Assembly (NCBI GenBank): GCA_026393755.1
Contig: JAPKZO010000004.1
Location: 1 to 57,105, forward strand
Direction of reading: 5' to 3'
DNA: 57,105 nt
Source of the DNA: Acidobacteriota bacterium
GTDB taxonomy: Bacteria > Acidobacteriota > Vicinamibacteria > Vicinamibacterales > JAKQTR01
In this document: piece after piece, positions 1 to 57,105 of the stretch
Layout: every line of letters begins with the position of its first letter
How positions within the stretch are numbered: the first letter of the stretch is position 1
The notes under the pieces: model-generated
Database searches by the model: none
Told to the model about the DNA's origin: nothing
Seen by the model: only the letters and a program-made list of their open reading frames with translations
Program-made: the position numbers and the translations under genes

Positions 1-47
1 AACCAGCGCTCGACGTCGGTCACGGTCTCAGATGCGCGGGTAGCCAT
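1..47 (-). CDS. start of an unidentified gene running off the left edge
   Basis: An ATG at 47-45 on the minus strand opens a frame that reads MATRASETVTDVERW to the window edge. Only 15 codons are visible, so no family can be named. There is no Shine-Dalgarno sequence in front of it, but TATACT lies directly upstream and TACACA six bases further, so a leaderless start is possible. A dyad follows immediately upstream. A plus-strand frame ending at TAA 58-60 is an alternative reading of the same bases. Confidence 0.3.
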   Translation of the reverse strand, partial: MATRASETVTDVERW

Positions 48-48
48 A

Positions 49-74
49 GTATATGTGTAATGTAACACACATAC
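49..74. promoter_or_regulatory. palindrome TGTGT-N6-ACACA, possible operator
   Basis: TGTGT at 54-58 and ACACA at 65-69 are separated by six bases, with weaker outer symmetry (TATGTGT 52-58, ACACATA 67-73). It lies over the presumed promoter of the leftward edge gene, which is where a repressor site would be expected. Function is inferred from position only. Confidence 0.35.
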
Positions 75-154
75 CTCGCCGTTTCAACAGGCACGCTTCC
101 GTGTCATTTTTCAGTGATGCTCAAAACTGGGGGTGGGCAAGCCGGGCGGGGCGC

Positions 155-183
155 TTGACCCCCACCTCCCTCCGTTCTAAGAT
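155..183 (+). promoter_or_regulatory. sigma-70 type promoter of 6S RNA
   Basis: TTGACC at 155-160 and TAAGAT at 178-183 are separated by exactly 17 bases, a near-consensus housekeeping promoter. The predicted start is about position 190, which gives an RNA of the usual 6S length. Confidence 0.65.
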
Positions 184-189
184 CCCTCC

Positions 190-380
190 AGACTTGAATC
201 TGGGTGCCCTGCTTTGCCCGTGATGGTCGGAGGCTCGTTTGAGCCAACGTTTCACCCGAGGAGCTGCGATGCCGAGCGGTGTGCATGCCTCCGCGCGAGG
301 AAGCCTGAAGCCCGGCTCTTATAGCGGTTCCACCTGCTAATGGCAGGTTCATCGACCTCTCCACACGGCAAAGCGGGGCC
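190..380 (+). ncRNA. ssrS: 6S RNA
   Basis: 6S RNA binds the housekeeping RNA polymerase holoenzyme and mimics an open promoter. A long closing stem forms between 207-222 (CCCTGCTTTGCCCGTG) and 364-378 (CACGGCAAAGCGGGG). Inside it the order of conserved blocks follows the E. coli molecule: TTTGAGCC..ACGTTTCA near 240-255, GTGCATGCCTCC then GAGGAAGCCTGAAG near 280-310, and a CCTGC-TAATG-GCAGG hairpin in the place of the E. coli ACCTTGAACC...GGTTCAAGG hairpin. Length from the predicted start is about 190 nt, as usual. The 5' and 3' ends are estimates. It lies just upstream of rny; I see no zapA in this window. Confidence 0.8.
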
Positions 381-491
381 TTTCGTCTAATTCTCTCATC
401 CACGGCTGCCATCGCCGCGGGGTGCTACACCCGTCAGGGCGCGTAGCCTTCGCGAGGGCCCCGCCAGAAGCGGGCCTCGAAAGGACGCGGC

Positions 492-2063
492 ATGAACGAA
501 GTGTCTTACGTCGTCAACGCCTTGATTACCGCGGCGATTGGCGCGATCTGCCTGTTCGTCTGGTTCGGGAATCGGAAGCGTGCGGCTGTCGAGATCGTGG
601 GGCGCGCCGAAGAGAAGGCGGCCGGCATCGTCCGGGACGCCGCGCGCGAGGCCGAGAACGCGAAGAAGGAAGCGCTGCTCGAAGCGAAAGAGCGCACGCA
701 CGAGCTGGTCGTCGAAGGCGAACGCCAGGCGCGCGAACGCCGGCAGCAACTGACCGGGATCGAGCAGACGCTCAATCGCCGCGAGCAGACGCTCACCGAA
801 CGGGCCACGCTCCTGGAGCAGCGGGAAAAGGAACTCCGCGCCCAGGAGCAGGGCGTGCAGAAGCGGGACAAGGCCAGCACCGAAACCGCCGCCAAGTACC
901 AGGCGCTGGTCGCGGACCAGCAGCGCGAACTGCAGCGCGTGGCCGGGCTGACCGCAGACGAGGCCCGGGAACTGCTGCTGAAGCAGATTGAGGGTGACGC
1001 GAAGCGGGATGCCGCCAACCTGGTGAAGCGCCTCGAGGCCGAAGCCCGCGAGACCGCCGCGGCGAAGGCCCGCCAGATCGTCACCGAAGCGGTGCAGCGG
1101 AGCGCCGCCGAGCACGCCGTCGAAACCACCGTCTCGGTGGTGGACCTGCCGAGCGAAGACCTCAAGGGGCGGATCATCGGCCGAGAGGGCCGCAACATCC
1201 GGGCCCTGGAGATTGCCACCGGCGTCGACTTGATCGTCGATGACACACCGGGAGCGATCATCCTGTCTGGCTTCGATCCGTACCGGCGCCAGATCGCCAA
1301 GCGCGCCATCGAGCGCCTGATCGCCGACGGCCGCATTCACCCGGCGCGGATCGAGGAGGTGGTCGAGAAGGTCAAGACCGAACTCGACGAGGAAGTCCGG
1401 CACGAAGGCGAAGCCGCTGCGTTCGAACTCGGCCTGCATGATCTGCATCCCGAGGTGCTGAGGCTGATGGGCCGGCTGAAGTACCGGACCAGCTACGGCC
1501 AGAACGTGCTGGAGCACTCGAAGGAAGTGGCCTTCCTGGCCGGCACGATGGCCCGCGAAATCGGGCTGCGCACGCCGGTCACCGTGCGCGCGGCGTTCCT
1601 GCACGATATCGGCAAGGCCATCGATCGCGAGATGCAGGGCACGCACCTCGAAATCGGGCTCGAGTTCCTCCGCAAGCACGGTGAACAACCGGCCGTGCTC
1701 GACGCGGTGGCGGCGCACCACATGGACATCGACTGGCCGTCGCTCGAAGCGATGATTGTCCAGGCGGCCGACGCGATCTCCGCCGCGCGGCCCGGCGCCC
1801 GGCGCGACACGCTCGAATCGTACGTCAAGCGCCTCGAGAAGCTCGAAGGCATCGCCGATTCGTTCAAGGGCGTGTCGAAGGCGTTTGCGCTGCAGGCGGG
1901 CCGCGAGATCCGGATCATGGTTGAGAGCGAGAAGATCAGCGACGAGGAAGCCGTCTGGCTCTCGAAGGACATCGCGCGTCGGATCGAGAACGAGCTCGAG
2001 TACCCGGGCCAGATCAAGGTCACCGTCATTCGGGAGACGCGGGCCGTTGAGTACGCCAAGTAG
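492..2063 (+). CDS. rny: ribonuclease Y
   Basis: Membrane-anchored endoribonuclease that starts mRNA decay. The 523-residue product has the full family layout: a single N-terminal membrane segment (about residues 5-26), a long charged coiled coil rich in Glu, Ala, Lys and Arg (about 30-200), a KH domain with the GREG loop near residue 230, and an HD domain with FLHDIGKA around residues 369-376 (His371, Asp372). Length matches the family. The start follows a GGACG-type site in the leader. The thiL start overlaps its last codons, so the two are probably translated together. Confidence 0.97.
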   Translation: MNEVSYVVNALITAAIGAICLFVWFGNRKRAAVEIVGRAEEKAAGIVRDAAREAENAKKEALLEAKERTHELVVEGERQARERRQQLTGIEQTLNRREQTLTERATLLEQREKELRAQEQGVQKRDKASTETAAKYQALVADQQRELQRVAGLTADEARELLLKQIEGDAKRDAANLVKRLEAEARETAAAKARQIVTEAVQRSAAEHAVETTVSVVDLPSEDLKGRIIGREGRNIRALEIATGVDLIVDDTPGAIILSGFDPYRRQIAKRAIERLIADGRIHPARIEEVVEKVKTELDEEVRHEGEAAAFELGLHDLHPEVLRLMGRLKYRTSYGQNVLEHSKEVAFLAGTMAREIGLRTPVTVRAAFLHDIGKAIDREMQGTHLEIGLEFLRKHGEQPAVLDAVAAHHMDIDWPSLEAMIVQAADAISAARPGARRDTLESYVKRLEKLEGIADSFKGVSKAFALQAGREIRIMVESEKISDEEAVWLSKDIARRIENELEYPGQIKVTVIRETRAVEYAK

Positions 2064-3054
2064 CGTCGCGGCGACCGGCGAGCATGCCCTGATCGATCTG
2101 ATCCGGACGCGCGTGCCTCCGGCGCCGTCGTGGGTCGCGCTGGGCATTGGCGATGATGCGGCAGTGGTCGAACCGGAGCCGCGTTCGCTGGACGTGTTCA
2201 CCACCGACGCCCTGGTCGACGGCGTCCACTTCGATCGGGCGTTCACGCCGCCAGACGCCATCGGCCATCGGGCGCTGGCCGTTAACCTCAGCGACCTGGC
2301 CGCCATGGGGGCCCGCCCGCGCGTGGCGCTGCTCTCCCTGATTCTCCCGGACGATCTCCCGCTGTCGGATCTGACGGCCATTGTCGACGGCCTCCTGGCG
2401 GCGGCCGCCCGCCACAAGGTGGCCCTGGTCGGCGGCAACATCACCCGGACACCGGGGCCCCTCTGCATCGATGTCACCGCCGTCGGATCCGTCCACCGGA
2501 GGAAGTTCCTGACGCGATCTGGCGCGCGCCCTGGAGACGAGGTGTGGGTCAGCGGCCAGGTGGGCTCAGCGGCCGCCGGGCTCGAGTCGCTTGGTTCCGG
2601 CCCCCGAACCGCCGGCGCAATGACCGCGTGCGAAGAGGCCTATCTTCGGCCCGAACCACGGATCCGGCTCGGTCTCCTGCTCGCCGCCAACCGCGCCGCG
2701 TCGGCATGCGTCGATCTGAGTGACGGACTGGCCGATGGCCTCCACCAGATCGCGTCCGCCTCGAAGGCGGGCATCGTCGTGGATGCTCAGGCGCTGCCAG
2801 TATCGACGGAGGCCCGCGCATGGTTTGTCGCGCGATCGGCCGATCCCGTCATGGCGGCACTGTGCGGCGGCGACGACTACGAATTGCTCTTCACCGTCGG
2901 CCCCCGGCAGCGTTCGAGGCTTCGGTCGGTGCGGCAGGCGCTCGGCGATCTGCCGTTGACGCGGATAGGTACCGTGACGGCGTCCCGAACGGTCCGCCTG
3001 AAGACGGCCGGCGGAGCATGCCAGGTGCCCGCCGGGTACGAGCACTTCAGATGA
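2047..3054 (+). CDS. thiL: thiamine-monophosphate kinase
   Basis: Phosphorylates thiamine monophosphate to the diphosphate cofactor, the last step of thiamine biosynthesis. Family motifs are seen in order: GIGDDAAVV near residue 35-43, a VDGVHF stretch near 60, NLSDLAAMGA, LVGGNI, DLSDGLADG, and CGGDDYELLF near 272-281. No ATG fits the N-terminus; TTG at 2047 lies about ten bases after GGGAG and gives 335 residues, close to the usual length. It overlaps the rny end by 17 bases, and its own stop overlaps the next start (ATGA). Confidence 0.92.
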   Translation: MSTPSSVAATGEHALIDLIRTRVPPAPSWVALGIGDDAAVVEPEPRSLDVFTTDALVDGVHFDRAFTPPDAIGHRALAVNLSDLAAMGARPRVALLSLILPDDLPLSDLTAIVDGLLAAAARHKVALVGGNITRTPGPLCIDVTAVGSVHRRKFLTRSGARPGDEVWVSGQVGSAAAGLESLGSGPRTAGAMTACEEAYLRPEPRIRLGLLLAANRAASACVDLSDGLADGLHQIASASKAGIVVDAQALPVSTEARAWFVARSADPVMAALCGGDDYELLFTVGPRQRSRLRSVRQALGDLPLTRIGTVTASRTVRLKTAGGACQVPAGYEHFR

Positions 3055-3572
3055 TTCACGTCACGCGCGCCCTGCTTCGCAAGTGGGTCGAGGCGCTGCT
3101 GCACATCCACGACTCGCCGCGGCGGACGGCGGCGGCCTTTGCGGTCGGCGTGTTCTGGGGCTTCTCTCCGTTCCTGGGCGTGCACACCATCCTCGGTCTT
3201 GCCTGCGCGTTTCTGTTCGGGCTGAACCGCGTGGCGGTGGTCGTGGGCGTGTACGTCAATCTGCCCTGGTTCCTGGCGCCGTACTACACCGTGGCGACCC
3301 TGGCCGGGGCCAGGGTGCTGGGTGTGCGTCTGCCGCTCGACTTCGCGTCGCGGCTGGAGCACCTGGTGTCGAACGCGATGTTCAACCAGCCGTTCTGGAC
3401 GGGGTTACTGGAGTTGATGCGCCCGCTGCTGTGGCCGTACCATCTCGGGTCGCTTGCCGGCGCTGTGCTGCTGGCCGGTCTGGCGTACCTGCTGGCGCTG
3501 CCGGCGATTGTCGCCGGCCGGAAGCACCTCCATCTGAGGGCGCATAGCGTGACGCCGCCGGAGTCGCACTGA
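3051..3572 (+). CDS. DUF2062 membrane protein
   Basis: A 173-residue integral membrane protein of the DUF2062 family, function unknown. The family signature is visible: AFAVGVFWGFSPFLGVHT followed by a hydrophobic run, a second pair of hydrophobic segments around NLPWFLAPYY, and a last membrane segment near the C-terminus. The start ATG overlaps the thiL stop as ATGA, and its TGA overlaps the next ATG, so rny, thiL, this gene and the next form a translationally coupled chain. Confidence 0.85.
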   Translation: MIHVTRALLRKWVEALLHIHDSPRRTAAAFAVGVFWGFSPFLGVHTILGLACAFLFGLNRVAVVVGVYVNLPWFLAPYYTVATLAGARVLGVRLPLDFASRLEHLVSNAMFNQPFWTGLLELMRPLLWPYHLGSLAGAVLLAGLAYLLALPAIVAGRKHLHLRAHSVTPPESH

Positions 3573-4075
3573 TGATCTCGCGATCGATCTGGCAGAAGCT
3601 CGTCGTCACCGCGCTGGCCGCGCTCTCATTCGTCGCGTTGTACGAGGTGACGATTTTCGATTCCCGCTATGCCGCCAGGCAGGCGGTGCTTCGTGAATCG
3701 ACGGCCCTGCCTGCGCCGGGCGCGAGGCTGCTGTTCAGCGCCACGGCCTACTGCCAGGGCGCTCTGACAGCCTCCGGCGTGTGGCCGCGCACCGGAGTCG
3801 CCGCCGCCGATTCCGCGCTGCTGCCGGTCGGCTCGGTCATCCAGATACTGGCGGAGCCGCCCTACTCGGGCATCTACACGATCATGGACACCGGTCCGAT
3901 GATCCAGGGACGGCACATCGATATCTACATGTGGAGTTGTATCGAAGCGCAACGCTTCGGCCGCCGGTCGGTCGAAGTCACGGTCATCCGGCTCGGCTGG
4001 AACCCGCGCGACAGCACGATCGATCTGCTGCCGTCACACCCGCTCCCGCTCCGCGAACTCGAACGCCTCAAGTAG
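3572..4075 (+). CDS. 3D-domain protein with N-terminal membrane anchor
   Basis: The 167-residue product has one N-terminal hydrophobic segment (about residues 8-26) followed by a 3D domain, the small double-psi beta barrel named for three conserved aspartates. Candidates seen are AADSALLPVGS, TIMDTGPM and GRHIDIYM, followed by the closing RFGRRSVEVTVI strand. Related domains occur in MltA-like lytic transglycosylases and resuscitation factors, so a periplasmic role at peptidoglycan is likely but not shown. Last gene of the rny run; it converges on rng with 37 bases between stops. Confidence 0.8.
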   Translation: MISRSIWQKLVVTALAALSFVALYEVTIFDSRYAARQAVLRESTALPAPGARLLFSATAYCQGALTASGVWPRTGVAAADSALLPVGSVIQILAEPPYSGIYTIMDTGPMIQGRHIDIYMWSCIEAQRFGRRSVEVTVIRLGWNPRDSTIDLLPSHPLPLRELERLK

Positions 4076-4112
4076 CCCCGGCCAGCGTGCCGCGGCGCCA
4101 GCCCGCCGGCCC

Positions 4113-5663
4113 CTACATCGCCATCACGTCGAACTGCTCGTGGTGCAGGTTGAGGTCGGGCTTGATCGAAACGGTCTTGCCGAGCGTCGCCTGCAGTTCG
4201 CGCAGCACGGAGGCTTCCTCCTCGCGGAGCGCCTTGGCGATCTCCGGATTGACCCGCAGCACCAGGCCCGGGCCGTCCAGTTCGCCGCCGACCTTGCGCA
4301 CCTCGTCGAGAATCTCGTAACAGATCGTCGCGGCCGATTTGATCATGCCGGTGCCCGAACAATACGGACACGGATCGGTCATCACGCGCTCAAGGCTCTG
4401 CTTGACGCGTTTGCGCGTGATGATGATCAACCCGAAATCAGACACCTGCACGGCCTTCGATGGCGACCGATCGCGCCGCAACTCCTGGTCGAGCGCCTGC
4501 GCCACCTTCTGCCGGTTCTTCCGCTCTTCCATGTCGATGAAGTCGAGCACGATGATGCCGCCCAGATCGCGCAGGCGCACCTGCCGGACAATCTCCTTCA
4601 CCGCCTCCACGTTGGTCTTGACGATCGTGTCCTCGAGCCGATCGTTGCGCTTGCCCACGAACCGGCCCGTGTTGACGTCAATCGCGACGAGCGCCTCGGT
4701 CTGGTTGATGACGATGTAGCCGCCTGACTTCAGCCAGACCTTGCTGCGCAGCGCCTTGTCGATTTCGGACTGGACGCCGTACTCCTCGAAGATCGGGAAG
4801 TCCTTCGTGTAGTGCTTGACCCGGCCCGCCAGCGCCGGCATGAAGCGCTCCACCTGTTCCTTGACGTTCTGGAACTCGGCGGGGTCGTCAACCCTGATGG
4901 CGGAGTACTCGTCGGTCAGCAGGTCGCGGACCAGTTTCGACACCAGCCCCTCCTCCCGGTACACCACCGCCGGGCAACGAGACGAGTCGACGCGCTGGCG
5001 GATCTCGCCCCAGACGCGCTGAAAGTACACCAGGTCGTTGGTCAGATCCTCCTGCGGGCGGCCGGCGGCCGCCGTGCGGATGATCACGCCGCCGCTGAAT
5101 CCTTCCTTTTCGCGGAACTGCTTGACGATGCCCCGCAGGCGCGATCGCTCGTCGCGCGAATCGATCTTGCGCGAGACGCCGATATGGTCGACCGTCGGCA
5201 TGAATACGAGGAACCGTCCGGCCATCGTCGCATGCGAGGTGAGCCGCGCCCCCTTGGTCCCCAGCGGCTCCTTGACGATCTGCACCAGAATCTCCTGCCC
5301 TTGCTTGAGCAGGGTCTCGATCTTCGGCGTCTCACCGCGCTCGCGGCCCTTTCCCGGGTCGCCAACGCCTTCGACGCGTGCGCCTCCCTCGTCGGCGTCT
5401 TCGTCGTCGACGCCGAGGCGCTCGAACGCCTCCATGGTGTCGACCACGTCCGACACGTACAGGAAGCCGTCGCGTTCGAGACCGATGTCCACGAATGCCG
5501 ACTGCATCCCGGGCAGCACCTTCGAGACGCGGCCCTTGTAGATGTTGCCGACCACACCGCGCTGGCGTTCGCGCTCGACCGACACTTCCATGACCTGGTC
5601 GTCCTCGAGGATCGCCACCAGCGTCTGATGGCCGTTCGAGGTGATAATCATTTCTTTGTTCAC
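4113..5663 (-). CDS. rng: ribonuclease G (RNase E/G family)
   Basis: Single-strand-specific endoribonuclease of rRNA and mRNA processing. The 516-residue product has the N-terminal S1-type RNA-binding domain (GNIYKGRVSKVLPGMQSAF near residues 38-56), an acidic insert near residues 80-105, the catalytic DNase-I-like domain with aspartates in AIDVNTG (about 328) and LDFIDM (about 373), and the zinc-link CPYCSGTG (about 433). The E. coli RNase E C-terminal scaffold is absent, so it is the short G type. GTG at 5663 is chosen: GGAGG lies 12 bases upstream and the frame begins MNKEMIITSN. It shares one base with the rodA stop and ends the mre operon. Confidence 0.93.
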   Translation of the reverse strand: MNKEMIITSNGHQTLVAILEDDQVMEVSVERERQRGVVGNIYKGRVSKVLPGMQSAFVDIGLERDGFLYVSDVVDTMEAFERLGVDDEDADEGGARVEGVGDPGKGRERGETPKIETLLKQGQEILVQIVKEPLGTKGARLTSHATMAGRFLVFMPTVDHIGVSRKIDSRDERSRLRGIVKQFREKEGFSGGVIIRTAAAGRPQEDLTNDLVYFQRVWGEIRQRVDSSRCPAVVYREEGLVSKLVRDLLTDEYSAIRVDDPAEFQNVKEQVERFMPALAGRVKHYTKDFPIFEEYGVQSEIDKALRSKVWLKSGGYIVINQTEALVAIDVNTGRFVGKRNDRLEDTIVKTNVEAVKEIVRQVRLRDLGGIIVLDFIDMEERKNRQKVAQALDQELRRDRSPSKAVQVSDFGLIIITRKRVKQSLERVMTDPCPYCSGTGMIKSAATICYEILDEVRKVGGELDGPGLVLRVNPEIAKALREEEASVLRELQATLGKTVSIKPDLNLHHEQFDVMAM

Positions 5664-6763
5664 TAGTTGGTAAACCTCCGCATCCTCACATTGAGGACGA
5701 GTCCGAAGCCGGCGAGCGTCGCGATCATGGACGAGCCGCCGTAGCTCATGAGCGGCAGCGGGATTCCCTTGACGATCGCCAATCCAGCCGACATCGAAAT
5801 GTTGTAGAGCACCTGGAATGTGAAACTCGACAGCACACCGACCACCAGATAGGTGCCCAGGCGATCCTTGGCGTGCCTGGCCGTGTCGAGCGAACGCACG
5901 ACGATGAACAGGTACAGGCCGAGGACCGACAGCACGCCGACAAAACCGTGTTCCTCCGCCAGCACCGAGAAGATGAAGTCGTTGTGAGCGACGGGCAAGA
6001 AGTTGAGCTGTCCCTGCGTGCCTTTCCGGAAGCCCTGGCCCCACAATCCTCCGGCGCCAACCGTAATCTGCGCCTGGATCTGCTGATAGCCCTTCCCGCG
6101 GGGATCGCGCCACGGGTCGAGAAACGTCACCACCCGCGCCTTTTGATAGTCCTTGAGCGCGTAGGTCCAGACGGCGGGCGCGGCGACAATGGTCAGGGCC
6201 AGCAGGACGCCTGCCACACGCAGCCTCATGCCGCCGACGTACGCGATCCCGATCAGCACGGGCACCAGAGTCAGCGCCGTGCCGAGATCCGGCTGAATCA
6301 TGATGAGCAGCAGCGGCACGCCCGTCAGCAGTCCTCCGATCACCAGATTGGCGGTGGTCGGGTTCTTCTGCACGTTGGACGCGAACAGCCGGGCCAGCAG
6401 AAGCGCCAGCGCCAGCTTCACGAACTCGGACGGCTGGAGATTGAACAGCGGAAGCACAATCCAGCGGCGGCCGCCGCCGCGCGCGACACCAAACACGAGC
6501 ACGTACAGCAGCGTTCCCAGCGCGAGCATGTAGAGGACATGCGCGCGATCGGCCAGTGACCGATAATCGACGCTCAGGCAGATGACAAAGGCGGCCGTCC
6601 CGATCAGGATGGCGTAGATCTGGACGAGAAACAGGCGCGCCGTGGCGGCGCGCGTCGCGTCGCCGGTCGTGCTGTAGATCATCAGCACGCCGATCACGCA
6701 AAGCGCGTACACGGCCGCCACGAGCGGCCAGTCCAGATACCGGTAGAGACGCCGATTGAACAT
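5663..6763 (-). CDS. rodA: RodA, SEDS peptidoglycan polymerase
   Basis: Peptidoglycan glycosyltransferase that elongates the lateral wall together with PBP2. The 366-residue protein is a polytopic SEDS membrane protein with about ten hydrophobic segments. Family motifs are LQPSEFVKLALALLLAR, IMIQPDLGTALTL, FLDPWRDPRGKGYQ and, near the C-terminus, GIPLPLMSYGGSSM. The start MFNRRLYRYLDWPL at 6763 gives the normal length. It follows mrdA by 25 bases and precedes rng with a one-base overlap. Confidence 0.95.
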   Translation of the reverse strand: MFNRRLYRYLDWPLVAAVYALCVIGVLMIYSTTGDATRAATARLFLVQIYAILIGTAAFVICLSVDYRSLADRAHVLYMLALGTLLYVLVFGVARGGGRRWIVLPLFNLQPSEFVKLALALLLARLFASNVQKNPTTANLVIGGLLTGVPLLLIMIQPDLGTALTLVPVLIGIAYVGGMRLRVAGVLLALTIVAAPAVWTYALKDYQKARVVTFLDPWRDPRGKGYQQIQAQITVGAGGLWGQGFRKGTQGQLNFLPVAHNDFIFSVLAEEHGFVGVLSVLGLYLFIVVRSLDTARHAKDRLGTYLVVGVLSSFTFQVLYNISMSAGLAIVKGIPLPLMSYGGSSMIATLAGFGLVLNVRMRRFTN

Positions 6764-6788
6764 CGCTCGCCGACGGCCTTCCTCTAGT

Positions 6789-8687
6789 CTAGTGCGGGCG
6801 GTCCTGCCCGGCGGCAGGGGCTGCCGCAGCCTTGACCGCGGGTGGTGGCGGGGGAGCCAGCACCGGCAGCGGCCGCCCCTCCTTGCTCGCGAAGTACGTT
6901 TCGATGATGTGCCGCACCAGGGGGGCCGCGTTCGCCCCGTGCAGCGCGTGCTCGGCAAAGACGACGCCCGCCACCTCAGGGTTGTCTTTGGGCGCGAAGA
7001 ACGCGAACCATCCGTGGTCGCGCAGATCCACGTCGGTGCGGCCTGCGGCCTGTTTGGCGCCCTGCAGCGAAATCACCTGCGCGGTGCCAGTCTTGCCGGC
7101 CACCTCGTAGCCAATCAGGCGCGCGCCTCCCCCCGTCCCGGCCCCGTTGACCACCAGTGACAACGCGTCGTGCAGCACCGCTACGGTCTCCGGCTTCAAT
7201 CTCGGGATGACGCCGGCGTTCACGTCGGCTGGCGTCTTCCATCCGGAGCCGTCATTGACGGCGCGCACCAGCCGCGGCGTGAATCTGGCGCCGCCGTTCG
7301 CCACCGTGGCGTACGTCAAGGCCAGGGCTAGCGGCGTCACCGACACCTGGCCCTGTCCGATGGCCACCGAAATCGTCTCCCCGGAATACCAGCGCTGGCC
7401 GGTGTTCGCCTTCTTCCATGCGCTCGACGGAACGAGGCTCTCGGCTTCGTTCGGCAGGTCGATCCCCGTCTTGCCGGACAGGCCCAGAATCTCCGCCCAC
7501 TTGTGAATCTTGTCGATGCCCACCATGTTGCCGATAGTGTAGAAGTAGACGTTGCACGACCGCTCGATGGCGTGGCGCAGATCGAGTGTGCCGTGCCCGC
7601 CCTTCGAGTTGCACTGGAAGAACCGGTTGAAGAACGTCGCACCGCCGAGGCACGTCACCTTGAAATCCGGCGTGATGATGCCTTCCTCGAGCGCCGCCGT
7701 CGCCACGACCACCTTGAAGGTCGACCCCGGCGAGTAGCGTCCCTGAATAGCGCGATTCTGCAGCGGCCGGAGCTGATCGGTGCTGAGCCGCTTCCACGTG
7801 GCTGGATCGATCCCGGCCGCAAAGAGGTTCGGATCGTAGGACGGCACGCTGGTCAGGGCCAGAATCTCCCCGTTCCGCGGATCAAGCACCACCGCCGCGC
7901 CCGAGTACCCGGACACGCGGAAGGCGTCCTCTGCCGCCTGCTGCAGATCGTAGTCGATGGTCAGCTGGATCCGGTGTCCCTCAGTGGCAGGCAATTCGGC
8001 CAGCGCCGTGATCTCGCGCCCCACGTTATTCACCATCACCCGCCGCTCGCCATCGGTTCCCATCAGCAGCTTGTTGTAGGCCTTCTCGATACCGGACTGC
8101 CCCACCATCGAGCCGCTCTGCAGTCTATCCGACGCCATTTGCGCTTCGCTGATCTCGCTCACGTACCCCAGCAGGTGGGCGCCCAACCCTCCCGACGGGT
8201 ACCGCCTGGTCGGCACACGCTGGACGAACACTCCTGGCAACTCGAAGTCCAGCCGCCGCGCCAGCACGGCCGACACCTGAGCGAGCGAGGCATCTTCGAT
8301 CACGACAATGGGCTGATAGCGCGGCGTGCTCATGTGCCGCGCGACCGTCTCGCGCACCTGCGACTCGGGCACTCCGGTGGCATCGGCCAGCAGCCGCATC
8401 GTCCGGTCGAGATTCCCGCTGTGCTCGCGGAGAATCGAGATCACGTACGCGTCGCGGTTCTCGACCAGCACGCGCAGCTTCCGATCGAACAGGATCCCGC
8501 GCGGGGCGCGCAGCGGCAGGCGCCGCTCCGTATTGGCTTCGGCCATCTCGCGGTACATCTGGTTGTGCAGCACCTGGATGTACCAGAAGCTGATGCCCAG
8601 CGCGGCGAAGCACACGCTGACCACCACCGAGAACACGGTGAGGCGCACCGCCGTTCGACGCCGGCCGTCGGCCGTTCCAGTCAGCAT
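6789..8687 (-). CDS. mrdA: penicillin-binding protein 2, class B transpeptidase
   Basis: Cross-links peptidoglycan during elongation with RodA. The 632-residue protein has a cytoplasmic tail, one membrane anchor (about residues 14-35), a PBP dimerisation region beginning ERRLPLRAPRGILFDR, and a transpeptidase domain with the three active-site motifs SPGSTFK (about 320), SCN (about 368) and KTGTAQ (about 530). The C-terminus is a Pro/Ala-rich tail (VLAPPPPPAVKAAAAP). It follows mreD with only three bases between genes, in the standard mre-mrd order. Confidence 0.95.
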   Translation of the reverse strand: MLTGTADGRRRTAVRLTVFSVVVSVCFAALGISFWYIQVLHNQMYREMAEANTERRLPLRAPRGILFDRKLRVLVENRDAYVISILREHSGNLDRTMRLLADATGVPESQVRETVARHMSTPRYQPIVVIEDASLAQVSAVLARRLDFELPGVFVQRVPTRRYPSGGLGAHLLGYVSEISEAQMASDRLQSGSMVGQSGIEKAYNKLLMGTDGERRVMVNNVGREITALAELPATEGHRIQLTIDYDLQQAAEDAFRVSGYSGAAVVLDPRNGEILALTSVPSYDPNLFAAGIDPATWKRLSTDQLRPLQNRAIQGRYSPGSTFKVVVATAALEEGIITPDFKVTCLGGATFFNRFFQCNSKGGHGTLDLRHAIERSCNVYFYTIGNMVGIDKIHKWAEILGLSGKTGIDLPNEAESLVPSSAWKKANTGQRWYSGETISVAIGQGQVSVTPLALALTYATVANGGARFTPRLVRAVNDGSGWKTPADVNAGVIPRLKPETVAVLHDALSLVVNGAGTGGGARLIGYEVAGKTGTAQVISLQGAKQAAGRTDVDLRDHGWFAFFAPKDNPEVAGVVFAEHALHGANAAPLVRHIIETYFASKEGRPLPVLAPPPPPAVKAAAAPAAGQDRPH

Positions 8688-8690
8688 AGG

Positions 8691-9212
8691 TCAGTGAAAC
8701 CGCACCTTCCGTTGATGCTCCCGTCGAATCCGCCAGCGTTCGGGCAGGCCCGGCAGGGTCTCCACCAGACCGAAAAGCACAATGCCCGCGGCGGCGTTGG
8801 CCAGGGCCCGCACCGTCAAGTCGAGGAATGGCCGATCGAACCCGCGCAGGCCAAGCAATTGGTAGAGCCCCATGAACACGGCGCCATGCACGGCGGTCGC
8901 ACCAACGAAGAGCAGGAAGCGCGGGATCGTCTGGGTCACAATGAACTGCGTTCCGATGTAACCGGCCAGGAATCCCGCCAGGCTCGATGCCATTCCGCCA
9001 ACCCCCATCACGCCGCCAACCAGCGCGTCCTGCGCCAGCCCGGCCAGCGTGCCGCCGAGCAAACCCGCCACCCGGCCATACAACATGGCGATTGTGACCA
9101 CGACGACGAGCACGAGATCGATCGGCAGCCGGGTCGATCCGGCCATTCGGGCCAGCAGGCTCTGCAGAATCAGGGCGAGCGCCACGGCCACGATGGTCCG
9201 TACCGCCTTCAT
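8691..9212 (-). CDS. mreD: rod-shape determining protein MreD
   Basis: Small polytopic inner-membrane partner of MreC in the elongation machinery. The 173-residue product has about five hydrophobic segments and the family's DLVLVVVVTIAML and GLLGGTLAGLAQDALVG stretches. It overlaps the mreC stop by four bases and is directly followed by mrdA. Membership rests on hydrophobicity, length and position between mreC and mrdA as much as on sequence. Confidence 0.9.
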   Translation of the reverse strand: MKAVRTIVAVALALILQSLLARMAGSTRLPIDLVLVVVVTIAMLYGRVAGLLGGTLAGLAQDALVGGVMGVGGMASSLAGFLAGYIGTQFIVTQTIPRFLLFVGATAVHGAVFMGLYQLLGLRGFDRPFLDLTVRALANAAAGIVLFGLVETLPGLPERWRIRREHQRKVRFH

Positions 9213-10054
9213 CGCTTATCCTGCGGGTCTGCCGGTGGACGCTCTGGCGCGGGTTGGGGCGCCGGGGAGACCACGATCAGCACGGATTCGAGGCGCGTGA
9301 AATCCACCGCCGGCTGCACAATCACCACCGGGCTGACTCTCTGGACGTATCCGACGACGATCCCCTTCTGATAGATACCGTCGACACCGGCCGTCACGAC
9401 CCGATCGCCCGGCTGTACGGTGGCCGACGCGGCCAGATAATCGAGCCGCAGCGTGCCGTCGCCGTTTCCGAGCACGACGCCCTGCGCCCGCGACGGTTCC
9501 ACGATCACGGCTGCCGCCGCACTCTTGTCCACGATGAACTGGACCGTCGCCGCGTGCGTGCTGGACCAGACGACGCGTCCGACCAGCCCCGCCGGTGTCA
9601 ACACCGCCATGCCGGGGAGGATCCCGGCGGCGCGGCCCCGGTCGATGACGATCGACCGAAACTCTGGCGACACGCTTCCGCCGATCACATCGGCCCCGGT
9701 CGTCGTCCACGCGACGCGCGCACGCAGATCCAGCAGCGCCCGCAGGCGCTCCACCGCTTCCGACGCGACGCGTTCCTGCTGCAGTTGCACGCGCAGGTCG
9801 GCGGCCTCACGGTTGAGCCGCTGGTTCTCCTCCCGGGCACCCCGCAGCGCCACGTAATTGTTCCAGACGCCGTGCCCGGCGCCGACGACGGCCCAGAGGG
9901 CGCGCTGCGCTTCTGTCAGCCCGGACGTCAGCACCGCCTGCAGCAGCGACACACCGGGGCGCGAACTGACCTGCGTCGAGATGAGCAGGATGTGACCCAC
10001 CATGACCGCTACAAACAGGTAGCGGACGCGGTGGCGGGTGTCGGGAAGGGCCAT
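9209..10054 (-). CDS. mreC: rod-shape determining protein MreC
   Basis: Bitopic periplasmic scaffold that links MreB filaments to the PBP2/RodA enzymes. One N-terminal membrane segment (VRYLFVAVMVGHILLIS), a coiled-coil region (EENQRLNREAADLRVQLQQE), then the beta-barrel MreC core with VIDRGRAAGILPGMAV and AGLVGRVV. The ATG at 10054 gives 281 residues and the usual short cytoplasmic N-terminus; a TTG at 10117 would add 21 residues that look like out-of-frame sequence. It follows mreB after about 70 bases and overlaps mreD. Confidence 0.93.
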   Translation of the reverse strand: MALPDTRHRVRYLFVAVMVGHILLISTQVSSRPGVSLLQAVLTSGLTEAQRALWAVVGAGHGVWNNYVALRGAREENQRLNREAADLRVQLQQERVASEAVERLRALLDLRARVAWTTTGADVIGGSVSPEFRSIVIDRGRAAGILPGMAVLTPAGLVGRVVWSSTHAATVQFIVDKSAAAAVIVEPSRAQGVVLGNGDGTLRLDYLAASATVQPGDRVVTAGVDGIYQKGIVVGYVQRVSPVVIVQPAVDFTRLESVLIVVSPAPQPAPERPPADPQDKR

Positions 10055-10125
10055 CTGGTCGCCGCCCGCGGTACCGACAGCGCCCGAACCACGCTGGCTC
10101 CGGGCGCCTCGGGCCAATCGTCGTG

Positions 10126-12242
<2,117 letters not shown>

Positions 12243-12309
12243 CGGTGACCCTCGAAGGACCGCCAAGCGATGAAGCGGGCCGGCCCGCTAAGTTCCTTAA
12301 TCCTCAGCA

Positions 12310-12318
12310 AATATAGCA
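12310..12318 (-). promoter_or_regulatory. extended -10 promoter of the mre operon
   Basis: On the minus strand TGCTATATT at 12318-12310 is an extended -10 element (TGn plus TATATT). It lies about 70 bases before the GGDEF start. No good -35 is seen at the right distance, as is common for extended -10 promoters. Confidence 0.5.
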
Positions 12319-12401
12319 CAGTGCCAGTCCGCTTCACGTTCAGATCCAACCGACTGGATACACGTGGTGCCGGGCCGTTGCAAGCGGGTTTGGGTAAGTG
12401 C

Positions 12402-12431
12402 TTGCAGACCCTTCAACTTGAACGATACACT
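12402..12431 (+). promoter_or_regulatory. promoter of the PpiD-like gene
   Basis: TTGCAG at 12402-12407 is followed after 17 bases by ATACAC (12425-12430), or after 18 by TACACT. Transcription would begin near 12438, leaving a leader of about 27 bases that contains GGAG before the ATG at 12465. Confidence 0.45.
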
Positions 12432-12464
12432 TAGAAGATCTGGTTATTGGAGTGGGTACGTACT

Positions 12465-14387
12465 ATGACGATGCTTGATCGGATGCGACGCCATAAGGGC
12501 TGGCTCAAATGGAGCCTGGCGCTGGTGTGTCTGACGTTCGTGGTGTTCTATGTCCCCAGTTTTCTGGGCGACCAGGGCGGCACGTCTCCCAACAGCGAGG
12601 TGGCGCAGGTCGATGGCCACAGCATCAGCGCCGCGGAATTCCGCCGGGCGTACCAGAACCAGGTGGCCGCGTACCGCCAGGCGTATGGCGCCGGCATCAA
12701 TGAACAGTTGCTGAAGCAGCTCGGATTCGAACAGCAGGTGCTGCAACAGTTGATCAACGAGCGCGCCATGGTGGCCGAAGCCGGACGCCTCGGCATCACC
12801 GTGACCGATGAGGAAGTGGGCCAGCGCGTCGTGTCGATGCCGGAGTTCCAGCAGAACGGCAGGTTCGTCGGAGAACAGGCGTTCGAGGCGGCGCTCAGGA
12901 ACTCGCGTTCGCCCCTCTCCCCGCCCGAGTTCGCGGCGAGCCTCAAGCGTCAGCTGCTCGTCGAGAAGCTGCAGGCCGTCGTCACCGACTGGGTGACCGT
13001 GACCGACGCCGAAGCCGACGCGGAGTATCGGCGCCGCAACGAGAAGGTCAAGGTGCAGCTGGTGCACGTCTCCGCCGATGCGTTCCGCGCCCAGGCGACG
13101 GCGACCGACGCCGAAATCGCGGCCGCGTTCGAGAAGAACAAGGAGAAGTACCGCATCGGCGAGCGTCGGAAGGTGAAGTACGTGCTGATCGATCTGGATG
13201 CCCAGCGTAAGGCTGTCATCGTGCCCTCGCGCGAGGTGGAGCGGTTCTACAACAACAACATCGAGACGTATTCGACGCCGGAGCAGGTGCGCGCGAGCCA
13301 CATCCTCTTCAAGACCGAAGGCAAGGACGAAAAGGCCGTGCGGGCCGCGGCGGAGAAGGTGCTGGCCGAGGCGAAGAAGCCGAACGCCAACTTCGCGGAC
13401 CTGGCGAAGAAGTACTCTGAGGACGAGCCGACCGCCAAACAGGGCGGCGACCTCGATTACTTCGCACGAGGCCGGATGGTGCCTGAGTTCGACGAGGTCG
13501 CCTTCGCACTCGCGCCCGGCACGATGAGCGACCTGGTCAAGACCAGCTTCGGGTTCCACATCATCAAGGTCGTCGACCGGAAACCGGCCACCACGCAGAC
13601 GCTTGATCAGGTGCGCGCGCAGATCACCGAGCAGTTGGCGATGGAGAAGGCGCAAAAGGCCGCCGACACGTTGGCCGATCAAGTGGCGAAGGAACTGAAG
13701 ACGCCGCCCGATCTCGACAAGGTCGCCGCCGCGCACGGATGGAAGGTCGAGGAGACCGGGTTCTTTACGCGCGAAGAGCCGCTGCTCAGACTCGGCGGTT
13801 CGCCGCAGGTCTCGGCGGAGATCTTCCAGTTGGGCCCCGATGAAGTCAGCGGCCCGTTGCGAGTGGGCCGCGGCTACGCGTTTGCCGCAGTCTCGGGCCG
13901 CGAGGATCCGAAGATCCCCACGCTCGACATCGTGAAGGACAAGGTTCGCGACGACGTGATCAAGGAGAAGGCGGGCAGGCTGGCGTCGGAAAAGGCCGCC
14001 ACGCTGGCGGCAACCCTCAAGACGGCGGCCGATTTCGTGGCAGCCGCCAAGAAGGCGGGGGTCGAGGCCAAGACGAGCGATCTCGTCGCGCGCGGCACGG
14101 CACTGCCGGATGTGGGCGTCAATGCGACAGTGGAGAAAGCTGCGTTCGCGCAGGCTGTCGGATCAGTCAGCGACCCGATTATGACGCTGGATGGCACCAC
14201 GATTCTGAAGGTGGTCGAGCGGAAAGACGTGGCCCCCGGCGAAGCGGCAGGCGGGCGGGAATCGATCAGACAGGATCTGCTCAGCCAGCGGCGCAATCAG
14301 TTCTTCGGCGCCTACATGATGAAGGCGCGCCAGAAGATGAAGATCCAGATGAACCGCGAGGCCCTCGATCGGTCGACGGGCGGCTAA
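12465..14387 (+). CDS. PpiD/SurA-like periplasmic peptidyl-prolyl isomerase
   Basis: Inner-membrane anchored chaperone that helps fold proteins leaving the Sec channel. The 640-residue product has one N-terminal membrane segment (about residues 14-34), a SurA_N-type region with an EFRRAYQNQ helix, one recognisable parvulin domain (about 268-370, beginning EQVRASHILF and ending GFHIIKVVDRK), and a long helical C-terminal part that resembles PpiD. The layout and length fit PpiD; the parvulin core looks intact, so catalysis is possible, unlike in some PpiD proteins. The ATG at 12465 is favoured by the upstream GGAG; ATG 12471 is also possible. Confidence 0.88.
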   Translation: MTMLDRMRRHKGWLKWSLALVCLTFVVFYVPSFLGDQGGTSPNSEVAQVDGHSISAAEFRRAYQNQVAAYRQAYGAGINEQLLKQLGFEQQVLQQLINERAMVAEAGRLGITVTDEEVGQRVVSMPEFQQNGRFVGEQAFEAALRNSRSPLSPPEFAASLKRQLLVEKLQAVVTDWVTVTDAEADAEYRRRNEKVKVQLVHVSADAFRAQATATDAEIAAAFEKNKEKYRIGERRKVKYVLIDLDAQRKAVIVPSREVERFYNNNIETYSTPEQVRASHILFKTEGKDEKAVRAAAEKVLAEAKKPNANFADLAKKYSEDEPTAKQGGDLDYFARGRMVPEFDEVAFALAPGTMSDLVKTSFGFHIIKVVDRKPATTQTLDQVRAQITEQLAMEKAQKAADTLADQVAKELKTPPDLDKVAAAHGWKVEETGFFTREEPLLRLGGSPQVSAEIFQLGPDEVSGPLRVGRGYAFAAVSGREDPKIPTLDIVKDKVRDDVIKEKAGRLASEKAATLAATLKTAADFVAAAKKAGVEAKTSDLVARGTALPDVGVNATVEKAAFAQAVGSVSDPIMTLDGTTILKVVERKDVAPGEAAGGRESIRQDLLSQRRNQFFGAYMMKARQKMKIQMNREALDRSTGG

Positions 14388-14413
14388 CGCGGGCGTTCGG
14401 ATCGCCGCGAAGA

Positions 14414-14476
14414 GAAAGGGGTCGGACCTAATTTCTACATGCACGTGCTCGTGAGAAATTAGGTCCGACCCCTTTC
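14414..14476. repeat. long perfect palindrome of REP type
   Basis: Perfect 23-base arms (14414-14436 and 14454-14476) flank a 17-base loop. The arm contains GGGGTCGGACCTAATTTC. Intergenic palindromes with this GGTCCGACC core are known as dispersed REP-like elements in many bacteria, often tied to RAYT (REP-associated tyrosine) transposases. In place it would also act as a strong hairpin terminator after the PpiD-like gene. Confidence 0.75.
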
Positions 14477-14497
14477 GTGTTCCTGGAGGTGGATGTG

Positions 14498-16360
14498 ATG
14501 AGGCAGTCCACGAATGCGAGACGGGCGGTGATGGCCGTGTGCGCCACGCTGGTGATGACGGCAGGAGCACTCCGTGCCGAGCGCCCGGCGCAACAGGCCG
14601 GGTCCGCCTCGGTCGAGTTGACCGTGATGGGCCCCAAGGAGGCTCACTCGTCGACCACACGCGAGTTCGTCAACGTCATCGGACGCACGTCTCGCGACGC
14701 CGTCGTGCAGGTGGCGGGCGTGGACGCTGCCGTGTTTCCGACTGGCATCTTCGTCCGCGATCGCGTGCCCCTCGTGATGGGCAGGAACACGATCCGCATC
14801 GAGGCGCGTCTTCCGGGCGGCGCGGCCGCGGTCCGCGAGATCGAAGTCGAGCGCGCGGCACCTCCACAGCCTGAGGTGCCGCCGACCGACCAATTGTTCA
14901 TCGACGCGAAGAGCATTCAGCCGCAGGCAGCGCTCCGGGTGATGCCCGGCGAGCCGATTGAGCTGTCGCTGCGCGCCACCCCCGGCATGGTGGTGGACGC
15001 GCGCCTGCCGAAGGGCCCGTGGCTGCGATTGGCGGAGGCGACCGATCCGGCCACCGGCCGACCGACCGGCACGTACGTCGGCTACGCCGCGTTTACGGAA
15101 CGGGAGGACACGTCTGCGGCGCCCGTGCAGGTGCGCGTGAAGGCGGCGGCCGGCACGAAGGTCAACGGCAGGCGCAGCCTCGACGCCGCATCAGTCGGCA
15201 CGGTCGGCGTATGGAATCCGGATCGTGTGCGACTGGTCGTTGTTGGGACAGAGGGTGCCGACCTCACGTGGGGTGTGCACGAAGTGCGCCTCGGAGGGCC
15301 GAACCTGGCTGAACTGAGCGGCGGCACCGTGCTGCGCATCACCGGGCAGCGCGGTGATGCCTACCGCGTGCGGCTGGCGTCCGATACGGAGGGCTGGGTC
15401 GCCACGCGCTCGGTGGTTCCGGCGCCGGCAGCCGCGCAGATGCCCTACCTGTTCTTTACGTCGCTCAGCGTGTCGGGTGACGCAGCCGGCGACACGGTGG
15501 TCATTCCCTACACCTCGCCGGTACCGTACGCCGTGCGGTCGACGGAAGGCCCCGACGGACGGGCAGCGATCGACGTAGATTTCTATGGTGCGCACAACGC
15601 GGCGACCTGGATCACGCAGCGCGCCACGGCGTCGCTCGTCCGGGATGCGGTGGTCGAGCAGCCCGCCGCCGGACATCTTCGCGTGCGCATCACGCTCAAC
15701 GACGGCCGCTTGTGGGGCTATAAGGTCGAGCAGACGCGGGGCGCCCTGCGTCTCACCATTCGCAGGCCGCCGACGCTCTCTGCAACGGCGTTGTCACCGC
15801 TGCACGGCTTGACGATTGCGCTCGAGCCCGGGCACGGCGGCCCATCCAATGTGGGCGCGCGCGGCCAGACGGGCTCGCTCGAGAAGGACATCAACCGCTT
15901 GACGGTCGAGGCGCTCAAGGCCGAGCTCGAGCGGGTCGGCGCCCGCGTGGTCGTCGTCCGGCCCGGCGACGAGAATCCGAATCTCGCCGAACGGGCGCGC
16001 CGTGCCACCGAGTCTGACGCGCATCTCTTCATCAGCATGCACGCCAATTCCGCCGACACCTCAAGCGGCTACCTGCGCATCAGCGGCACGAGCACGTATT
16101 TCAAGTACGCGTTCTGCCGGGATCTCTCGACCGCGATCCACCATCGGCTGCTGGGGGAAACCGGCCTCGGGGACTTCGGCAATGTGGGGGCGTTCAACTA
16201 CACGCCCATCCGCCTGATCACCTGGATGCCGTCGATGTTGGTCGAGCAGGCCTTCATGTCGAATCCGGCCGACGAGAGTCTGATGCTGGATCCGGCGTTC
16301 CGCGCAAAGACCGCGCTGGCGGTCAGGCTCGGGATCGAGGATTTTCTCTCCGGACGGTAA
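14498..16360 (+). CDS. N-acetylmuramoyl-L-alanine amidase (amidase_3)
   Basis: Periplasmic zinc enzyme that cuts the bond between muramic acid and the stem peptide. The 620-residue protein has a signal peptide (about residues 1-28, ending ALRA), beta-rich modules including an SH3-like stretch (about 250-310), and a C-terminal amidase_3 domain (about 435-618). Zinc ligands are seen: His in EPGHGG, Glu in GSLEKDIN and His in SMHANS; the catalytic Glu is in LVEQAFMSN. The amidase domain lacks the long autoinhibitory helix insertion of AmiB/AmiC. ATG 14498 follows GGAGG by nine bases. The upstream frame begins inside the palindrome and is not needed. Confidence 0.92.
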   Translation: MRQSTNARRAVMAVCATLVMTAGALRAERPAQQAGSASVELTVMGPKEAHSSTTREFVNVIGRTSRDAVVQVAGVDAAVFPTGIFVRDRVPLVMGRNTIRIEARLPGGAAAVREIEVERAAPPQPEVPPTDQLFIDAKSIQPQAALRVMPGEPIELSLRATPGMVVDARLPKGPWLRLAEATDPATGRPTGTYVGYAAFTEREDTSAAPVQVRVKAAAGTKVNGRRSLDAASVGTVGVWNPDRVRLVVVGTEGADLTWGVHEVRLGGPNLAELSGGTVLRITGQRGDAYRVRLASDTEGWVATRSVVPAPAAAQMPYLFFTSLSVSGDAAGDTVVIPYTSPVPYAVRSTEGPDGRAAIDVDFYGAHNAATWITQRATASLVRDAVVEQPAAGHLRVRITLNDGRLWGYKVEQTRGALRLTIRRPPTLSATALSPLHGLTIALEPGHGGPSNVGARGQTGSLEKDINRLTVEALKAELERVGARVVVVRPGDENPNLAERARRATESDAHLFISMHANSADTSSGYLRISGTSTYFKYAFCRDLSTAIHHRLLGETGLGDFGNVGAFNYTPIRLITWMPSMLVEQAFMSNPADESLMLDPAFRAKTALAVRLGIEDFLSGR

Positions 16361-16391
16361 GACGAAAAAGAGGCCAGGTCCCATTTTCGTC
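16361..16391. terminator. bidirectional hairpin between convergent genes
   Basis: GACGAAAA at 16361-16368 and TTTTCGTC at 16384-16391 pair around an inner GAGGCCAGGTCCC. It starts on the base after the amidase stop and ends one base before the sppA stop, so it most likely terminates both transcripts. The inner GGTCC motif resembles the palindrome at 14414, suggesting the same class of dispersed repeat. Confidence 0.6.
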
Positions 16392-18158
16392 CTACTGCAT
16401 GTACCCCATGGGCATCAGGGCAAGCGGCTCGCCGCGGCGGAACAGGCGAAGAGGGGCCGTCAATGCCCCGATCGCCCTCCGATCGGCGAACCCCAGCAGC
16501 GCGGCCACTTCCGCGCGCTCGTCGGCTCCCCCGCCGAACGACTCGCTCAATACATCGAAGAGGCTTCGGCGCGGCGGATAGGTGACCAGTTCGACCTGCT
16601 GAGACGGCGGGATCTTCGCGCGGTCCTTGGCCAGGGCAATCGCGCGGTCGAGTCCGCCGAGCGCATCCACCAGACCGAGGAGCTTCGCCTGCCGGCCGGT
16701 CCAGACCCGCCCCTGTGCGATCGCGTCCACCGCTTCGGGCTTCATCTTGCGCGACTGGGCGACCTTCTCCACGAACTGGTCGTAGAACGCCTGAAGCTCT
16801 TCCTTCAGTTTCTGGCGTTCCGATTCATTGAACGGGCGGACCGGCGAGTTCATCTCGGCGTTCTTGCCGCGGCTGATGGCCTCGATATTCATCCCTAGCT
16901 TTTCGTACGTGCCGCCGGTCACGATCTTGCCGCCGTAGATGCCGATCGAACCGGTGAGCGTTCCTGGCTGCGCAACGATGACCGGCGCTGCCATGGCGAT
17001 GTAGTAGCCGCCTGACGCCGCGAGATCAGACATCGACGCGACGACCGGGAGGGGACGGGTTCCCGTGCCAGCCAGCATCAGCTCCCGCCAGATGACGTCT
17101 GATGCGATCGACGAGCCGCCGGGGCTGTCGATCCGCAGCACAATCGCGCGAATCGAACTGTCCTTGCGCGCCTTGCGGATGAATTCGACGATCGTGTCGG
17201 AGCCGACCACCGGCCCGTTCATCGGGTCGTAGCCGCTGCGGCCTGAATTGATGAGGCCAATCGCATAGATGACCGCGATGCGGGGGCCCTTGCCCAGGCC
17301 GACCGATTCCAGGCTCACCTTGCTGTAGGCGTCGGCTTCGAGGCGCGAGACGGTCTTCGTCTTTGCCAGTGTCGCCTTCTCCTCGATCTGGTCCTCGTAG
17401 GCCACCACGTCGACCAGGCCGGCGTGGAGGGCATTCTCCGGCAGGTACGGCCCCTCGTCGATGAGCGCCTTGACGACCTCGACGCTCTTGTGCCGGCTCT
17501 CGGCCACGGCTTGCACGAGCTGATCGAAGAAGTCGTTGTTGAGCGACTCTTCCATCTCGCGGTGCGCCGGCGTAAACGTCTTCTGCGTGAGTTGATTGGG
17601 CGCCGTCTTGTAGTCACCGATGTGCTCGTAGTCGGCGGTGGCGCCGACCTTGTCGAGCGTCCCGCGCAGGAACAGCGCATAGCTGGCGAGGCCGCTTAGA
17701 TCGAGCGGGCTGGGCGGCGAGAGGAAGATGCGATCGCATCCCGTCGCCACGTAGTACTCGCGCGTCCCGCCGTACTCGAGAAACCCTATGGCCTGCTTGC
17801 CGGACTTCCTGAAGTCCAGGATCGCGTCGCGCACTTCCTGCAGCTTGGCCCAGTAGGCTGACGTCAGATTTCCCGGTCTGATGATGACGCTCGATATCCG
17901 GTTGTCGACCTTGGCCTTGCGGAGATTGTCCACCAGGCCTCGCACCGTCGGGCGCCTGGCTGAGACGAAATTCCCGAACAGGTTGTCGGGAGCAATTTCG
18001 TCGAGGTCGCCCTCGACGCGCAGCGTGAGCACCGAATTGCTGGCGACGGCCGGCTCGCGGCCGACCAGCATCATCAGCACCAGCATGCCACCCACCGAGA
18101 TGGTGATGCCCAAGATCAGGATGGTCAGAACCAGGCCGACGCCGCGACGAATTGCCAC
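16392..18158 (-). CDS. sppA: signal peptide peptidase SppA, long (67K) type
   Basis: Membrane-bound serine protease that degrades cleaved signal peptides. The 588-residue protein has one N-terminal membrane segment (about residues 7-30) and two tandem crotonase-like domains. The catalytic lysine is in GDYKTAPNQ (about residue 181, N-terminal domain) and the serine in DLAASGGYYIAM (about 382, C-terminal domain), as in the E. coli enzyme. GTG 18158 is chosen because GGAGG lies six bases upstream; the longer open frame runs back over the promoter. It converges on the amidase gene. Confidence 0.93.
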   Translation of the reverse strand: MAIRRGVGLVLTILILGITISVGGMLVLMMLVGREPAVASNSVLTLRVEGDLDEIAPDNLFGNFVSARRPTVRGLVDNLRKAKVDNRISSVIIRPGNLTSAYWAKLQEVRDAILDFRKSGKQAIGFLEYGGTREYYVATGCDRIFLSPPSPLDLSGLASYALFLRGTLDKVGATADYEHIGDYKTAPNQLTQKTFTPAHREMEESLNNDFFDQLVQAVAESRHKSVEVVKALIDEGPYLPENALHAGLVDVVAYEDQIEEKATLAKTKTVSRLEADAYSKVSLESVGLGKGPRIAVIYAIGLINSGRSGYDPMNGPVVGSDTIVEFIRKARKDSSIRAIVLRIDSPGGSSIASDVIWRELMLAGTGTRPLPVVASMSDLAASGGYYIAMAAPVIVAQPGTLTGSIGIYGGKIVTGGTYEKLGMNIEAISRGKNAEMNSPVRPFNESERQKLKEELQAFYDQFVEKVAQSRKMKPEAVDAIAQGRVWTGRQAKLLGLVDALGGLDRAIALAKDRAKIPPSQQVELVTYPPRRSLFDVLSESFGGGADERAEVAALLGFADRRAIGALTAPLRLFRRGEPLALMPMGYMQ

Positions 18159-18185
18159 CGATGGCCTCCTTCCCCCAAAGTTGCG

Positions 18186-18194
18186 AGTATAGCA
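18186..18194 (-). promoter_or_regulatory. extended -10 promoter of sppA
   Basis: TGCTATACT on the minus strand (18194-18186) is a strong extended -10 element. The predicted start leaves a leader of about 20 bases with AAGGAGG. The element is almost identical to that of the mre operon. Confidence 0.55.
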
Positions 18195-18319
18195 CTTGCT
18201 CGAGCGGCTTCCCGGCCGGCGGCGCACCGGACGGCCGAGTGTCCGGTCCGGCGGGAAGATGCCGGGGCGGTGAACTTGCGGGCGTCGGTGTCCGTCAATA
18301 TGGAATGCAGGCCGGGAAC

Positions 18320-18325
18320 TATAAT
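18320..18325 (+). promoter_or_regulatory. -10 box of the SpoIIE-type phosphatase gene
   Basis: A perfect TATAAT lies 48 bases before the start codon. No convincing -35 hexamer lies 16-18 bases upstream, so an activator or another upstream contact may be needed. Confidence 0.45.
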
Positions 18326-18372
18326 GGCGGCGGCACGAAAGCCCGCCGTCACGGGAACCAACGAGAGCATTC

Positions 18373-19509
18373 ATGCAGACTCACGCACCAGGCACGCCGG
18401 ACGACCCCAGGCTCTGGGATCAGTTGAAGGATGATTTCCGGGGCTTTGGAGACGACGTCCGGAGCGGAGGATTCTGGGCGACGATCCGCCGCACGTTCGA
18501 GGATCTGGAGTCGTTCTATCTGTCTGATGAATACCGCCTGCGCCTGCAGGAGCTGTCGCGGTTCAAGCGGTTCTTCGTCCGGCTCTGGTGGCTGTTGAAG
18601 TCGTTGTTCCTCAAGCTGTCGCCGGCGCGGCGTGTGATGCTCATTGTTGCGCTCGTCTTTCTCGTGTCGGGCCGCATGACGTTTTCAACCGACGACGGCC
18701 GCACGGGAGGCGGCGTCGACGTTCCGCTGCTGAGCGGGGTCCTGCTGCTCCTGCTGCTCATGCTGGAGCTCAAAGACAAGCTGGTGGCCCGGCACGAACT
18801 GGCCGCGGGGCGTGCGGTCCAGCGGGCGCTGATGCCGGAAGGCAATCCGACCGTGCCGGGCTGGGACGTGTGGCTCTACACCATGCCCGCCAACGATGTC
18901 GGCGGCGACCTGGTCGATCACCTCGAGGTCGAGCCGGGACGGCATGCGATGGCCCTGGCCGACGTCGCCGGCAAGGCGCTGCCGGCCGCGCTGCTGATGG
19001 CCAAGGTGCAGTCCACGTTGCGCGCGCTGGCGACCGAGGCGAGTTCGCTCGAAGACCTGGCGTCACGGGTCAACACGATTCTCTGCCGGGACGGCCTGCC
19101 CAACCGGTTCGTGACGCTGGTGTATCTCGATGTGCACGCCAACAGCGGCCATGTCACGCTGGTCAACGCCGGGCACATGCCGCCCATCGTCTTGTCCACC
19201 GCGGGATTCCACGACCTGCCTCGCGGCAACATCGCGATGGGGCTGATGCCGAGGGCGACGTTCGAGGAACAGCGGGTTGAGTTGCAGCCGGGCGAGATGC
19301 TCGTCGTGTATTCGGACGGGTTGACCGACGCGATGAATGCCAGCGGCGAGTTCTACGGGGACGAGCGTCTGCGGGCGCTGATGCCTGGGCTTGCGGCGCT
19401 CACTTCGGCTGATGCCGGCGCGCGGCTGCTCTCATCGGTCAGCACGTTCATCAACAACGCGCGGCCGTACGACGACATTTCGCTGGTCATCCTCAAGCGC
19501 ACCGCGTGA
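18373..19509 (+). CDS. membrane SpoIIE-type PP2C serine phosphatase
   Basis: Predicted metal-dependent Ser/Thr phosphatase of the SpoIIE/RsbU class. In the 378-residue protein a soluble N-terminal part (1-85) is followed by two hydrophobic segments (about 90-105 and 118-136) and a PP2C domain (about 150-376). Metal-binding motifs are seen: NDVGGDLVD, ADVAGKALPAALLM, VYSDGLTDAMN and YDDISLVIL. Enzymes of this class usually act on anti-sigma antagonists, but no anti-sigma kinase or antagonist gene is adjacent, so the target is unknown. The start is divergent from sppA with 214 bases between. Confidence 0.9.
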   Translation: MQTHAPGTPDDPRLWDQLKDDFRGFGDDVRSGGFWATIRRTFEDLESFYLSDEYRLRLQELSRFKRFFVRLWWLLKSLFLKLSPARRVMLIVALVFLVSGRMTFSTDDGRTGGGVDVPLLSGVLLLLLLMLELKDKLVARHELAAGRAVQRALMPEGNPTVPGWDVWLYTMPANDVGGDLVDHLEVEPGRHAMALADVAGKALPAALLMAKVQSTLRALATEASSLEDLASRVNTILCRDGLPNRFVTLVYLDVHANSGHVTLVNAGHMPPIVLSTAGFHDLPRGNIAMGLMPRATFEEQRVELQPGEMLVVYSDGLTDAMNASGEFYGDERLRALMPGLAALTSADAGARLLSSVSTFINNARPYDDISLVILKRTA

Positions 19510-19540
19510 GGCGCCTGCCGCCGACGGCAGTCAATGATGT

Positions 19541-19747
19541 CTATGGCGTGATCGGCCAGGGCCGTTCCCACGAGCGTAGGGGCCGCTGTCGCGCGATAAG
19601 AGGAAGATCCTGCTGCTGCAGTTCGAGCAGGATTCGCACTTTCTCCTTGATCGGCAGGCGCGCCTGCGCCAGATGCCACTCGGCCTTTGCGGCGAACAGA
19701 CGCTGAGCCACAGCGTTCTGCACCGAGTTATCGGGATCATGCGCCAT
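19541..19747 (-). CDS. small protein coupled to a nucleotidyltransferase
   Basis: A 68-residue, basic, mostly helical protein (KEKVRILLELQQQDLPLI in the middle, ending LRSWERPWPITP). Its ATG overlaps the end of the nucleotidyltransferase gene by 11 bases, so the pair is translationally coupled. I know no named family. The pairing of a small protein with an AbiEii-like nucleotidyltransferase suggests an antitoxin or cofactor role, which is inference from the layout. Confidence 0.6.
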   Translation of the reverse strand: MAHDPDNSVQNAVAQRLFAAKAEWHLAQARLPIKEKVRILLELQQQDLPLIARQRPLRSWERPWPITP

Positions 19748-20243
19748 CGAGGATCTCCGTTGGAAGCCCGTGACGCGTGAGGAGTTCGAGCAGGCGCGCG
19801 CGATCGACGTCCCCTGATTCCAGCAACTGATACGCGCGTTCGCGGCGCCTGGCGCCGCCGGCCTGCAGTGCCAACGCCACCAAGTGTTCCGGACCAACGA
19901 CACGAACCGGCTCGCTGCCGTAGGTCAGGGGGCGCGCTTCGCGTATTGACTCCTCGACCAACGCAGTGTACGCCGGCAAGAACTGGACCGGTACGCCGTC
20001 GATGAGGACGTGTTCGGCCTCTGTCCTGTATCCCTGGGCGCGTGCCCAATCATAGATCCCGGCGAGCGGGGCCAGTTCATGTTGGCCTGCCCCTCGAACA
20101 ATCACGAATACGTCAACGTCGTAGGTCCGCGCCGGCTCCGCGTAGAACAGCACGGCCGTTGCGCCACCCACGGCGTAGGCTTCGATCACACCGGCCTCCA
20201 GCAGCCGGTTGATTGAGGCGAAGACGTCCTGGAGGGAGCTCAT
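19737..20243 (-). CDS. AbiEii-like nucleotidyltransferase
   Basis: A 168-residue protein of the DNA polymerase beta-like nucleotidyltransferase fold. The signature is AYAVGGATAVLFYAEPARTY followed by DVDVFV: a glycine pair for the nucleotide loop and a D-x-D metal pair (about residues 41-43). This resembles type IV AbiEii toxins and related small transferases. The start at 20243 lies 14 bases behind a TACAAT box and has no Shine-Dalgarno site, suggesting a nearly leaderless mRNA. With the downstream 68-residue gene it forms a two-gene unit beside tRNA-Leu. Confidence 0.72.
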   Translation of the reverse strand: MSSLQDVFASINRLLEAGVIEAYAVGGATAVLFYAEPARTYDVDVFVIVRGAGQHELAPLAGIYDWARAQGYRTEAEHVLIDGVPVQFLPAYTALVEESIREARPLTYGSEPVRVVGPEHLVALALQAGGARRRERAYQLLESGDVDRARLLELLTRHGLPTEILDGA

Positions 20244-20256
20244 GGTGTACGGGGGT

Positions 20257-20262
20257 ATTGTA
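20257..20262 (-). promoter_or_regulatory. -10 box of the nucleotidyltransferase pair
   Basis: TACAAT on the minus strand at 20262-20257 lies 13 bases before the ATG. The mRNA would carry only about seven untranslated bases. Confidence 0.4.
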
Positions 20263-20386
20263 GCGGCAGACTCGGCGCACTCGCGAGGGATTCCGCGTGG
20301 GCGGCGGCGTCCCCGGGAGCCGCGTGTTGGGGATGGGCGCAAGCGGGCGGGTTGCCTCGCGGCTGTCTCGCGGTGTTGCCTCCTGG

Positions 20387-20415
20387 TTGCCCGTCCGCGC
20401 TGCGGCTGATATACT
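20387..20415 (+). promoter_or_regulatory. promoter of tRNA-Leu
   Basis: TTGCCC at 20387-20392 and TATACT at 20410-20415 are separated by 17 bases, and the tRNA begins 26 bases after the -10 box. Confidence 0.55.
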
Positions 20416-20441
20416 TTTTGTTCCTGCCGAGCTCTTCAAGT

Positions 20442-20528
20442 GCGGAAGTGGCGGAACTGGCAGACGCGCAAGCCTCAGGAGCTTGTCCTCGCAAGGGGGT
20501 GGAGGTTCAAATCCTCTCTTCCGCACCA
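20442..20528 (+). tRNA. tRNA-Leu, anticodon CAG
   Basis: An 87-nt class II tRNA with encoded CCA. The acceptor arm pairs GCGGAAG (20442-20448) with CTTCCGC (20518-20524). The anticodon stem CAAGC/GCTTG holds the loop CTCAGGA, so the anticodon is CAG, reading CUG. A long variable arm follows, then GGAGG-TTCAAAT-CCTCT as the T arm. Its 3' end is repeated downstream at 23856 and 25668, marking it as an integration site. Confidence 0.96.
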
Positions 20529-20591
20529 GCCTTCGCTCGCTTGCATCTTCGACCCGGCGCGAGCTTCGGCTGGCAAGCCAGATGAAGGCTG

Positions 20592-20675
20592 TCCGCCGTA
20601 GCCCGAAGGGCGAAGGCGGACCTCCAAGCCTCACGCGCCTGCGTCGCCGAAGCCGCGTAGCGGCGAAGGCGGACC
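20592..20675. repeat. hairpin-forming repeats after the tRNA
   Basis: The 392-base gene-free stretch 20529-20920 holds several short palindromes. GTCCGCC/GGCGGAC pair at 20592-20622, and a related hairpin lies at 20644-20675; both end in GGCGAAGGCGGACCTC. A GACCCGC-TCG-CGGGGTC hairpin follows at about 20704-20720. AGCTTCGGCTGG near 20563 recurs near 23947 by the second repeat. No gene is seen here; TAGAAT at 20890-20895 is the likely -10 of the next gene. Confidence 0.55.
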
Positions 20676-20920
20676 TCTTCCCGCTTGCGTAGGCATTTAC
20701 GGCGACCCGCTCGCGGGGTCGTCGTTCGTGTGAAGATACTTTGTAAGGGTTTTTGTAAAGGCAGCATCCGAAATACGGGTGTTTGCGCGCCAGTGCCTTC
20801 GGTGCTCCGCTCACGGCGGAGATGCACAACGACTCACTCTCCGTGACACGGCAGGCGAGGCGCCGCTGGGTCGGCAAGCGATGCTGAGGTAGAATCGGCG
20901 GCGGGACGCGGAGGCGAACA

Positions 20921-21349
20921 ATGACCATCGACACAACTGTCTGCTGGGGGATCCTCGTGTGTGGTCTCGTTCAGGTCGGAATCGCGTGCACCAACTGGCG
21001 ACGAGGTGGCAAGCAGGGCGCGGTCGGAGGAACGATGATGGTGGCGATGGCAGTGTCCGTGTTGAGTGTCGGTTGGGTGCGTTACGCCGCGTGGGCAGTG
21101 CTCGTACCGTGCTGCGTGATGGTGGGAAAGCGATTCTTCACGGAGCGTGATCCTGGCGCGTTGTGGATCGGACTGGTGTTGCTGCCGCTTATGTTGGGCA
21201 TTGCTCTCACGGAGGTGCTCATCGATGATCTCTCTGTGATGCAAAAGGCGGTGTTCTCCGCGATTGCCGTTCTTGCGGCGGCGGCGATCGTGACGGCGAT
21301 TGTGCGGTTGGTGCAGACGCGCCGCGCGCACGGCGCGTTGCGCGCCTGA
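20921..21349 (+). CDS. unknown four-helix membrane protein
   Basis: The 142-residue product has about four hydrophobic segments (residues 8-22, 36-66, 80-97 and 110-130) and a short basic tail. I do not recognise a family. The start follows GGAGG by eight bases and TAGAAT lies 26 bases upstream, so expression is plausible. It is the first gene inside the tRNA-Leu island, and points toward the minus-strand small-gene cluster. Confidence 0.6.
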   Translation: MTIDTTVCWGILVCGLVQVGIACTNWRRGGKQGAVGGTMMVAMAVSVLSVGWVRYAAWAVLVPCCVMVGKRFFTERDPGALWIGLVLLPLMLGIALTEVLIDDLSVMQKAVFSAIAVLAAAAIVTAIVRLVQTRRAHGALRA

Positions 21350-21363
21350 GTATCGGCTCACTT

Positions 21364-21510
21364 TCACCTGCGCTGTTCGATCGTGACACGGACGGCTTCC
21401 TTGCGGGGTCCGTGGGCGTCCTTGATGTGTTTCAGAACTTGTTCAAGCGTTAGGCGGACGACCTGATCAGTCGCGTTAGTGGGAATCTCTACGACGGTGG
21501 GCTTGTTCAT
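21364..21510 (-). CDS. 48-residue protein, third in the small-gene chain
   Basis: A short ORF reading from MNKPTVVEIPTNATDQ to a basic end RVTIEQRR. A strong site AAGGAG lies nine bases before the ATG, and this ATG overlaps the stop of the ribbon-helix-helix-like gene as ATGA. A middle helix (LTLEQVLKHIKDAHG) and a basic terminus are visible. No family is recognised. The coupling suggests it works with the gene before it. Confidence 0.6.
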   Translation of the reverse strand: MNKPTVVEIPTNATDQVVRLTLEQVLKHIKDAHGPRKEAVRVTIEQRR

Positions 21511-21707
21511 CGGCTTGTCTCCTTCTGTTCCGCGGTTCGTTGTTGTTTGGTAGCACCAAACCCCGCGACGGACTCGGCTAGCATCTTGCGGAGTAGTCCC
21601 GTCACGCTGCGTTCATCGGCTGCTGCCACTTGGCGCAGCAAGGTGTGTTCATGTCGCGTCACGCGGAATCCGACAAGGCGGTCTCGCGTCTGTTGTTCTA
21701 TTGGCAT
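21507..21707 (-). CDS. ribbon-helix-helix-like small DNA-binding protein
   Basis: A 66-residue protein. GFRVTRHEHTLLRQ followed by ADERSVTGLLRKMLAESV looks like the strand, helix, turn, helix order of Arc/CopG or MobC-type ribbon-helix-helix proteins, with a basic Gln/Lys-rich tail. AAGGGA lies seven bases before the ATG. The start overlaps the end of the upstream ORF, and its stop overlaps the next ATG. Likely an autorepressor or a mobilisation accessory protein; the two palindromes nearby are candidate operators. Confidence 0.6.
   Translation of the reverse strand: MPIEQQTRDRLVGFRVTRHEHTLLRQVAAADERSVTGLLRKMLAESVAGFGATKQQRTAEQKETSR
21543..21559. promoter_or_regulatory. palindrome GTTTGGT-AGC-ACCAAAC
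   Basis: Perfect seven-base arms with a three-base spacer inside the 3' part of the ribbon-helix-helix-like gene. The same arms occur at 21939-21960, upstream of the operon, so both may bind one protein. Confidence 0.5.
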
Positions 21708-21859
21708 GCTGGTGTCCCTTCTGTGGAGAGCGCGGCACGATAGTCATGCCGCTGTTGTTGGCGTCGTCGTTCTCGTCTCTTGGGCAAGTGCGGCAGGACA
21801 ATCAAGCCGCTGTCGTAGGTCGCTTCGTCAGTGACCCATTCAGGTACGAATCTCCACAT
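21698..21859 (-). CDS. unknown 53-residue protein, first of the overlapping chain
   Basis: The frame ends in LPHLPKRRERRRQQQRHDYR and a short tail, giving a very basic C-terminal half. The start is uncertain: ATG 21859 follows AAAGGG, whereas the open frame continues to a TTG at 21955 inside a palindrome. Its stop overlaps the next ATG by ten bases, which supports translation. No family is recognised. Confidence 0.4.
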   Translation of the reverse strand: MWRFVPEWVTDEATYDSGLIVLPHLPKRRERRRQQQRHDYRAALSTEGTPACQ

Positions 21860-21938
21860 CCCTTTCAGCGTGTAGCCAGCGTGGTTTCGTTCGGTGCTGT
21901 CGAATGGGCTGGTATAGCGGGTTTGGGGAGTCCTGAGA

Positions 21939-21960
21939 GCGGTTTGGTCTACCAAACCGC
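21939..21960. promoter_or_regulatory. 22-bp palindrome with arms GCGGTTTGGT / ACCAAACCGC
   Basis: Perfect ten-base arms surround CT. It lies between the small membrane gene and the overlapping chain of minus-strand genes, where an operator would sit. It contains the GTTTGGT/ACCAAAC arms also found at 21543-21559. Confidence 0.6.
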
Positions 21961-22008
21961 TTCCGTCCCTGTGGGGACGCCAAGTGGCGTATTAGACGGC
22001 TGTGGTTC

Positions 22009-22212
22009 TCACGGGCGTTGCCAGGGATGCGTCCTGCGCCAGCGCATGTACTCTCGCCAGGTGCCCATCAGACCGACCAAAAAGAAGAGAAGCGACGCGT
22101 ACGCATGTTGCGAATGCGCCAAGGAGGCGACGGCGAAGACGGGCAGCAAGCAGACGCCGAGCAACACCTTCAGCAGACTACCTTCGCGGGGAGCGAACTG
22201 GAAAGACTGCAT
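22009..22212 (-). CDS. small membrane protein
   Basis: A 67-residue product with two hydrophobic segments (LLKVLLGVCLLPVFAVASL and a second around ASLLFFLVGLMG) and a basic Trp/Arg-rich tail (WREYMRWRRTHPWQRP). GGGAGG lies about five bases before the ATG. The pattern fits small phage or plasmid membrane proteins, but no family is recognised. It is the first well-supported gene of the island's minus-strand group. Confidence 0.55.
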   Translation of the reverse strand: MQSFQFAPREGSLLKVLLGVCLLPVFAVASLAHSQHAYASLLFFLVGLMGTWREYMRWRRTHPWQRP

Positions 22213-22297
22213 TCCTGCCTCCCTCTTCCCGTCTCGCTATCAGGGTCGGGAACCCCTTGCGCGCGAGCATACATCACCCCGCCAACGCCCTCGACAG

Positions 22298-22327
22298 TTG
22301 CAGCACGGGTTGTTGCAGCACGGGTTG
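22298..22327. repeat. two tandem copies of a 15-base unit
   Basis: GTTGCAGCACGGGTT occurs twice in direct succession. It lies in a non-coding part of the island. Confidence 0.6.
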
Positions 22328-22456
22328 CTCCAAATGACCGAGTCCCTGTTCGGACGCTCGACCCCCTGTTCCCGCTTGGGGGATTGCCAGGACGGCGACG
22401 ACTTGGCGGGACTGGAGATGGACGGCGACGGCGACAATCGACCGCCAAGCGTCGGC

Positions 22457-22779
22457 CTAACGTGTTTGGCGCTTGGTTGGCGTCCCTTTCCGCTTCCCGC
22501 TGGACTTCCTTCCGTTGGCAGACTTCCCCTTCTTCTTTGAGGTGTCCTTCCCCGACGGCGGTTGCGTCCTGAATCCCGCAATCCTGCCGACTGACGCTCT
22601 CGGATGGGTCTGGTCGTAGAACGAGACAATCATCGCGGGACTTGTCCGCGCCCACTTCCGCTCCGTAGTCTCGATGTGCGCCAGCACGGTCGACGGCTCC
22701 TCCGCACCGAATGCTCTGGCCGCCGCCCTACCGAACGCCAGGTCACGGTGACGTCTCCTACTCTCGCCCAATTCACCAT
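22457..22779 (-). pseudogene. probable frameshifted gene of unknown function
   Basis: Two minus-strand frames look coding over adjoining stretches: MVNWARVGDVTVTW begins at 22779, and a second frame continues with AFGRAAARAFGAEEPSTV, HIETTERKWARTSPAMIVSF and a Lys/Arg-rich tail ending TPTKRQTR at 22457. The switch is near 22,730. This suggests a gene broken by a frameshift, or a shorter gene starting at MIVSFYDQ (22633). The rest of 22213-23069 shows only a short tandem repeat. Confidence 0.28.
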
Positions 22780-23069
22780 GATGAGGCGTCCGAGAGCCGC
22801 CGGTCGAACCGTGCGTCTCATCGGTTGACACCGCAACGCCTGGGAAATACCGTTCCGCAGGGTCGTGCCTGTGTCTGGGCCGTCCGATGCTCTGGGCATC
22901 CGGCCCCCGGGCCGTCCGATAACCGACGCTCAGTTGATCTCCTGAACCGAAGGCGAGCGGCGCCCCCTCATGGTATCGTCCAGTTGCGTCGACCAAGTCC
23001 GGGAGAACGCTTCGAGGCATGAATCGTTTCGATGGCGAGAGCCCGGGCTCGCTGTCCGAAGGAGGGCCC

Positions 23070-23636
23070 ATGCATTCGTTCCTTGGCGGAGCCTTTCTGG
23101 TCTTCGTCGACATCATCGGCATGGTGGGTGCGGCCGCATTGGCCAGTTGGGTGGCCAACCGGAGCCTGCCAATGTTCGTGAAGGGTGGGATCGGGGCCGT
23201 GTGCGGCATCGCCGTAGAGCTCGCCCGGACCGGGGTCGTCTACCTGCTGGTGGGCGGAATGTTCGGCGAGAGCCCTGAAATGAGCGATGTCCTCGGGTGG
23301 CTTGCCGCCTTCAGGCTCTGGAACATCCCCATTCTAGTCGGCGTCGGCTTCATGGCCGGCTCCTTCGCGGGTCAGTCGGCCATCCGATGCCCGGCGTGCG
23401 GGAACCCGGTGACGATCGACACCACACCGGTCGGGGACACGTCCACGCAAGGACTCTCGCTTGCGTCGTCGAACCAGGATGCCGGGACCTACCGGCAGGA
23501 CTGTCCTCACTGCAACGCAAGCCTCATCATCGATCCACAGACCCGTACGGCGGTGGGACACGAGCCCGTCGAGACAGACGGTGAAGCGCCAGAACCGGAG
23601 GCGCCCCAGCAGAAGATAGCGCCGCCCGCCGAGTAG
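23070..23636 (+). CDS. membrane protein with a zinc-ribbon-like tail
   Basis: The 188-residue product has about four hydrophobic segments in its first 110 residues, then two cysteine pairs (CPACGN near residue 110 and CPHCN near 150) that could bind zinc, and an acidic, Pro/Glu-rich end. ATG 23070 follows AAGGAGG by four bases and is preferred to the ATG at 23019. No family is recognised. It is the last gene inside the inner island. Confidence 0.62.
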   Translation: MHSFLGGAFLVFVDIIGMVGAAALASWVANRSLPMFVKGGIGAVCGIAVELARTGVVYLLVGGMFGESPEMSDVLGWLAAFRLWNIPILVGVGFMAGSFAGQSAIRCPACGNPVTIDTTPVGDTSTQGLSLASSNQDAGTYRQDCPHCNASLIIDPQTRTAVGHEPVETDGEAPEPEAPQQKIAPPAE

Positions 23637-23855
23637 GCGTCGAAACGTCCTGTCGCGCGAGGTGACACTTGGCGTCGCGCGCCCCCTCAAGGCGCCTCGT
23701 GACGAACCTCTAGGCTTGATCAGAATGGCTGGAATATGGCTTGTGCGAGTCCGTGCGAGATCTTCCGTTCGACGGATTCTCTTCCGTTCGCTTCTGACCG
23801 GATCGAGTACCGCCCCGTGCGGTTCTGCTCACACGGGTCCACCGAATCTCCAGGG

Positions 23856-23920
23856 CTCAGGAGCTTGTGGCCGCAAGGTCGTGGAGGTTCAAATCCTCTC
23901 TTCCGCACCAGCCTTCGCTC
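23856..23920 (+). repeat. partial copy of tRNA-Leu 3' end (att remnant)
   Basis: Sixty of 65 bases match 20474-20538: the 3' part of the anticodon arm, the variable arm, T arm, acceptor 3' strand, CCA and ten bases of flank. No 5' tRNA half precedes it, so it is not a tRNA gene. The gene-free stretch 23637-24055 also holds AGCTTCGGCTGG-type hairpin repeats (near 23947 and 24001) and TATCAT at 24031-24036, a likely -10 for the next gene. Confidence 0.85.
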
Positions 23921-24055
23921 ACCCTCAGCTCAAACCAGCCTCGGGTGAGCTTCGGCTGGGTAAACCCCGATTCTCCGACCGTCCCCATGACCCCCGGCGT
24001 GAGCTTCGGCTCGCAAGCTTAGGCTTGCGCTATCATAGGCATGAGAGGCCAGACG

Positions 24056-24358
24056 ATGAGTCCACACCTGTCGATCGATCGGGAGGCGGTATCGGCGTTC
24101 TGCCAGCGGCACCACATCGCCCGCCTGGCGCTGTTCGGTTCTGTGCTAAGGGACGACTTCGGGGCTGACAGCGACGTGGACGTCCTCGTCGAGTTCCTGC
24201 CCGGCCATGTTCCTGGCCTGCGCTTCGTCACGATCGAGCGAGAGTTCTCTGAACTCCTGAATGGTCGACGCATCGACATGGTGACCCCGAAGTTCCTGAG
24301 CCCGCGAATCCGAGACAAGGTCCTGAGCGCCGCAGAACCGTTGTACGTCGCCGCGTGA
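24056..24358 (+). CDS. MNT-type minimal nucleotidyltransferase (MntA-like)
   Basis: A 100-residue protein with the minimal nucleotidyltransferase signature LFGSVLRDDFGADSDVDVLV: a GS loop and the SDxD metal pair, followed by RIDMVTP with a third acidic residue. MntA-type proteins usually act as antitoxins that AMPylate a HEPN RNase encoded alongside. No HEPN gene is next to it here. ATG 24056 follows AGAGG and is preferred to ATG 24041, which lies too close to the TATCAT box. Confidence 0.82.
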   Translation: MSPHLSIDREAVSAFCQRHHIARLALFGSVLRDDFGADSDVDVLVEFLPGHVPGLRFVTIEREFSELLNGRRIDMVTPKFLSPRIRDKVLSAAEPLYVAA

Positions 24359-24398
24359 TGGCGCTCCTGCGAGAAGACGGGGCACCGCCGCGCGCAGG

Positions 24399-24404
24399 TA
24401 CAAT
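24399..24404 (+). promoter_or_regulatory. -10 box for a leaderless MFS mRNA
   Basis: TACAAT ends seven bases before the ATG at 24412, so transcription would begin at or next to the start codon. Confidence 0.4.
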
Positions 24405-24411
24405 GGTCGCG

Positions 24412-25644
24412 ATGACTGGCGCGGGTTCACTTCGACGGACGTTCTTCTCGCTCGGCATCTCCAATTTTCGGCTGTACTTCATCGGGCAGGCGGTCTCCCT
24501 GTCCGGCACCTGGATGCAGATGATCGGCCAGTCCTGGCTGGTGCTCCAGATTACCGGGTCAGGTACCGCCCTGGGCCTGGTGACGGCGCTGCAGTTCCTG
24601 CCAATTCTCGTCCTCGGCCCGTGGGGCGGCGTGATCGCCGACCGATTCCCGAAGCGCACGATTCTATATTACACGCAGTTCGCGGCCGGCGTGCTGGCGC
24701 TGGTGCTCGGCGTGCTGGTGGAGACCGGGTCGGTGCGGCTCTGGATGGTGGGCGGCCTGGCTGCCTGCCTCGGCCTGGTCAACACGGTGGACAATCCCAC
24801 TCGACAGACCTTCGTCTTCGAGATGGTCGGAAAAGAGCAGATCCAGAACGCGGTGTCGCTGAACTCTGTGCTCGTGAATCTCGCGCGGGTCGCCGGCCCC
24901 GCGATGGCCGGGATTCTCATCGCCAACGTGGGGCTCGCGTTCTGCTTCTTCGTGAATGCGGCATCGTACATCGCCGTCCTCATCGCGCTGCGAATGATGA
25001 ACGCCGGGCAACTCCATCCCGCTCCCCTGGTCGCGCGCGCCAGCGGCCAGCTCGGGGACGCGCTCCGGTACGTCAGGTCCACACCGGTCCTGCAAAACGC
25101 ACTGCTGATGATGGCGATCATCGGCACGCTCGCCTACGAATTCCAGGTGGTTCTCCCGCTCTTCGCGCAGTTCACGCTGGGCGGCGGCGCGGGGACGTAT
25201 GCGGCCCTCACCGCGGCGATGGGCGTCGGATCGGTGATTGGAGGGCTGTACGCCGCGAGCCGCCAGAGCGTCGTGCCCGGCATGCTGGTCAGAGCGGCAT
25301 TCCTGTTCGGCATCGTCATTCTCGCGGCCGCCGTCGCACCCACCCTGCCGTTTGCCGTGGCCGCCCTCGTCCTGGTCGGCGTCTTCTCGATCAACTTCCT
25401 CTCGCTCGGGAACACCATTCTCCAGCTGGAAAGCGCGCCCGAGATGAGGGGACGCGTGATGGCTCTGTGGGTGGTCGCGTTTCTCGGATCGACGCCGATC
25501 GGCGGCCCAATCGTCGGATGGATCGGCGAGTATGTGGGCCCGCGGTGGGCGTTGGGCGTCGGGGGCCTGGCGGCGTTGACGGCCGGAACGCTGGGATACT
25601 GGAATCTGAGCGGGCCGCGACGGTTCGCCCGGCCGAAGGCGTGA
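24412..25644 (+). CDS. MFS exporter, EntS/MFS_3 type
   Basis: A 410-residue, twelve-segment major facilitator of the group that includes enterobactin exporter EntS. It opens SLGISNFRLYFIGQAVSLSG then TWMQMIGQSWLVLQ, and keeps the loop motif GVIADRFPKRT between segments 2 and 3. Proton-driven efflux of a small molecule is likely; the substrate is unknown. ATG 24412 is chosen on the leaderless promoter; ATG 24403 overlaps the -10 box. It lies between the two tRNA-Leu remnants, so it may have arrived with an older insertion. Confidence 0.85.
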   Translation: MTGAGSLRRTFFSLGISNFRLYFIGQAVSLSGTWMQMIGQSWLVLQITGSGTALGLVTALQFLPILVLGPWGGVIADRFPKRTILYYTQFAAGVLALVLGVLVETGSVRLWMVGGLAACLGLVNTVDNPTRQTFVFEMVGKEQIQNAVSLNSVLVNLARVAGPAMAGILIANVGLAFCFFVNAASYIAVLIALRMMNAGQLHPAPLVARASGQLGDALRYVRSTPVLQNALLMMAIIGTLAYEFQVVLPLFAQFTLGGGAGTYAALTAAMGVGSVIGGLYAASRQSVVPGMLVRAAFLFGIVILAAAVAPTLPFAVAALVLVGVFSINFLSLGNTILQLESAPEMRGRVMALWVVAFLGSTPIGGPIVGWIGEYVGPRWALGVGGLAALTAGTLGYWNLSGPRRFARPKA

Positions 25645-25667
25645 AGACAGACGCTGGTCTGCCGATG

Positions 25668-25722
25668 GCATGGGGTTCGAGTTCTCTCGTCCGCGCAGTC
25701 TTCGCTCACTCTCGGCTCACCG
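25668..25722 (+). repeat. degenerate second copy of the tRNA-Leu 3' end
   Basis: TGGGGTTCGAGTTCTCTCG then TCCGCGCAGTCTTCGCTCAC aligns with the remnant at 23881-23935 over about 55 bases with roughly ten differences and two gaps. It keeps the T-loop TTCGA and the flank CTTCGCTCAC. Being more diverged, it would mark an older insertion at the same tRNA. Confidence 0.5.
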
Positions 25723-25732
25723 ACTGGGTTGT

Positions 25733-26650
25733 CTACTGGATCGGCTCGAGAGCGGTCAGCACCTGGATCAGTTTCGTGATGGTCGGCATGTCGGCGAATG
25801 TGCCTCTGACGAAATGCGCGTCGACGCGCGACAGACCGGGAATGTAAGCCGCCCGCTCGGCGTCAGGTGTGAACTTGAAGCCGACCTCGAGATCGATGGG
25901 CGTCTTCAGCGTGTACGGCCGCGCCTGGCTTGCCTTGAGCAGCGCGCGCGTGACACCCTCTCCGATCAACTGGCGACCCCGGGCCGGCGTGACCGTCATG
26001 GCCGAGTGAAACCCAAACGGCTCCTTGACGACCACCCCTTCGACCTGCGGCAGCGTCTTCTGTAATTCTGCGACGGCAATCCGATCGCCCGAGACAAAGA
26101 GCACGGGCACGCCGAAGTGGCCGGCAATGGCCGCATTGAACACGGCCTCCATCACGAATGTCCCGTTCAGCTTGATCCCCAGCAGTTTCATGCTGGAGAT
26201 GGTATGGCTGCGCACGGCATCGACATTCCACTCGGAGGCGTGATAACCGATCAGGAGGACCCCACCGAACGACCCATCGATCCCCTGCATCATCTCAAGG
26301 GGGCGCGGAAAGCCGCGCACGATCCGCACGTCCTCGGGCAACTTGTCGATCAGCAGGTTCTGGGCGTTCCCGTGCGAGTCACAGACGACGAACTCCTTCA
26401 CGCCAGCCGACCGTGCGGCCGTGATGGCGGCGTTCACCTCGCCGGTGGCCCACTCGCGAGCCTGCGGGTACTCGAAGCCGGTCGGGCCAAGCTGAGCCGG
26501 CTGCACCACGCCGGTGATCCCCTCCATATCGACTGAGATGAACAGTTTCGTGACAGGGCGCACGGTCCCTTGCGCCAGCAGGACTGACACGCAGAGCGCC
26601 GTCAGTCCGACCGCGAGCAACGTGGTCAGCACCACGGGTTTAATGGTCAT
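25733..26650 (-). CDS. secreted M55 D-aminopeptidase (DppA-like)
   Basis: The 305-residue product has a signal peptide (about residues 1-27) and the M55 fold. Zinc-site motifs are seen: SVDMEGITGV near residue 40, VCDSHGNAQN near 90 and LIGYHASEWN near 135. Family members cut short D-amino-acid or L-peptides. A secreted form suggests scavenging of cell-wall or environmental peptides, in line with the other exported peptidases in this window. Confidence 0.9.
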   Translation of the reverse strand: MTIKPVVLTTLLAVGLTALCVSVLLAQGTVRPVTKLFISVDMEGITGVVQPAQLGPTGFEYPQAREWATGEVNAAITAARSAGVKEFVVCDSHGNAQNLLIDKLPEDVRIVRGFPRPLEMMQGIDGSFGGVLLIGYHASEWNVDAVRSHTISSMKLLGIKLNGTFVMEAVFNAAIAGHFGVPVLFVSGDRIAVAELQKTLPQVEGVVVKEPFGFHSAMTVTPARGRQLIGEGVTRALLKASQARPYTLKTPIDLEVGFKFTPDAERAAYIPGLSRVDAHFVRGTFADMPTITKLIQVLTALEPIQ

Positions 26651-26686
26651 CGCAAGAACCTCCGCGCGGATCCGGTCCGCAAGACA

Positions 26687-27529
26687 TCATAGCCGCAACC
26701 GGGGCTGTCCCCGGCGCTGCTGCTGGCGCCTCTGAATCACCTGCTGCTGTTGTTCGGGTGTCAGCACCTTCATGATCTGGGCCTGGTGCCGCGCCTGCAG
26801 CGCGAACTGATCGATCTGCGCTGCCGACAGGGCGCCTCCAGCCGCGCGCACTGCGGCCTCGTCAGGCACCGGCGCGCCCATCGCCTCTCTCAGTTTCTGC
26901 CGCGCCGCCTGGAGCCTCTCGTGGATCGGTGCCGCGTCCTTCTGGTGCTGCTCGCCCAGCGCCTTCATCTGATCCTTCTGCGCCTGCGTCAGGTCAAGCC
27001 GGCCCATGATGCCCGCCAGCGGCCCTCCGCCACGCGGTCCCATCCCACGGCCCATCGGCCCAACCCCCTGGCCCATCCCACGGCCCATCGGCCCGGCGCC
27101 ATGGCCCATCATCCCTTGGCCCATCCCACGGCCCATCGGCCCGAAGGCCTGGCCTCCCCCGCGGCGCATGAGCTGGTTCATTCGCATGGCGCCCTGGCGC
27201 ATCCGGCGCTGCTTGAACTGTCGAACCCTCGCCTTGAGTCGCTGGACCATCGCATCCATGCGCGGCCCCATCGGACCCATGCCCTGGCCCATGCCCTGCC
27301 CCATCGGTCCGGCACCACGGCCCGTCGGCCCGCGGCCGGCTCCCGCCATCGGGCCTGGCGTCGGCGTGACCGGCTGCGCCTGCGCGGCGGGCGCGGCTGG
27401 TTTCTGACCCGCTGCCGCAGGTGGTTTCTGGGCCGTCGTCGCCGTCTGCGCGCTGGCGGCTGTCCCCATCCAAGCCGCGCCGAGGACAATGGCGGCGGCG
27501 ACTGTCACGATCTTCAATCTCTGGACCAT
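26687..27529 (-). CDS. Met/Gly-rich Spy/CpxP-like periplasmic protein
   Basis: A 280-residue exported protein: signal peptide (1-27, ending ASAQ), a Pro/Ala/Gln linker, a Met/Gly/Arg-rich region (about residues 60-180) built of units such as GPMGRGMGQGM, and a helical C-terminal domain with two LTxxQ motifs (LTQAQ and LTPEQ) typical of Spy/CpxP chaperones. Methionine-rich repeats often bind Cu(I), so a role in metal stress is possible but not shown. The ATG at 27529 gives a clean signal peptide. Confidence 0.75.
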   Translation of the reverse strand: MVQRLKIVTVAAAIVLGAAWMGTAASAQTATTAQKPPAAAGQKPAAPAAQAQPVTPTPGPMAGAGRGPTGRGAGPMGQGMGQGMGPMGPRMDAMVQRLKARVRQFKQRRMRQGAMRMNQLMRRGGGQAFGPMGRGMGQGMMGHGAGPMGRGMGQGVGPMGRGMGPRGGGPLAGIMGRLDLTQAQKDQMKALGEQHQKDAAPIHERLQAARQKLREAMGAPVPDEAAVRAAGGALSAAQIDQFALQARHQAQIMKVLTPEQQQQVIQRRQQQRRGQPRLRL

Positions 27530-27713
27530 GTCAAGACCTCCACGCCGGTTAGCTGGTACGAACCTGTATCTTGGACCTGAACGCGAGCTTCTCGGTTACA
27601 TGGCCCAGGCGTATTCTTGCAGAAAACGCCCGCGCCCGGGCCCGGAGGGCCCATCGCCGACAGCCGCGGCAACGGCGAGCGTTCCTGCTATCCTTGCATG
27701 ACGAGAGGTTGAA

Positions 27714-27917
27714 TTGGACGCATCTTCGCTGCTGTGGGGACCGCTTTTCGGCTCGATCGGGCTCGGCTTCTTCGTGTACGGCAAGAAACAGAAGGCGGTC
27801 GTGCCCCTGATCTGCGGACTCGTCCTCATGGTCTTTCCGTACTTCATCTCCAACACCATTCTTCTCCTGGCCGTTGGGGCTGTGATCATGACGATTCCGT
27901 ACTTCGTAAGAATCTGA
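27714..27917 (+). CDS. two-helix small membrane protein
   Basis: A 67-residue protein with a Lys/Gln loop (YGKKQK) between hydrophobic stretches: SSLLWGPLFGSIGLGFFVYG, AVVPLICGLVLMVFPYFI and a third near the end. It resembles small proteins found in many proteobacteria that databases label loosely as amino-acid transport proteins; the function is unknown. TTG 27714 follows AGAGG by about five bases. Its 3' end overlaps the convergent CYTH gene by 32 bases. Confidence 0.65.
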   Translation: MDASSLLWGPLFGSIGLGFFVYGKKQKAVVPLICGLVLMVFPYFISNTILLLAVGAVIMTIPYFVRI

Positions 27918-28416
27918 CCAGCTTCATATCGGCGTACGACCCGCCGATCGACGCGGCCGGTGACAATCGCAGTGTGCTGATGAGCATGTCCATCAATGCG
28001 CGTGCCTGGCGGGGCCCGCGCCGGACCTCGACCTCGATTTCGACGAACGTGCCGAGTCGGCTCACGCGATTCAGATGAATCCGGGCGTTGCGGAAGAGCC
28101 AGACCTCCCGGCTCTTCCGAATGCAGGCCGATTCCCCGAGCGCCGTCCTCAGCAGACTTCTCATCCCCGACACGTCGGGAACTGGTGATCGGCCATACAC
28201 GCTGAGCCGGCGGCCTCGCCGGGACGGCCGGACGTAGAACAGCAACTCCCCCGGTCCGCCGTTGGCCTGCCTCAGCTTGAGCCTGCCATGCGGGACGGAA
28301 AAGTACCAGTCAACCTGTTGCAGGACCGGCGTCTGCCGGACCGCGCCCAGCGCGTCGAGCGCGCGCCGCACCGCGTCGAAGCGGAGGACCGGACACTTGA
28401 TCTCGATGTTCTTCAC
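27886..28416 (-). CDS. CYTH-domain protein
   Basis: A 176-residue CYTH triphosphate tunnel protein, as in class IV adenylate cyclases and thiamine triphosphatases. It opens MKNIEIKCPV, the E-x-K strand of the family, and keeps the alternating charged strands KLRQ, FYVRP and FVEIEVEV that line the tunnel. The substrate cannot be told from sequence. It lies 28 bases after the kinase gene and is probably co-transcribed with it. Confidence 0.82.
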   Translation of the reverse strand: MKNIEIKCPVLRFDAVRRALDALGAVRQTPVLQQVDWYFSVPHGRLKLRQANGGPGELLFYVRPSRRGRRLSVYGRSPVPDVSGMRSLLRTALGESACIRKSREVWLFRNARIHLNRVSRLGTFVEIEVEVRRGPRQARALMDMLISTLRLSPAASIGGSYADMKLVRFLRSTESS

Positions 28417-28444
28417 GTCACACGCGCCCCGATCGCACCATTCC

Positions 28445-29215
28445 TCACTGGCCCCGCTGGCGTGACGCGATCATGCGGCGGACCTTCTCGCGGATGGTCC
28501 CCGCCGCCACGTGCACGTAGTCGGGGTGCTCGCCCATATCAATCTCGGCCGGCAGCGTGAGGAGGTCGGCATCGGGGGGCACGATGGCGTGCTCCTGATA
28601 ATCGAGCAGCGTGCGCTTCCAATTGGCCGCAACGCGTTCATAGCTGTCGTGGATCTGTCGCAAGTAGTCTTCCGTGATCGTCTCGGCGTAGCCGTCGCCC
28701 TCGGCCGCCCGCTTGGCACGCCGCCGTTCCAGCAGGCCGGGCTCGGTGCGGAGGTACACCGTCAAGTCGGGCAGACGGATGTGCTCGTTGCGCAGCGTCT
28801 GGTGAAACAGTGTGCGGTACAGCTTGGCATGGGCGGACGGCATCTCGGCCGACTCGATCATGCGCTTGACGAAGACCTCGGGGCCGTCGATAAACGGCCG
28901 GTCCTCGACGATGATCACGCCCCGTGTGCTCTCTCGCGTCATGAGATGGCGGATCTCGCGTTGCTGGATGGTGCGCATGTGCAGGAACGCCAGTTCCGTG
29001 GCGAAAATGTTCGACACGCGATCGTGATAGAACAGCGCCAGGCACTCGTCGATCAGCGAGCCCTTATCCACGCGCTCCGAGAACGTGCACAGCTCGGCGC
29101 CGCCCAGCAGCGCCTCGAGATCCTGCTTGTACGGATCGCGCGCGAGCGCCTGCATCAGGGTCGTCTTGCCCGAGAACAGGTTGCCCATAATGCCGATATG
29201 AAAGTTCTGCCCCAT
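28445..29215 (-). CDS. deoxynucleoside kinase family protein
   Basis: The 256-residue product has a P-loop GNLFSGKTT near the N-terminus, ERVDKGSL, and VEDRPFIDGPEVF in the position of the DRS-type motif of deoxynucleoside kinases. VYLRTEPGLLERRRAKR fits the lid region with its Arg cluster. It would phosphorylate deoxynucleosides for salvage, though the family also contains proteins with other substrates. It is longer than the common 200-residue bacterial enzymes. Confidence 0.82.
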   Translation of the reverse strand: MGQNFHIGIMGNLFSGKTTLMQALARDPYKQDLEALLGGAELCTFSERVDKGSLIDECLALFYHDRVSNIFATELAFLHMRTIQQREIRHLMTRESTRGVIIVEDRPFIDGPEVFVKRMIESAEMPSAHAKLYRTLFHQTLRNEHIRLPDLTVYLRTEPGLLERRRAKRAAEGDGYAETITEDYLRQIHDSYERVAANWKRTLLDYQEHAIVPPDADLLTLPAEIDMGEHPDYVHVAAGTIREKVRRMIASRQRGQ

Positions 29216-29292
29216 CGCGTGCTCCCTGCTGGATGGCCGCCCACCCGGACGGCGCGCCGTCTGATTCCCTGAGAATCTACACTATGTGGTCT

Positions 29293-29673
29293 TCAACCGA
29301 GCGTGGACCTCCTGTCCCGCAGATCCAGCCGGTAGCTCATTCCGGTGTACACGACCCCGAATCCCACGATCAGGAGCAGCGTGATGAACAGCGGATCGCG
29401 AGACGCGACATACAACGACAGCAGGACGGGCAGCATCGCGCTCCGGACCGCCAGGGCGGTCAGGTACAGGCCCTCGGCCTTCTTGCGCACAATCTGGAAC
29501 ACGAACAGCCCCAGCGCGACCATCATCATGCCGACCATCTGGGGCATCACGTCGCCGTAGGTGCCACCCGACAAGAGAAGCTTCAGCGCCAACTGAGGCG
29601 CGACGAGCAGACCAAGCCCGCCGGGGATGAGGTAGCCGATCACGTAGAACAGGCTGATGCGGGTGCGTCTCAT
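29293..29673 (-). CDS. unknown four-helix membrane protein
   Basis: A 126-residue protein with four hydrophobic segments and a basic start (MRRTRISLFYVIGYLIPGG). GGGAGG lies about five bases before the ATG at 29673. I do not recognise a named family. The longer open frame upstream is not needed. It is followed by the kinase gene after 77 bases on the same strand. Confidence 0.65.
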   Translation of the reverse strand: MRRTRISLFYVIGYLIPGGLGLLVAPQLALKLLLSGGTYGDVMPQMVGMMMVALGLFVFQIVRKKAEGLYLTALAVRSAMLPVLLSLYVASRDPLFITLLLIVGFGVVYTGMSYRLDLRDRRSTLG

Positions 29674-29817
29674 GCTGCCCTCCCGGGGACGCTGCTCCCC
29701 TCGTTCAACAATCGCGCGGATCTTCGCGAACCGGCGCGCCGATCCGCGCCCGGATATTGTATCGTTGTCCCGGCGGCCGAACGGTCGCCCCTGCGTTCGA
29801 CCACCAACGAGACCGCC

Positions 29818-31941
29818 ATGAAGCACTCCAGACTCCTTCGCCTCACCCTGTGCCTCGTCCTCGCGGGGCTCGTCACCTCCCCGCTCGCGTCTGCCGGTAA
29901 GACCGAGATCCTGTGGGATCGCTACGGCGTCCCCCACATCTACGCCGCTGACCGGGACGGCATGTTCTACGCCCACGGATGGGCGCAGATGCAGAGCCAG
30001 GCCAACCTCCTGCTGCGGCTCTACGGCGAATCACGAGGGCGCGCGGCGGAGTACTGGGGCCCCACCTATCTCGAACTTGACCGATGGCTGCAACTGAACG
30101 GCGTCCCGGACCGCGCGCGGGTCTGGTACGACGCGCAGGACCCGACATTCCGCAAGTACCTGGATGAGTTCGCGCGGGGCATCAACGATTACGGCAAGGC
30201 ACATCCCGAGGCCATCGATCCCGCGTGCCTCGTCGTGCTTCCCGTCTCCGGCGTCGACGTGGTCGGTCATTCGCTCCGGGTCGTGCACTACATGTACATG
30301 GCCTCACGCAGCCGCATGCAGCGCGAGGTGAACGCCGCGCTCAGATCAGGGGCGGCTCCCGTCGTGCCTCCTGCTGATGAGAAAGAGCTGACGCCAGGGT
30401 CGAACACCTGGGCCATCGGACCGCCGCACTCGGCGAGCGGCAATTCGATGCTCATCATCAACCCGCATCTCTCGTGGGGCGACACGTTCTACCGCTACAT
30501 GGAAGTGCACCTGGTTGGCCCGAACTACGACCTGTACGGCGCCCCGCAGATCGGGTTCCCGGTTCCGGTCGTCGGGTTCAACCGGCACGCGGGCTGGGCA
30601 CGGACGGTCAATACGATCGACACCGTGGATTTCTTCCGGCTGACGGTGAAGGACGGGCAGTATCTCTTCGACGGCACGCTGCGGCCCTTCGAGCGTGAGA
30701 CCCGGACGCTCAAGATCAGACAACCGGACGGATCGGCTCGCGAGGAGACGCTGGACATCCGGCGCAGCCTTCACGGCCCGGTGGTGTTCGACGACAAGGG
30801 TCTGACGGTGGCCATGCGCGTCGCCGGGCTCGATCGCCCGCGCATGCTCGAACAATGGTTCCGCATGGGCGAGGCAACGACGCTGGAGCAATTCAAGAGC
30901 GCGTTGCGCATGATGAGCGTGCCGATGTGGAACGCCAATTTCGCGGACGATCAGGGCCACATCATGTTCACGTTCGACGGACTGGTCCCGCGGCGAAAGG
31001 GGCACGACTACGCCTACTGGTCGCAGCTCGTGCCGGGCGACACATCCGATACGATGTGGACCGACTACATCCCCGTCGATCAGTTGCCCAGAGCGACCGA
31101 TCCGGCGAGCGGCTGGACGGCCAACACGAACGAGCCGCCCTGGACGATGACGTTTCCGCAGCTCGACCGCGCGAAGTACCCGCCGTTTGTCGCGCCGACG
31201 GGCGAGACGCTGCCCCAGATGCGGACGCTTCGATCTCTGCGGATGATCACCGAGGATTCCAAGATCAGCTTCGATCAACTGCTCGCCAAGAAGCATTCGA
31301 CGCGGATGGAACTCGCCGACAAGGTCCTGCCTGATTTGCTGGCCGCCGCCAAGGGCGGCACCGAAGCCGCGCGCGTGCTCGACAAATGGGATCGTCAGAC
31401 CGAAGTGGACAGCCGCGGCGGCGTGCTCTTCCAGATGTTCGTCGACAAGTACTTCACCGGGCAGCAGGGCATCGCCAGCAGGTTGAGAGTCAAGTACGAT
31501 CCCGCGCACCCGCTCGACTCGGCCTATGGCCTGGCCGACGCCGCGTCCGCGCTGACCGCGCTGGACGCCGCAGCCGACGAGTGCCGGCGGGTCTACGGCG
31601 CGCTCGACGTCAAGTGGGGCGACGTGTACCGCTTCGCCAGCGGCAAGGCCGATCTGCCTGGAAACGGCGGCGCCGGCGCGTCGGGCGTCTTCCGTACGAT
31701 TTCGTACACTCGCAAGGAAGGCAATCGCTCCTATGCCGCGCATGGCGAGACCTTCGTCTGCGCGATTGAATTCGCCCGGCAACAGAAGGCCCTGTGCGCC
31801 CTCAGCTACGGCAATGCGAGTCAGCCAGGCTCGCCACACCTGGAAGACCAACTTCCCCTGATGGTCGCGAGGACGCTCCACCCGGTCTGGCGCGACAAGG
31901 CGCAGGTCGAGGCCAATCTCGAGAAGCGGGAGAGGTTCTGA
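29818..31941 (+). CDS. penicillin acylase family Ntn-hydrolase
   Basis: A 707-residue exported amidohydrolase precursor. The signal peptide covers about residues 1-26. The alpha-chain segment has TEILWDRYGVPHIYA and FYAHGWAQMQ. A spacer ends before PGSNTWAIGP, where the serine becomes the N-terminal nucleophile of the beta chain after self-cleavage (about residue 199). NPHLSWG and the later NANF segment fit the beta chain. Natural substrates in such bacteria are usually N-acyl homoserine lactones or other acyl amides; the true substrate is unknown. The open frame continues upstream of 29818 but looks non-coding. Confidence 0.9.
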   Translation: MKHSRLLRLTLCLVLAGLVTSPLASAGKTEILWDRYGVPHIYAADRDGMFYAHGWAQMQSQANLLLRLYGESRGRAAEYWGPTYLELDRWLQLNGVPDRARVWYDAQDPTFRKYLDEFARGINDYGKAHPEAIDPACLVVLPVSGVDVVGHSLRVVHYMYMASRSRMQREVNAALRSGAAPVVPPADEKELTPGSNTWAIGPPHSASGNSMLIINPHLSWGDTFYRYMEVHLVGPNYDLYGAPQIGFPVPVVGFNRHAGWARTVNTIDTVDFFRLTVKDGQYLFDGTLRPFERETRTLKIRQPDGSAREETLDIRRSLHGPVVFDDKGLTVAMRVAGLDRPRMLEQWFRMGEATTLEQFKSALRMMSVPMWNANFADDQGHIMFTFDGLVPRRKGHDYAYWSQLVPGDTSDTMWTDYIPVDQLPRATDPASGWTANTNEPPWTMTFPQLDRAKYPPFVAPTGETLPQMRTLRSLRMITEDSKISFDQLLAKKHSTRMELADKVLPDLLAAAKGGTEAARVLDKWDRQTEVDSRGGVLFQMFVDKYFTGQQGIASRLRVKYDPAHPLDSAYGLADAASALTALDAAADECRRVYGALDVKWGDVYRFASGKADLPGNGGAGASGVFRTISYTRKEGNRSYAAHGETFVCAIEFARQQKALCALSYGNASQPGSPHLEDQLPLMVARTLHPVWRDKAQVEANLEKRERF

Positions 31942-32038
31942 CACGTTCGGGCCTGCTGCGACTGACTGTCGAAGTCGTGCAGGAGTGTGGTCGGTACTAA
32001 ACGCCACATGTGGCCTCGCGCTGAGGCTTGTTGTGGCA

Positions 32039-32077
32039 CAATGTGTCCTTGACAAAAGGACACATTGGCCCTAACGT
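32039..32077 (+). promoter_or_regulatory. promoter with overlapping palindromic operator
   Basis: CAATGTGTCCTT (32039-32050) and AAGGACACATTG (32056-32067) are perfect 12-base arms around GACAA. A consensus -35 TTGACA lies in the centre (32049-32054), with TAACGT at 32072-32077 after 17 bases. The -10 ends six bases before the ATG at 32084, so the mRNA would be leaderless. A protein binding the palindrome would block the promoter. Confidence 0.7.
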
Positions 32078-32083
32078 GGAGTC

Positions 32084-33409
32084 ATGAGCCTTCACCCGGT
32101 TCTGGCCGAGAAGCTGAGCGCGGCGCTGGCAGACGCGCCGCCGGTCGGGTTCACGCGGCGGGATGTTCGGCTGCCCGCGGTGACCGGTAAGGCGCACGCC
32201 GTGATCGGGATGCGCCGCGCGGGAAAGACCACGTTTTTGCGTCAGTTGCTGGGCGAGCGCCGGGCGGCCGGGCCTGCAGAGCGGGCGGTCTACCTCAGCT
32301 TCGACGACGACCGGCTGGCGGGGCTCGAACTCGACCAGCTTGGCTTCCTGCTCGAAGAGTACTACCGGCGTTACCCTGCACTGCGTGGGCGCGAGACGGT
32401 GTACTGGTTCCTCGACGAGATTCAGTTCGTTCCCGGGTGGGAACGCTTCGTCCGCCGCGTGTTGGACTCCGAACAGGCCGAGATCGTCGTCTCCGGTTCG
32501 TCGGCACGGATGCTCTCGCGCGAGGTCCACACGTCGTTACGTGGTCGCGGGATGGCGACCGTCATACGGCCCTTCAGCTTCCGCGAGTTTCTGCGCCACT
32601 GCGGAGACGAGCCGCGGCGCGAATCCCGGCGCTGGACGGCGGCCGAGCGGTCGCTCGTCGAGAAACGCTTTCGCGAGTACCTCGCCGAGGGCGGATTCCC
32701 TGAAGCACAGGGGCTATCGACGACTCTCCGGATCGAGCTGCTGCAAGGCTACGTGGATACCGTTCTCTTCCGCGACGTGGTCGAGCGTTACCGGGTGTCG
32801 CAGGTGGCCGCGCTTCGCTGGCTCGTGCGGCACTGCCTGCGCAGCCCTGCGGGGAGCTTCAGCGCTCACCGGCTGCATCAGGATCTGAAGGCACAGGGGC
32901 ACGGCGTGGCTAAGGACGCCGTACACTCGATGCTCGGCTACCTCCTGGATACCTTTCTGCTGAGCGCGGTGCCGCTGGCCACCGACTCGGAGCGCCAGCG
33001 CAACTCGAACCCGCGAAAGCTCTATCCCGCGGACCCTGGTTTCATCAAGGCCTTTGACGCTAGCGGTCGCTCGAACGTCGGCCACGCGCTCGAGAGCGTC
33101 GTGCTGAACGAACTCGAGAGGCGCGGCGCCGAGGTCGGCTACGTCAAGACGAGCGACGGGCTGGAGGTGGACTTTCTCGCGCGCCGGCCGGTCGCCGGAG
33201 ACGAACTGATCCAGGTGTGCGCGGACGCGTCGTCTTCCGACACGCTCGCTCGCGAGTTGCGGGCTTTGGCCGCAGCAGCGAAGGACCATCCGCGCGCGAC
33301 GCGTCGGCTGCTGGTGCTCGATCGCGACGCGCTCGCCCGGGTCGACACGCCAGGGGTCGAGGCGCAGCCGGCCTACGAGTGGCTCCTCGGGGCACCGGAC
33401 GAAGACTGA
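32084..33409 (+). CDS. AAA ATPase with DUF4143 domain
   Basis: A 441-residue protein with Walker A GMRRAGKTT (about residues 41-49), Walker B YWFLDEIQ (about 107-114), the sensor VSGSSARML, and the C-terminal DUF4143 region. That region ends in a PD-(D/E)xK-like pattern (ESVVLNELERRG, then EVDFLARR and ELIQVC). Such ATPases are widespread, patchily distributed and often linked to defence or toxin-like functions, but their role is not established. It overlaps the convergent symporter gene by 37 bases. Confidence 0.87.
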   Translation: MSLHPVLAEKLSAALADAPPVGFTRRDVRLPAVTGKAHAVIGMRRAGKTTFLRQLLGERRAAGPAERAVYLSFDDDRLAGLELDQLGFLLEEYYRRYPALRGRETVYWFLDEIQFVPGWERFVRRVLDSEQAEIVVSGSSARMLSREVHTSLRGRGMATVIRPFSFREFLRHCGDEPRRESRRWTAAERSLVEKRFREYLAEGGFPEAQGLSTTLRIELLQGYVDTVLFRDVVERYRVSQVAALRWLVRHCLRSPAGSFSAHRLHQDLKAQGHGVAKDAVHSMLGYLLDTFLLSAVPLATDSERQRNSNPRKLYPADPGFIKAFDASGRSNVGHALESVVLNELERRGAEVGYVKTSDGLEVDFLARRPVAGDELIQVCADASSSDTLARELRALAAAAKDHPRATRRLLVLDRDALARVDTPGVEAQPAYEWLLGAPDED

Positions 33410-34665
33410 ACAGGGACATCAGCCCGCTGTTCGCACCGGCCGACATAGACGGCGCACGTCAGGCTGCTCGTCAGATTGACGGTCGTCCGCAGCATGTCGA
33501 GCAGCCGGTCGACCCCAAGAACCAACGCAATCCCGGACACGGCGTGAGGCCCGAGGCCAATCGCGTTCAGCACGACCAGCGTGGTGACCAGTGAAGAGCC
33601 AGGGACTCCGGCGCCGGTGATCGCCGCGAGCGTGGCCGCGAAGACAATCGTCACGCAGGTCGCCGGCCCCAGACTGATGCCGTACACGAGGGCGATAAAC
33701 ACCGCCGTCGCCCCCTTGTAGACAGCCGCCCCATTCAGATTGAGCGTCGTGCCAAGCGGCAGTACGAAGGCGGCCACCTCGGCAGGCACACCGAGGTTCT
33801 TCGTCGCAACCTCGATGCTGACCGGCAGCGTTGCGCTCGAAGACGAAGTCGAGAACGCGACCAGCAGGGCCTTCGCGGCGCCCCGGACGAAGTCGAACAC
33901 CTTCATTCGCGCAAGCCACCTGACCGCGACTGCCAGCACGACAAGGTGGAGTGACAGGCCCGCGACGACCACGAGGCAGTACACGATCAGATGGCGGAGC
34001 AGGTCGACGCCGAACCGGGCGACCATGGCGCCAATCAGCGTGAACACGGCGTAGGGCGCCAGCGTCATGACCCAGCTGATAACGACCATGCAGGTGTCGT
34101 TGAGGCCAGTGAAGAACCGCACCATGCCCTGGCGCCGCTCCTCCGGAATCTGGCTGGCCGCCGCGCCGAAGATCAGCGTGCAGATGACCAGCGGCAGCAA
34201 CTCCATCCGGGCCGCCGCTCCGAAGGGGTTCTGCGGGATCATCGACAGCAGCAGTTGAATCAGTCCGGGCGCGGCATTGGCAGCCGCCGCTCGGCTCGCG
34301 TTGCCCTCAAACTGGGCGGCAAGCCCGTCCCGAATCGCGGGATCGAGTCCCTCACCAGGCCTGACCAGCAGCGCCACCGACATCCCAATCACGGCCCCGA
34401 TCATCGTCGTGGTCAGAAAGAAGCCGAGCGTCCGGCCGCCGAGCGTCCCGAGCCTGCGGCGCTCGCCAAGGGAGGCCATCGCCACAAACACGCTTCCGAC
34501 AATCAGCGGCACCACCACCATCAGAATCAGGTTGATGAACAGGGTGCCGAGCGGCTCGATCGAGATGAGCGCCCGAGCGATCCAGTCGCCGCCCGAGACC
34601 TGGGAAGCCACGCCGCACAAGGCGCCCGCCAGCAGGCCGATGAGGATCTTCGTGTGCTGTTTCAT
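33373..34665 (-). CDS. dicarboxylate/acidic amino acid symporter (DAACS family)
   Basis: A 430-residue glutamate-transporter-fold protein. Visible hallmarks are the serine-rich hairpin FSTSSSSATLPVS, the segment-7 motif PLGTTLNLNGAAVY, hairpin 2 AITGAGVPGSSLV and segment 8 GVDRLLDMLRTTVNLT. The Arg that holds an acidic side chain (LDMLRT) is kept, so the substrate should be a dicarboxylate or glutamate-like acid. Two sodium-site positions differ from the usual (NMDGT reads NLNGA, and the Asp after NxTG is Ser). It overlaps the small-subunit gene by four bases and ends the operon. Confidence 0.9.
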   Translation of the reverse strand: MKQHTKILIGLLAGALCGVASQVSGGDWIARALISIEPLGTLFINLILMVVVPLIVGSVFVAMASLGERRRLGTLGGRTLGFFLTTTMIGAVIGMSVALLVRPGEGLDPAIRDGLAAQFEGNASRAAAANAAPGLIQLLLSMIPQNPFGAAARMELLPLVICTLIFGAAASQIPEERRQGMVRFFTGLNDTCMVVISWVMTLAPYAVFTLIGAMVARFGVDLLRHLIVYCLVVVAGLSLHLVVLAVAVRWLARMKVFDFVRGAAKALLVAFSTSSSSATLPVSIEVATKNLGVPAEVAAFVLPLGTTLNLNGAAVYKGATAVFIALVYGISLGPATCVTIVFAATLAAITGAGVPGSSLVTTLVVLNAIGLGPHAVSGIALVLGVDRLLDMLRTTVNLTSSLTCAVYVGRCEQRADVPVQSSSGAPRSHS

Positions 34666-35174
34666 GGAATGGTGAAGTCGTGGCGCTTCCGGAAGTACGG
34701 GACGAGTCCGCCCTCGTCAAGGATCTGGAGCACGATCGCCGGAAGCGGATGTCCGTCGATCCTCCGGCCGTCAGTCCGATCGACGACTCTTGCGCCTCTC
34801 TCCTCGATCAGGACCTGGAGCCGCGCGCCGTTGGCAATCCCGGTGGTGTCGCACTCGATCGGAATCAGGCCGTTATTGATCGCGTTGCGATAATAGGTGC
34901 GCGCGAAACTCCTCGCCAGCACCGCGCGAATGCCGGCGGCCAGCACGGCGGTCACCGCCACCTCCATCGCCGAACCGCAGCCGAAATTCCGTCCCGCCAC
35001 CAGGAGATCGCCCGGCCTGATGGAAGCGGCCAGGAGGGGATCCACCGATTCGAACAGGAAGTGCCGCAGCACGCCAGGATCGAGCGAGTCCTTCTTCCGG
35101 CTCGACGAAATGATGTAGTCGGTGTTCACGTCATCGCCGAGGACAACGGCGCGGCCATCGAGTTCAATGGTCAT
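34662..35174 (-). CDS. aconitase-family dehydratase, small subunit (LeuD-like)
   Basis: The 170-residue swivel subunit of a heterodimeric LeuCD/homoaconitase-type enzyme. It has LGDDVNTDYIISSSRK, the GRNFGCGSAMEVAV loop and VLARSFARTYYRNAINNGL, all standard for this subunit. It would bind the substrate carboxylate together with the large subunit. The YIISSSRK stretch lies where the substrate-choosing loop of LeuD/HacB proteins is found. It overlaps both neighbours by four bases. Confidence 0.9.
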   Translation of the reverse strand: MTIELDGRAVVLGDDVNTDYIISSSRKKDSLDPGVLRHFLFESVDPLLAASIRPGDLLVAGRNFGCGSAMEVAVTAVLAAGIRAVLARSFARTYYRNAINNGLIPIECDTTGIANGARLQVLIEERGARVVDRTDGRRIDGHPLPAIVLQILDEGGLVPYFRKRHDFTIP

Positions 35175-36442
35175 GTCAGCGCCTCCGCGAACTCGCGCGG
35201 GTCGGTGATTCGGCCTCTGACAGCCGATGCGGCCGCGGTCGCAGGTGACGCGAGGTAGATCGACGCGGTCGCGTTCCCCATCCGGGCCTTGAAGTTCCGG
35301 TTCGCCGTGGAGATCACGTTCGCGCCGCGAGCGGGAATGGGAGGAGCGGTGCCGCAGCACGGCCCGCAGCCTGGGGGAATAATCGTCGCGCCCATCGCGC
35401 CGATCCGGTCCAATGTGCCGTCGGCGCGCAGTCGCGTCTCGACCTCGCGCGACGCCGGCGCGATGACCACGTGAACTCCCGGCGCAATTCGCCCGGCGGC
35501 CACGAGGATACGGGCCGCCTGATGGATGTCGCAGACCCGGCCGCCCGTGCAGGTGCCGACGAGGACCATGTGGACCGGCGTCCCGGCCGCCTGGCCGACG
35601 GCAACAACCCGATCAACCTGATGAGGCATCGCAATGCAGGGTTCGAGTTCGGCCAGATCGAGCTGAATCCGGCTGGCATAGACCGCGTCGGCGTCCGGCT
35701 CGATCGGCGTGAAAGGCTCGCCGGCGCGGGAGGCGAGGTAGCGTTCGGTTTTCGCATCGGCGCGAAAGATTCCCGCCTTCGCGCCCATCTCGACCGACAT
35801 GTTGCTGAGCACGAGCCGATCCTCGATCTCGAGGAGACCGGCGCCCGGTCCGTCGAACTCGAGCGCCTGGTAGGCCGCTCCATCTGCGCCAAGACGCCGG
35901 GCCAGCGCCAGCGCGATGTCCTTTGCGTACACCCCGGCCGCGGCAGCCCCGGTCAGCGTGATCTGGATCGTCTCTGGCACCCGCAGCCAGATGCGTCCGC
36001 TGATCATCGTCGCGGCAAGATCCGATGAACCGATGCCCGTCGCGAACGCGTTGAGCGCGCCTCCGGTCACCGAGTGGCTGTCCGCCCCGACGATCAAGCC
36101 GCCAGGACGCGTGCGTCCCGATTCGACCATCAGTTGATGACAGACGCCGTCACCGCAGTCATAGAGGACCGCGCCGTGGCGGGTCGCGAATTCCCGGGCG
36201 CGCGCCTGCAGGGAGAAGGTCGCCGCCATCGGGTCGGCCGCGTAGTGGTCGAACACGAACACGAGGCGCGCCGGATCGAAGACGCGGCGACCGTCCATCT
36301 GGTCGAAGTAGTCGAGCGCCATGGGAACAGAACCGTCGGTCCCCATCGCGACGTCCACGTCGCAGATGACGAGGTCTCCGGCACGGGCATCGCTGTGCGA
36401 GGCGCGCGACAGGATCTTCTCGCTGATGGTCTTACCCGGCAT
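35171..36442 (-). CDS. aconitase-family dehydratase, large subunit (LeuC-like)
   Basis: The 423-residue 4Fe-4S catalytic subunit. It begins KTISEKILSRAS, has CDVDVAMGTDGSVPM, FVFDHYAADP and GADSHSVTGGALNAFATGIG, and cluster cysteines in VGTCTGGR (about residue 296) and PGCGPCCG (about 357 and 360). The GCGPC form and the short length resemble the homoaconitase/isopropylmalate isomerase group of archaea and other (de)hydratases of unknown substrate rather than E. coli LeuC. No leuA or leuB is nearby, so leucine synthesis is unlikely. Confidence 0.92.
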   Translation of the reverse strand: MPGKTISEKILSRASHSDARAGDLVICDVDVAMGTDGSVPMALDYFDQMDGRRVFDPARLVFVFDHYAADPMAATFSLQARAREFATRHGAVLYDCGDGVCHQLMVESGRTRPGGLIVGADSHSVTGGALNAFATGIGSSDLAATMISGRIWLRVPETIQITLTGAAAAGVYAKDIALALARRLGADGAAYQALEFDGPGAGLLEIEDRLVLSNMSVEMGAKAGIFRADAKTERYLASRAGEPFTPIEPDADAVYASRIQLDLAELEPCIAMPHQVDRVVAVGQAAGTPVHMVLVGTCTGGRVCDIHQAARILVAAGRIAPGVHVVIAPASREVETRLRADGTLDRIGAMGATIIPPGCGPCCGTAPPIPARGANVISTANRNFKARMGNATASIYLASPATAAASAVRGRITDPREFAEALT

Positions 36443-36456
36443 GGTCGAAGACTGTA

Positions 36457-37548
36457 CTACCGCCCGGCCGCGCCCAACACCTCTGCCAGCGCGTCCATCG
36501 TGCGATGGACATCTGCAGGGCGAATGTCGCCCATGTGGCCGATGCGGAAGCACGTCGGTTCGTAGCGGCGCAGCCCAGGCCCCACCAGGATGCCGCGGGC
36601 CTTCAGCTGCTCGCGAATCCGCGCCGGGCTGACCCCGTCCGGCACGCGCAGCCCCGTCAGGGTCGGCGACAGATTGGTCAATCCTGGACACTGTGGCGAC
36701 AGCCCGAGCGAGGCGGCGCGACTCCGCGCAATGCGGGCCATCTCCGCGTGGCGCGCGAAGATCTGGTCGAGCCCCTCGGCCTCGATCAACTCGAGCGCGG
36801 CGTTGACCTGGGCGATCAGATGGACGGGTGTCGTGCTGGGCGTCTCGGGTCTCGTCCGGGCGAGCGTCTTCCTGATGGCCTGGAAGTCGAAATAGGAGCG
36901 AGGCAGCCGAGCCGTCGAATACGCATCCCACGCGCGCTGGCTGATAGCGACGAAGGCGATGCCGGGGCTCGACATCAGGCACTTCTGCGAGGCGGTAATG
37001 GCGAGGTCGACTCCCCACTCGTCGAAGCGGAAGGGCGTGCCGCCAATCGAACTGACTCCGTCCACCATCACAAGCGCGCCTGCGCGCCCGGCGACGCGCG
37101 CGATCGCCGCGACGTCGTTCAGCGCGCCTGTCGATGTGTCGCTGTGCGCGAGGAGCACGGCGCGCGCGAAGGGGTGCGCGCGGAAGGCGGTTTCCACGTC
37201 GGCCGGATCCACCGCCACGCCCCAGTCCGGGCTGATGCGATGGGCAACGACGCCAAACGCGTCGGCAATGTCTGCCCACATCTCGCCGAACACCCCGTCG
37301 CAGCAGACGACGATCTCGTCTCCGGGCGAGCACAGGTTGGTGATCGCCGCCTCTAGCGCTCCCCTGCCTGTCGAATGGACTGGCAAAATGTCTCCGCCCG
37401 TCCCGAACAACGGCCGGAGTTTCTCGATGACCGACCCGAGCATGCGGCCGAACTCGTCGGTGCGATGGTGAATCATCGGGATCGCGCCGGCCGCCAAAAC
37501 CCGCTCAGGCACTCGGGTCGGCCCGGGGGTCATCAGCAACAGCTCCAT
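36457..37548 (-). CDS. class V aminotransferase
   Basis: A 363-residue PLP enzyme of the alanine-glyoxylate/serine-glyoxylate/AEP transaminase group. It starts LLMTPGPTRVPERVL, has HHRTDEF, VHSTGRGALEAAI, LAHSDTSTG and VDGVSSIGG, and the PLP lysine is in ITASQKCLMSSPG (about residue 188). The ATG at 37548 follows GGGAG and overlaps the aldolase stop as TGATG. In this operon it probably removes or adds the amino group of the substrate that the symporter imports. Confidence 0.88.
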   Translation of the reverse strand: MELLLMTPGPTRVPERVLAAGAIPMIHHRTDEFGRMLGSVIEKLRPLFGTGGDILPVHSTGRGALEAAITNLCSPGDEIVVCCDGVFGEMWADIADAFGVVAHRISPDWGVAVDPADVETAFRAHPFARAVLLAHSDTSTGALNDVAAIARVAGRAGALVMVDGVSSIGGTPFRFDEWGVDLAITASQKCLMSSPGIAFVAISQRAWDAYSTARLPRSYFDFQAIRKTLARTRPETPSTTPVHLIAQVNAALELIEAEGLDQIFARHAEMARIARSRAASLGLSPQCPGLTNLSPTLTGLRVPDGVSPARIREQLKARGILVGPGLRRYEPTCFRIGHMGDIRPADVHRTMDALAEVLGAAGR

Positions 37549-38261
37549 CACACCACTCCCTTCGCCCGCAGCGTGTCGTTGATCTCGGCCTTGAACACGA
37601 CGCCGCCGCGAATCTCCGCGACGCGTCTGGCCTCGCGCTCCTTCAGCGCACGGACCAGCGTGAGCACCTGTTCGGCATCCTCGCGCGGCACGACGACGGC
37701 ACCGTCGTCGTCGCCGACGATAATGTCGCCGGGCCTGACGACCGTGTTGCCGCAGGCGATCGGGACGTTAATCTCACCAGGGCCGTCCTTGTCGCAGCCC
37801 CCGGCCGACACCGATCGGCTGAAGGCCGGAAACCCGAGTTCCGTCAGGGCGCTCACATCCCGAATGGCGCCGTCGACGACCAGACCGCCCAGTCGCGCCG
37901 CGATCGCGGAGTTGCCCATCAATTCGCCGAACACGGCGCTGGTGGTGTTGCCGCTCGTGTTCACGACGATGATGTCGCCGGGATGAGCAACCTCCATCGC
38001 CTTGTGGACCATCAGGTTGTCGGCTGGGCGCGCCATCACCGTAACCGCGACACCGCATAGAGGCAGTCCGGTCCGCATCCTGATGCCGGGATCCATGAAG
38101 TGAAATCGCCCCATCGCGTCGGCGAGATTTGACGAGGCCAGCCCGACAAACTGCTGAACCAGCGACGGATCGGGGCGATCCGGATCAGTGAAGATCCGGA
38201 AGCCTATTTTGCCTGTGTGCTGAATGATCGGCCCCTCCTGTGTCGGGCCGATAGTATACAC
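37548..38261 (-). CDS. RraA-like HMG/CHA aldolase
   Basis: Family members split 4-hydroxy-4-methyl-2-oxoglutarate into two pyruvates, or 4-carboxy-4-hydroxy-2-oxoadipate into pyruvate and oxaloacetate. The core is intact: NLADAMGRF near the N-terminus, GDIIVVNTSGNTTSAVFGE and GGLVVDGAIRDVSALTELGF with the catalytic Arg-Asp pair. The start is unclear. GTG 38261 overlaps a TATACT box; a strong AGGAGG lies just before an in-frame ATT at 38225, and the conserved region begins soon after with KIGFRIF. First gene of the operon. Confidence 0.87.
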   Translation of the reverse strand: MYTIGPTQEGPIIQHTGKIGFRIFTDPDRPDPSLVQQFVGLASSNLADAMGRFHFMDPGIRMRTGLPLCGVAVTVMARPADNLMVHKAMEVAHPGDIIVVNTSGNTTSAVFGELMGNSAIAARLGGLVVDGAIRDVSALTELGFPAFSRSVSAGGCDKDGPGEINVPIACGNTVVRPGDIIVGDDDGAVVVPREDAEQVLTLVRALKEREARRVAEIRGGVVFKAEINDTLRAKGVV

Positions 38262-38324
38262 AAGGCCGGCCTGAGGCGTGCCCTGCACGGCTGGATGGCG
38301 CAGGCGGCTGGCTCGCGCGGCGGA

Positions 38325-39719
38325 TTATTTCTTCAGGAGCACGAGGGCAACGCCGTCCCCGTACGCCGCGACCGCTCCCATCGGCATGGCCCCGACGTAG
38401 TCCGGACTGAGCGCGAATTTCCTGATGAGGTACGTCCGCACCTTCATTGCACGCTCACGCGAGCGCAGGAACTGATCGTCCAGCGTGCCGGCCACGACAT
38501 AACCTTCCACGATGATCGCGCGATCCTTCGTGAACCGCAGGAAGTTCGCCATCACCGCGTCGAGTCGTGCCTTTCCCGCGTCCGACAATTCCTCCCCGCC
38601 TCCGGCCTTGAGCGCAAACAGTTCGTCCTGCCGCATCCAGACCCGTTGCTTGGTCACATTGCTTTCGAACTGCTTGGACTGATACTCGACCGGAGAGAGG
38701 CTCCCGAGATCGTAGAAGCCGCGGTCCTTGAAGAACCCGCGGAAGAAGAAGCTGTGTTTCAGCGCCTCCAGATTCTCGGCGAGATCCGACATGGCCTCAC
38801 GGGCGCTGCCGAGCGTGGCTCGGAGATCTGCGCCTGCGCCGTCCCCGCCTCCTGGCCCCGGTTGGAAGGCCGACACCAGCACCTTCACGCGCTCGGACGA
38901 TTCGCCCACATTCTTCACGGTCCGCTCGATGTCCGCCGGCATGTCTCCGGACTTGAATCGCGACACCAGGGCCCTCACGTCCGAGGACGCCTGGCCGACG
39001 TTCTCCATCACTCGTTGGACCTCAGTGGCCGAGGCCGACAGACTGTTGTACACCGCGGGATCGTTCACGAGTCTGCCCAGCGTGCCCTCGCCGGCCCGGA
39101 CGCGCGCCAGGATCGCGCCCGCATCCTCGGAGATTCTGCTCACCGCGATCGTGAATCGATCCATCGGATCCTGAATGGCGACGACGATCTGATCGACATG
39201 CTTCGCCGTGTCGGCGACGGTCTGCGTGGCGTTGGTAACGTCGCCCTTGACGGCGCCGACGGTCATGTCGATGTTCGAGACGGTGCTCCGGATTCTGGCC
39301 AGGAGATCGCCAATCTCGAAGGGCTCCCGACTCGGGAGCGTGCATCCGGGCGGCGCCAGCGTGGTGGTCCCGATATCCACCAGCAGAAACTTGTTTCCGA
39401 GCAGGCCATCGGTGGCGATGCTCGCGACCGAGTCGAGGCGAACGACGGAAAACAGCTTCTCGACGATCTTGAACTTCACACGAAAGGTGGATTTTGGCCC
39501 CCGGGGAACGCGGATTTCGATCACCTCGCCTGCGTTCATGCCTCCAACCCGGACCTTCGCTCCAACCTCGAGGGCGCTGACCTGCGCAAATTCCGTGTAG
39601 TACTCGTGGCTCGCGGAAAACAGCATGCGCCGGTCCCCGATCAGGAACAGGCCCAGCCCGAACAGCAGCAGGCCTCCAATCACGAACGCTCCCATCGCGG
39701 CTCTATCCGTGGATGCCAT
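38325..39719 (-). CDS. mlaD: MlaD-type MCE protein with C-terminal OmpA-like domain
   Basis: A 464-residue protein. One membrane segment (about residues 8-26) and an MCE domain (about 38-118, with YYTEFAQVSALEVGAKVRVG and GLLGNKFLLVDIG) are followed by a long helical region (about 130-300) and a C-terminal domain (about 370-464). That last domain resembles OmpA: LDAVMANFLRFTKDRAIIVEGY then SRERAMKVRTYLIRKFAL. MlaD forms a hexameric ring that moves phospholipid across the periplasm. The extra domain could hold peptidoglycan. No mlaC or mlaB is present. Confidence 0.85.
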   Translation of the reverse strand: MASTDRAAMGAFVIGGLLLFGLGLFLIGDRRMLFSASHEYYTEFAQVSALEVGAKVRVGGMNAGEVIEIRVPRGPKSTFRVKFKIVEKLFSVVRLDSVASIATDGLLGNKFLLVDIGTTTLAPPGCTLPSREPFEIGDLLARIRSTVSNIDMTVGAVKGDVTNATQTVADTAKHVDQIVVAIQDPMDRFTIAVSRISEDAGAILARVRAGEGTLGRLVNDPAVYNSLSASATEVQRVMENVGQASSDVRALVSRFKSGDMPADIERTVKNVGESSERVKVLVSAFQPGPGGGDGAGADLRATLGSAREAMSDLAENLEALKHSFFFRGFFKDRGFYDLGSLSPVEYQSKQFESNVTKQRVWMRQDELFALKAGGGEELSDAGKARLDAVMANFLRFTKDRAIIVEGYVVAGTLDDQFLRSRERAMKVRTYLIRKFALSPDYVGAMPMGAVAAYGDGVALVLLKK

Positions 39720-40470
39720 GCTCGCCCTCCGTCGCTGAACTCATGAACTGCCGGACGATCTCGTCCCGGCTCCGGTCCAGCTCGTCGGCCGTGCCCTGGG
39801 CGGCGATGTGTCCCTTGTGCAGGATGATCAGGTTGTCGCCGAGGCTTCGCGCGCCGGGCACGCTGTGTGTCACAACCACCAGCGTCGTGCGGCTCGACGA
39901 CTTCAGGTCCATCAGGAGCGCGTCGATTTCCCGCGTCGTGATGGGGTCGAGGCCACTGCCTGGCTCGTCGACAAGCAGGATGGACGGCTTCAGCGCCATC
40001 GCCCGCGCCAGCCCCACCCGCTTCTGCATGCCTCCCGACAAGTCGAGCGGCATCTTGTCGAGATCGGCTTCGAGCCCGACGTCCGCCAGCCTCTCGCGAA
40101 CCGAACGCGCGATCTCCGCCTCGGACATCCGTGTGTGGCGGCGAAGCGGAAACGCGACGTTGTCGGCGACCGAGAGCGAATCAAAGAGCGCGGAGTACTG
40201 AAAGAGGAACCCCATCGTCTTTCGCACGTCCACCAGGCCGGCACTATCGAGGGCTTCAATCGGGGTCTGGTTCACGTAGATGTGTCCGGCATCCGGCTTT
40301 AACAAGCCCATCAGCAGCTTCAACGTGACGCTCTTTCCAGTCCCGCTGCGCCCCATGATGCAGCACGCGGTGCCACGAGGCACGTCGAAGGAGACGTCAT
40401 CCAGGATCACGTCGTCATCGAACGCCTTGGTCACGTGGTCGAAGCGGATCGCGGGGCCGGCCGGAGTCAT
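39703..40470 (-). CDS. mlaF: MlaF, ATPase of the phospholipid ABC transporter
   Basis: A 255-residue ABC ATPase that powers MlaE. Walker A is GRSGTGKSVT (about residues 39-48), the signature is LSGGMQKRVGLARAM, and Walker B is ILLVDEPGSGLDP; FLFQYSALFDSLSV is the Q-loop of this subfamily. ATG 40470 overlaps the mlaE stop as ATGA and the gene overlaps mlaD by 17 bases. Confidence 0.93.
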   Translation of the reverse strand: MTPAGPAIRFDHVTKAFDDDVILDDVSFDVPRGTACCIMGRSGTGKSVTLKLLMGLLKPDAGHIYVNQTPIEALDSAGLVDVRKTMGFLFQYSALFDSLSVADNVAFPLRRHTRMSEAEIARSVRERLADVGLEADLDKMPLDLSGGMQKRVGLARAMALKPSILLVDEPGSGLDPITTREIDALLMDLKSSSRTTLVVVTHSVPGARSLGDNLIILHKGHIAAQGTADELDRSRDEIVRQFMSSATEGEHGIHG

Positions 40471-41261
40471 AGCGCACCAGCCGGAAACAGCAGGAAGATA
40501 ATCCGGACCAGGATGACGTTGACGACAATCAGGATCATCGATGACATGACGACGCTGCGCGTCGACGCCCGGCCGATCCCTTCGGATCCGCCCGTGGTCG
40601 TGTATCCCAGGTAGGCGGACACCGTGCCGATGATGAAGCCGAACACGACGGTCTTCAGCGTCGGCAGGATGTAATCCATGAAGCCGATGTCGGCAAACGC
40701 GGCCTGGAGATAGAGCCGCAACGACACCTGCGACATCGCCGTCTCGGCCAGGAAGCCGCCAATCATCCCGGAGGCATTCATGACCGTCGTGAGAATCGGC
40801 AGCGCGATCATGCAGGCGATGATGCGCGTGACCACCAGGTAGTGGAACGAGTCCACGGCCAGCGATTCCAACGCGTCGATCTGCTCGGTCACCCGCATAC
40901 CGCCGAGTTCGGCGCCAATGCCGGCACCCACGCGCCCGGAAACAAGCAGTCCAGTCATCAGTGGGCCGGTCTCGGCGATCAGCGACGTCGCGAGGGCCGC
41001 CGGGATCATCGCGGCCGCGCCGAATCGCTCCATCGTCGCCCGTGTGTGCATGGAGAGCACGACACCGATGGCGAACCCGGAAGTCATCACCAGCGGCAAC
41101 GAGCGCCAGCCGGCCATGGAGATCTGATGCGTGACTTCTCGAAGCTCGAAGGGCGGCTGGAACGCCACCCGGATGGCTCTCATCGCAAAGGCGCTGATCT
41201 GTCCTGCCTCTGACACGAATAGCCTGACCGGGCCCGGCGGGGCGTGTACTGAAGTCGCCAT
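40467..41261 (-). CDS. mlaE: MlaE, permease of the phospholipid ABC transporter
   Basis: A 264-residue membrane permease. It keeps the family's GRVGAGIGAELGGMRVTEQI motif followed by DALESLAVD, and has five to six hydrophobic segments. It forms the membrane channel of the Mla lipid transporter with MlaF and MlaD. ATG 41261 is only ten bases after a GATAAT box and has no Shine-Dalgarno site, so the leader is very short. The longer frame to 41339 crosses the promoter. Confidence 0.92.
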   Translation of the reverse strand: MATSVHAPPGPVRLFVSEAGQISAFAMRAIRVAFQPPFELREVTHQISMAGWRSLPLVMTSGFAIGVVLSMHTRATMERFGAAAMIPAALATSLIAETGPLMTGLLVSGRVGAGIGAELGGMRVTEQIDALESLAVDSFHYLVVTRIIACMIALPILTTVMNASGMIGGFLAETAMSQVSLRLYLQAAFADIGFMDYILPTLKTVVFGFIIGTVSAYLGYTTTGGSEGIGRASTRSVVMSSMILIVVNVILVRIIFLLFPAGAL

Positions 41262-41271
41262 AGTCGGTGTA

Positions 41272-41277
41272 ATTATC
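41272..41277 (-). promoter_or_regulatory. -10 box of the mla operon
   Basis: GATAAT on the minus strand at 41277-41272 predicts a start about four bases before the mlaE ATG. Confidence 0.4.
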
Positions 41278-41484
41278 CCGCCTCGATCGCAAACGGGCTG
41301 TGCACAAGTGCACAGGGCTGCCGCTTGGCGGGCGGGCACCAGAGGTGGTCAGAGTTGTTTGACGGCGCTCGACCCGGTGAGGTTATCGGCGTTCCGCCAT
41401 CCAGAGATCGCGCGTGCCGGGTTCGAACGGTCTCCTGGCTCGCCCGCGCCGCTCCAGGGACCGTCGTGGTAGTCTCCCCCAAGC

Positions 41485-42846
41485 ATGACGACCGCCCCTG
41501 ACGCGCGGCAGGCCCATTCCGAATCAGCCGCACCGAACACGCCGCGCAAGATCCCCACCCGCGCGGTCGTCAGTTGGGTGCTCTACGACCTGGCCAACAC
41601 GATCTTCTCGATGGGCGTCGTGTCGGCGTATTTTTCGCTGTGGGTGCGCCAGGAAGTCGGGGCGCAGCGGGCCGACTTCGTGTACGGGATCATCACGGCC
41701 ATCTCGATGGGGATCATCTTCGTGTCGTCACCGCTGCTGGGGGCGATGACCGACCGCGCCCGGCGCCGCATGCCCTTCCTCGTCATCAGCACCCTCATCT
41801 GCGTCGGGTTCACGACCCTGCTGGCGCGCGGCGGCTTCTATCTGACGGCGCTCTTCTTCATCATCGCGAACGTCGGCTACCAGGCGGGCCTGCAGTTCTA
41901 CGACGCGATGCTCCCAGAGGTCAGCCACGAGGGGAACCGCGGCAAGATCAGCGGCATCGGGGTGGGCGTCGGTTATCTCGGCTCCTATATCGCGGTCGGT
42001 CTCGGGATGAAGCAGGTCTTCGGGTCGGCCGACCTGCCGCTGCTCTTCACGATGATCGCGATCTTCTTCCTGTTGTTCTCAATCCCCTGCTTCGTGTTCG
42101 TGAAAGAGCGCGGCAATCCGCATCCACGTCCGGTGTTCAGCCTGCGGATGGTGCGCGAGTCCACGCGCGAGACGATTCAGACGTTCCGATCTGGAAGCGC
42201 GTATCCGGGCCTGGTCCGGTTTCTGGTCGGGCGGGTGTTCTACACGGATTCCATCAACACGGTCATCTCGATCATGTTCCTCTACACGATCAACGTGGCG
42301 ATGAACACCGGCCTGACCCAGTCGGAGGGCGAAGAGGCGGGCAAGATGATCATGATGACGGCGATCACCTTCGCGGTCGTCGGCGGCTTCGCCTGGGGAT
42401 GGCTGGTGGACCGGATCGGTCCGAAGAGAACCCTCAACTATGTCCTCTGCATGTGGACGGGCGTCTTCCTGCTCGCGGCCGCCATCGGTATCTTTGGCCT
42501 GCCGCTGCAGGTGCTCTACGTCGTCGCCTGCTCGGCCGGCGTCGCGTTAGGCGGCGTGTGGGCCGCGGATCGCCCCTACATGCTGCGGCTGACGCCCCCC
42601 TCGCGGATAGGCGAGTTCTATGGGCTCTACGGCATGGTCGGGCGGTTCTCCGCCATCACGGGACCCCTGATCTGGGCGGGCGTGACCTGGCTGACGGTCT
42701 CGGTCATCGGCCTGCCCCCACGGGTGGGACAGGGCATCGGCGTGCTCGTGCTCCTTGGGCTGATCGGCCTCGCCTCCGTCATTCTGCAGCCGGTGACGGA
42801 CACGCCCAGACAGTGGACCGAATCGGAGCGGGGAGAGACTGGCTGA
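41485..42846 (+). CDS. UMF1 (Atg22-like) MFS transporter
   Basis: A 453-residue, twelve-segment major facilitator. WVLYDLANTIFSMGVVSAYF near residue 32 is the N-terminal hallmark of UMF1 proteins, relatives of the yeast vacuolar amino-acid effluxer Atg22. LLGAMTDRARRRMPFL is the loop 2-3 motif. DRPYMLRLTPPSRIGEFYGLYG lies in the second half, as in the family. Substrate unknown; amino-acid or peptide export is possible. No Shine-Dalgarno is seen. Confidence 0.87.
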   Translation: MTTAPDARQAHSESAAPNTPRKIPTRAVVSWVLYDLANTIFSMGVVSAYFSLWVRQEVGAQRADFVYGIITAISMGIIFVSSPLLGAMTDRARRRMPFLVISTLICVGFTTLLARGGFYLTALFFIIANVGYQAGLQFYDAMLPEVSHEGNRGKISGIGVGVGYLGSYIAVGLGMKQVFGSADLPLLFTMIAIFFLLFSIPCFVFVKERGNPHPRPVFSLRMVRESTRETIQTFRSGSAYPGLVRFLVGRVFYTDSINTVISIMFLYTINVAMNTGLTQSEGEEAGKMIMMTAITFAVVGGFAWGWLVDRIGPKRTLNYVLCMWTGVFLLAAAIGIFGLPLQVLYVVACSAGVALGGVWAADRPYMLRLTPPSRIGEFYGLYGMVGRFSAITGPLIWAGVTWLTVSVIGLPPRVGQGIGVLVLLGLIGLASVILQPVTDTPRQWTESERGETG

Positions 42847-42923
42847 CGCCGCTTCTCCAGCTCCGCCGATGGGCCATCCATCTTCGCGCGGACGCGACAA
42901 CAACTGGCTTCAGGTGGCAAGAC

Positions 42924-44459
42924 CTAGGCGCAATCACCCACCTTGCACACCACGGCCGTCATGTCGTCGCACTGCGGACCATCGCAGAACTCGCGGGCCG
43001 CGCGATACACGTGATTGACGATCTCGGCAGCCGGTTCGTGGATGTGCCGCCGGATGACCTCCAGCGCCCCGAGCGACCCGAACGGCACATCATCGCGGGT
43101 GAAACTCTCGCTGATGCCATCCGTGATGAGCGCCAGCACGTCGCCTCGCTGCAAGTCCGGCGCGACAACCGATTCGTAGACCTGCTCGGGAAACAGGCCA
43201 AGGGGCACGCCCGTGCTGGTGATCTCGCGCTTGATGTCGCCGCAGGCCGACAGCAGATACCCCGTCGTGTGGCCCGCACTGGAGTAATGCATCGTGCGGG
43301 TCTGAGCGTTGAGGCATGCCAGCACCAGAGTGACGTACTGCGCCTCGGCAACCTCGGTCAAGAGATTTGCGTTCATCTGGGCCAGGATGAGACCCGGGTC
43401 GGTGTGTGAACCGGCAATGGTCCGGAGCGCTGCGCGCGTCTGAACCATGACCAGTGCGGTGTCGAACCCATGACCGCTGACATCTCCCACGGCCAGTCCC
43501 AGGCAGCCGTCTGGCAGCGAGAGGAAGTCGTAGTAGTCGCCGCCAGTCTCGTCCGCCATGAACGCCGAGCCCGCCACGTCGAATCCGCAGATTCCGGGCG
43601 GTGCGGCCGGATGCATCCGCTGCTGGACCGACCGCGCGAGTCGAAGCTTCTGATCGCGCTCGAGCGATCGGCGCATTTCGGTCAGGTCCTTGCCGACCGA
43701 CACGAAACTCGAGATGCGCCCGGCCGAATCCACGATGGGGGTGATCGTCTGTTCCGAGTAGTAGACCTCACGGCTCGCCTTCTTGCGGTTGATGAGCGTT
43801 CCCCGGAACACCTCGCCCCGGAGCAACGTGCTCCACATCTGGGAGTAGAACTCGTCGCTGTGAAGCCCAGACTTCAAGACCTGCGGCGTCTTGCCGATCA
43901 TGTCTGCAGGCTGAAACCCGGTCACGCGCTCGACCGCGGGATTGACGTACTCGACGACGCCGCGGGGATTGGTGACGATCACGGCGTCGGCGGTCTGCTC
44001 AACCACCGTTGACAGAAACCGCACGCGCTCGAGTTCGCGCCTGCTCGCCGTGACGTCCCGGAAGACGATGACACCGCCGGTCACCTCACCGGCATCGCCC
44101 CGCAAGGGACTCGCGTTGATGCTGAGCCAGACCCCATCCGACTCGTCCCCGTTTCTGATGAACACGGAACTCTCCGCGACCGTTTCGCCGCGAAGGGCTC
44201 GGGCCAGCGGAAGTCGCTCGGGCGGATAGGGTGTGACCATGTCATCGAGAAAGGCGCCGTACGAAGCGGTCCACTTCGAGATCGGCACCTGCAGGGGACC
44301 CTGGCCGAGGATGCGGCGTGCGGCCGCGTTGAAAATCAGGAACCGGCCGTCCAGGTCGGCGACGATCACTCCATCGTTGATGCTGTCGAGCAGCGCGGTC
44401 AGAAAGGCCGCGGTAGGCTGAACTTGGGAGGTCATGCCGTTGTCGGAGCCTGTGGACAT
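42924..44459 (-). CDS. PAS-PAS-PP2C (SpoIIE/RsbU-type) phosphatase
   Basis: A cytosolic 511-residue signalling protein. Two PAS domains (about residues 18-135 and 145-265; the second has VVEYVNPAVERVTGF) sense an unknown cue. The C-terminal SpoIIE-type phosphatase (about 285-508) has ADETGGDYYDF, VGDVSGHGFDTALVM, ALITDGISESF and QCDDMTAVVCK. It could control an anti-sigma antagonist, but no partner lies nearby. The start ATG is preceded by an AT-rich stretch with TATGAT and TTTAAT, and by an ACCATAATGGT palindrome. It is the second PP2C protein of this class in the window. Confidence 0.9.
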   Translation of the reverse strand: MSTGSDNGMTSQVQPTAAFLTALLDSINDGVIVADLDGRFLIFNAAARRILGQGPLQVPISKWTASYGAFLDDMVTPYPPERLPLARALRGETVAESSVFIRNGDESDGVWLSINASPLRGDAGEVTGGVIVFRDVTASRRELERVRFLSTVVEQTADAVIVTNPRGVVEYVNPAVERVTGFQPADMIGKTPQVLKSGLHSDEFYSQMWSTLLRGEVFRGTLINRKKASREVYYSEQTITPIVDSAGRISSFVSVGKDLTEMRRSLERDQKLRLARSVQQRMHPAAPPGICGFDVAGSAFMADETGGDYYDFLSLPDGCLGLAVGDVSGHGFDTALVMVQTRAALRTIAGSHTDPGLILAQMNANLLTEVAEAQYVTLVLACLNAQTRTMHYSSAGHTTGYLLSACGDIKREITSTGVPLGLFPEQVYESVVAPDLQRGDVLALITDGISESFTRDDVPFGSLGALEVIRRHIHEPAAEIVNHVYRAAREFCDGPQCDDMTAVVCKVGDCA

Positions 44460-44645
44460 GCGGTGTATTCCCAGGGAGATATTAAATCATACCATAATGG
44501 TCGGCGTTTGACAACTGGAGCATTTGCCGCCGGGCACGCTGCGCGGACCGCGGTCTTCTACAGCTACTCTGCCGCGCTCGCGGAGCCGGCATCCGGCACT
44601 TCAGTCACTCGGATCAGCCTGGGTGTGGGCGGCGGCCAGGCCGCC

Positions 44646-45356
44646 CTACTTGATTCGGCGTGCGGGAACGCCGCCCCATGACTCTCCCGCGCCGATGGTC
44701 GTGCCCTTGGTCACGACGGCGTTGGCGGCGACGGTCGCCCCGTCACCAATGGTCACGCCCGGAAAGATCACCGACATCACTCCAATCGTGACGCGGCTCC
44801 CGATCTTCACTGGCGCCGTCACGAGCCGGCCGTGCTCGGCCGCATGAGCGACCAGCGTCACATCACCACCAATCACGGAGTCGTCGCCAATCTCAATGAG
44901 GTTCGAGTCGCCGATCACACACGTATTGATCTGGACACGCCGGCCGATGCGCATCCCCATCAGCCGATGAAAGAGCGTGAGGAACGGCGTCACCCTGAGA
45001 AAGTTCATGCACGTGTAGCGCACCATCAGGATGAGGGCGTTGTAGTTGGCCCACCTCATCGCCTTGAACGAGTAGTACGGAAACGAGCCCAGAGGCGCAC
45101 CTGCGCTCGTAACGACCCGAAACGCTCCCACCACAAACACGACGCAGATCGCGTACGAGAAGTACACGCCCCAACCCAGACAACACCCCGCCAGCACACG
45201 GGCCAGCGGCGGCCAGCCCGCCGTGGCGTCCCACGCGTGGAGAGCCACGTAGGCGCCAGGCGCGGTGGCGATCCCGCCGAGTATGACCATCTGGACGTAC
45301 ATGCCAAGGGTGGTCACTACGTGGATCGGGGTCGCGAAGCGTTCGAACAACGACAT
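44646..45356 (-). CDS. membrane protein with left-handed beta-helix acyltransferase domain
   Basis: A 236-residue protein. Three to four hydrophobic segments fill the first 120 residues. The C-terminal third has hexapeptide repeats (IGRRVQINTCVIGDSNLIEI, VIGGDVTLVAH, IGSRVTIGVMSVIFPGVTIG, TIGAGESWGGVPARRI) that form a left-handed beta helix, as in sugar and other acetyltransferases. It resembles the C-terminal part of large membrane-bound LbH proteins. The acceptor is unknown. It begins six bases after the M14 stop, so it is likely in that operon. Confidence 0.75.
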   Translation of the reverse strand: MSLFERFATPIHVVTTLGMYVQMVILGGIATAPGAYVALHAWDATAGWPPLARVLAGCCLGWGVYFSYAICVVFVVGAFRVVTSAGAPLGSFPYYSFKAMRWANYNALILMVRYTCMNFLRVTPFLTLFHRLMGMRIGRRVQINTCVIGDSNLIEIGDDSVIGGDVTLVAHAAEHGRLVTAPVKIGSRVTIGVMSVIFPGVTIGDGATVAANAVVTKGTTIGAGESWGGVPARRIK

Positions 45357-45362
45357 ACGTTC

Positions 45363-48251
45363 TTACTGCTCCGGCGCGTCGGGAGCGCCGAGAATCGCCT
45401 GCCAGTTGAGAATCGCATTCCACAGCAGGCGGTAGTCCGATCGGTTCAGGTCGCGGTGCAGGGGATTGAAGTTGAACGCGATGACGTGACCCCGGCCCGC
45501 CGGCACGTCCAGAATCGCCGGCCGCCCCTCGAGCACGTCCTCGCCCTTGGCTCCGCCGCTGAGCACCATCGGCGCGGGCTTCGCGGCTTCGTCCGCTGCG
45601 CGGCTCTGGCTGGCGCCCTGGTCTCCACGCTTCGCGGCGGCGGCCTCCGCGTCTTCGCGCTCCTCCTTGGGCAGACGCGTCCCCCACTGCAGCACGATCC
45701 ACTTGCGATCCGCGCGGCGCACGGTATAGGCAGGCTCCGATTCGCGAAATGCCGACGTGGTATTCGGATACCCGTAGCGGATCGGATGCTCGGAGCGAGT
45801 GAAGCTGGCGGTGAGTTCAACGCCTGGCGTCCACACGGCCCCGCCTCCTGGCGCCGCCGACACACTGCGAACGAGGCCGCCCTCGATCGGAAGCGCGGAA
45901 CCGTTGCCAAGAGTCACGAATAAACCGCCATCTGCGAGGAACTGCTGCAGATTCGCCATCCCCACCCAGCCGATGCCGCCCGTGATGTCGTCCGACGCGT
46001 CTGGCACGCCGTGACTCGGAAACTCCGCGGTCCGCGTGTAGGCCATCGGCCCGAACTTGGGATCGATGCCGTGAATCTGCTCGGCGAGCGCGAGACCGGT
46101 CTGCCCGTAGAGAATCACATCGAACTTCTGCTTCAACCCGCCAGCCTTGATGTCGTCGTCTCGGATGTACGAGTAGGGAATGTGTTGGCGATCGAGCGTG
46201 AGCCGGATCCAGCCGACGTCCTGCGTGTCGGCCCAGGTGTGCCACACGGCGAGCCGCGGCAGCGGAGCCCGGTGGCTGGGCACATCGGGAACGGCAGCAA
46301 CGGCGGTGATGTCGAGCGCCAGTTCGTGCGCCACATCAGAGAGGGCAGCCCCGACGCCTGACTGCGCGGGCACGATCCACGATCCTGCCGGATACTCGAC
46401 GTCGCCAATCTTGAAGGGGCCTTCGGCGATGGACACGTCAAAACGTGAGAGCCTGCTTCGCGCAGCCAGCAGCGCTTCCTGGCCGGTGTCCTTGATGATG
46501 AATACCTCTCCCTGACCGGTCACGCGGCCTTCCACGGCCACGTCTCCGCCGGCGACCGGTTCGGTCTGCGCCTGCTTGACCGACTCGTCGTCTATGCGCG
46601 CCGCGGTCACGCCGAAGTGCACGGGCAGCGCCCAACTGATGTCGTCGTACGGCTTGAATTCGGCATCGGCCGGAAACTTCTGCGGCAGCAGCAGATCCAC
46701 GGCGTAATTGCGGTACGGCTGATCGAGCCGGACCAGATACGTCCCGGCCGGAAACGCGCCCTCCTTGACCGAGAGCGCCGCGGTCAGGCGCGACACCTCA
46801 ATGCCCTGCCGGCGCAACATGTCAACCATCTGCGCCACCCGCCGCCGGTCGCCCTGCTCCGACGGAATGGCAAACGCGTACGGAGCCTGCGTGACGCCCT
46901 TCTGCCATGAGTTGTAGCCCTTGCGGTAGAAGTTGCGGAGCATCTCCTTCCCGTTGCGCGCCGTGTACGACAGAATCGACAGACACGCGGTCTCCATGTA
47001 GTTGGTGTTGTCGCGCAGGGACCAGGAGAACCGGGCCGGCGGCGGCAGCGGCCGGTACCACTCCTGACCGGTCACCGGCTTGCCGAGGTACTTGCGGTTG
47101 GTGATAGTGCGCTGCACGGTTTCGGCGGTGGCATTTCCAAATGTCTCGTAGCCGCGCCCGATGGCGTTGTGGTTGGTGGCCACCGATTCCATATAGTGAT
47201 GGCCGAACCCCTCACCAAATGCCCAGGTCCAGACGCCTGGCATGCCAAACCCCGCGGCGGAGCGCACCTCCTCGAACGACATCTCCATGAACTCGCTGAT
47301 GACGATCGGATCCAGGTTGGGGTTCCAGGGGCCGGTGCCGTTCCAGGTCTCCAGCAGCGCGATCGACTCGTGCAGGTCGTGCACGACGGTCGGATGATAG
47401 TCGAAGAACATCCGGCTCACGGCGCGCGTCGACTCGAGCGCCTGCTGGTGCGAGTCGCGGTTGTTGTCGTGGTACACGTAGTGGCCCCAGTACGGCGGGG
47501 ACACCTCGGGCAGATTCTCAAAGTCGGTGCGGCCCTTGAGGTATCTGTAGAACCATTCGACAAACCGGTCTCGCCCGTCGGGCTCGGACACGGGATTGAT
47601 GAGCACGATGGCGTTTCGACGGATCGCCTGGATCATCGGCTGGTCTGACACGGCGAGGCGATACGCCAGCTCCATCACCATTTCGGGACTGCCCGACTCG
47701 GTCGAGTGCAATCCTGCGTTGAAGTAGTAGATCGGCCGGGCGGACTCGATGATGCGCTCCGCCTCCTCGGGTGATGTTCTGCGCGGATCGGCCAGCGCCG
47801 CTGAGGCGGCCTTCGCCTTCGCGAGGTTCCGGATGCCGTCCTCGTCTGCCACCGCCACGAGTAGGATGTCCCGCCCCTCGTCGGACCGGCCAATCACCTC
47901 GACGCGCACGCGAGGCGTCGCCGCTGCCAGCGCCCGGAAGTACCCGTAGATCTTCGTCGTCGTCGACAGTTCGCCCGCGGCTCCGACGATGTGGCCGAGG
48001 AACCTGGTGGGTGAAGGGACGGACTTCGCATCGGGAACGTAGGCGACCCATGGGCTGACGAACCGCTTGTCTGTCGTGAAGCGCGCGATGCTCTCGACCG
48101 AACCCGGTTCCGGCACATCGGGGGCGAAGGCGCGGGCGGCGTCCGGCGCCGGTGTCGTGGCCGCTGGCGGAGCCGCCTGCTGCTGGCCGCCGACGGATGG
48201 ACCACCGAACATCGCGAACGCAGCCGTGAGTACCAGGAACCGCCGCATCAT
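45363..48251 (-). CDS. secreted M14 zinc carboxypeptidase
   Basis: A 962-residue exported protein. The signal peptide (about residues 1-25) is followed by a Pro/Ala linker and an M14 domain (about 50-400). The zinc site HxxE is in AGLHSTESGSPE (about 180), with a later His in HDNNRDSH. The C-terminal half (about 480-960) contains a class I glutamine-amidotransferase-like region, common in large M14 proteins of Acidobacteria and Bacteroidetes. ATG 48251 follows GGAG by five bases. It probably trims peptides outside the cytoplasm together with the S9 enzyme encoded upstream. Confidence 0.9.
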   Translation of the reverse strand: MMRRFLVLTAAFAMFGGPSVGGQQQAAPPAATTPAPDAARAFAPDVPEPGSVESIARFTTDKRFVSPWVAYVPDAKSVPSPTRFLGHIVGAAGELSTTTKIYGYFRALAAATPRVRVEVIGRSDEGRDILLVAVADEDGIRNLAKAKAASAALADPRRTSPEEAERIIESARPIYYFNAGLHSTESGSPEMVMELAYRLAVSDQPMIQAIRRNAIVLINPVSEPDGRDRFVEWFYRYLKGRTDFENLPEVSPPYWGHYVYHDNNRDSHQQALESTRAVSRMFFDYHPTVVHDLHESIALLETWNGTGPWNPNLDPIVISEFMEMSFEEVRSAAGFGMPGVWTWAFGEGFGHHYMESVATNHNAIGRGYETFGNATAETVQRTITNRKYLGKPVTGQEWYRPLPPPARFSWSLRDNTNYMETACLSILSYTARNGKEMLRNFYRKGYNSWQKGVTQAPYAFAIPSEQGDRRRVAQMVDMLRRQGIEVSRLTAALSVKEGAFPAGTYLVRLDQPYRNYAVDLLLPQKFPADAEFKPYDDISWALPVHFGVTAARIDDESVKQAQTEPVAGGDVAVEGRVTGQGEVFIIKDTGQEALLAARSRLSRFDVSIAEGPFKIGDVEYPAGSWIVPAQSGVGAALSDVAHELALDITAVAAVPDVPSHRAPLPRLAVWHTWADTQDVGWIRLTLDRQHIPYSYIRDDDIKAGGLKQKFDVILYGQTGLALAEQIHGIDPKFGPMAYTRTAEFPSHGVPDASDDITGGIGWVGMANLQQFLADGGLFVTLGNGSALPIEGGLVRSVSAAPGGGAVWTPGVELTASFTRSEHPIRYGYPNTTSAFRESEPAYTVRRADRKWIVLQWGTRLPKEEREDAEAAAAKRGDQGASQSRAADEAAKPAPMVLSGGAKGEDVLEGRPAILDVPAGRGHVIAFNFNPLHRDLNRSDYRLLWNAILNWQAILGAPDAPEQ

Positions 48252-48402
48252 GAATCTCCTTCCGCAGGATTGAACGCCGCAGAATGTCATAGACTCCGCC
48301 CACCCGGCCTGAGGGCGTGCCGCCGATTCACCGAGTGACGCAGGTCGCCCCGCGGATACGGACGCCGTGCGGGGGCGGACCAGCGTCCGACATCAATCAG
48401 GC

Positions 48403-51237
48403 CTATCGCCTCAGGTAATCCTCGAACAGCTTGAAGATGCGCTTGTATTCGTCAGCCCAGCTCGTTTCTTCCGTGAAGCCGTGATTCTCCACCGGATAGG
48501 GCGCCACCGACCAGGTGGTCTTTCGCAATTCGATCAGCCGCTCGGTCAGCCGCACGGTGTCCTGGAAGAACACATTCGTGTCCACCATGCCGTGACAAAT
48601 CAGCAGTTGCCCCTTCAACCCCTCGGCGAAGTAGATCGGGGAACTGCGCTTGTACGCCTCGACGCTGGTTTGCGGCAGGTTCAGAATCGGGGCCGTGTAG
48701 CTGTGATTGTAGTGCGCCCAGTCGGTCACGGGCCGCAGCGCTGCGCCAGCGGCGAACACATCGGGAGTCGTGAACATCGCCATCAGCGTGAGGAAGCCGC
48801 CGTAGCTGCCACCGTAGATGCCAATCCGTTTCGCGTCGACCTTCTCGGTCGCCACAACGAACCTCGCGGCGTCGACGGAATCTTCCAGGTCCTTGCCGCC
48901 CATGTGTTCATAGATGCCGGTGCGCCAGTCCCGACCATAGCCCGCGCTCGCCCGGTAGTCGGGGCAGATCACGACGTAGCCGCGCGACGCCAGCAGATTG
49001 TGGAACAGGTGCTCGCGGTAGTAGCTCGAAGGCCAGGCCTTGGTCACAAACTGCAAGTATCCCGCGCCGTGGACGAAGACGACGGCCAGGTGCTTCGGGT
49101 CGCGTTTCGCGCCAATCATCTCCGGCGTGTAGAGTCGCGCGTACACGATCGCGCCGTCGCGCGCCTTGTACGTGACGATCTTCGGATCGATCCACTTGAA
49201 GGACAGGAAGTCCTGGGTTGGCGAGGTGGTGACCTGCTTTGGCTGGGCGCCTGCCGCGAACGGCATCACGAACAGCTCTGGCGGTTTCGTGCTCGACGAA
49301 TAGACGACGGCCAGCGACTTCTCGTCGGGCGATACGGTGACGTCGTGCCCGCCGGTTGCCGTCGTGATTCGAGTGGGGGCTCCACCGTTTACCGACATCG
49401 TGTAGAAGTGGCGCTCACCCGGGTGCACCTCGCTCGAGGCGAAGAAGATCCTGCTCCGATCGTTCGACAGCCGCGCGCTGGCCACTTCCCACTTGCCCGA
49501 GGTCAGGGGCTTCGCCACCGGGGGCGCCGCGGTCACGTCGAGCGAGTACAGGTGCATCCAGCCGTCTTTCTCGGCCATGAAGATGACACGTGCGTTGTCG
49601 GGCAGCCACGCCAGTCCGGCGCCGCCACCGCCTCCGAAGCCGCCCCCGCCAGTGGCCGTGGCGACCGATCCCTCCCGGATCCAGGCGTTGTCGTGCAGGT
49701 TGTCGATCGCGGTGGCCTTGCCGGTGGCCGGGTCTATCGTGACGAGCCACCGGTCCTTGTTGTCCCGTGCTCGCACCGCGGTGACGCATCGGCTCCCATC
49801 GTCTGAACAGTCGGGAACGCCCCAGTCGAGGATGCGCGGCCCCGCGTTCGCCTTCGTGGCGTCCGTCGGTTTCGCCGCTTCGGCGGACTTCGGCGCGTCG
49901 CCCGCCTTTGCGACGTCCGTCGGTTTCGCCGTTTCGGCGGACTTCGGCGCGTCGCCCGCCTTTGCGACGTCCGCCGGTTTCGCCGCTTCGGCGGACTTCG
50001 GCGCGTCGCCCGCCTTTGCGGCGTCCGTCGGTTTCACGGCTTCGGCCGGCTTGATGGTCCGCTCGCTGCCGGCGAATGCGCTCCCGTCGGCCCAGGCCAC
50101 CTTGTTCTGCTTCAGGTCGAGGATGGCGAGCAGGCGGCGCGACTGTGAATCGCCGACGTTGGAACGGCCGTTGATCATTTCGGGATAGGCCGATTCGGTG
50201 ACGTAGTTCGGCACGTCCTGGTTGCGAGCCGCCACCTCCGGCCGTTCGGTCACGCCGATGAACACGTAGTTCTCGTCGGCCGACAAGATCATGTCGGTGA
50301 CGCTCTGCCGGGCGGCCAGTTGAAATCTCGCGATAGAATCGGCCGGCCCGCCTCCGGGCCCGCCGGCGCCGCCGCGACCTCCCCGTCCGCCGCCCATGCC
50401 GCCTCGCCCGCTCTGCTGGCGCAGATCTGCCTGCCGCTTCAGGTACTCGATCAGCTTCAGCTCTTCGTCGCGCATCCTCCGCTGGGACTCGGTAAGCGTC
50501 TGGTCGCCGCCGCCGCGACCGCCCTGCCCTGCCGCACCACGCCCGCCCGTCAGGCCAGATCCCCCCGTCGCGCCCCGGCCGCCCGCAGAGGCGGAAGCCG
50601 CAGCCTCACCGGCGGGGGCCACGACGTCGGTCAGCTGTACTTCTGCCGGCGCGCTGCCGCTGCCGTCGAGCGTCATCAGAAACAAGTTGCCGTCGCGCAT
50701 AAACGTGATCGCACTATCGCCGCGGGCCCAGCGCGGACTCGATTCGGCGGCGGCGGTCTTTATCAGGAGTCGGCGCGCGTGGGTGAGCATGTCATAGATG
50801 ACGATGTTTCCGCCCTCGGCGGTGAGCAGCCGCTTGCGCGTCCGGTCGGCCCGGCCTGTGATTCCGGCAGTCACCTGCCGCGCCTCTTCTTGGCTGAGCA
50901 CCTTCAGATCGGTCCCGTCGCGATTGACGGCGTAGGTGTTGGCGCGATCCTCGGTGAACTTCTGCCACGAGAAGTAGAGTTTCGAAGAATCCTGCGCCCA
51001 TCGGATCGCTGACGGCGCGTTGCCCACCAGCTTCGGGCCGCGCATGATGTTGTCGATGGAGAGCGTAAAGGGGACCGGCGGTTTGACCGGCGTCGTCTTG
51101 ACGGCTCCTGCCGCCGCGACCTGGGCCTTCGACTGAGGCTGGCCGGCAACCGGTGGTGTGGACGGAGGTTGCTGCGCGCCGACAAACAGATTCCCGACGG
51201 CACAGGCACAGAGCACGGCAAACAGGATTCGACGCAT
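48403..51237 (-). CDS. secreted S9 prolyl oligopeptidase (DPP IV-like)
   Basis: A 944-residue exported serine peptidase: signal peptide (1-21), beta-propeller (about 50-650), and alpha/beta-hydrolase domain (about 680-944). The triad is Ser in YGGSYGGFLT (about 810), Asp in HGMVDTNVF (about 886) and His in ENHGF (about 918). Two low-complexity inserts interrupt the propeller: a Gly/Arg-rich stretch (about 215-300) and a Lys/Ala/Pro/Asp repeat of 18-residue units (about 400-460). Such enzymes remove dipeptides from proline-containing peptides. Confidence 0.92.
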   Translation of the reverse strand: MRRILFAVLCACAVGNLFVGAQQPPSTPPVAGQPQSKAQVAAAGAVKTTPVKPPVPFTLSIDNIMRGPKLVGNAPSAIRWAQDSSKLYFSWQKFTEDRANTYAVNRDGTDLKVLSQEEARQVTAGITGRADRTRKRLLTAEGGNIVIYDMLTHARRLLIKTAAAESSPRWARGDSAITFMRDGNLFLMTLDGSGSAPAEVQLTDVVAPAGEAAASASAGGRGATGGSGLTGGRGAAGQGGRGGGDQTLTESQRRMRDEELKLIEYLKRQADLRQQSGRGGMGGGRGGRGGAGGPGGGPADSIARFQLAARQSVTDMILSADENYVFIGVTERPEVAARNQDVPNYVTESAYPEMINGRSNVGDSQSRRLLAILDLKQNKVAWADGSAFAGSERTIKPAEAVKPTDAAKAGDAPKSAEAAKPADVAKAGDAPKSAETAKPTDVAKAGDAPKSAEAAKPTDATKANAGPRILDWGVPDCSDDGSRCVTAVRARDNKDRWLVTIDPATGKATAIDNLHDNAWIREGSVATATGGGGFGGGGGAGLAWLPDNARVIFMAEKDGWMHLYSLDVTAAPPVAKPLTSGKWEVASARLSNDRSRIFFASSEVHPGERHFYTMSVNGGAPTRITTATGGHDVTVSPDEKSLAVVYSSSTKPPELFVMPFAAGAQPKQVTTSPTQDFLSFKWIDPKIVTYKARDGAIVYARLYTPEMIGAKRDPKHLAVVFVHGAGYLQFVTKAWPSSYYREHLFHNLLASRGYVVICPDYRASAGYGRDWRTGIYEHMGGKDLEDSVDAARFVVATEKVDAKRIGIYGGSYGGFLTLMAMFTTPDVFAAGAALRPVTDWAHYNHSYTAPILNLPQTSVEAYKRSSPIYFAEGLKGQLLICHGMVDTNVFFQDTVRLTERLIELRKTTWSVAPYPVENHGFTEETSWADEYKRIFKLFEDYLRR
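49861..50022. repeat. three tandem 54-bp units inside the S9 peptidase gene
   Basis: Units begin at 49861, 49915 and 49969, nearly identical, with a partial fourth after 50022. Each codes 18 residues (AKPTDVAKAGDAPKSAEA type). As 54 is a multiple of three, copy number can change without breaking the frame. Confidence 0.9.
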
Positions 51238-51315
51238 CGAATGACCCTCGGTGAGTGGACGGACACGCGTGCACCCCGAACGCCGGGGCGACGGCTCCGC
51301 GCATGATACACCGCT

Positions 51316-52458
51316 CTACTTCACGGCCAGGGTCTTCAGGATGCTGAACTGACCGTTCCGGATCTCGGACACGTAGAGCGGGCGTCTCGCATCGTGGTCC
51401 GCGCCGAATGTAAACGTGCCACCTACACCGTGGACAGGAATGCGATCCTGGATGAGACGGTCGAGATAGGCCTTGATGCCGGCCCTCGAGTAGCCGCCCT
51501 GGAGCACGGCGTCCCGAAGCAGAAAGACCGCATCATAGGCAAACGCCTGGCCGTAGTCCGGATCGCTGCCGGTGAGTTGGCGGAACGCCTTGGCAAACCG
51601 CTCGGCGCGCGGATCGCTGTGGTCGAGGCTGAAGAACTGCGAGACGCGAACGCCGTTGGTCAGCTCCCGACCAAGCCTTGCGACAGAATACTGCGCAAGA
51701 TTGTCGCCCCCAATCAGGTCGACCGAGAGACCGGCCTCGCGAATCGCCCGCACAGTCCACACGGCCGCCGCCGCGCGCTGGAACAGAACAATCAGATCCG
51801 GCGGCGTGCCCCGCTTCATGCCCACCAGCGCCGAGTGAATCATCTTCCTGTCATCGTCATCGAGCAGATTCCGATGCATCACGGACGAGACAATCTCCGC
51901 GCCGAGTTCACGCGCGCGCTCTTCGAACCGGTGATCCAGGCCGCGGCCGTAGTCGTCGTTGACGAAGAACACGGCTATTCGCCTTTTGTGCCAGTCGCTT
52001 ACCGCGTAGTCGGCCAGCGCCGGCCCCTGCGCCGCATCCGACAGGCAGAGCCGGTAAGTCCAGACGCCGATGCTGGTAATGGCGGGATTGGTGGCAATCG
52101 TGACGATCTGGGGCACGCCGCTCTTGTTGTACACCGCCGCGGCCGATAGGGTCGACGCACTGTCGCTGTGCCCGATCACGGCGAGCAGTTCGTGGTCCCC
52201 GACAAAACGATCCGCCAGGTGGAGCACCGTCACGGGGTTGAATTCGTCCTGGATCCCGCTGAAGTCGAGTCCGGCCAGTTCCAGCGGAACGCCACCAATG
52301 CCGCCCTCTGCATTGATCTCCCGGGCGGCCAGTTGGACCGCGGCGTGGGTACTGGCCGTCATGCCAATGCCGAACACCACGCGGGACGGCCGCGCCTGGC
52401 ACGCCAGCGCCGTCAGGCCGATCGCCACGGTCGTCACCAACGACAGACGTTTCATCAT
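51316..52458 (-). CDS. periplasmic ligand-binding lipoprotein (LivK type)
   Basis: A 380-residue type I periplasmic binding protein (Peripla_BP_6). The lipobox LTALAC places the modified Cys at residue 20. GIGMTASTHAAVQLAAREIN, AVIGHSDSASTLSAA and DYGRGLDHRFEERARELG fit the branched-chain amino-acid receptor fold. No permease or ATPase is next to it. Its ATG overlaps the kinase stop as TGATG, so it more likely presents a ligand to that kinase than to an ABC transporter. Confidence 0.88.
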   Translation of the reverse strand: MMKRLSLVTTVAIGLTALACQARPSRVVFGIGMTASTHAAVQLAAREINAEGGIGGVPLELAGLDFSGIQDEFNPVTVLHLADRFVGDHELLAVIGHSDSASTLSAAAVYNKSGVPQIVTIATNPAITSIGVWTYRLCLSDAAQGPALADYAVSDWHKRRIAVFFVNDDYGRGLDHRFEERARELGAEIVSSVMHRNLLDDDDRKMIHSALVGMKRGTPPDLIVLFQRAAAAVWTVRAIREAGLSVDLIGGDNLAQYSVARLGRELTNGVRVSQFFSLDHSDPRAERFAKAFRQLTGSDPDYGQAFAYDAVFLLRDAVLQGGYSRAGIKAYLDRLIQDRIPVHGVGGTFTFGADHDARRPLYVSEIRNGQFSILKTLAVK

Positions 52459-54416
52459 CAGGTCCTCTCCGACGCCAGCACCTGACGCACCACGTCGGCA
52501 TAGTCGGCAAATCGGAACGGCTTCTCCACCCGCAGCACCAGGGTCCGCTGAAAGAAGTCACCCTGATTCATACCAACCAGGTCGCCTGACGCGAACACGA
52601 ACCGCCGCGCGAGTCGTGGCCGGTTGAGGCGAACCCACTCGTAGAGCTGGATGCCGTCGACGGGCCCCGGCATTCGGACGTCGGAGATGATCAGATCGAC
52701 GTCATTCGCCTCGAGGTGGCGAATGCCTTCGGCGCCCGTGGCCACGCCCGTCGCCTGAATGCCGAGTTTCGCCAGGTAGGACACCTGCAGCCGCACCAGC
52801 ATCTCTTCGTCGTCGACGACCAGAGCACGCCGTTCGGACGTCGTACCCGGTTCGCGGCTGGCTGGCTCGGGTGACGGCGGGGCCGGCTGAGCGTTCTTCG
52901 CGACGCTGTCAGGATCGCCGACAGGCAGTGTGATTGCGACCCGGGCACCCTTCTCCCAGTTGCCCGCGAGAATCTCGCCGCCGTGCTCCTCGACAATCCC
53001 GTAGCACACGCTCAGCCCCAGCCCGGTGCCCTGGCCAACGTCCTTCGTCGTGTAGAACGGATCGAAGGCCTTGACCGGATCGCGGAACCCCGGTCCATCA
53101 TCCGCGAACTCAATGGCCACACTGGTGCCGATCCGGCGCGTCCGAACCCAGATGGTCCCTGCGCGATCTTCCCCGCGGATGGCGTCGTGCGCGTTGTTCA
53201 GGAGGTTCAGCATGACCTGCTGCATCTTGCTGCGGTCGGCGCTCATCACCGGGTTGGACGGGTCGAACTCGCGCACGAGCGTGATGTTGCGCGTGCCCAG
53301 TTCGTACTCCCGGAGGCTCAGCACCTGATCCACCATCTCGTTGACGCCGACCGCCTCCAACCGCGGCTCCTGCTGGCGCGCGAACTGGAGGAGGTTGGCG
53401 ACAATCTTGCGGCACCGTTCCACCTGTGCGTCCGCCTCGTCGAGCAGGCCGATCGCCTTGGCGTGGTCGCCGCCGGGGGTCAGCTCCATCTTCGCCAGTT
53501 CGGCGAAGCCCCTGATCGTCGCAAGCGGGTTGTTCAACTCGTGGGCGACGCCGCTGACGAGCAGCCCCACCGCCGACATCTTCTCGGCCCGGCTCAACTT
53601 GGCCTGGACGTCATGGAGCTGCTTCGCCCGGTCCTCCACCTTGCGTTCGAGACCGGCATAACTCTCGGCCAGCGACTCGGCCATGAAATTGAAACCTTCG
53701 GTGAGTTGGCCGAACTCGTCGGCAACGCGAACCTGAACGCGGGCCGTGAGGTCGCCACGCCGCATGCGGTCCGATGCAGCAAGAAGCTCGCTGACCGGCC
53801 CGAGAATCCTCCGGCGCAGCACGACCGTCGAGACCACCGCTCCGACAACCGTCAGTCCGATCAACGTGAAGAAGGCCGCCAGACCCCGATTCCCAAGCCG
53901 CTCGAGGTGGACCACGACGTCGCGGAGCTTGGCCAACTGGAGCGCACTCAGCTGGTCGAATTCGGTCCTGATTTCGTCGTGGAGTCGATAGAGCCGCTGG
54001 ACGCTGACGGCGACCTCGGCGGACTTGCCGGCGGCCAGTTCGGAGGCGGCCTGCATCGACAGGAGATTGGAATCGAACTGCAACGCCTTGGCCCGCTCGA
54101 CCGTGAGGCGTTCCTGAACGCCGATGTCCAGCTTCAGGTACTCGGTGTACCTCTCGCCGAGCCTGTAGTTCAGTTCCTTGAGGTTTTCGGCAAACCCAGG
54201 CTCGCGCTGAACCAACTGCCGTTGCATCTGCACGAGGTGTTCGGCGTTGCCCCGGGTGAGCTGCTGGCTGAGTGTCGAGGTCCGCTGCAGGTTCTCGAGA
54301 AGGCTGGTGCCCTGTGCAGAGACGTTGGCAAACTGGTAGGCCAGGGCTGCCGCCACAGCCAGAACCAGCAGCGACACGGATGACACAAGGATGTTGAACT
54401 GCCTCGCGATCGTCAT
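52458..54416 (-). CDS. hybrid sensor histidine kinase with C-terminal receiver
   Basis: A 652-residue membrane kinase. Two membrane segments (about residues 8-28 and 177-200) enclose a helical periplasmic domain; then come HAMP (about 200-255), a HisKA domain with His in GVAHELNNPLATI (about 290), and an HATPase domain with NLLNNAHDAI, ADDGPGF and GTGLGLSVCYG. A Pro-rich linker leads to a receiver with Asp in LIISDVRMPGP (about 578). There is no DNA-binding output. The binding-protein gene follows with overlap. Confidence 0.93.
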   Translation of the reverse strand: MTIARQFNILVSSVSLLVLAVAAALAYQFANVSAQGTSLLENLQRTSTLSQQLTRGNAEHLVQMQRQLVQREPGFAENLKELNYRLGERYTEYLKLDIGVQERLTVERAKALQFDSNLLSMQAASELAAGKSAEVAVSVQRLYRLHDEIRTEFDQLSALQLAKLRDVVVHLERLGNRGLAAFFTLIGLTVVGAVVSTVVLRRRILGPVSELLAASDRMRRGDLTARVQVRVADEFGQLTEGFNFMAESLAESYAGLERKVEDRAKQLHDVQAKLSRAEKMSAVGLLVSGVAHELNNPLATIRGFAELAKMELTPGGDHAKAIGLLDEADAQVERCRKIVANLLQFARQQEPRLEAVGVNEMVDQVLSLREYELGTRNITLVREFDPSNPVMSADRSKMQQVMLNLLNNAHDAIRGEDRAGTIWVRTRRIGTSVAIEFADDGPGFRDPVKAFDPFYTTKDVGQGTGLGLSVCYGIVEEHGGEILAGNWEKGARVAITLPVGDPDSVAKNAQPAPPSPEPASREPGTTSERRALVVDDEEMLVRLQVSYLAKLGIQATGVATGAEGIRHLEANDVDLIISDVRMPGPVDGIQLYEWVRLNRPRLARRFVFASGDLVGMNQGDFFQRTLVLRVEKPFRFADYADVVRQVLASERT

Positions 54417-54582
54417 CGACAGCGCCTTCTCCCGGGAGGGCCGGCGTCAACCCGTCCCGACAGTTACGATTCGTTGCTGAAAGTGGTCTGAGTCTAGCAG
54501 AAAACCGCATTGCACACTTCCTGTCCCGCGAGCCGCGGCACGCCCGAATTCGGCATCGACGGGGTGCTACCATGCGCCCATT

Positions 54583-54870
54583 ATGCCCTTCCAACTCGAT
54601 CTCCCGTCGACACTGCAGGACGCGAGGACGTACCGGCTGCTGTCGTGGTACCAGTTTGTGTATTCGCTCTGCGGGCTGGTGCTCGGACTGGCGTGCCTGA
54701 TCGGGGGTGTGCTGCTGTTTCTGAACAGTGTGGCCGGCTCTGCCAGCTGGACCGCGCAGATCCTCGGCGCGGAGAGCCGGGTGTCGGACGCGGCTCCCGG
54801 CGCCATCCTGTTCGTGGTCGGCCTGTTCGTCGTCCTGGCCACCCGGTTTACCGTCCGCGTCCAGAAGTGA
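54583..54870 (+). CDS. two-helix membrane protein of unknown function
   Basis: A 95-residue protein with a short soluble N-terminus (MPFQLDLPSTLQDARTYRLL), one hydrophobic segment at about 28-48, and another at about 72-87, ending in RFTVRVQK. No family is recognised. TACCAT lies nine bases before the ATG and there is no Shine-Dalgarno site, so the mRNA may be nearly leaderless. Confidence 0.55.
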   Translation: MPFQLDLPSTLQDARTYRLLSWYQFVYSLCGLVLGLACLIGGVLLFLNSVAGSASWTAQILGAESRVSDAAPGAILFVVGLFVVLATRFTVRVQK

Positions 54871-54890
54871 CCCCTGTCACGAATTTTTCC

Positions 54891-55016
54891 AAACTTCGAC
54901 GAGCACCCTTTCGTCTAATATGGACAACTGTCTCCGCCGTCCGCGCCACGCCCCCAATGGACAGCGGTCTCCTCCCCCGTACGGGGGTTGTCGCACGTTG
55001 TGTGAGTGCGTATAAA
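54891..55016 (+). promoter_or_regulatory. double promoter region with direct repeats and a palindrome
   Basis: AAACTT (54891-54896) and GTCTAA, 16 bases further on, resemble an ECF (RpoE-like) promoter. Downstream, TTGTCG (54988-54993) and TATAAA (55011-55016), 17 bases apart, form a housekeeping promoter. Between them lie two copies of TGGACARCKGTCTCC (54921-54935 and 54958-54972, 37 bases apart) and a CCCCCGTACGGGGG palindrome at 54974-54987. Both promoters point to the gene at 55093. Confidence 0.5.
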
Positions 55017-55092
55017 GTGCTCCCGTCACTCTTCGCGATAGGCCGGAGATGTGACCCATTCACTTTTCGCGTCTTCAACAGCGAGGGATTCG

Positions 55093-56334
55093 ATGCGTGT
55101 GATTCTGAGCGTGGGTGTTGTGCTGTGCCTGGTGGCTGGCGTCGTCGCAGAACGCGTCGACCCGGTGGTCGACGCAGCGAGCGTGCTTGCTGCGGCCCGC
55201 GCGGCGCTCGGTGGCGAGCAGAAGCTGGCAGCAGTGACATCGTTTACTGCGACGGGGCGGACACGCCAGCTGCGTGGCAACAATCTGGTGCCAATCGTCT
55301 TCGAGATGTGGTGTGAACTGCCAGACAAGTACGTCCGGAAGGACGAGATTCCCGCGCAGGAATCCGACCCGACGTCCAGCGGCTTCAATGGCGACAGTCT
55401 GATTCAGATCCCGCCGCCGCCGCCGGCTCCGCCGATGGCGGCCCGGCCCGGCGCTCCAGGACCAGCGACTCCCGCAAAGCCGGCTGCCGGCCCCGCGACT
55501 GGCGCACCGGCGCCAGCCGCTCCGCCGCCCGGAGCCACAGCCCCGCCACAAACAAGCGCGACAGCGCCGGGCGGAACGCGGCCAGCGTCAGGTGATCCGC
55601 TCGCCGCGGCAGCGGCGGCTGCGACTGCGATGTCGGGAAGACCGGGTGGGACGCCGCCAACTGCTGGCGGACCTCCATCTGGTCCACCGCCAGATCCGCG
55701 CAAGGCGCGAGTCACGACAGTCAAGCAGGACTTCGTCAGGCTCACGCTGGGAATGTTCGCCGCGTCGTTCAGCAGTTATCCAGTCACCTTCAGGCACATC
55801 GGCCAGGCCGAGGCCCCGCAGGGCAAAGCCGATGTGCTGGAAGTCAAAGGCGCTGGCACATTCCTGCTCAAGCTGTTCATCAACAGTGGGACGCACCTGC
55901 CCGTCATGGTGAGCTGGACGGTGCCGGCGACCAACGTCGTCATCAAGACGCCCGACCAGCCCGCCCCCGCGACCCTGCCGCCTGGGTCGATTGTCGTGGA
56001 GGCACCGGCGGCTCCGCCAGCCACCGCACCCAAGGAAGAGTTGGCCAAGTACGCGCAGGACATCATGGCGCTGCGGAAGCAAGCCCTCACTAGCAGGCTC
56101 ATCGAGCACCGCGTCTACTACGCAGACTATCGCGACATTGGCAACGGACTGAAGTTCCCGTTCCGCCTGCGCCGCGCCGTGGCCGGCGACACCATCGAAG
56201 AAATGACCTTCGATGAGTTCGCCATCAACAAGAAGATCGACCCACCTTCGATGAGTTCGCCATCAACAAGAAGATCGACCCTAGGCGATTTGCTCCCCTC
56301 AAGTAGCCGGAGCGCTGAGTCCTTCGATTCATAA
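55093..56334 (+). CDS. secreted Pro/Ala-rich protein with frameshifted C-terminus
   Basis: A 413-residue exported protein of unknown function: signal peptide (about 1-20), a first beta-rich domain beginning VLAAARAALGGEQKLAAVTS, a Pro/Ala/Gly linker (about 113-212), and a second domain that ends EEMTFDEFAINKKIDP. The two domains look like outer-membrane lipoprotein-sorting-like folds found in acidobacterial proteins, which is a guess. After KIDP a 38-bp duplication moves the frame and adds about 27 residues of unrelated sequence. Without it the protein would end RRFAPLK at a TAG at 56304-56306. GAGGG precedes the ATG by six bases. Confidence 0.75.
   Translation: MRVILSVGVVLCLVAGVVAERVDPVVDAASVLAAARAALGGEQKLAAVTSFTATGRTRQLRGNNLVPIVFEMWCELPDKYVRKDEIPAQESDPTSSGFNGDSLIQIPPPPPAPPMAARPGAPGPATPAKPAAGPATGAPAPAAPPPGATAPPQTSATAPGGTRPASGDPLAAAAAAATAMSGRPGGTPPTAGGPPSGPPPDPRKARVTTVKQDFVRLTLGMFAASFSSYPVTFRHIGQAEAPQGKADVLEVKGAGTFLLKLFINSGTHLPVMVSWTVPATNVVIKTPDQPAPATLPPGSIVVEAPAAPPATAPKEELAKYAQDIMALRKQALTSRLIEHRVYYADYRDIGNGLKFPFRLRRAVAGDTIEEMTFDEFAINKKIDPPSMSSPSTRRSTLGDLLPSSSRSAESFDS
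56206..56281. repeat. perfect tandem duplication of 38 bp
   Basis: 56206-56243 and 56244-56281 are identical. As 38 is not a multiple of three, the second copy is read out of frame. The lack of any difference between copies suggests a recent event, or an assembly artefact. Confidence 0.95.
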
Positions 56335-56360
56335 GTTCGGCGACGAACGTATTCCCTCAT

Positions 56361-56401
56361 CCCTCGACCTGGCTCGGGATGACCCTGAGCCGGTCGAAGG
56401 G
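56361..56401. terminator. inverted repeat downstream of the secreted-protein gene
   Basis: CCCTCGACCTGGCTCGGG (56361-56378) pairs imperfectly with CCCTGAGCCGGTCGAAGGG (56383-56401). Dispersed repeats of this form are common in high-GC genomes. In place it would serve as a hairpin terminator, though no T tract follows. Confidence 0.5.
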
Positions 56402-56491
56402 TCAGGACTCAGTGCTGAGCGAGCAGGGTGACTGAATTGGGTTCCGGAGAATGCGCTGCCGTATTTGTGAGTCGAAGCACTGAGAGGCTTT

Positions 56492-57105
56492 ATGATTCGT
56501 CGTGCGATCATTGCGGTTCTGCTGTTGTTGGTCTTCGCCAGTCTGCCCGCCGTGTCGTCGGCTCAGACCAAGCCGGCGCCCACGGGCAAGCTCATGATTA
56601 CCGTTGTCGATCAGAGCCGACTGGTCATCCCGAATGCCACGGTGACGATCGTGGGCATCGACGACACGACCAAGAAAGCGACAATTGCTCCAGCCAAGTC
56701 ATCGGACAAGGGCGTGTCGACGTTCGAGGGGCTCGCGCCCGGCCGGTATGCCGTGAGCGGGGAGTTCCCCGGGTTCGAAATCGGCGCCATTAACGACCTT
56801 CGCGTCAAGGCCGGCGACAACAAGGGCGTGCTCGTGCTGCCGATGGCGAGGTTGACGGAGGAGATTACCGTTGGCCGCGACAAGCAGACGGTCGCATCGG
56901 ATCGCGGAGCGACGTTCGGGTCGGCGTTGACGCGCGAACAGATCGACGCGCTATCGGACGATCCGACCGAGATGGCGCGGCAGCTTCAGGACATGGCTGG
57001 AACCGGCGCGACGATGCGCGTCGACAGCTTCGAGGGTGCGCAACTGCCGCCGAAGGCGATGATCAAGGCCATCCACATTACCCGCGACTCGTTCGCCGCG
57101 GAGAA
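56492..57105 (+). CDS. carboxypeptidase-regulatory-like/TonB-dependent receptor, 5' part
   Basis: An open frame of 204 codons that runs off the right edge. A signal peptide (about residues 1-25, ending VSSAQ) precedes a carboxypeptidase regulatory-like beta sandwich (about 33-120: GKLMITVVDQSRLVIPNATV, FEGLAPGRYAVSGEFPGF), and then a TonB plug-like start (EEITVGRDK, LPPKAMIKAIHITRDSF). This order is that of the large OmpA/TonB-type outer-membrane receptors abundant in Acidobacteria. The barrel lies beyond the window. Confidence 0.82.
   Translation, partial: MIRRAIIAVLLLLVFASLPAVSSAQTKPAPTGKLMITVVDQSRLVIPNATVTIVGIDDTTKKATIAPAKSSDKGVSTFEGLAPGRYAVSGEFPGFEIGAINDLRVKAGDNKGVLVLPMARLTEEITVGRDKQTVASDRGATFGSALTREQIDALSDDPTEMARQLQDMAGTGATMRVDSFEGAQLPPKAMIKAIHITRDSFAAE

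Follow-up and report, generated by a model that had tools for sequence, protein, structure and literature searches.

A MlaEFD-type operon in an Acidobacteriota genome with a long MlaD fused to an OmpA-like domain, and a candidate outer-membrane partner in one clade of relatives

How does a long MlaD that carries no barrel of its own meet the outer membrane? A bridge formed by long MlaD with MlaEFD alone was described for Veillonella and proposed for most diderms by Grasekamp et al. 2023, the accessible text of which presents MlaABC as mostly proteobacterial and, for bacteria other than Proteobacteria, describes a long MlaD with no more than MlaEFD as the rule (PMC10665443). The same text leaves open the outer-membrane contact of the barrel-less long MlaD, which are the majority, and suggests yet-unidentified partners (PMC10665443). 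A further bridge, Mpc, was reported from Brucella by Lannoy et al. 2025 (PMC12436622). The question arises for a locus in a stretch of 57,105 nucleotides from an Acidobacteriota bacterium (the whole stretch is called the window here), in which open reading frame calls place three overlapping genes on the minus strand at 38325-41261, in the order mlaE, mlaF and a gene for an MCE protein with an additional C-terminal domain. The features of the locus are as follows.

40467..41261, minus strand: mlaE, permease of 264 aa (Pfam MlaE PF02405, 212 bits)
39703..40470, minus strand: mlaF, ABC ATPase of 255 aa (Pfam ABC_tran, 105 bits)
38325..39719, minus strand: mlaD-type gene for an MCE protein of 464 aa that ends in an OmpA-like domain (open reading frame and Pfam)
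39636..39698, minus strand: N-terminal transmembrane helix, residues ~8-28 (read from the sequence; a helix in the low-confidence model)
39384..39608, minus strand: MCE domain, residues 38-112 (MlaD PF02470, 43.4 bits, cut-off 25.1)
38766..39326, minus strand: predicted helical stem, residues ~132-318 (low-confidence model)
38718..38765, minus strand: stem-tip motif ALKxxFFFRGFFKxRG, residues 319-334 (several positions invariant in alignments)
38328..38651, minus strand: OmpA-like domain, residues ~357-464 (Pfam, family profiles, alignments)

The start of mlaF overlaps the stop of mlaE, the start of mlaD overlaps the stop of mlaF by 17 bp, and the MlaEFD core is encoded in one operon. MlaE also matches TIGR00056 at 194.5 bits, under the cut-off of 212.2, and the top NCBIfam match of MlaF is MlaF PRK11831, likewise under its cut-off. 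No STAS (MlaB) domain was detected by Pfam, either fused to MlaE or elsewhere in the operon; STAS_2 occurs at three places of the genome, all on other contigs, and the absence of a linked MlaB that had been noticed in the window is confirmed.

The genome (4.43 Mb in 42 contigs, completeness listed as 100%) contains a single PF02470 (MCE) locus. A search of the whole genome yielded no PF05494 (MlaC) match and no PF04333 (MlaA) match, while the same searches were positive in the E. coli and Caulobacter controls. The earlier note had stated that MlaC is missing and had named an mlaC gene elsewhere as evidence to the contrary; the statement can now be extended from the window to the genome. The locus shares MlaE, MlaF and the MCE protein with the Mla system of E. 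coli (MlaFEDB-C-A), which differs in its short MlaD of 183 aa, the shuttle MlaC and the lipoprotein MlaA, the last two absent here. It is closer to Veillonella parvula, where MlaE, MlaF and a long MlaD (transmembrane helix, MCE domain and a long helix of ~150 residues) occur with neither MlaC nor MlaA and a bridge has been proposed (PMC10665443, accessible text). In Veillonella the C-terminus of MlaD is an outer-membrane barrel of ten strands, the location of which was established by fractionation (PMC10665443), whereas the MlaD of the window has no such barrel and is OmpA-like by profiles. The Mpc system (MpcEFDA) of Brucella abortus similarly combines a MlaEF-type transporter with a long helical MlaD (331 aa), for which a bridge was modelled; as described in the text available, the permease MpcE includes a STAS domain and the fourth component, MpcA, is a lipoprotein resembling PqiC (PMC12436622), whereas the MlaE of the window has no STAS match.

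The stem that follows the MCE domain comprises ~190 residues, helical in the low-confidence model, and in this respect resembles the long helix of the Veillonella-type bridge. The model of the full MCE protein, folded without an alignment, has a pLDDT of 44.9. If its 175 helical residues (within residues 136-332) formed one extended line with a rise of 0.15 nm per residue, the stem would measure 26 nm, which is plausibly enough to span the periplasm. Two glycine-rich breaks, GEGTLG and GPGGGDGAG, argue against a single straight rod. Stem length varies between 79 and 194 residues over the fused family (first 25 sequences), which precludes one uniform mode of bridging for all members. The helical region had been called unusually long, which is appropriate in comparison with E. 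coli and not in comparison with MlaD generally, of which 85% are long, with 374 aa on average, in the survey given in the accessible text of PMC10665443. Similarly, the suggestion that a long stem bridges the periplasm without MlaC is plausible with respect to length and stays a conjecture for this protein, and the mechanism as such had already been published (PMC10665443).

The assignment of the C-terminal domain, the tip, depends on its relatives. Taken by itself, the window protein scores 20.3 bits against Pfam OmpA (cut-off 27.2, E 7e-4) and a phmmer search of its tip against the PDB found no OmpA, which makes an assignment from this protein alone doubtful. Fused genes from related genomes fall into two clades (support 100), of which the one that includes the window protein is here called the near clade. 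With a profile built from the C-terminal regions of 13 homologues, the best PDB match is OmpA (E 7.5e-8), and the chains found up to an E-value of 0.1 are those of OmpA, Pal, YiaD, MotY and proteins resembling them. The signal does not come solely from the second, more OmpA-like clade, as a profile of 16 near-clade tips alone also finds OmpA first (E 9.3e-5), and the only Pfam family matched by these tips is OmpA, in 12 of the 16 (E <= 0.1). In a profile-profile comparison, four OmpA/Pal domains from the window's own genome gave a probability of 96, and the tip is collinear with the OmpA/Pal C-terminal domain PF00691 from the first strand to the last. Foldseek with the model of the tip, which was likewise folded without an alignment and is poor (pLDDT 51.5), listed IF3 as the best match (E 0.011) and OmpA-like domains from rank 9 (E 0.09); this listing is left out of the evidence. 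Because the family profiles match, with the window protein alone below the threshold, we conclude from the profile comparisons that the C-terminal domain is homologous to OmpA. The fusion of MlaD to an OmpA-like domain proposed in the earlier note is upheld, the MCE part by Pfam and the OmpA homology by family profiles, and the C-terminal region scores as no other Pfam family.

As many as 384 of the 396 genomes of the phylum match the fused-family profile, mostly via the MCE part or other OmpA domains, and matches to the C-terminal domain comprise at least 26 loci in 25 of these 396 genomes. At the level of the order, such a C-terminal match was found in 52 of 149 genomes, and in two of these it is a fragment. 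Stems measure 161-194 residues in the near clade and 79-143 in the second clade (first 25 sequences). Of the 26 regions read, counting the window, 25 have the order mlaE-mlaF-mlaD(OmpA); the other lies on a contig of 4.2 kb, which stops shortly before the MCE gene would begin. One genome (G084) holds a fused MlaD of each clade (L007 and L079), each with its own mlaE and mlaF. A search of a contig collection with the window protein returned one relative, a spirochaete MCE protein without the tip, and a plasmid search one weak mycobacterial MCE match.

The tip, in contrast to the OmpA/Pal domains of PF00691, is attached to an inner-membrane MCE protein and not to an outer-membrane anchor, and nearly all fused members have lost the wall-binding Asp and the NRR motif of those domains. 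In the OmpA of A. baumannii, diaminopimelate is reported to be contacted by Asp271 and Arg286 (PMC5974059, PMC12108004, accessible text). The equivalent positions in the window, where the Asp is absent and the Arg present, are as follows.

38493..38495, minus strand: Val409, equivalent to Asp271 in the OmpA of A. baumannii (aligned with four OmpA/Pal domains from this genome)
38451..38453, minus strand: Arg423, equivalent to Arg286 in the OmpA of A. baumannii, retained (alignment)

The comparison was extended to 47 fused homologues, which leave out one broken gene (genome G352), and to 33 ordinary OmpA domains from 16 genomes (the own genome and relatives), which are the best-scoring loci and so lean canonical. 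The Asp271 equivalent is Asp in 4/47 fused homologues as opposed to 27/33 ordinary domains, and 14 different residues are found at this position across the fused family. The NRR motif near the end is found in none of the 47 fused and all 33 ordinary domains, while the Arg286 equivalent is Arg in 41/47 and 33/33, respectively. Fisher tests of fused against ordinary domains, in which relatedness is ignored, gave 1.4e-11 at the Asp position and 3e-23 at the NRR motif. Six of the 33 ordinary domains, all from relatives, form a recurrent subgroup in which the wall-binding position has Cys instead of Asp (GHTCNIG or GHTCSIG; L138, L143, L144, L145, L146 and L151).

Other positions of the tip are strongly conserved. 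In all 16 near-clade tips aligned, the first strand carries R-x-W and the former GHTD site reads E-G, and 37 of 38 near-clade members have a W-x-G near the end, in the place of NRR; the only exception is the window protein. The wall-binding site is mostly lost in the fused family, and the simplest reading of this pattern is that the tip is under selection, though not for the old ligand. The tip could alternatively bind peptidoglycan and keep the stem upright despite the changed Asp, and the Arg retained by most members, the ordinary domains in which the Asp is likewise not invariant and the four fused members that have kept it are all compatible with such an anchor; the Arg at the position of Arg423 may even maintain an altered wall contact. 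Nevertheless, one of the two reported diaminopimelate contacts is Val in the window and almost freely variable over the family, and NRR has disappeared throughout, so that we consider a wall anchor unlikely and a docking part more likely. The term "wall-anchored", under which this MlaD was introduced in the earlier note, is consequently weakened and finds no support in these residues (Val409 for Asp, few Asp and no NRR in the family), although the conserved Arg keeps it from being refuted.

The loss of W-x-G raises the question whether the window copy is functional at all. The window protein clusters with four proteins of another class (support 97) on a long branch, and no fused MlaD was found in the four genomes of the same genus or family that were searched, which gave weak matches only (E 1e-7 to 1e-4). 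Transfer or repeated loss would explain this patchy occurrence, and the window protein may be drifting, given its long branch and the absent W-x-G. In one relative (L049, G352:C1:3003712-3005067) a TGA lies inside the match to the fused MlaD, which may reflect either disruption of the gene or an error in sequencing. All this would fit a decaying or dispensable copy, acquired or kept by chance and with no bridging role in this organism. Against it, the reading frame is open, MlaE, MlaF and the MCE domain are intact, the stem-tip motif is conserved and the gene is the only MCE gene of its genome; we regard decay as very improbable.

The neighbourhood of the operon in related genomes points to a possible partner. 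Directly upstream of mlaE, on the same strand, a gene for a protein of 302-321 aa is found in 6 of the 12 order-level regions (the window counted), in each case encoding a BON domain followed by a predicted barrel:

L067, 5179-6141, upstream of mlaE: BON and predicted barrel gene
L068, 2908-3813, upstream of mlaE: BON and predicted barrel gene
L069, 9473-10393, upstream of mlaE: BON and predicted barrel gene
L070, 9697-10638, upstream of mlaE: BON and predicted barrel gene
L081, 7510-8457, upstream of mlaE: BON and predicted barrel gene
L083, 8366-9277, upstream of mlaE: BON and predicted barrel gene

The BON domain is well supported (Pfam E 5e-16 to 2e-8), and a profile of the BON part finds OsmY at 4.6e-24 and DolP at 1.1e-13. 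Most of the six proteins carry near the N-terminus a Cys that we take to be lipobox-like. The C-terminal part may form a small outer-membrane barrel, a reading weakly suggested mainly by the C-terminal Phe, invariant in all six, and by two OmpW matches below the cut-off (E 0.046 and 0.09). The alternating hydrophobicity of the predicted barrel exceeds the shuffled mean in all six proteins, and in only three of them is it reached by no more than 21 of 500 shuffles. DolP (YraP) shares the BON domain with these proteins and has two of them, the second of which is reported to bind anionic phospholipids (PMC7806268, accessible text), whereas the neighbour protein has one BON domain and the predicted barrel.

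The BON-plus-barrel gene occurs in 28 of the 149 genomes of the order, and 27 of these 28 also have the fused MlaD. In 25 of the 28 it lies on the same contig and strand as the MCE gene, with 1542-2380 bp between the two, roughly the length that mlaE and mlaF occupy; in two the genes are on different contigs, and the remaining genome, G501 with a completeness of 84%, yielded no fused MlaD. In a sample of 247 genomes of the phylum the full-length protein was recovered in four, all from this order and all with the fused MlaD. In the tree, the 18 MlaD sequences that have the gene linked to them make up a single clade (support 100), which implies one gain or one retention of the partner; 27 joint occurrences must therefore not be counted as 27 independent events. 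Within this clade, the BON-plus-barrel protein is a candidate for the outer-membrane partner of the fused MlaD. In four further regions of the order, the same upstream place is taken by a gene for a sigma-54 response regulator on the same strand, hinting at regulated expression, and one contig is too short:

L082, 8284-9699, just upstream of mlaE: sigma-54 response regulator
L084, 7676-9115, just upstream of mlaE: sigma-54 response regulator
L085, 4599-6029, just upstream of mlaE: sigma-54 response regulator
L086, 787-2226, just upstream of mlaE: sigma-54 response regulator

No BON-plus-barrel gene was found in the genome of the window, which has just short BON matches elsewhere, and no linked BON partner in the five regions of other-class relatives or the nine of the second clade. 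This counts against a docking role of the window copy and would suit a tip that acts as a structural cap, joining the six stem ends and touching neither wall nor outer membrane, with the lipid received by an unlinked outer-membrane protein or loaded by soluble carriers; the conservation of core and motif in the tip without that of the old ligand site would also be expected of a cap. The tight linkage of the BON-plus-barrel gene suggests, on the other hand, that an outer-membrane partner exists at least in one clade, and the cap seems to us rather improbable.

We consider it an even chance that the operon encodes a transporter whose stems cross the periplasm and end in an OmpA-derived docking part. 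The three genes would form a lipid transporter of the MlaEFD core, with MlaE in the inner membrane and MlaF beneath it. Six copies of the MCE protein would build a ring atop MlaE and send their stems across the periplasm, and lipid would travel along them, which would make an MlaC shuttle dispensable; cargo, hexamer and direction are taken from the relatives named above. At the end of each stem the OmpA-derived tip, largely without the ancestral wall-binding site, would dock to a partner in the outer membrane or envelope or organise itself against one. More tentatively, and with the doubts outweighing the arguments, one may see here a separate type of trans-envelope conduit, in which an OmpA wall domain became a docking tip and lost its wall ligand site, and in which one clade uses a dedicated outer-membrane receiver (a lipid-binding BON domain on a small barrel) in place of MlaA and the Veillonella barrel; in the organism of the window, another outer-membrane protein would occupy that place.

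Bridging without MlaC was known already, and, as far as our searches tell, the OmpA-derived tip, the loss of the wall site and the BON partner are new within the literature searched. No description of an MCE-OmpA fusion or of its pairing with a BON gene was found there (subscription journals and preprints are mostly outside this coverage), and OmpA is not mentioned in the accessible text of the Veillonella (PMC10665443) and Brucella Mpc (PMC12436622) papers. For the junction between long MlaD and the outer membrane, the fused tip and, linked to its operon in one clade, the BON-plus-predicted-barrel gene now provide concrete, testable candidates, and the tip illustrates how a wall-binding fold is reused, most likely for a purpose other than wall binding.

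In the window itself, a divergent MFS gene lies upstream of mlaE. Downstream, a RraA-like gene begins ~36 bp past the stop of the MCE gene and is followed by a class V aminotransferase and more metabolic open reading frames (33373-38288, minus strand), possibly co-transcribed with the transporter. The RraA-like gene was rejected as a member of the system, being absent from the neighbours common to at least three of 14 regions. A 6S RNA is located at 203-383 on the plus strand of the window (85.3 bits).
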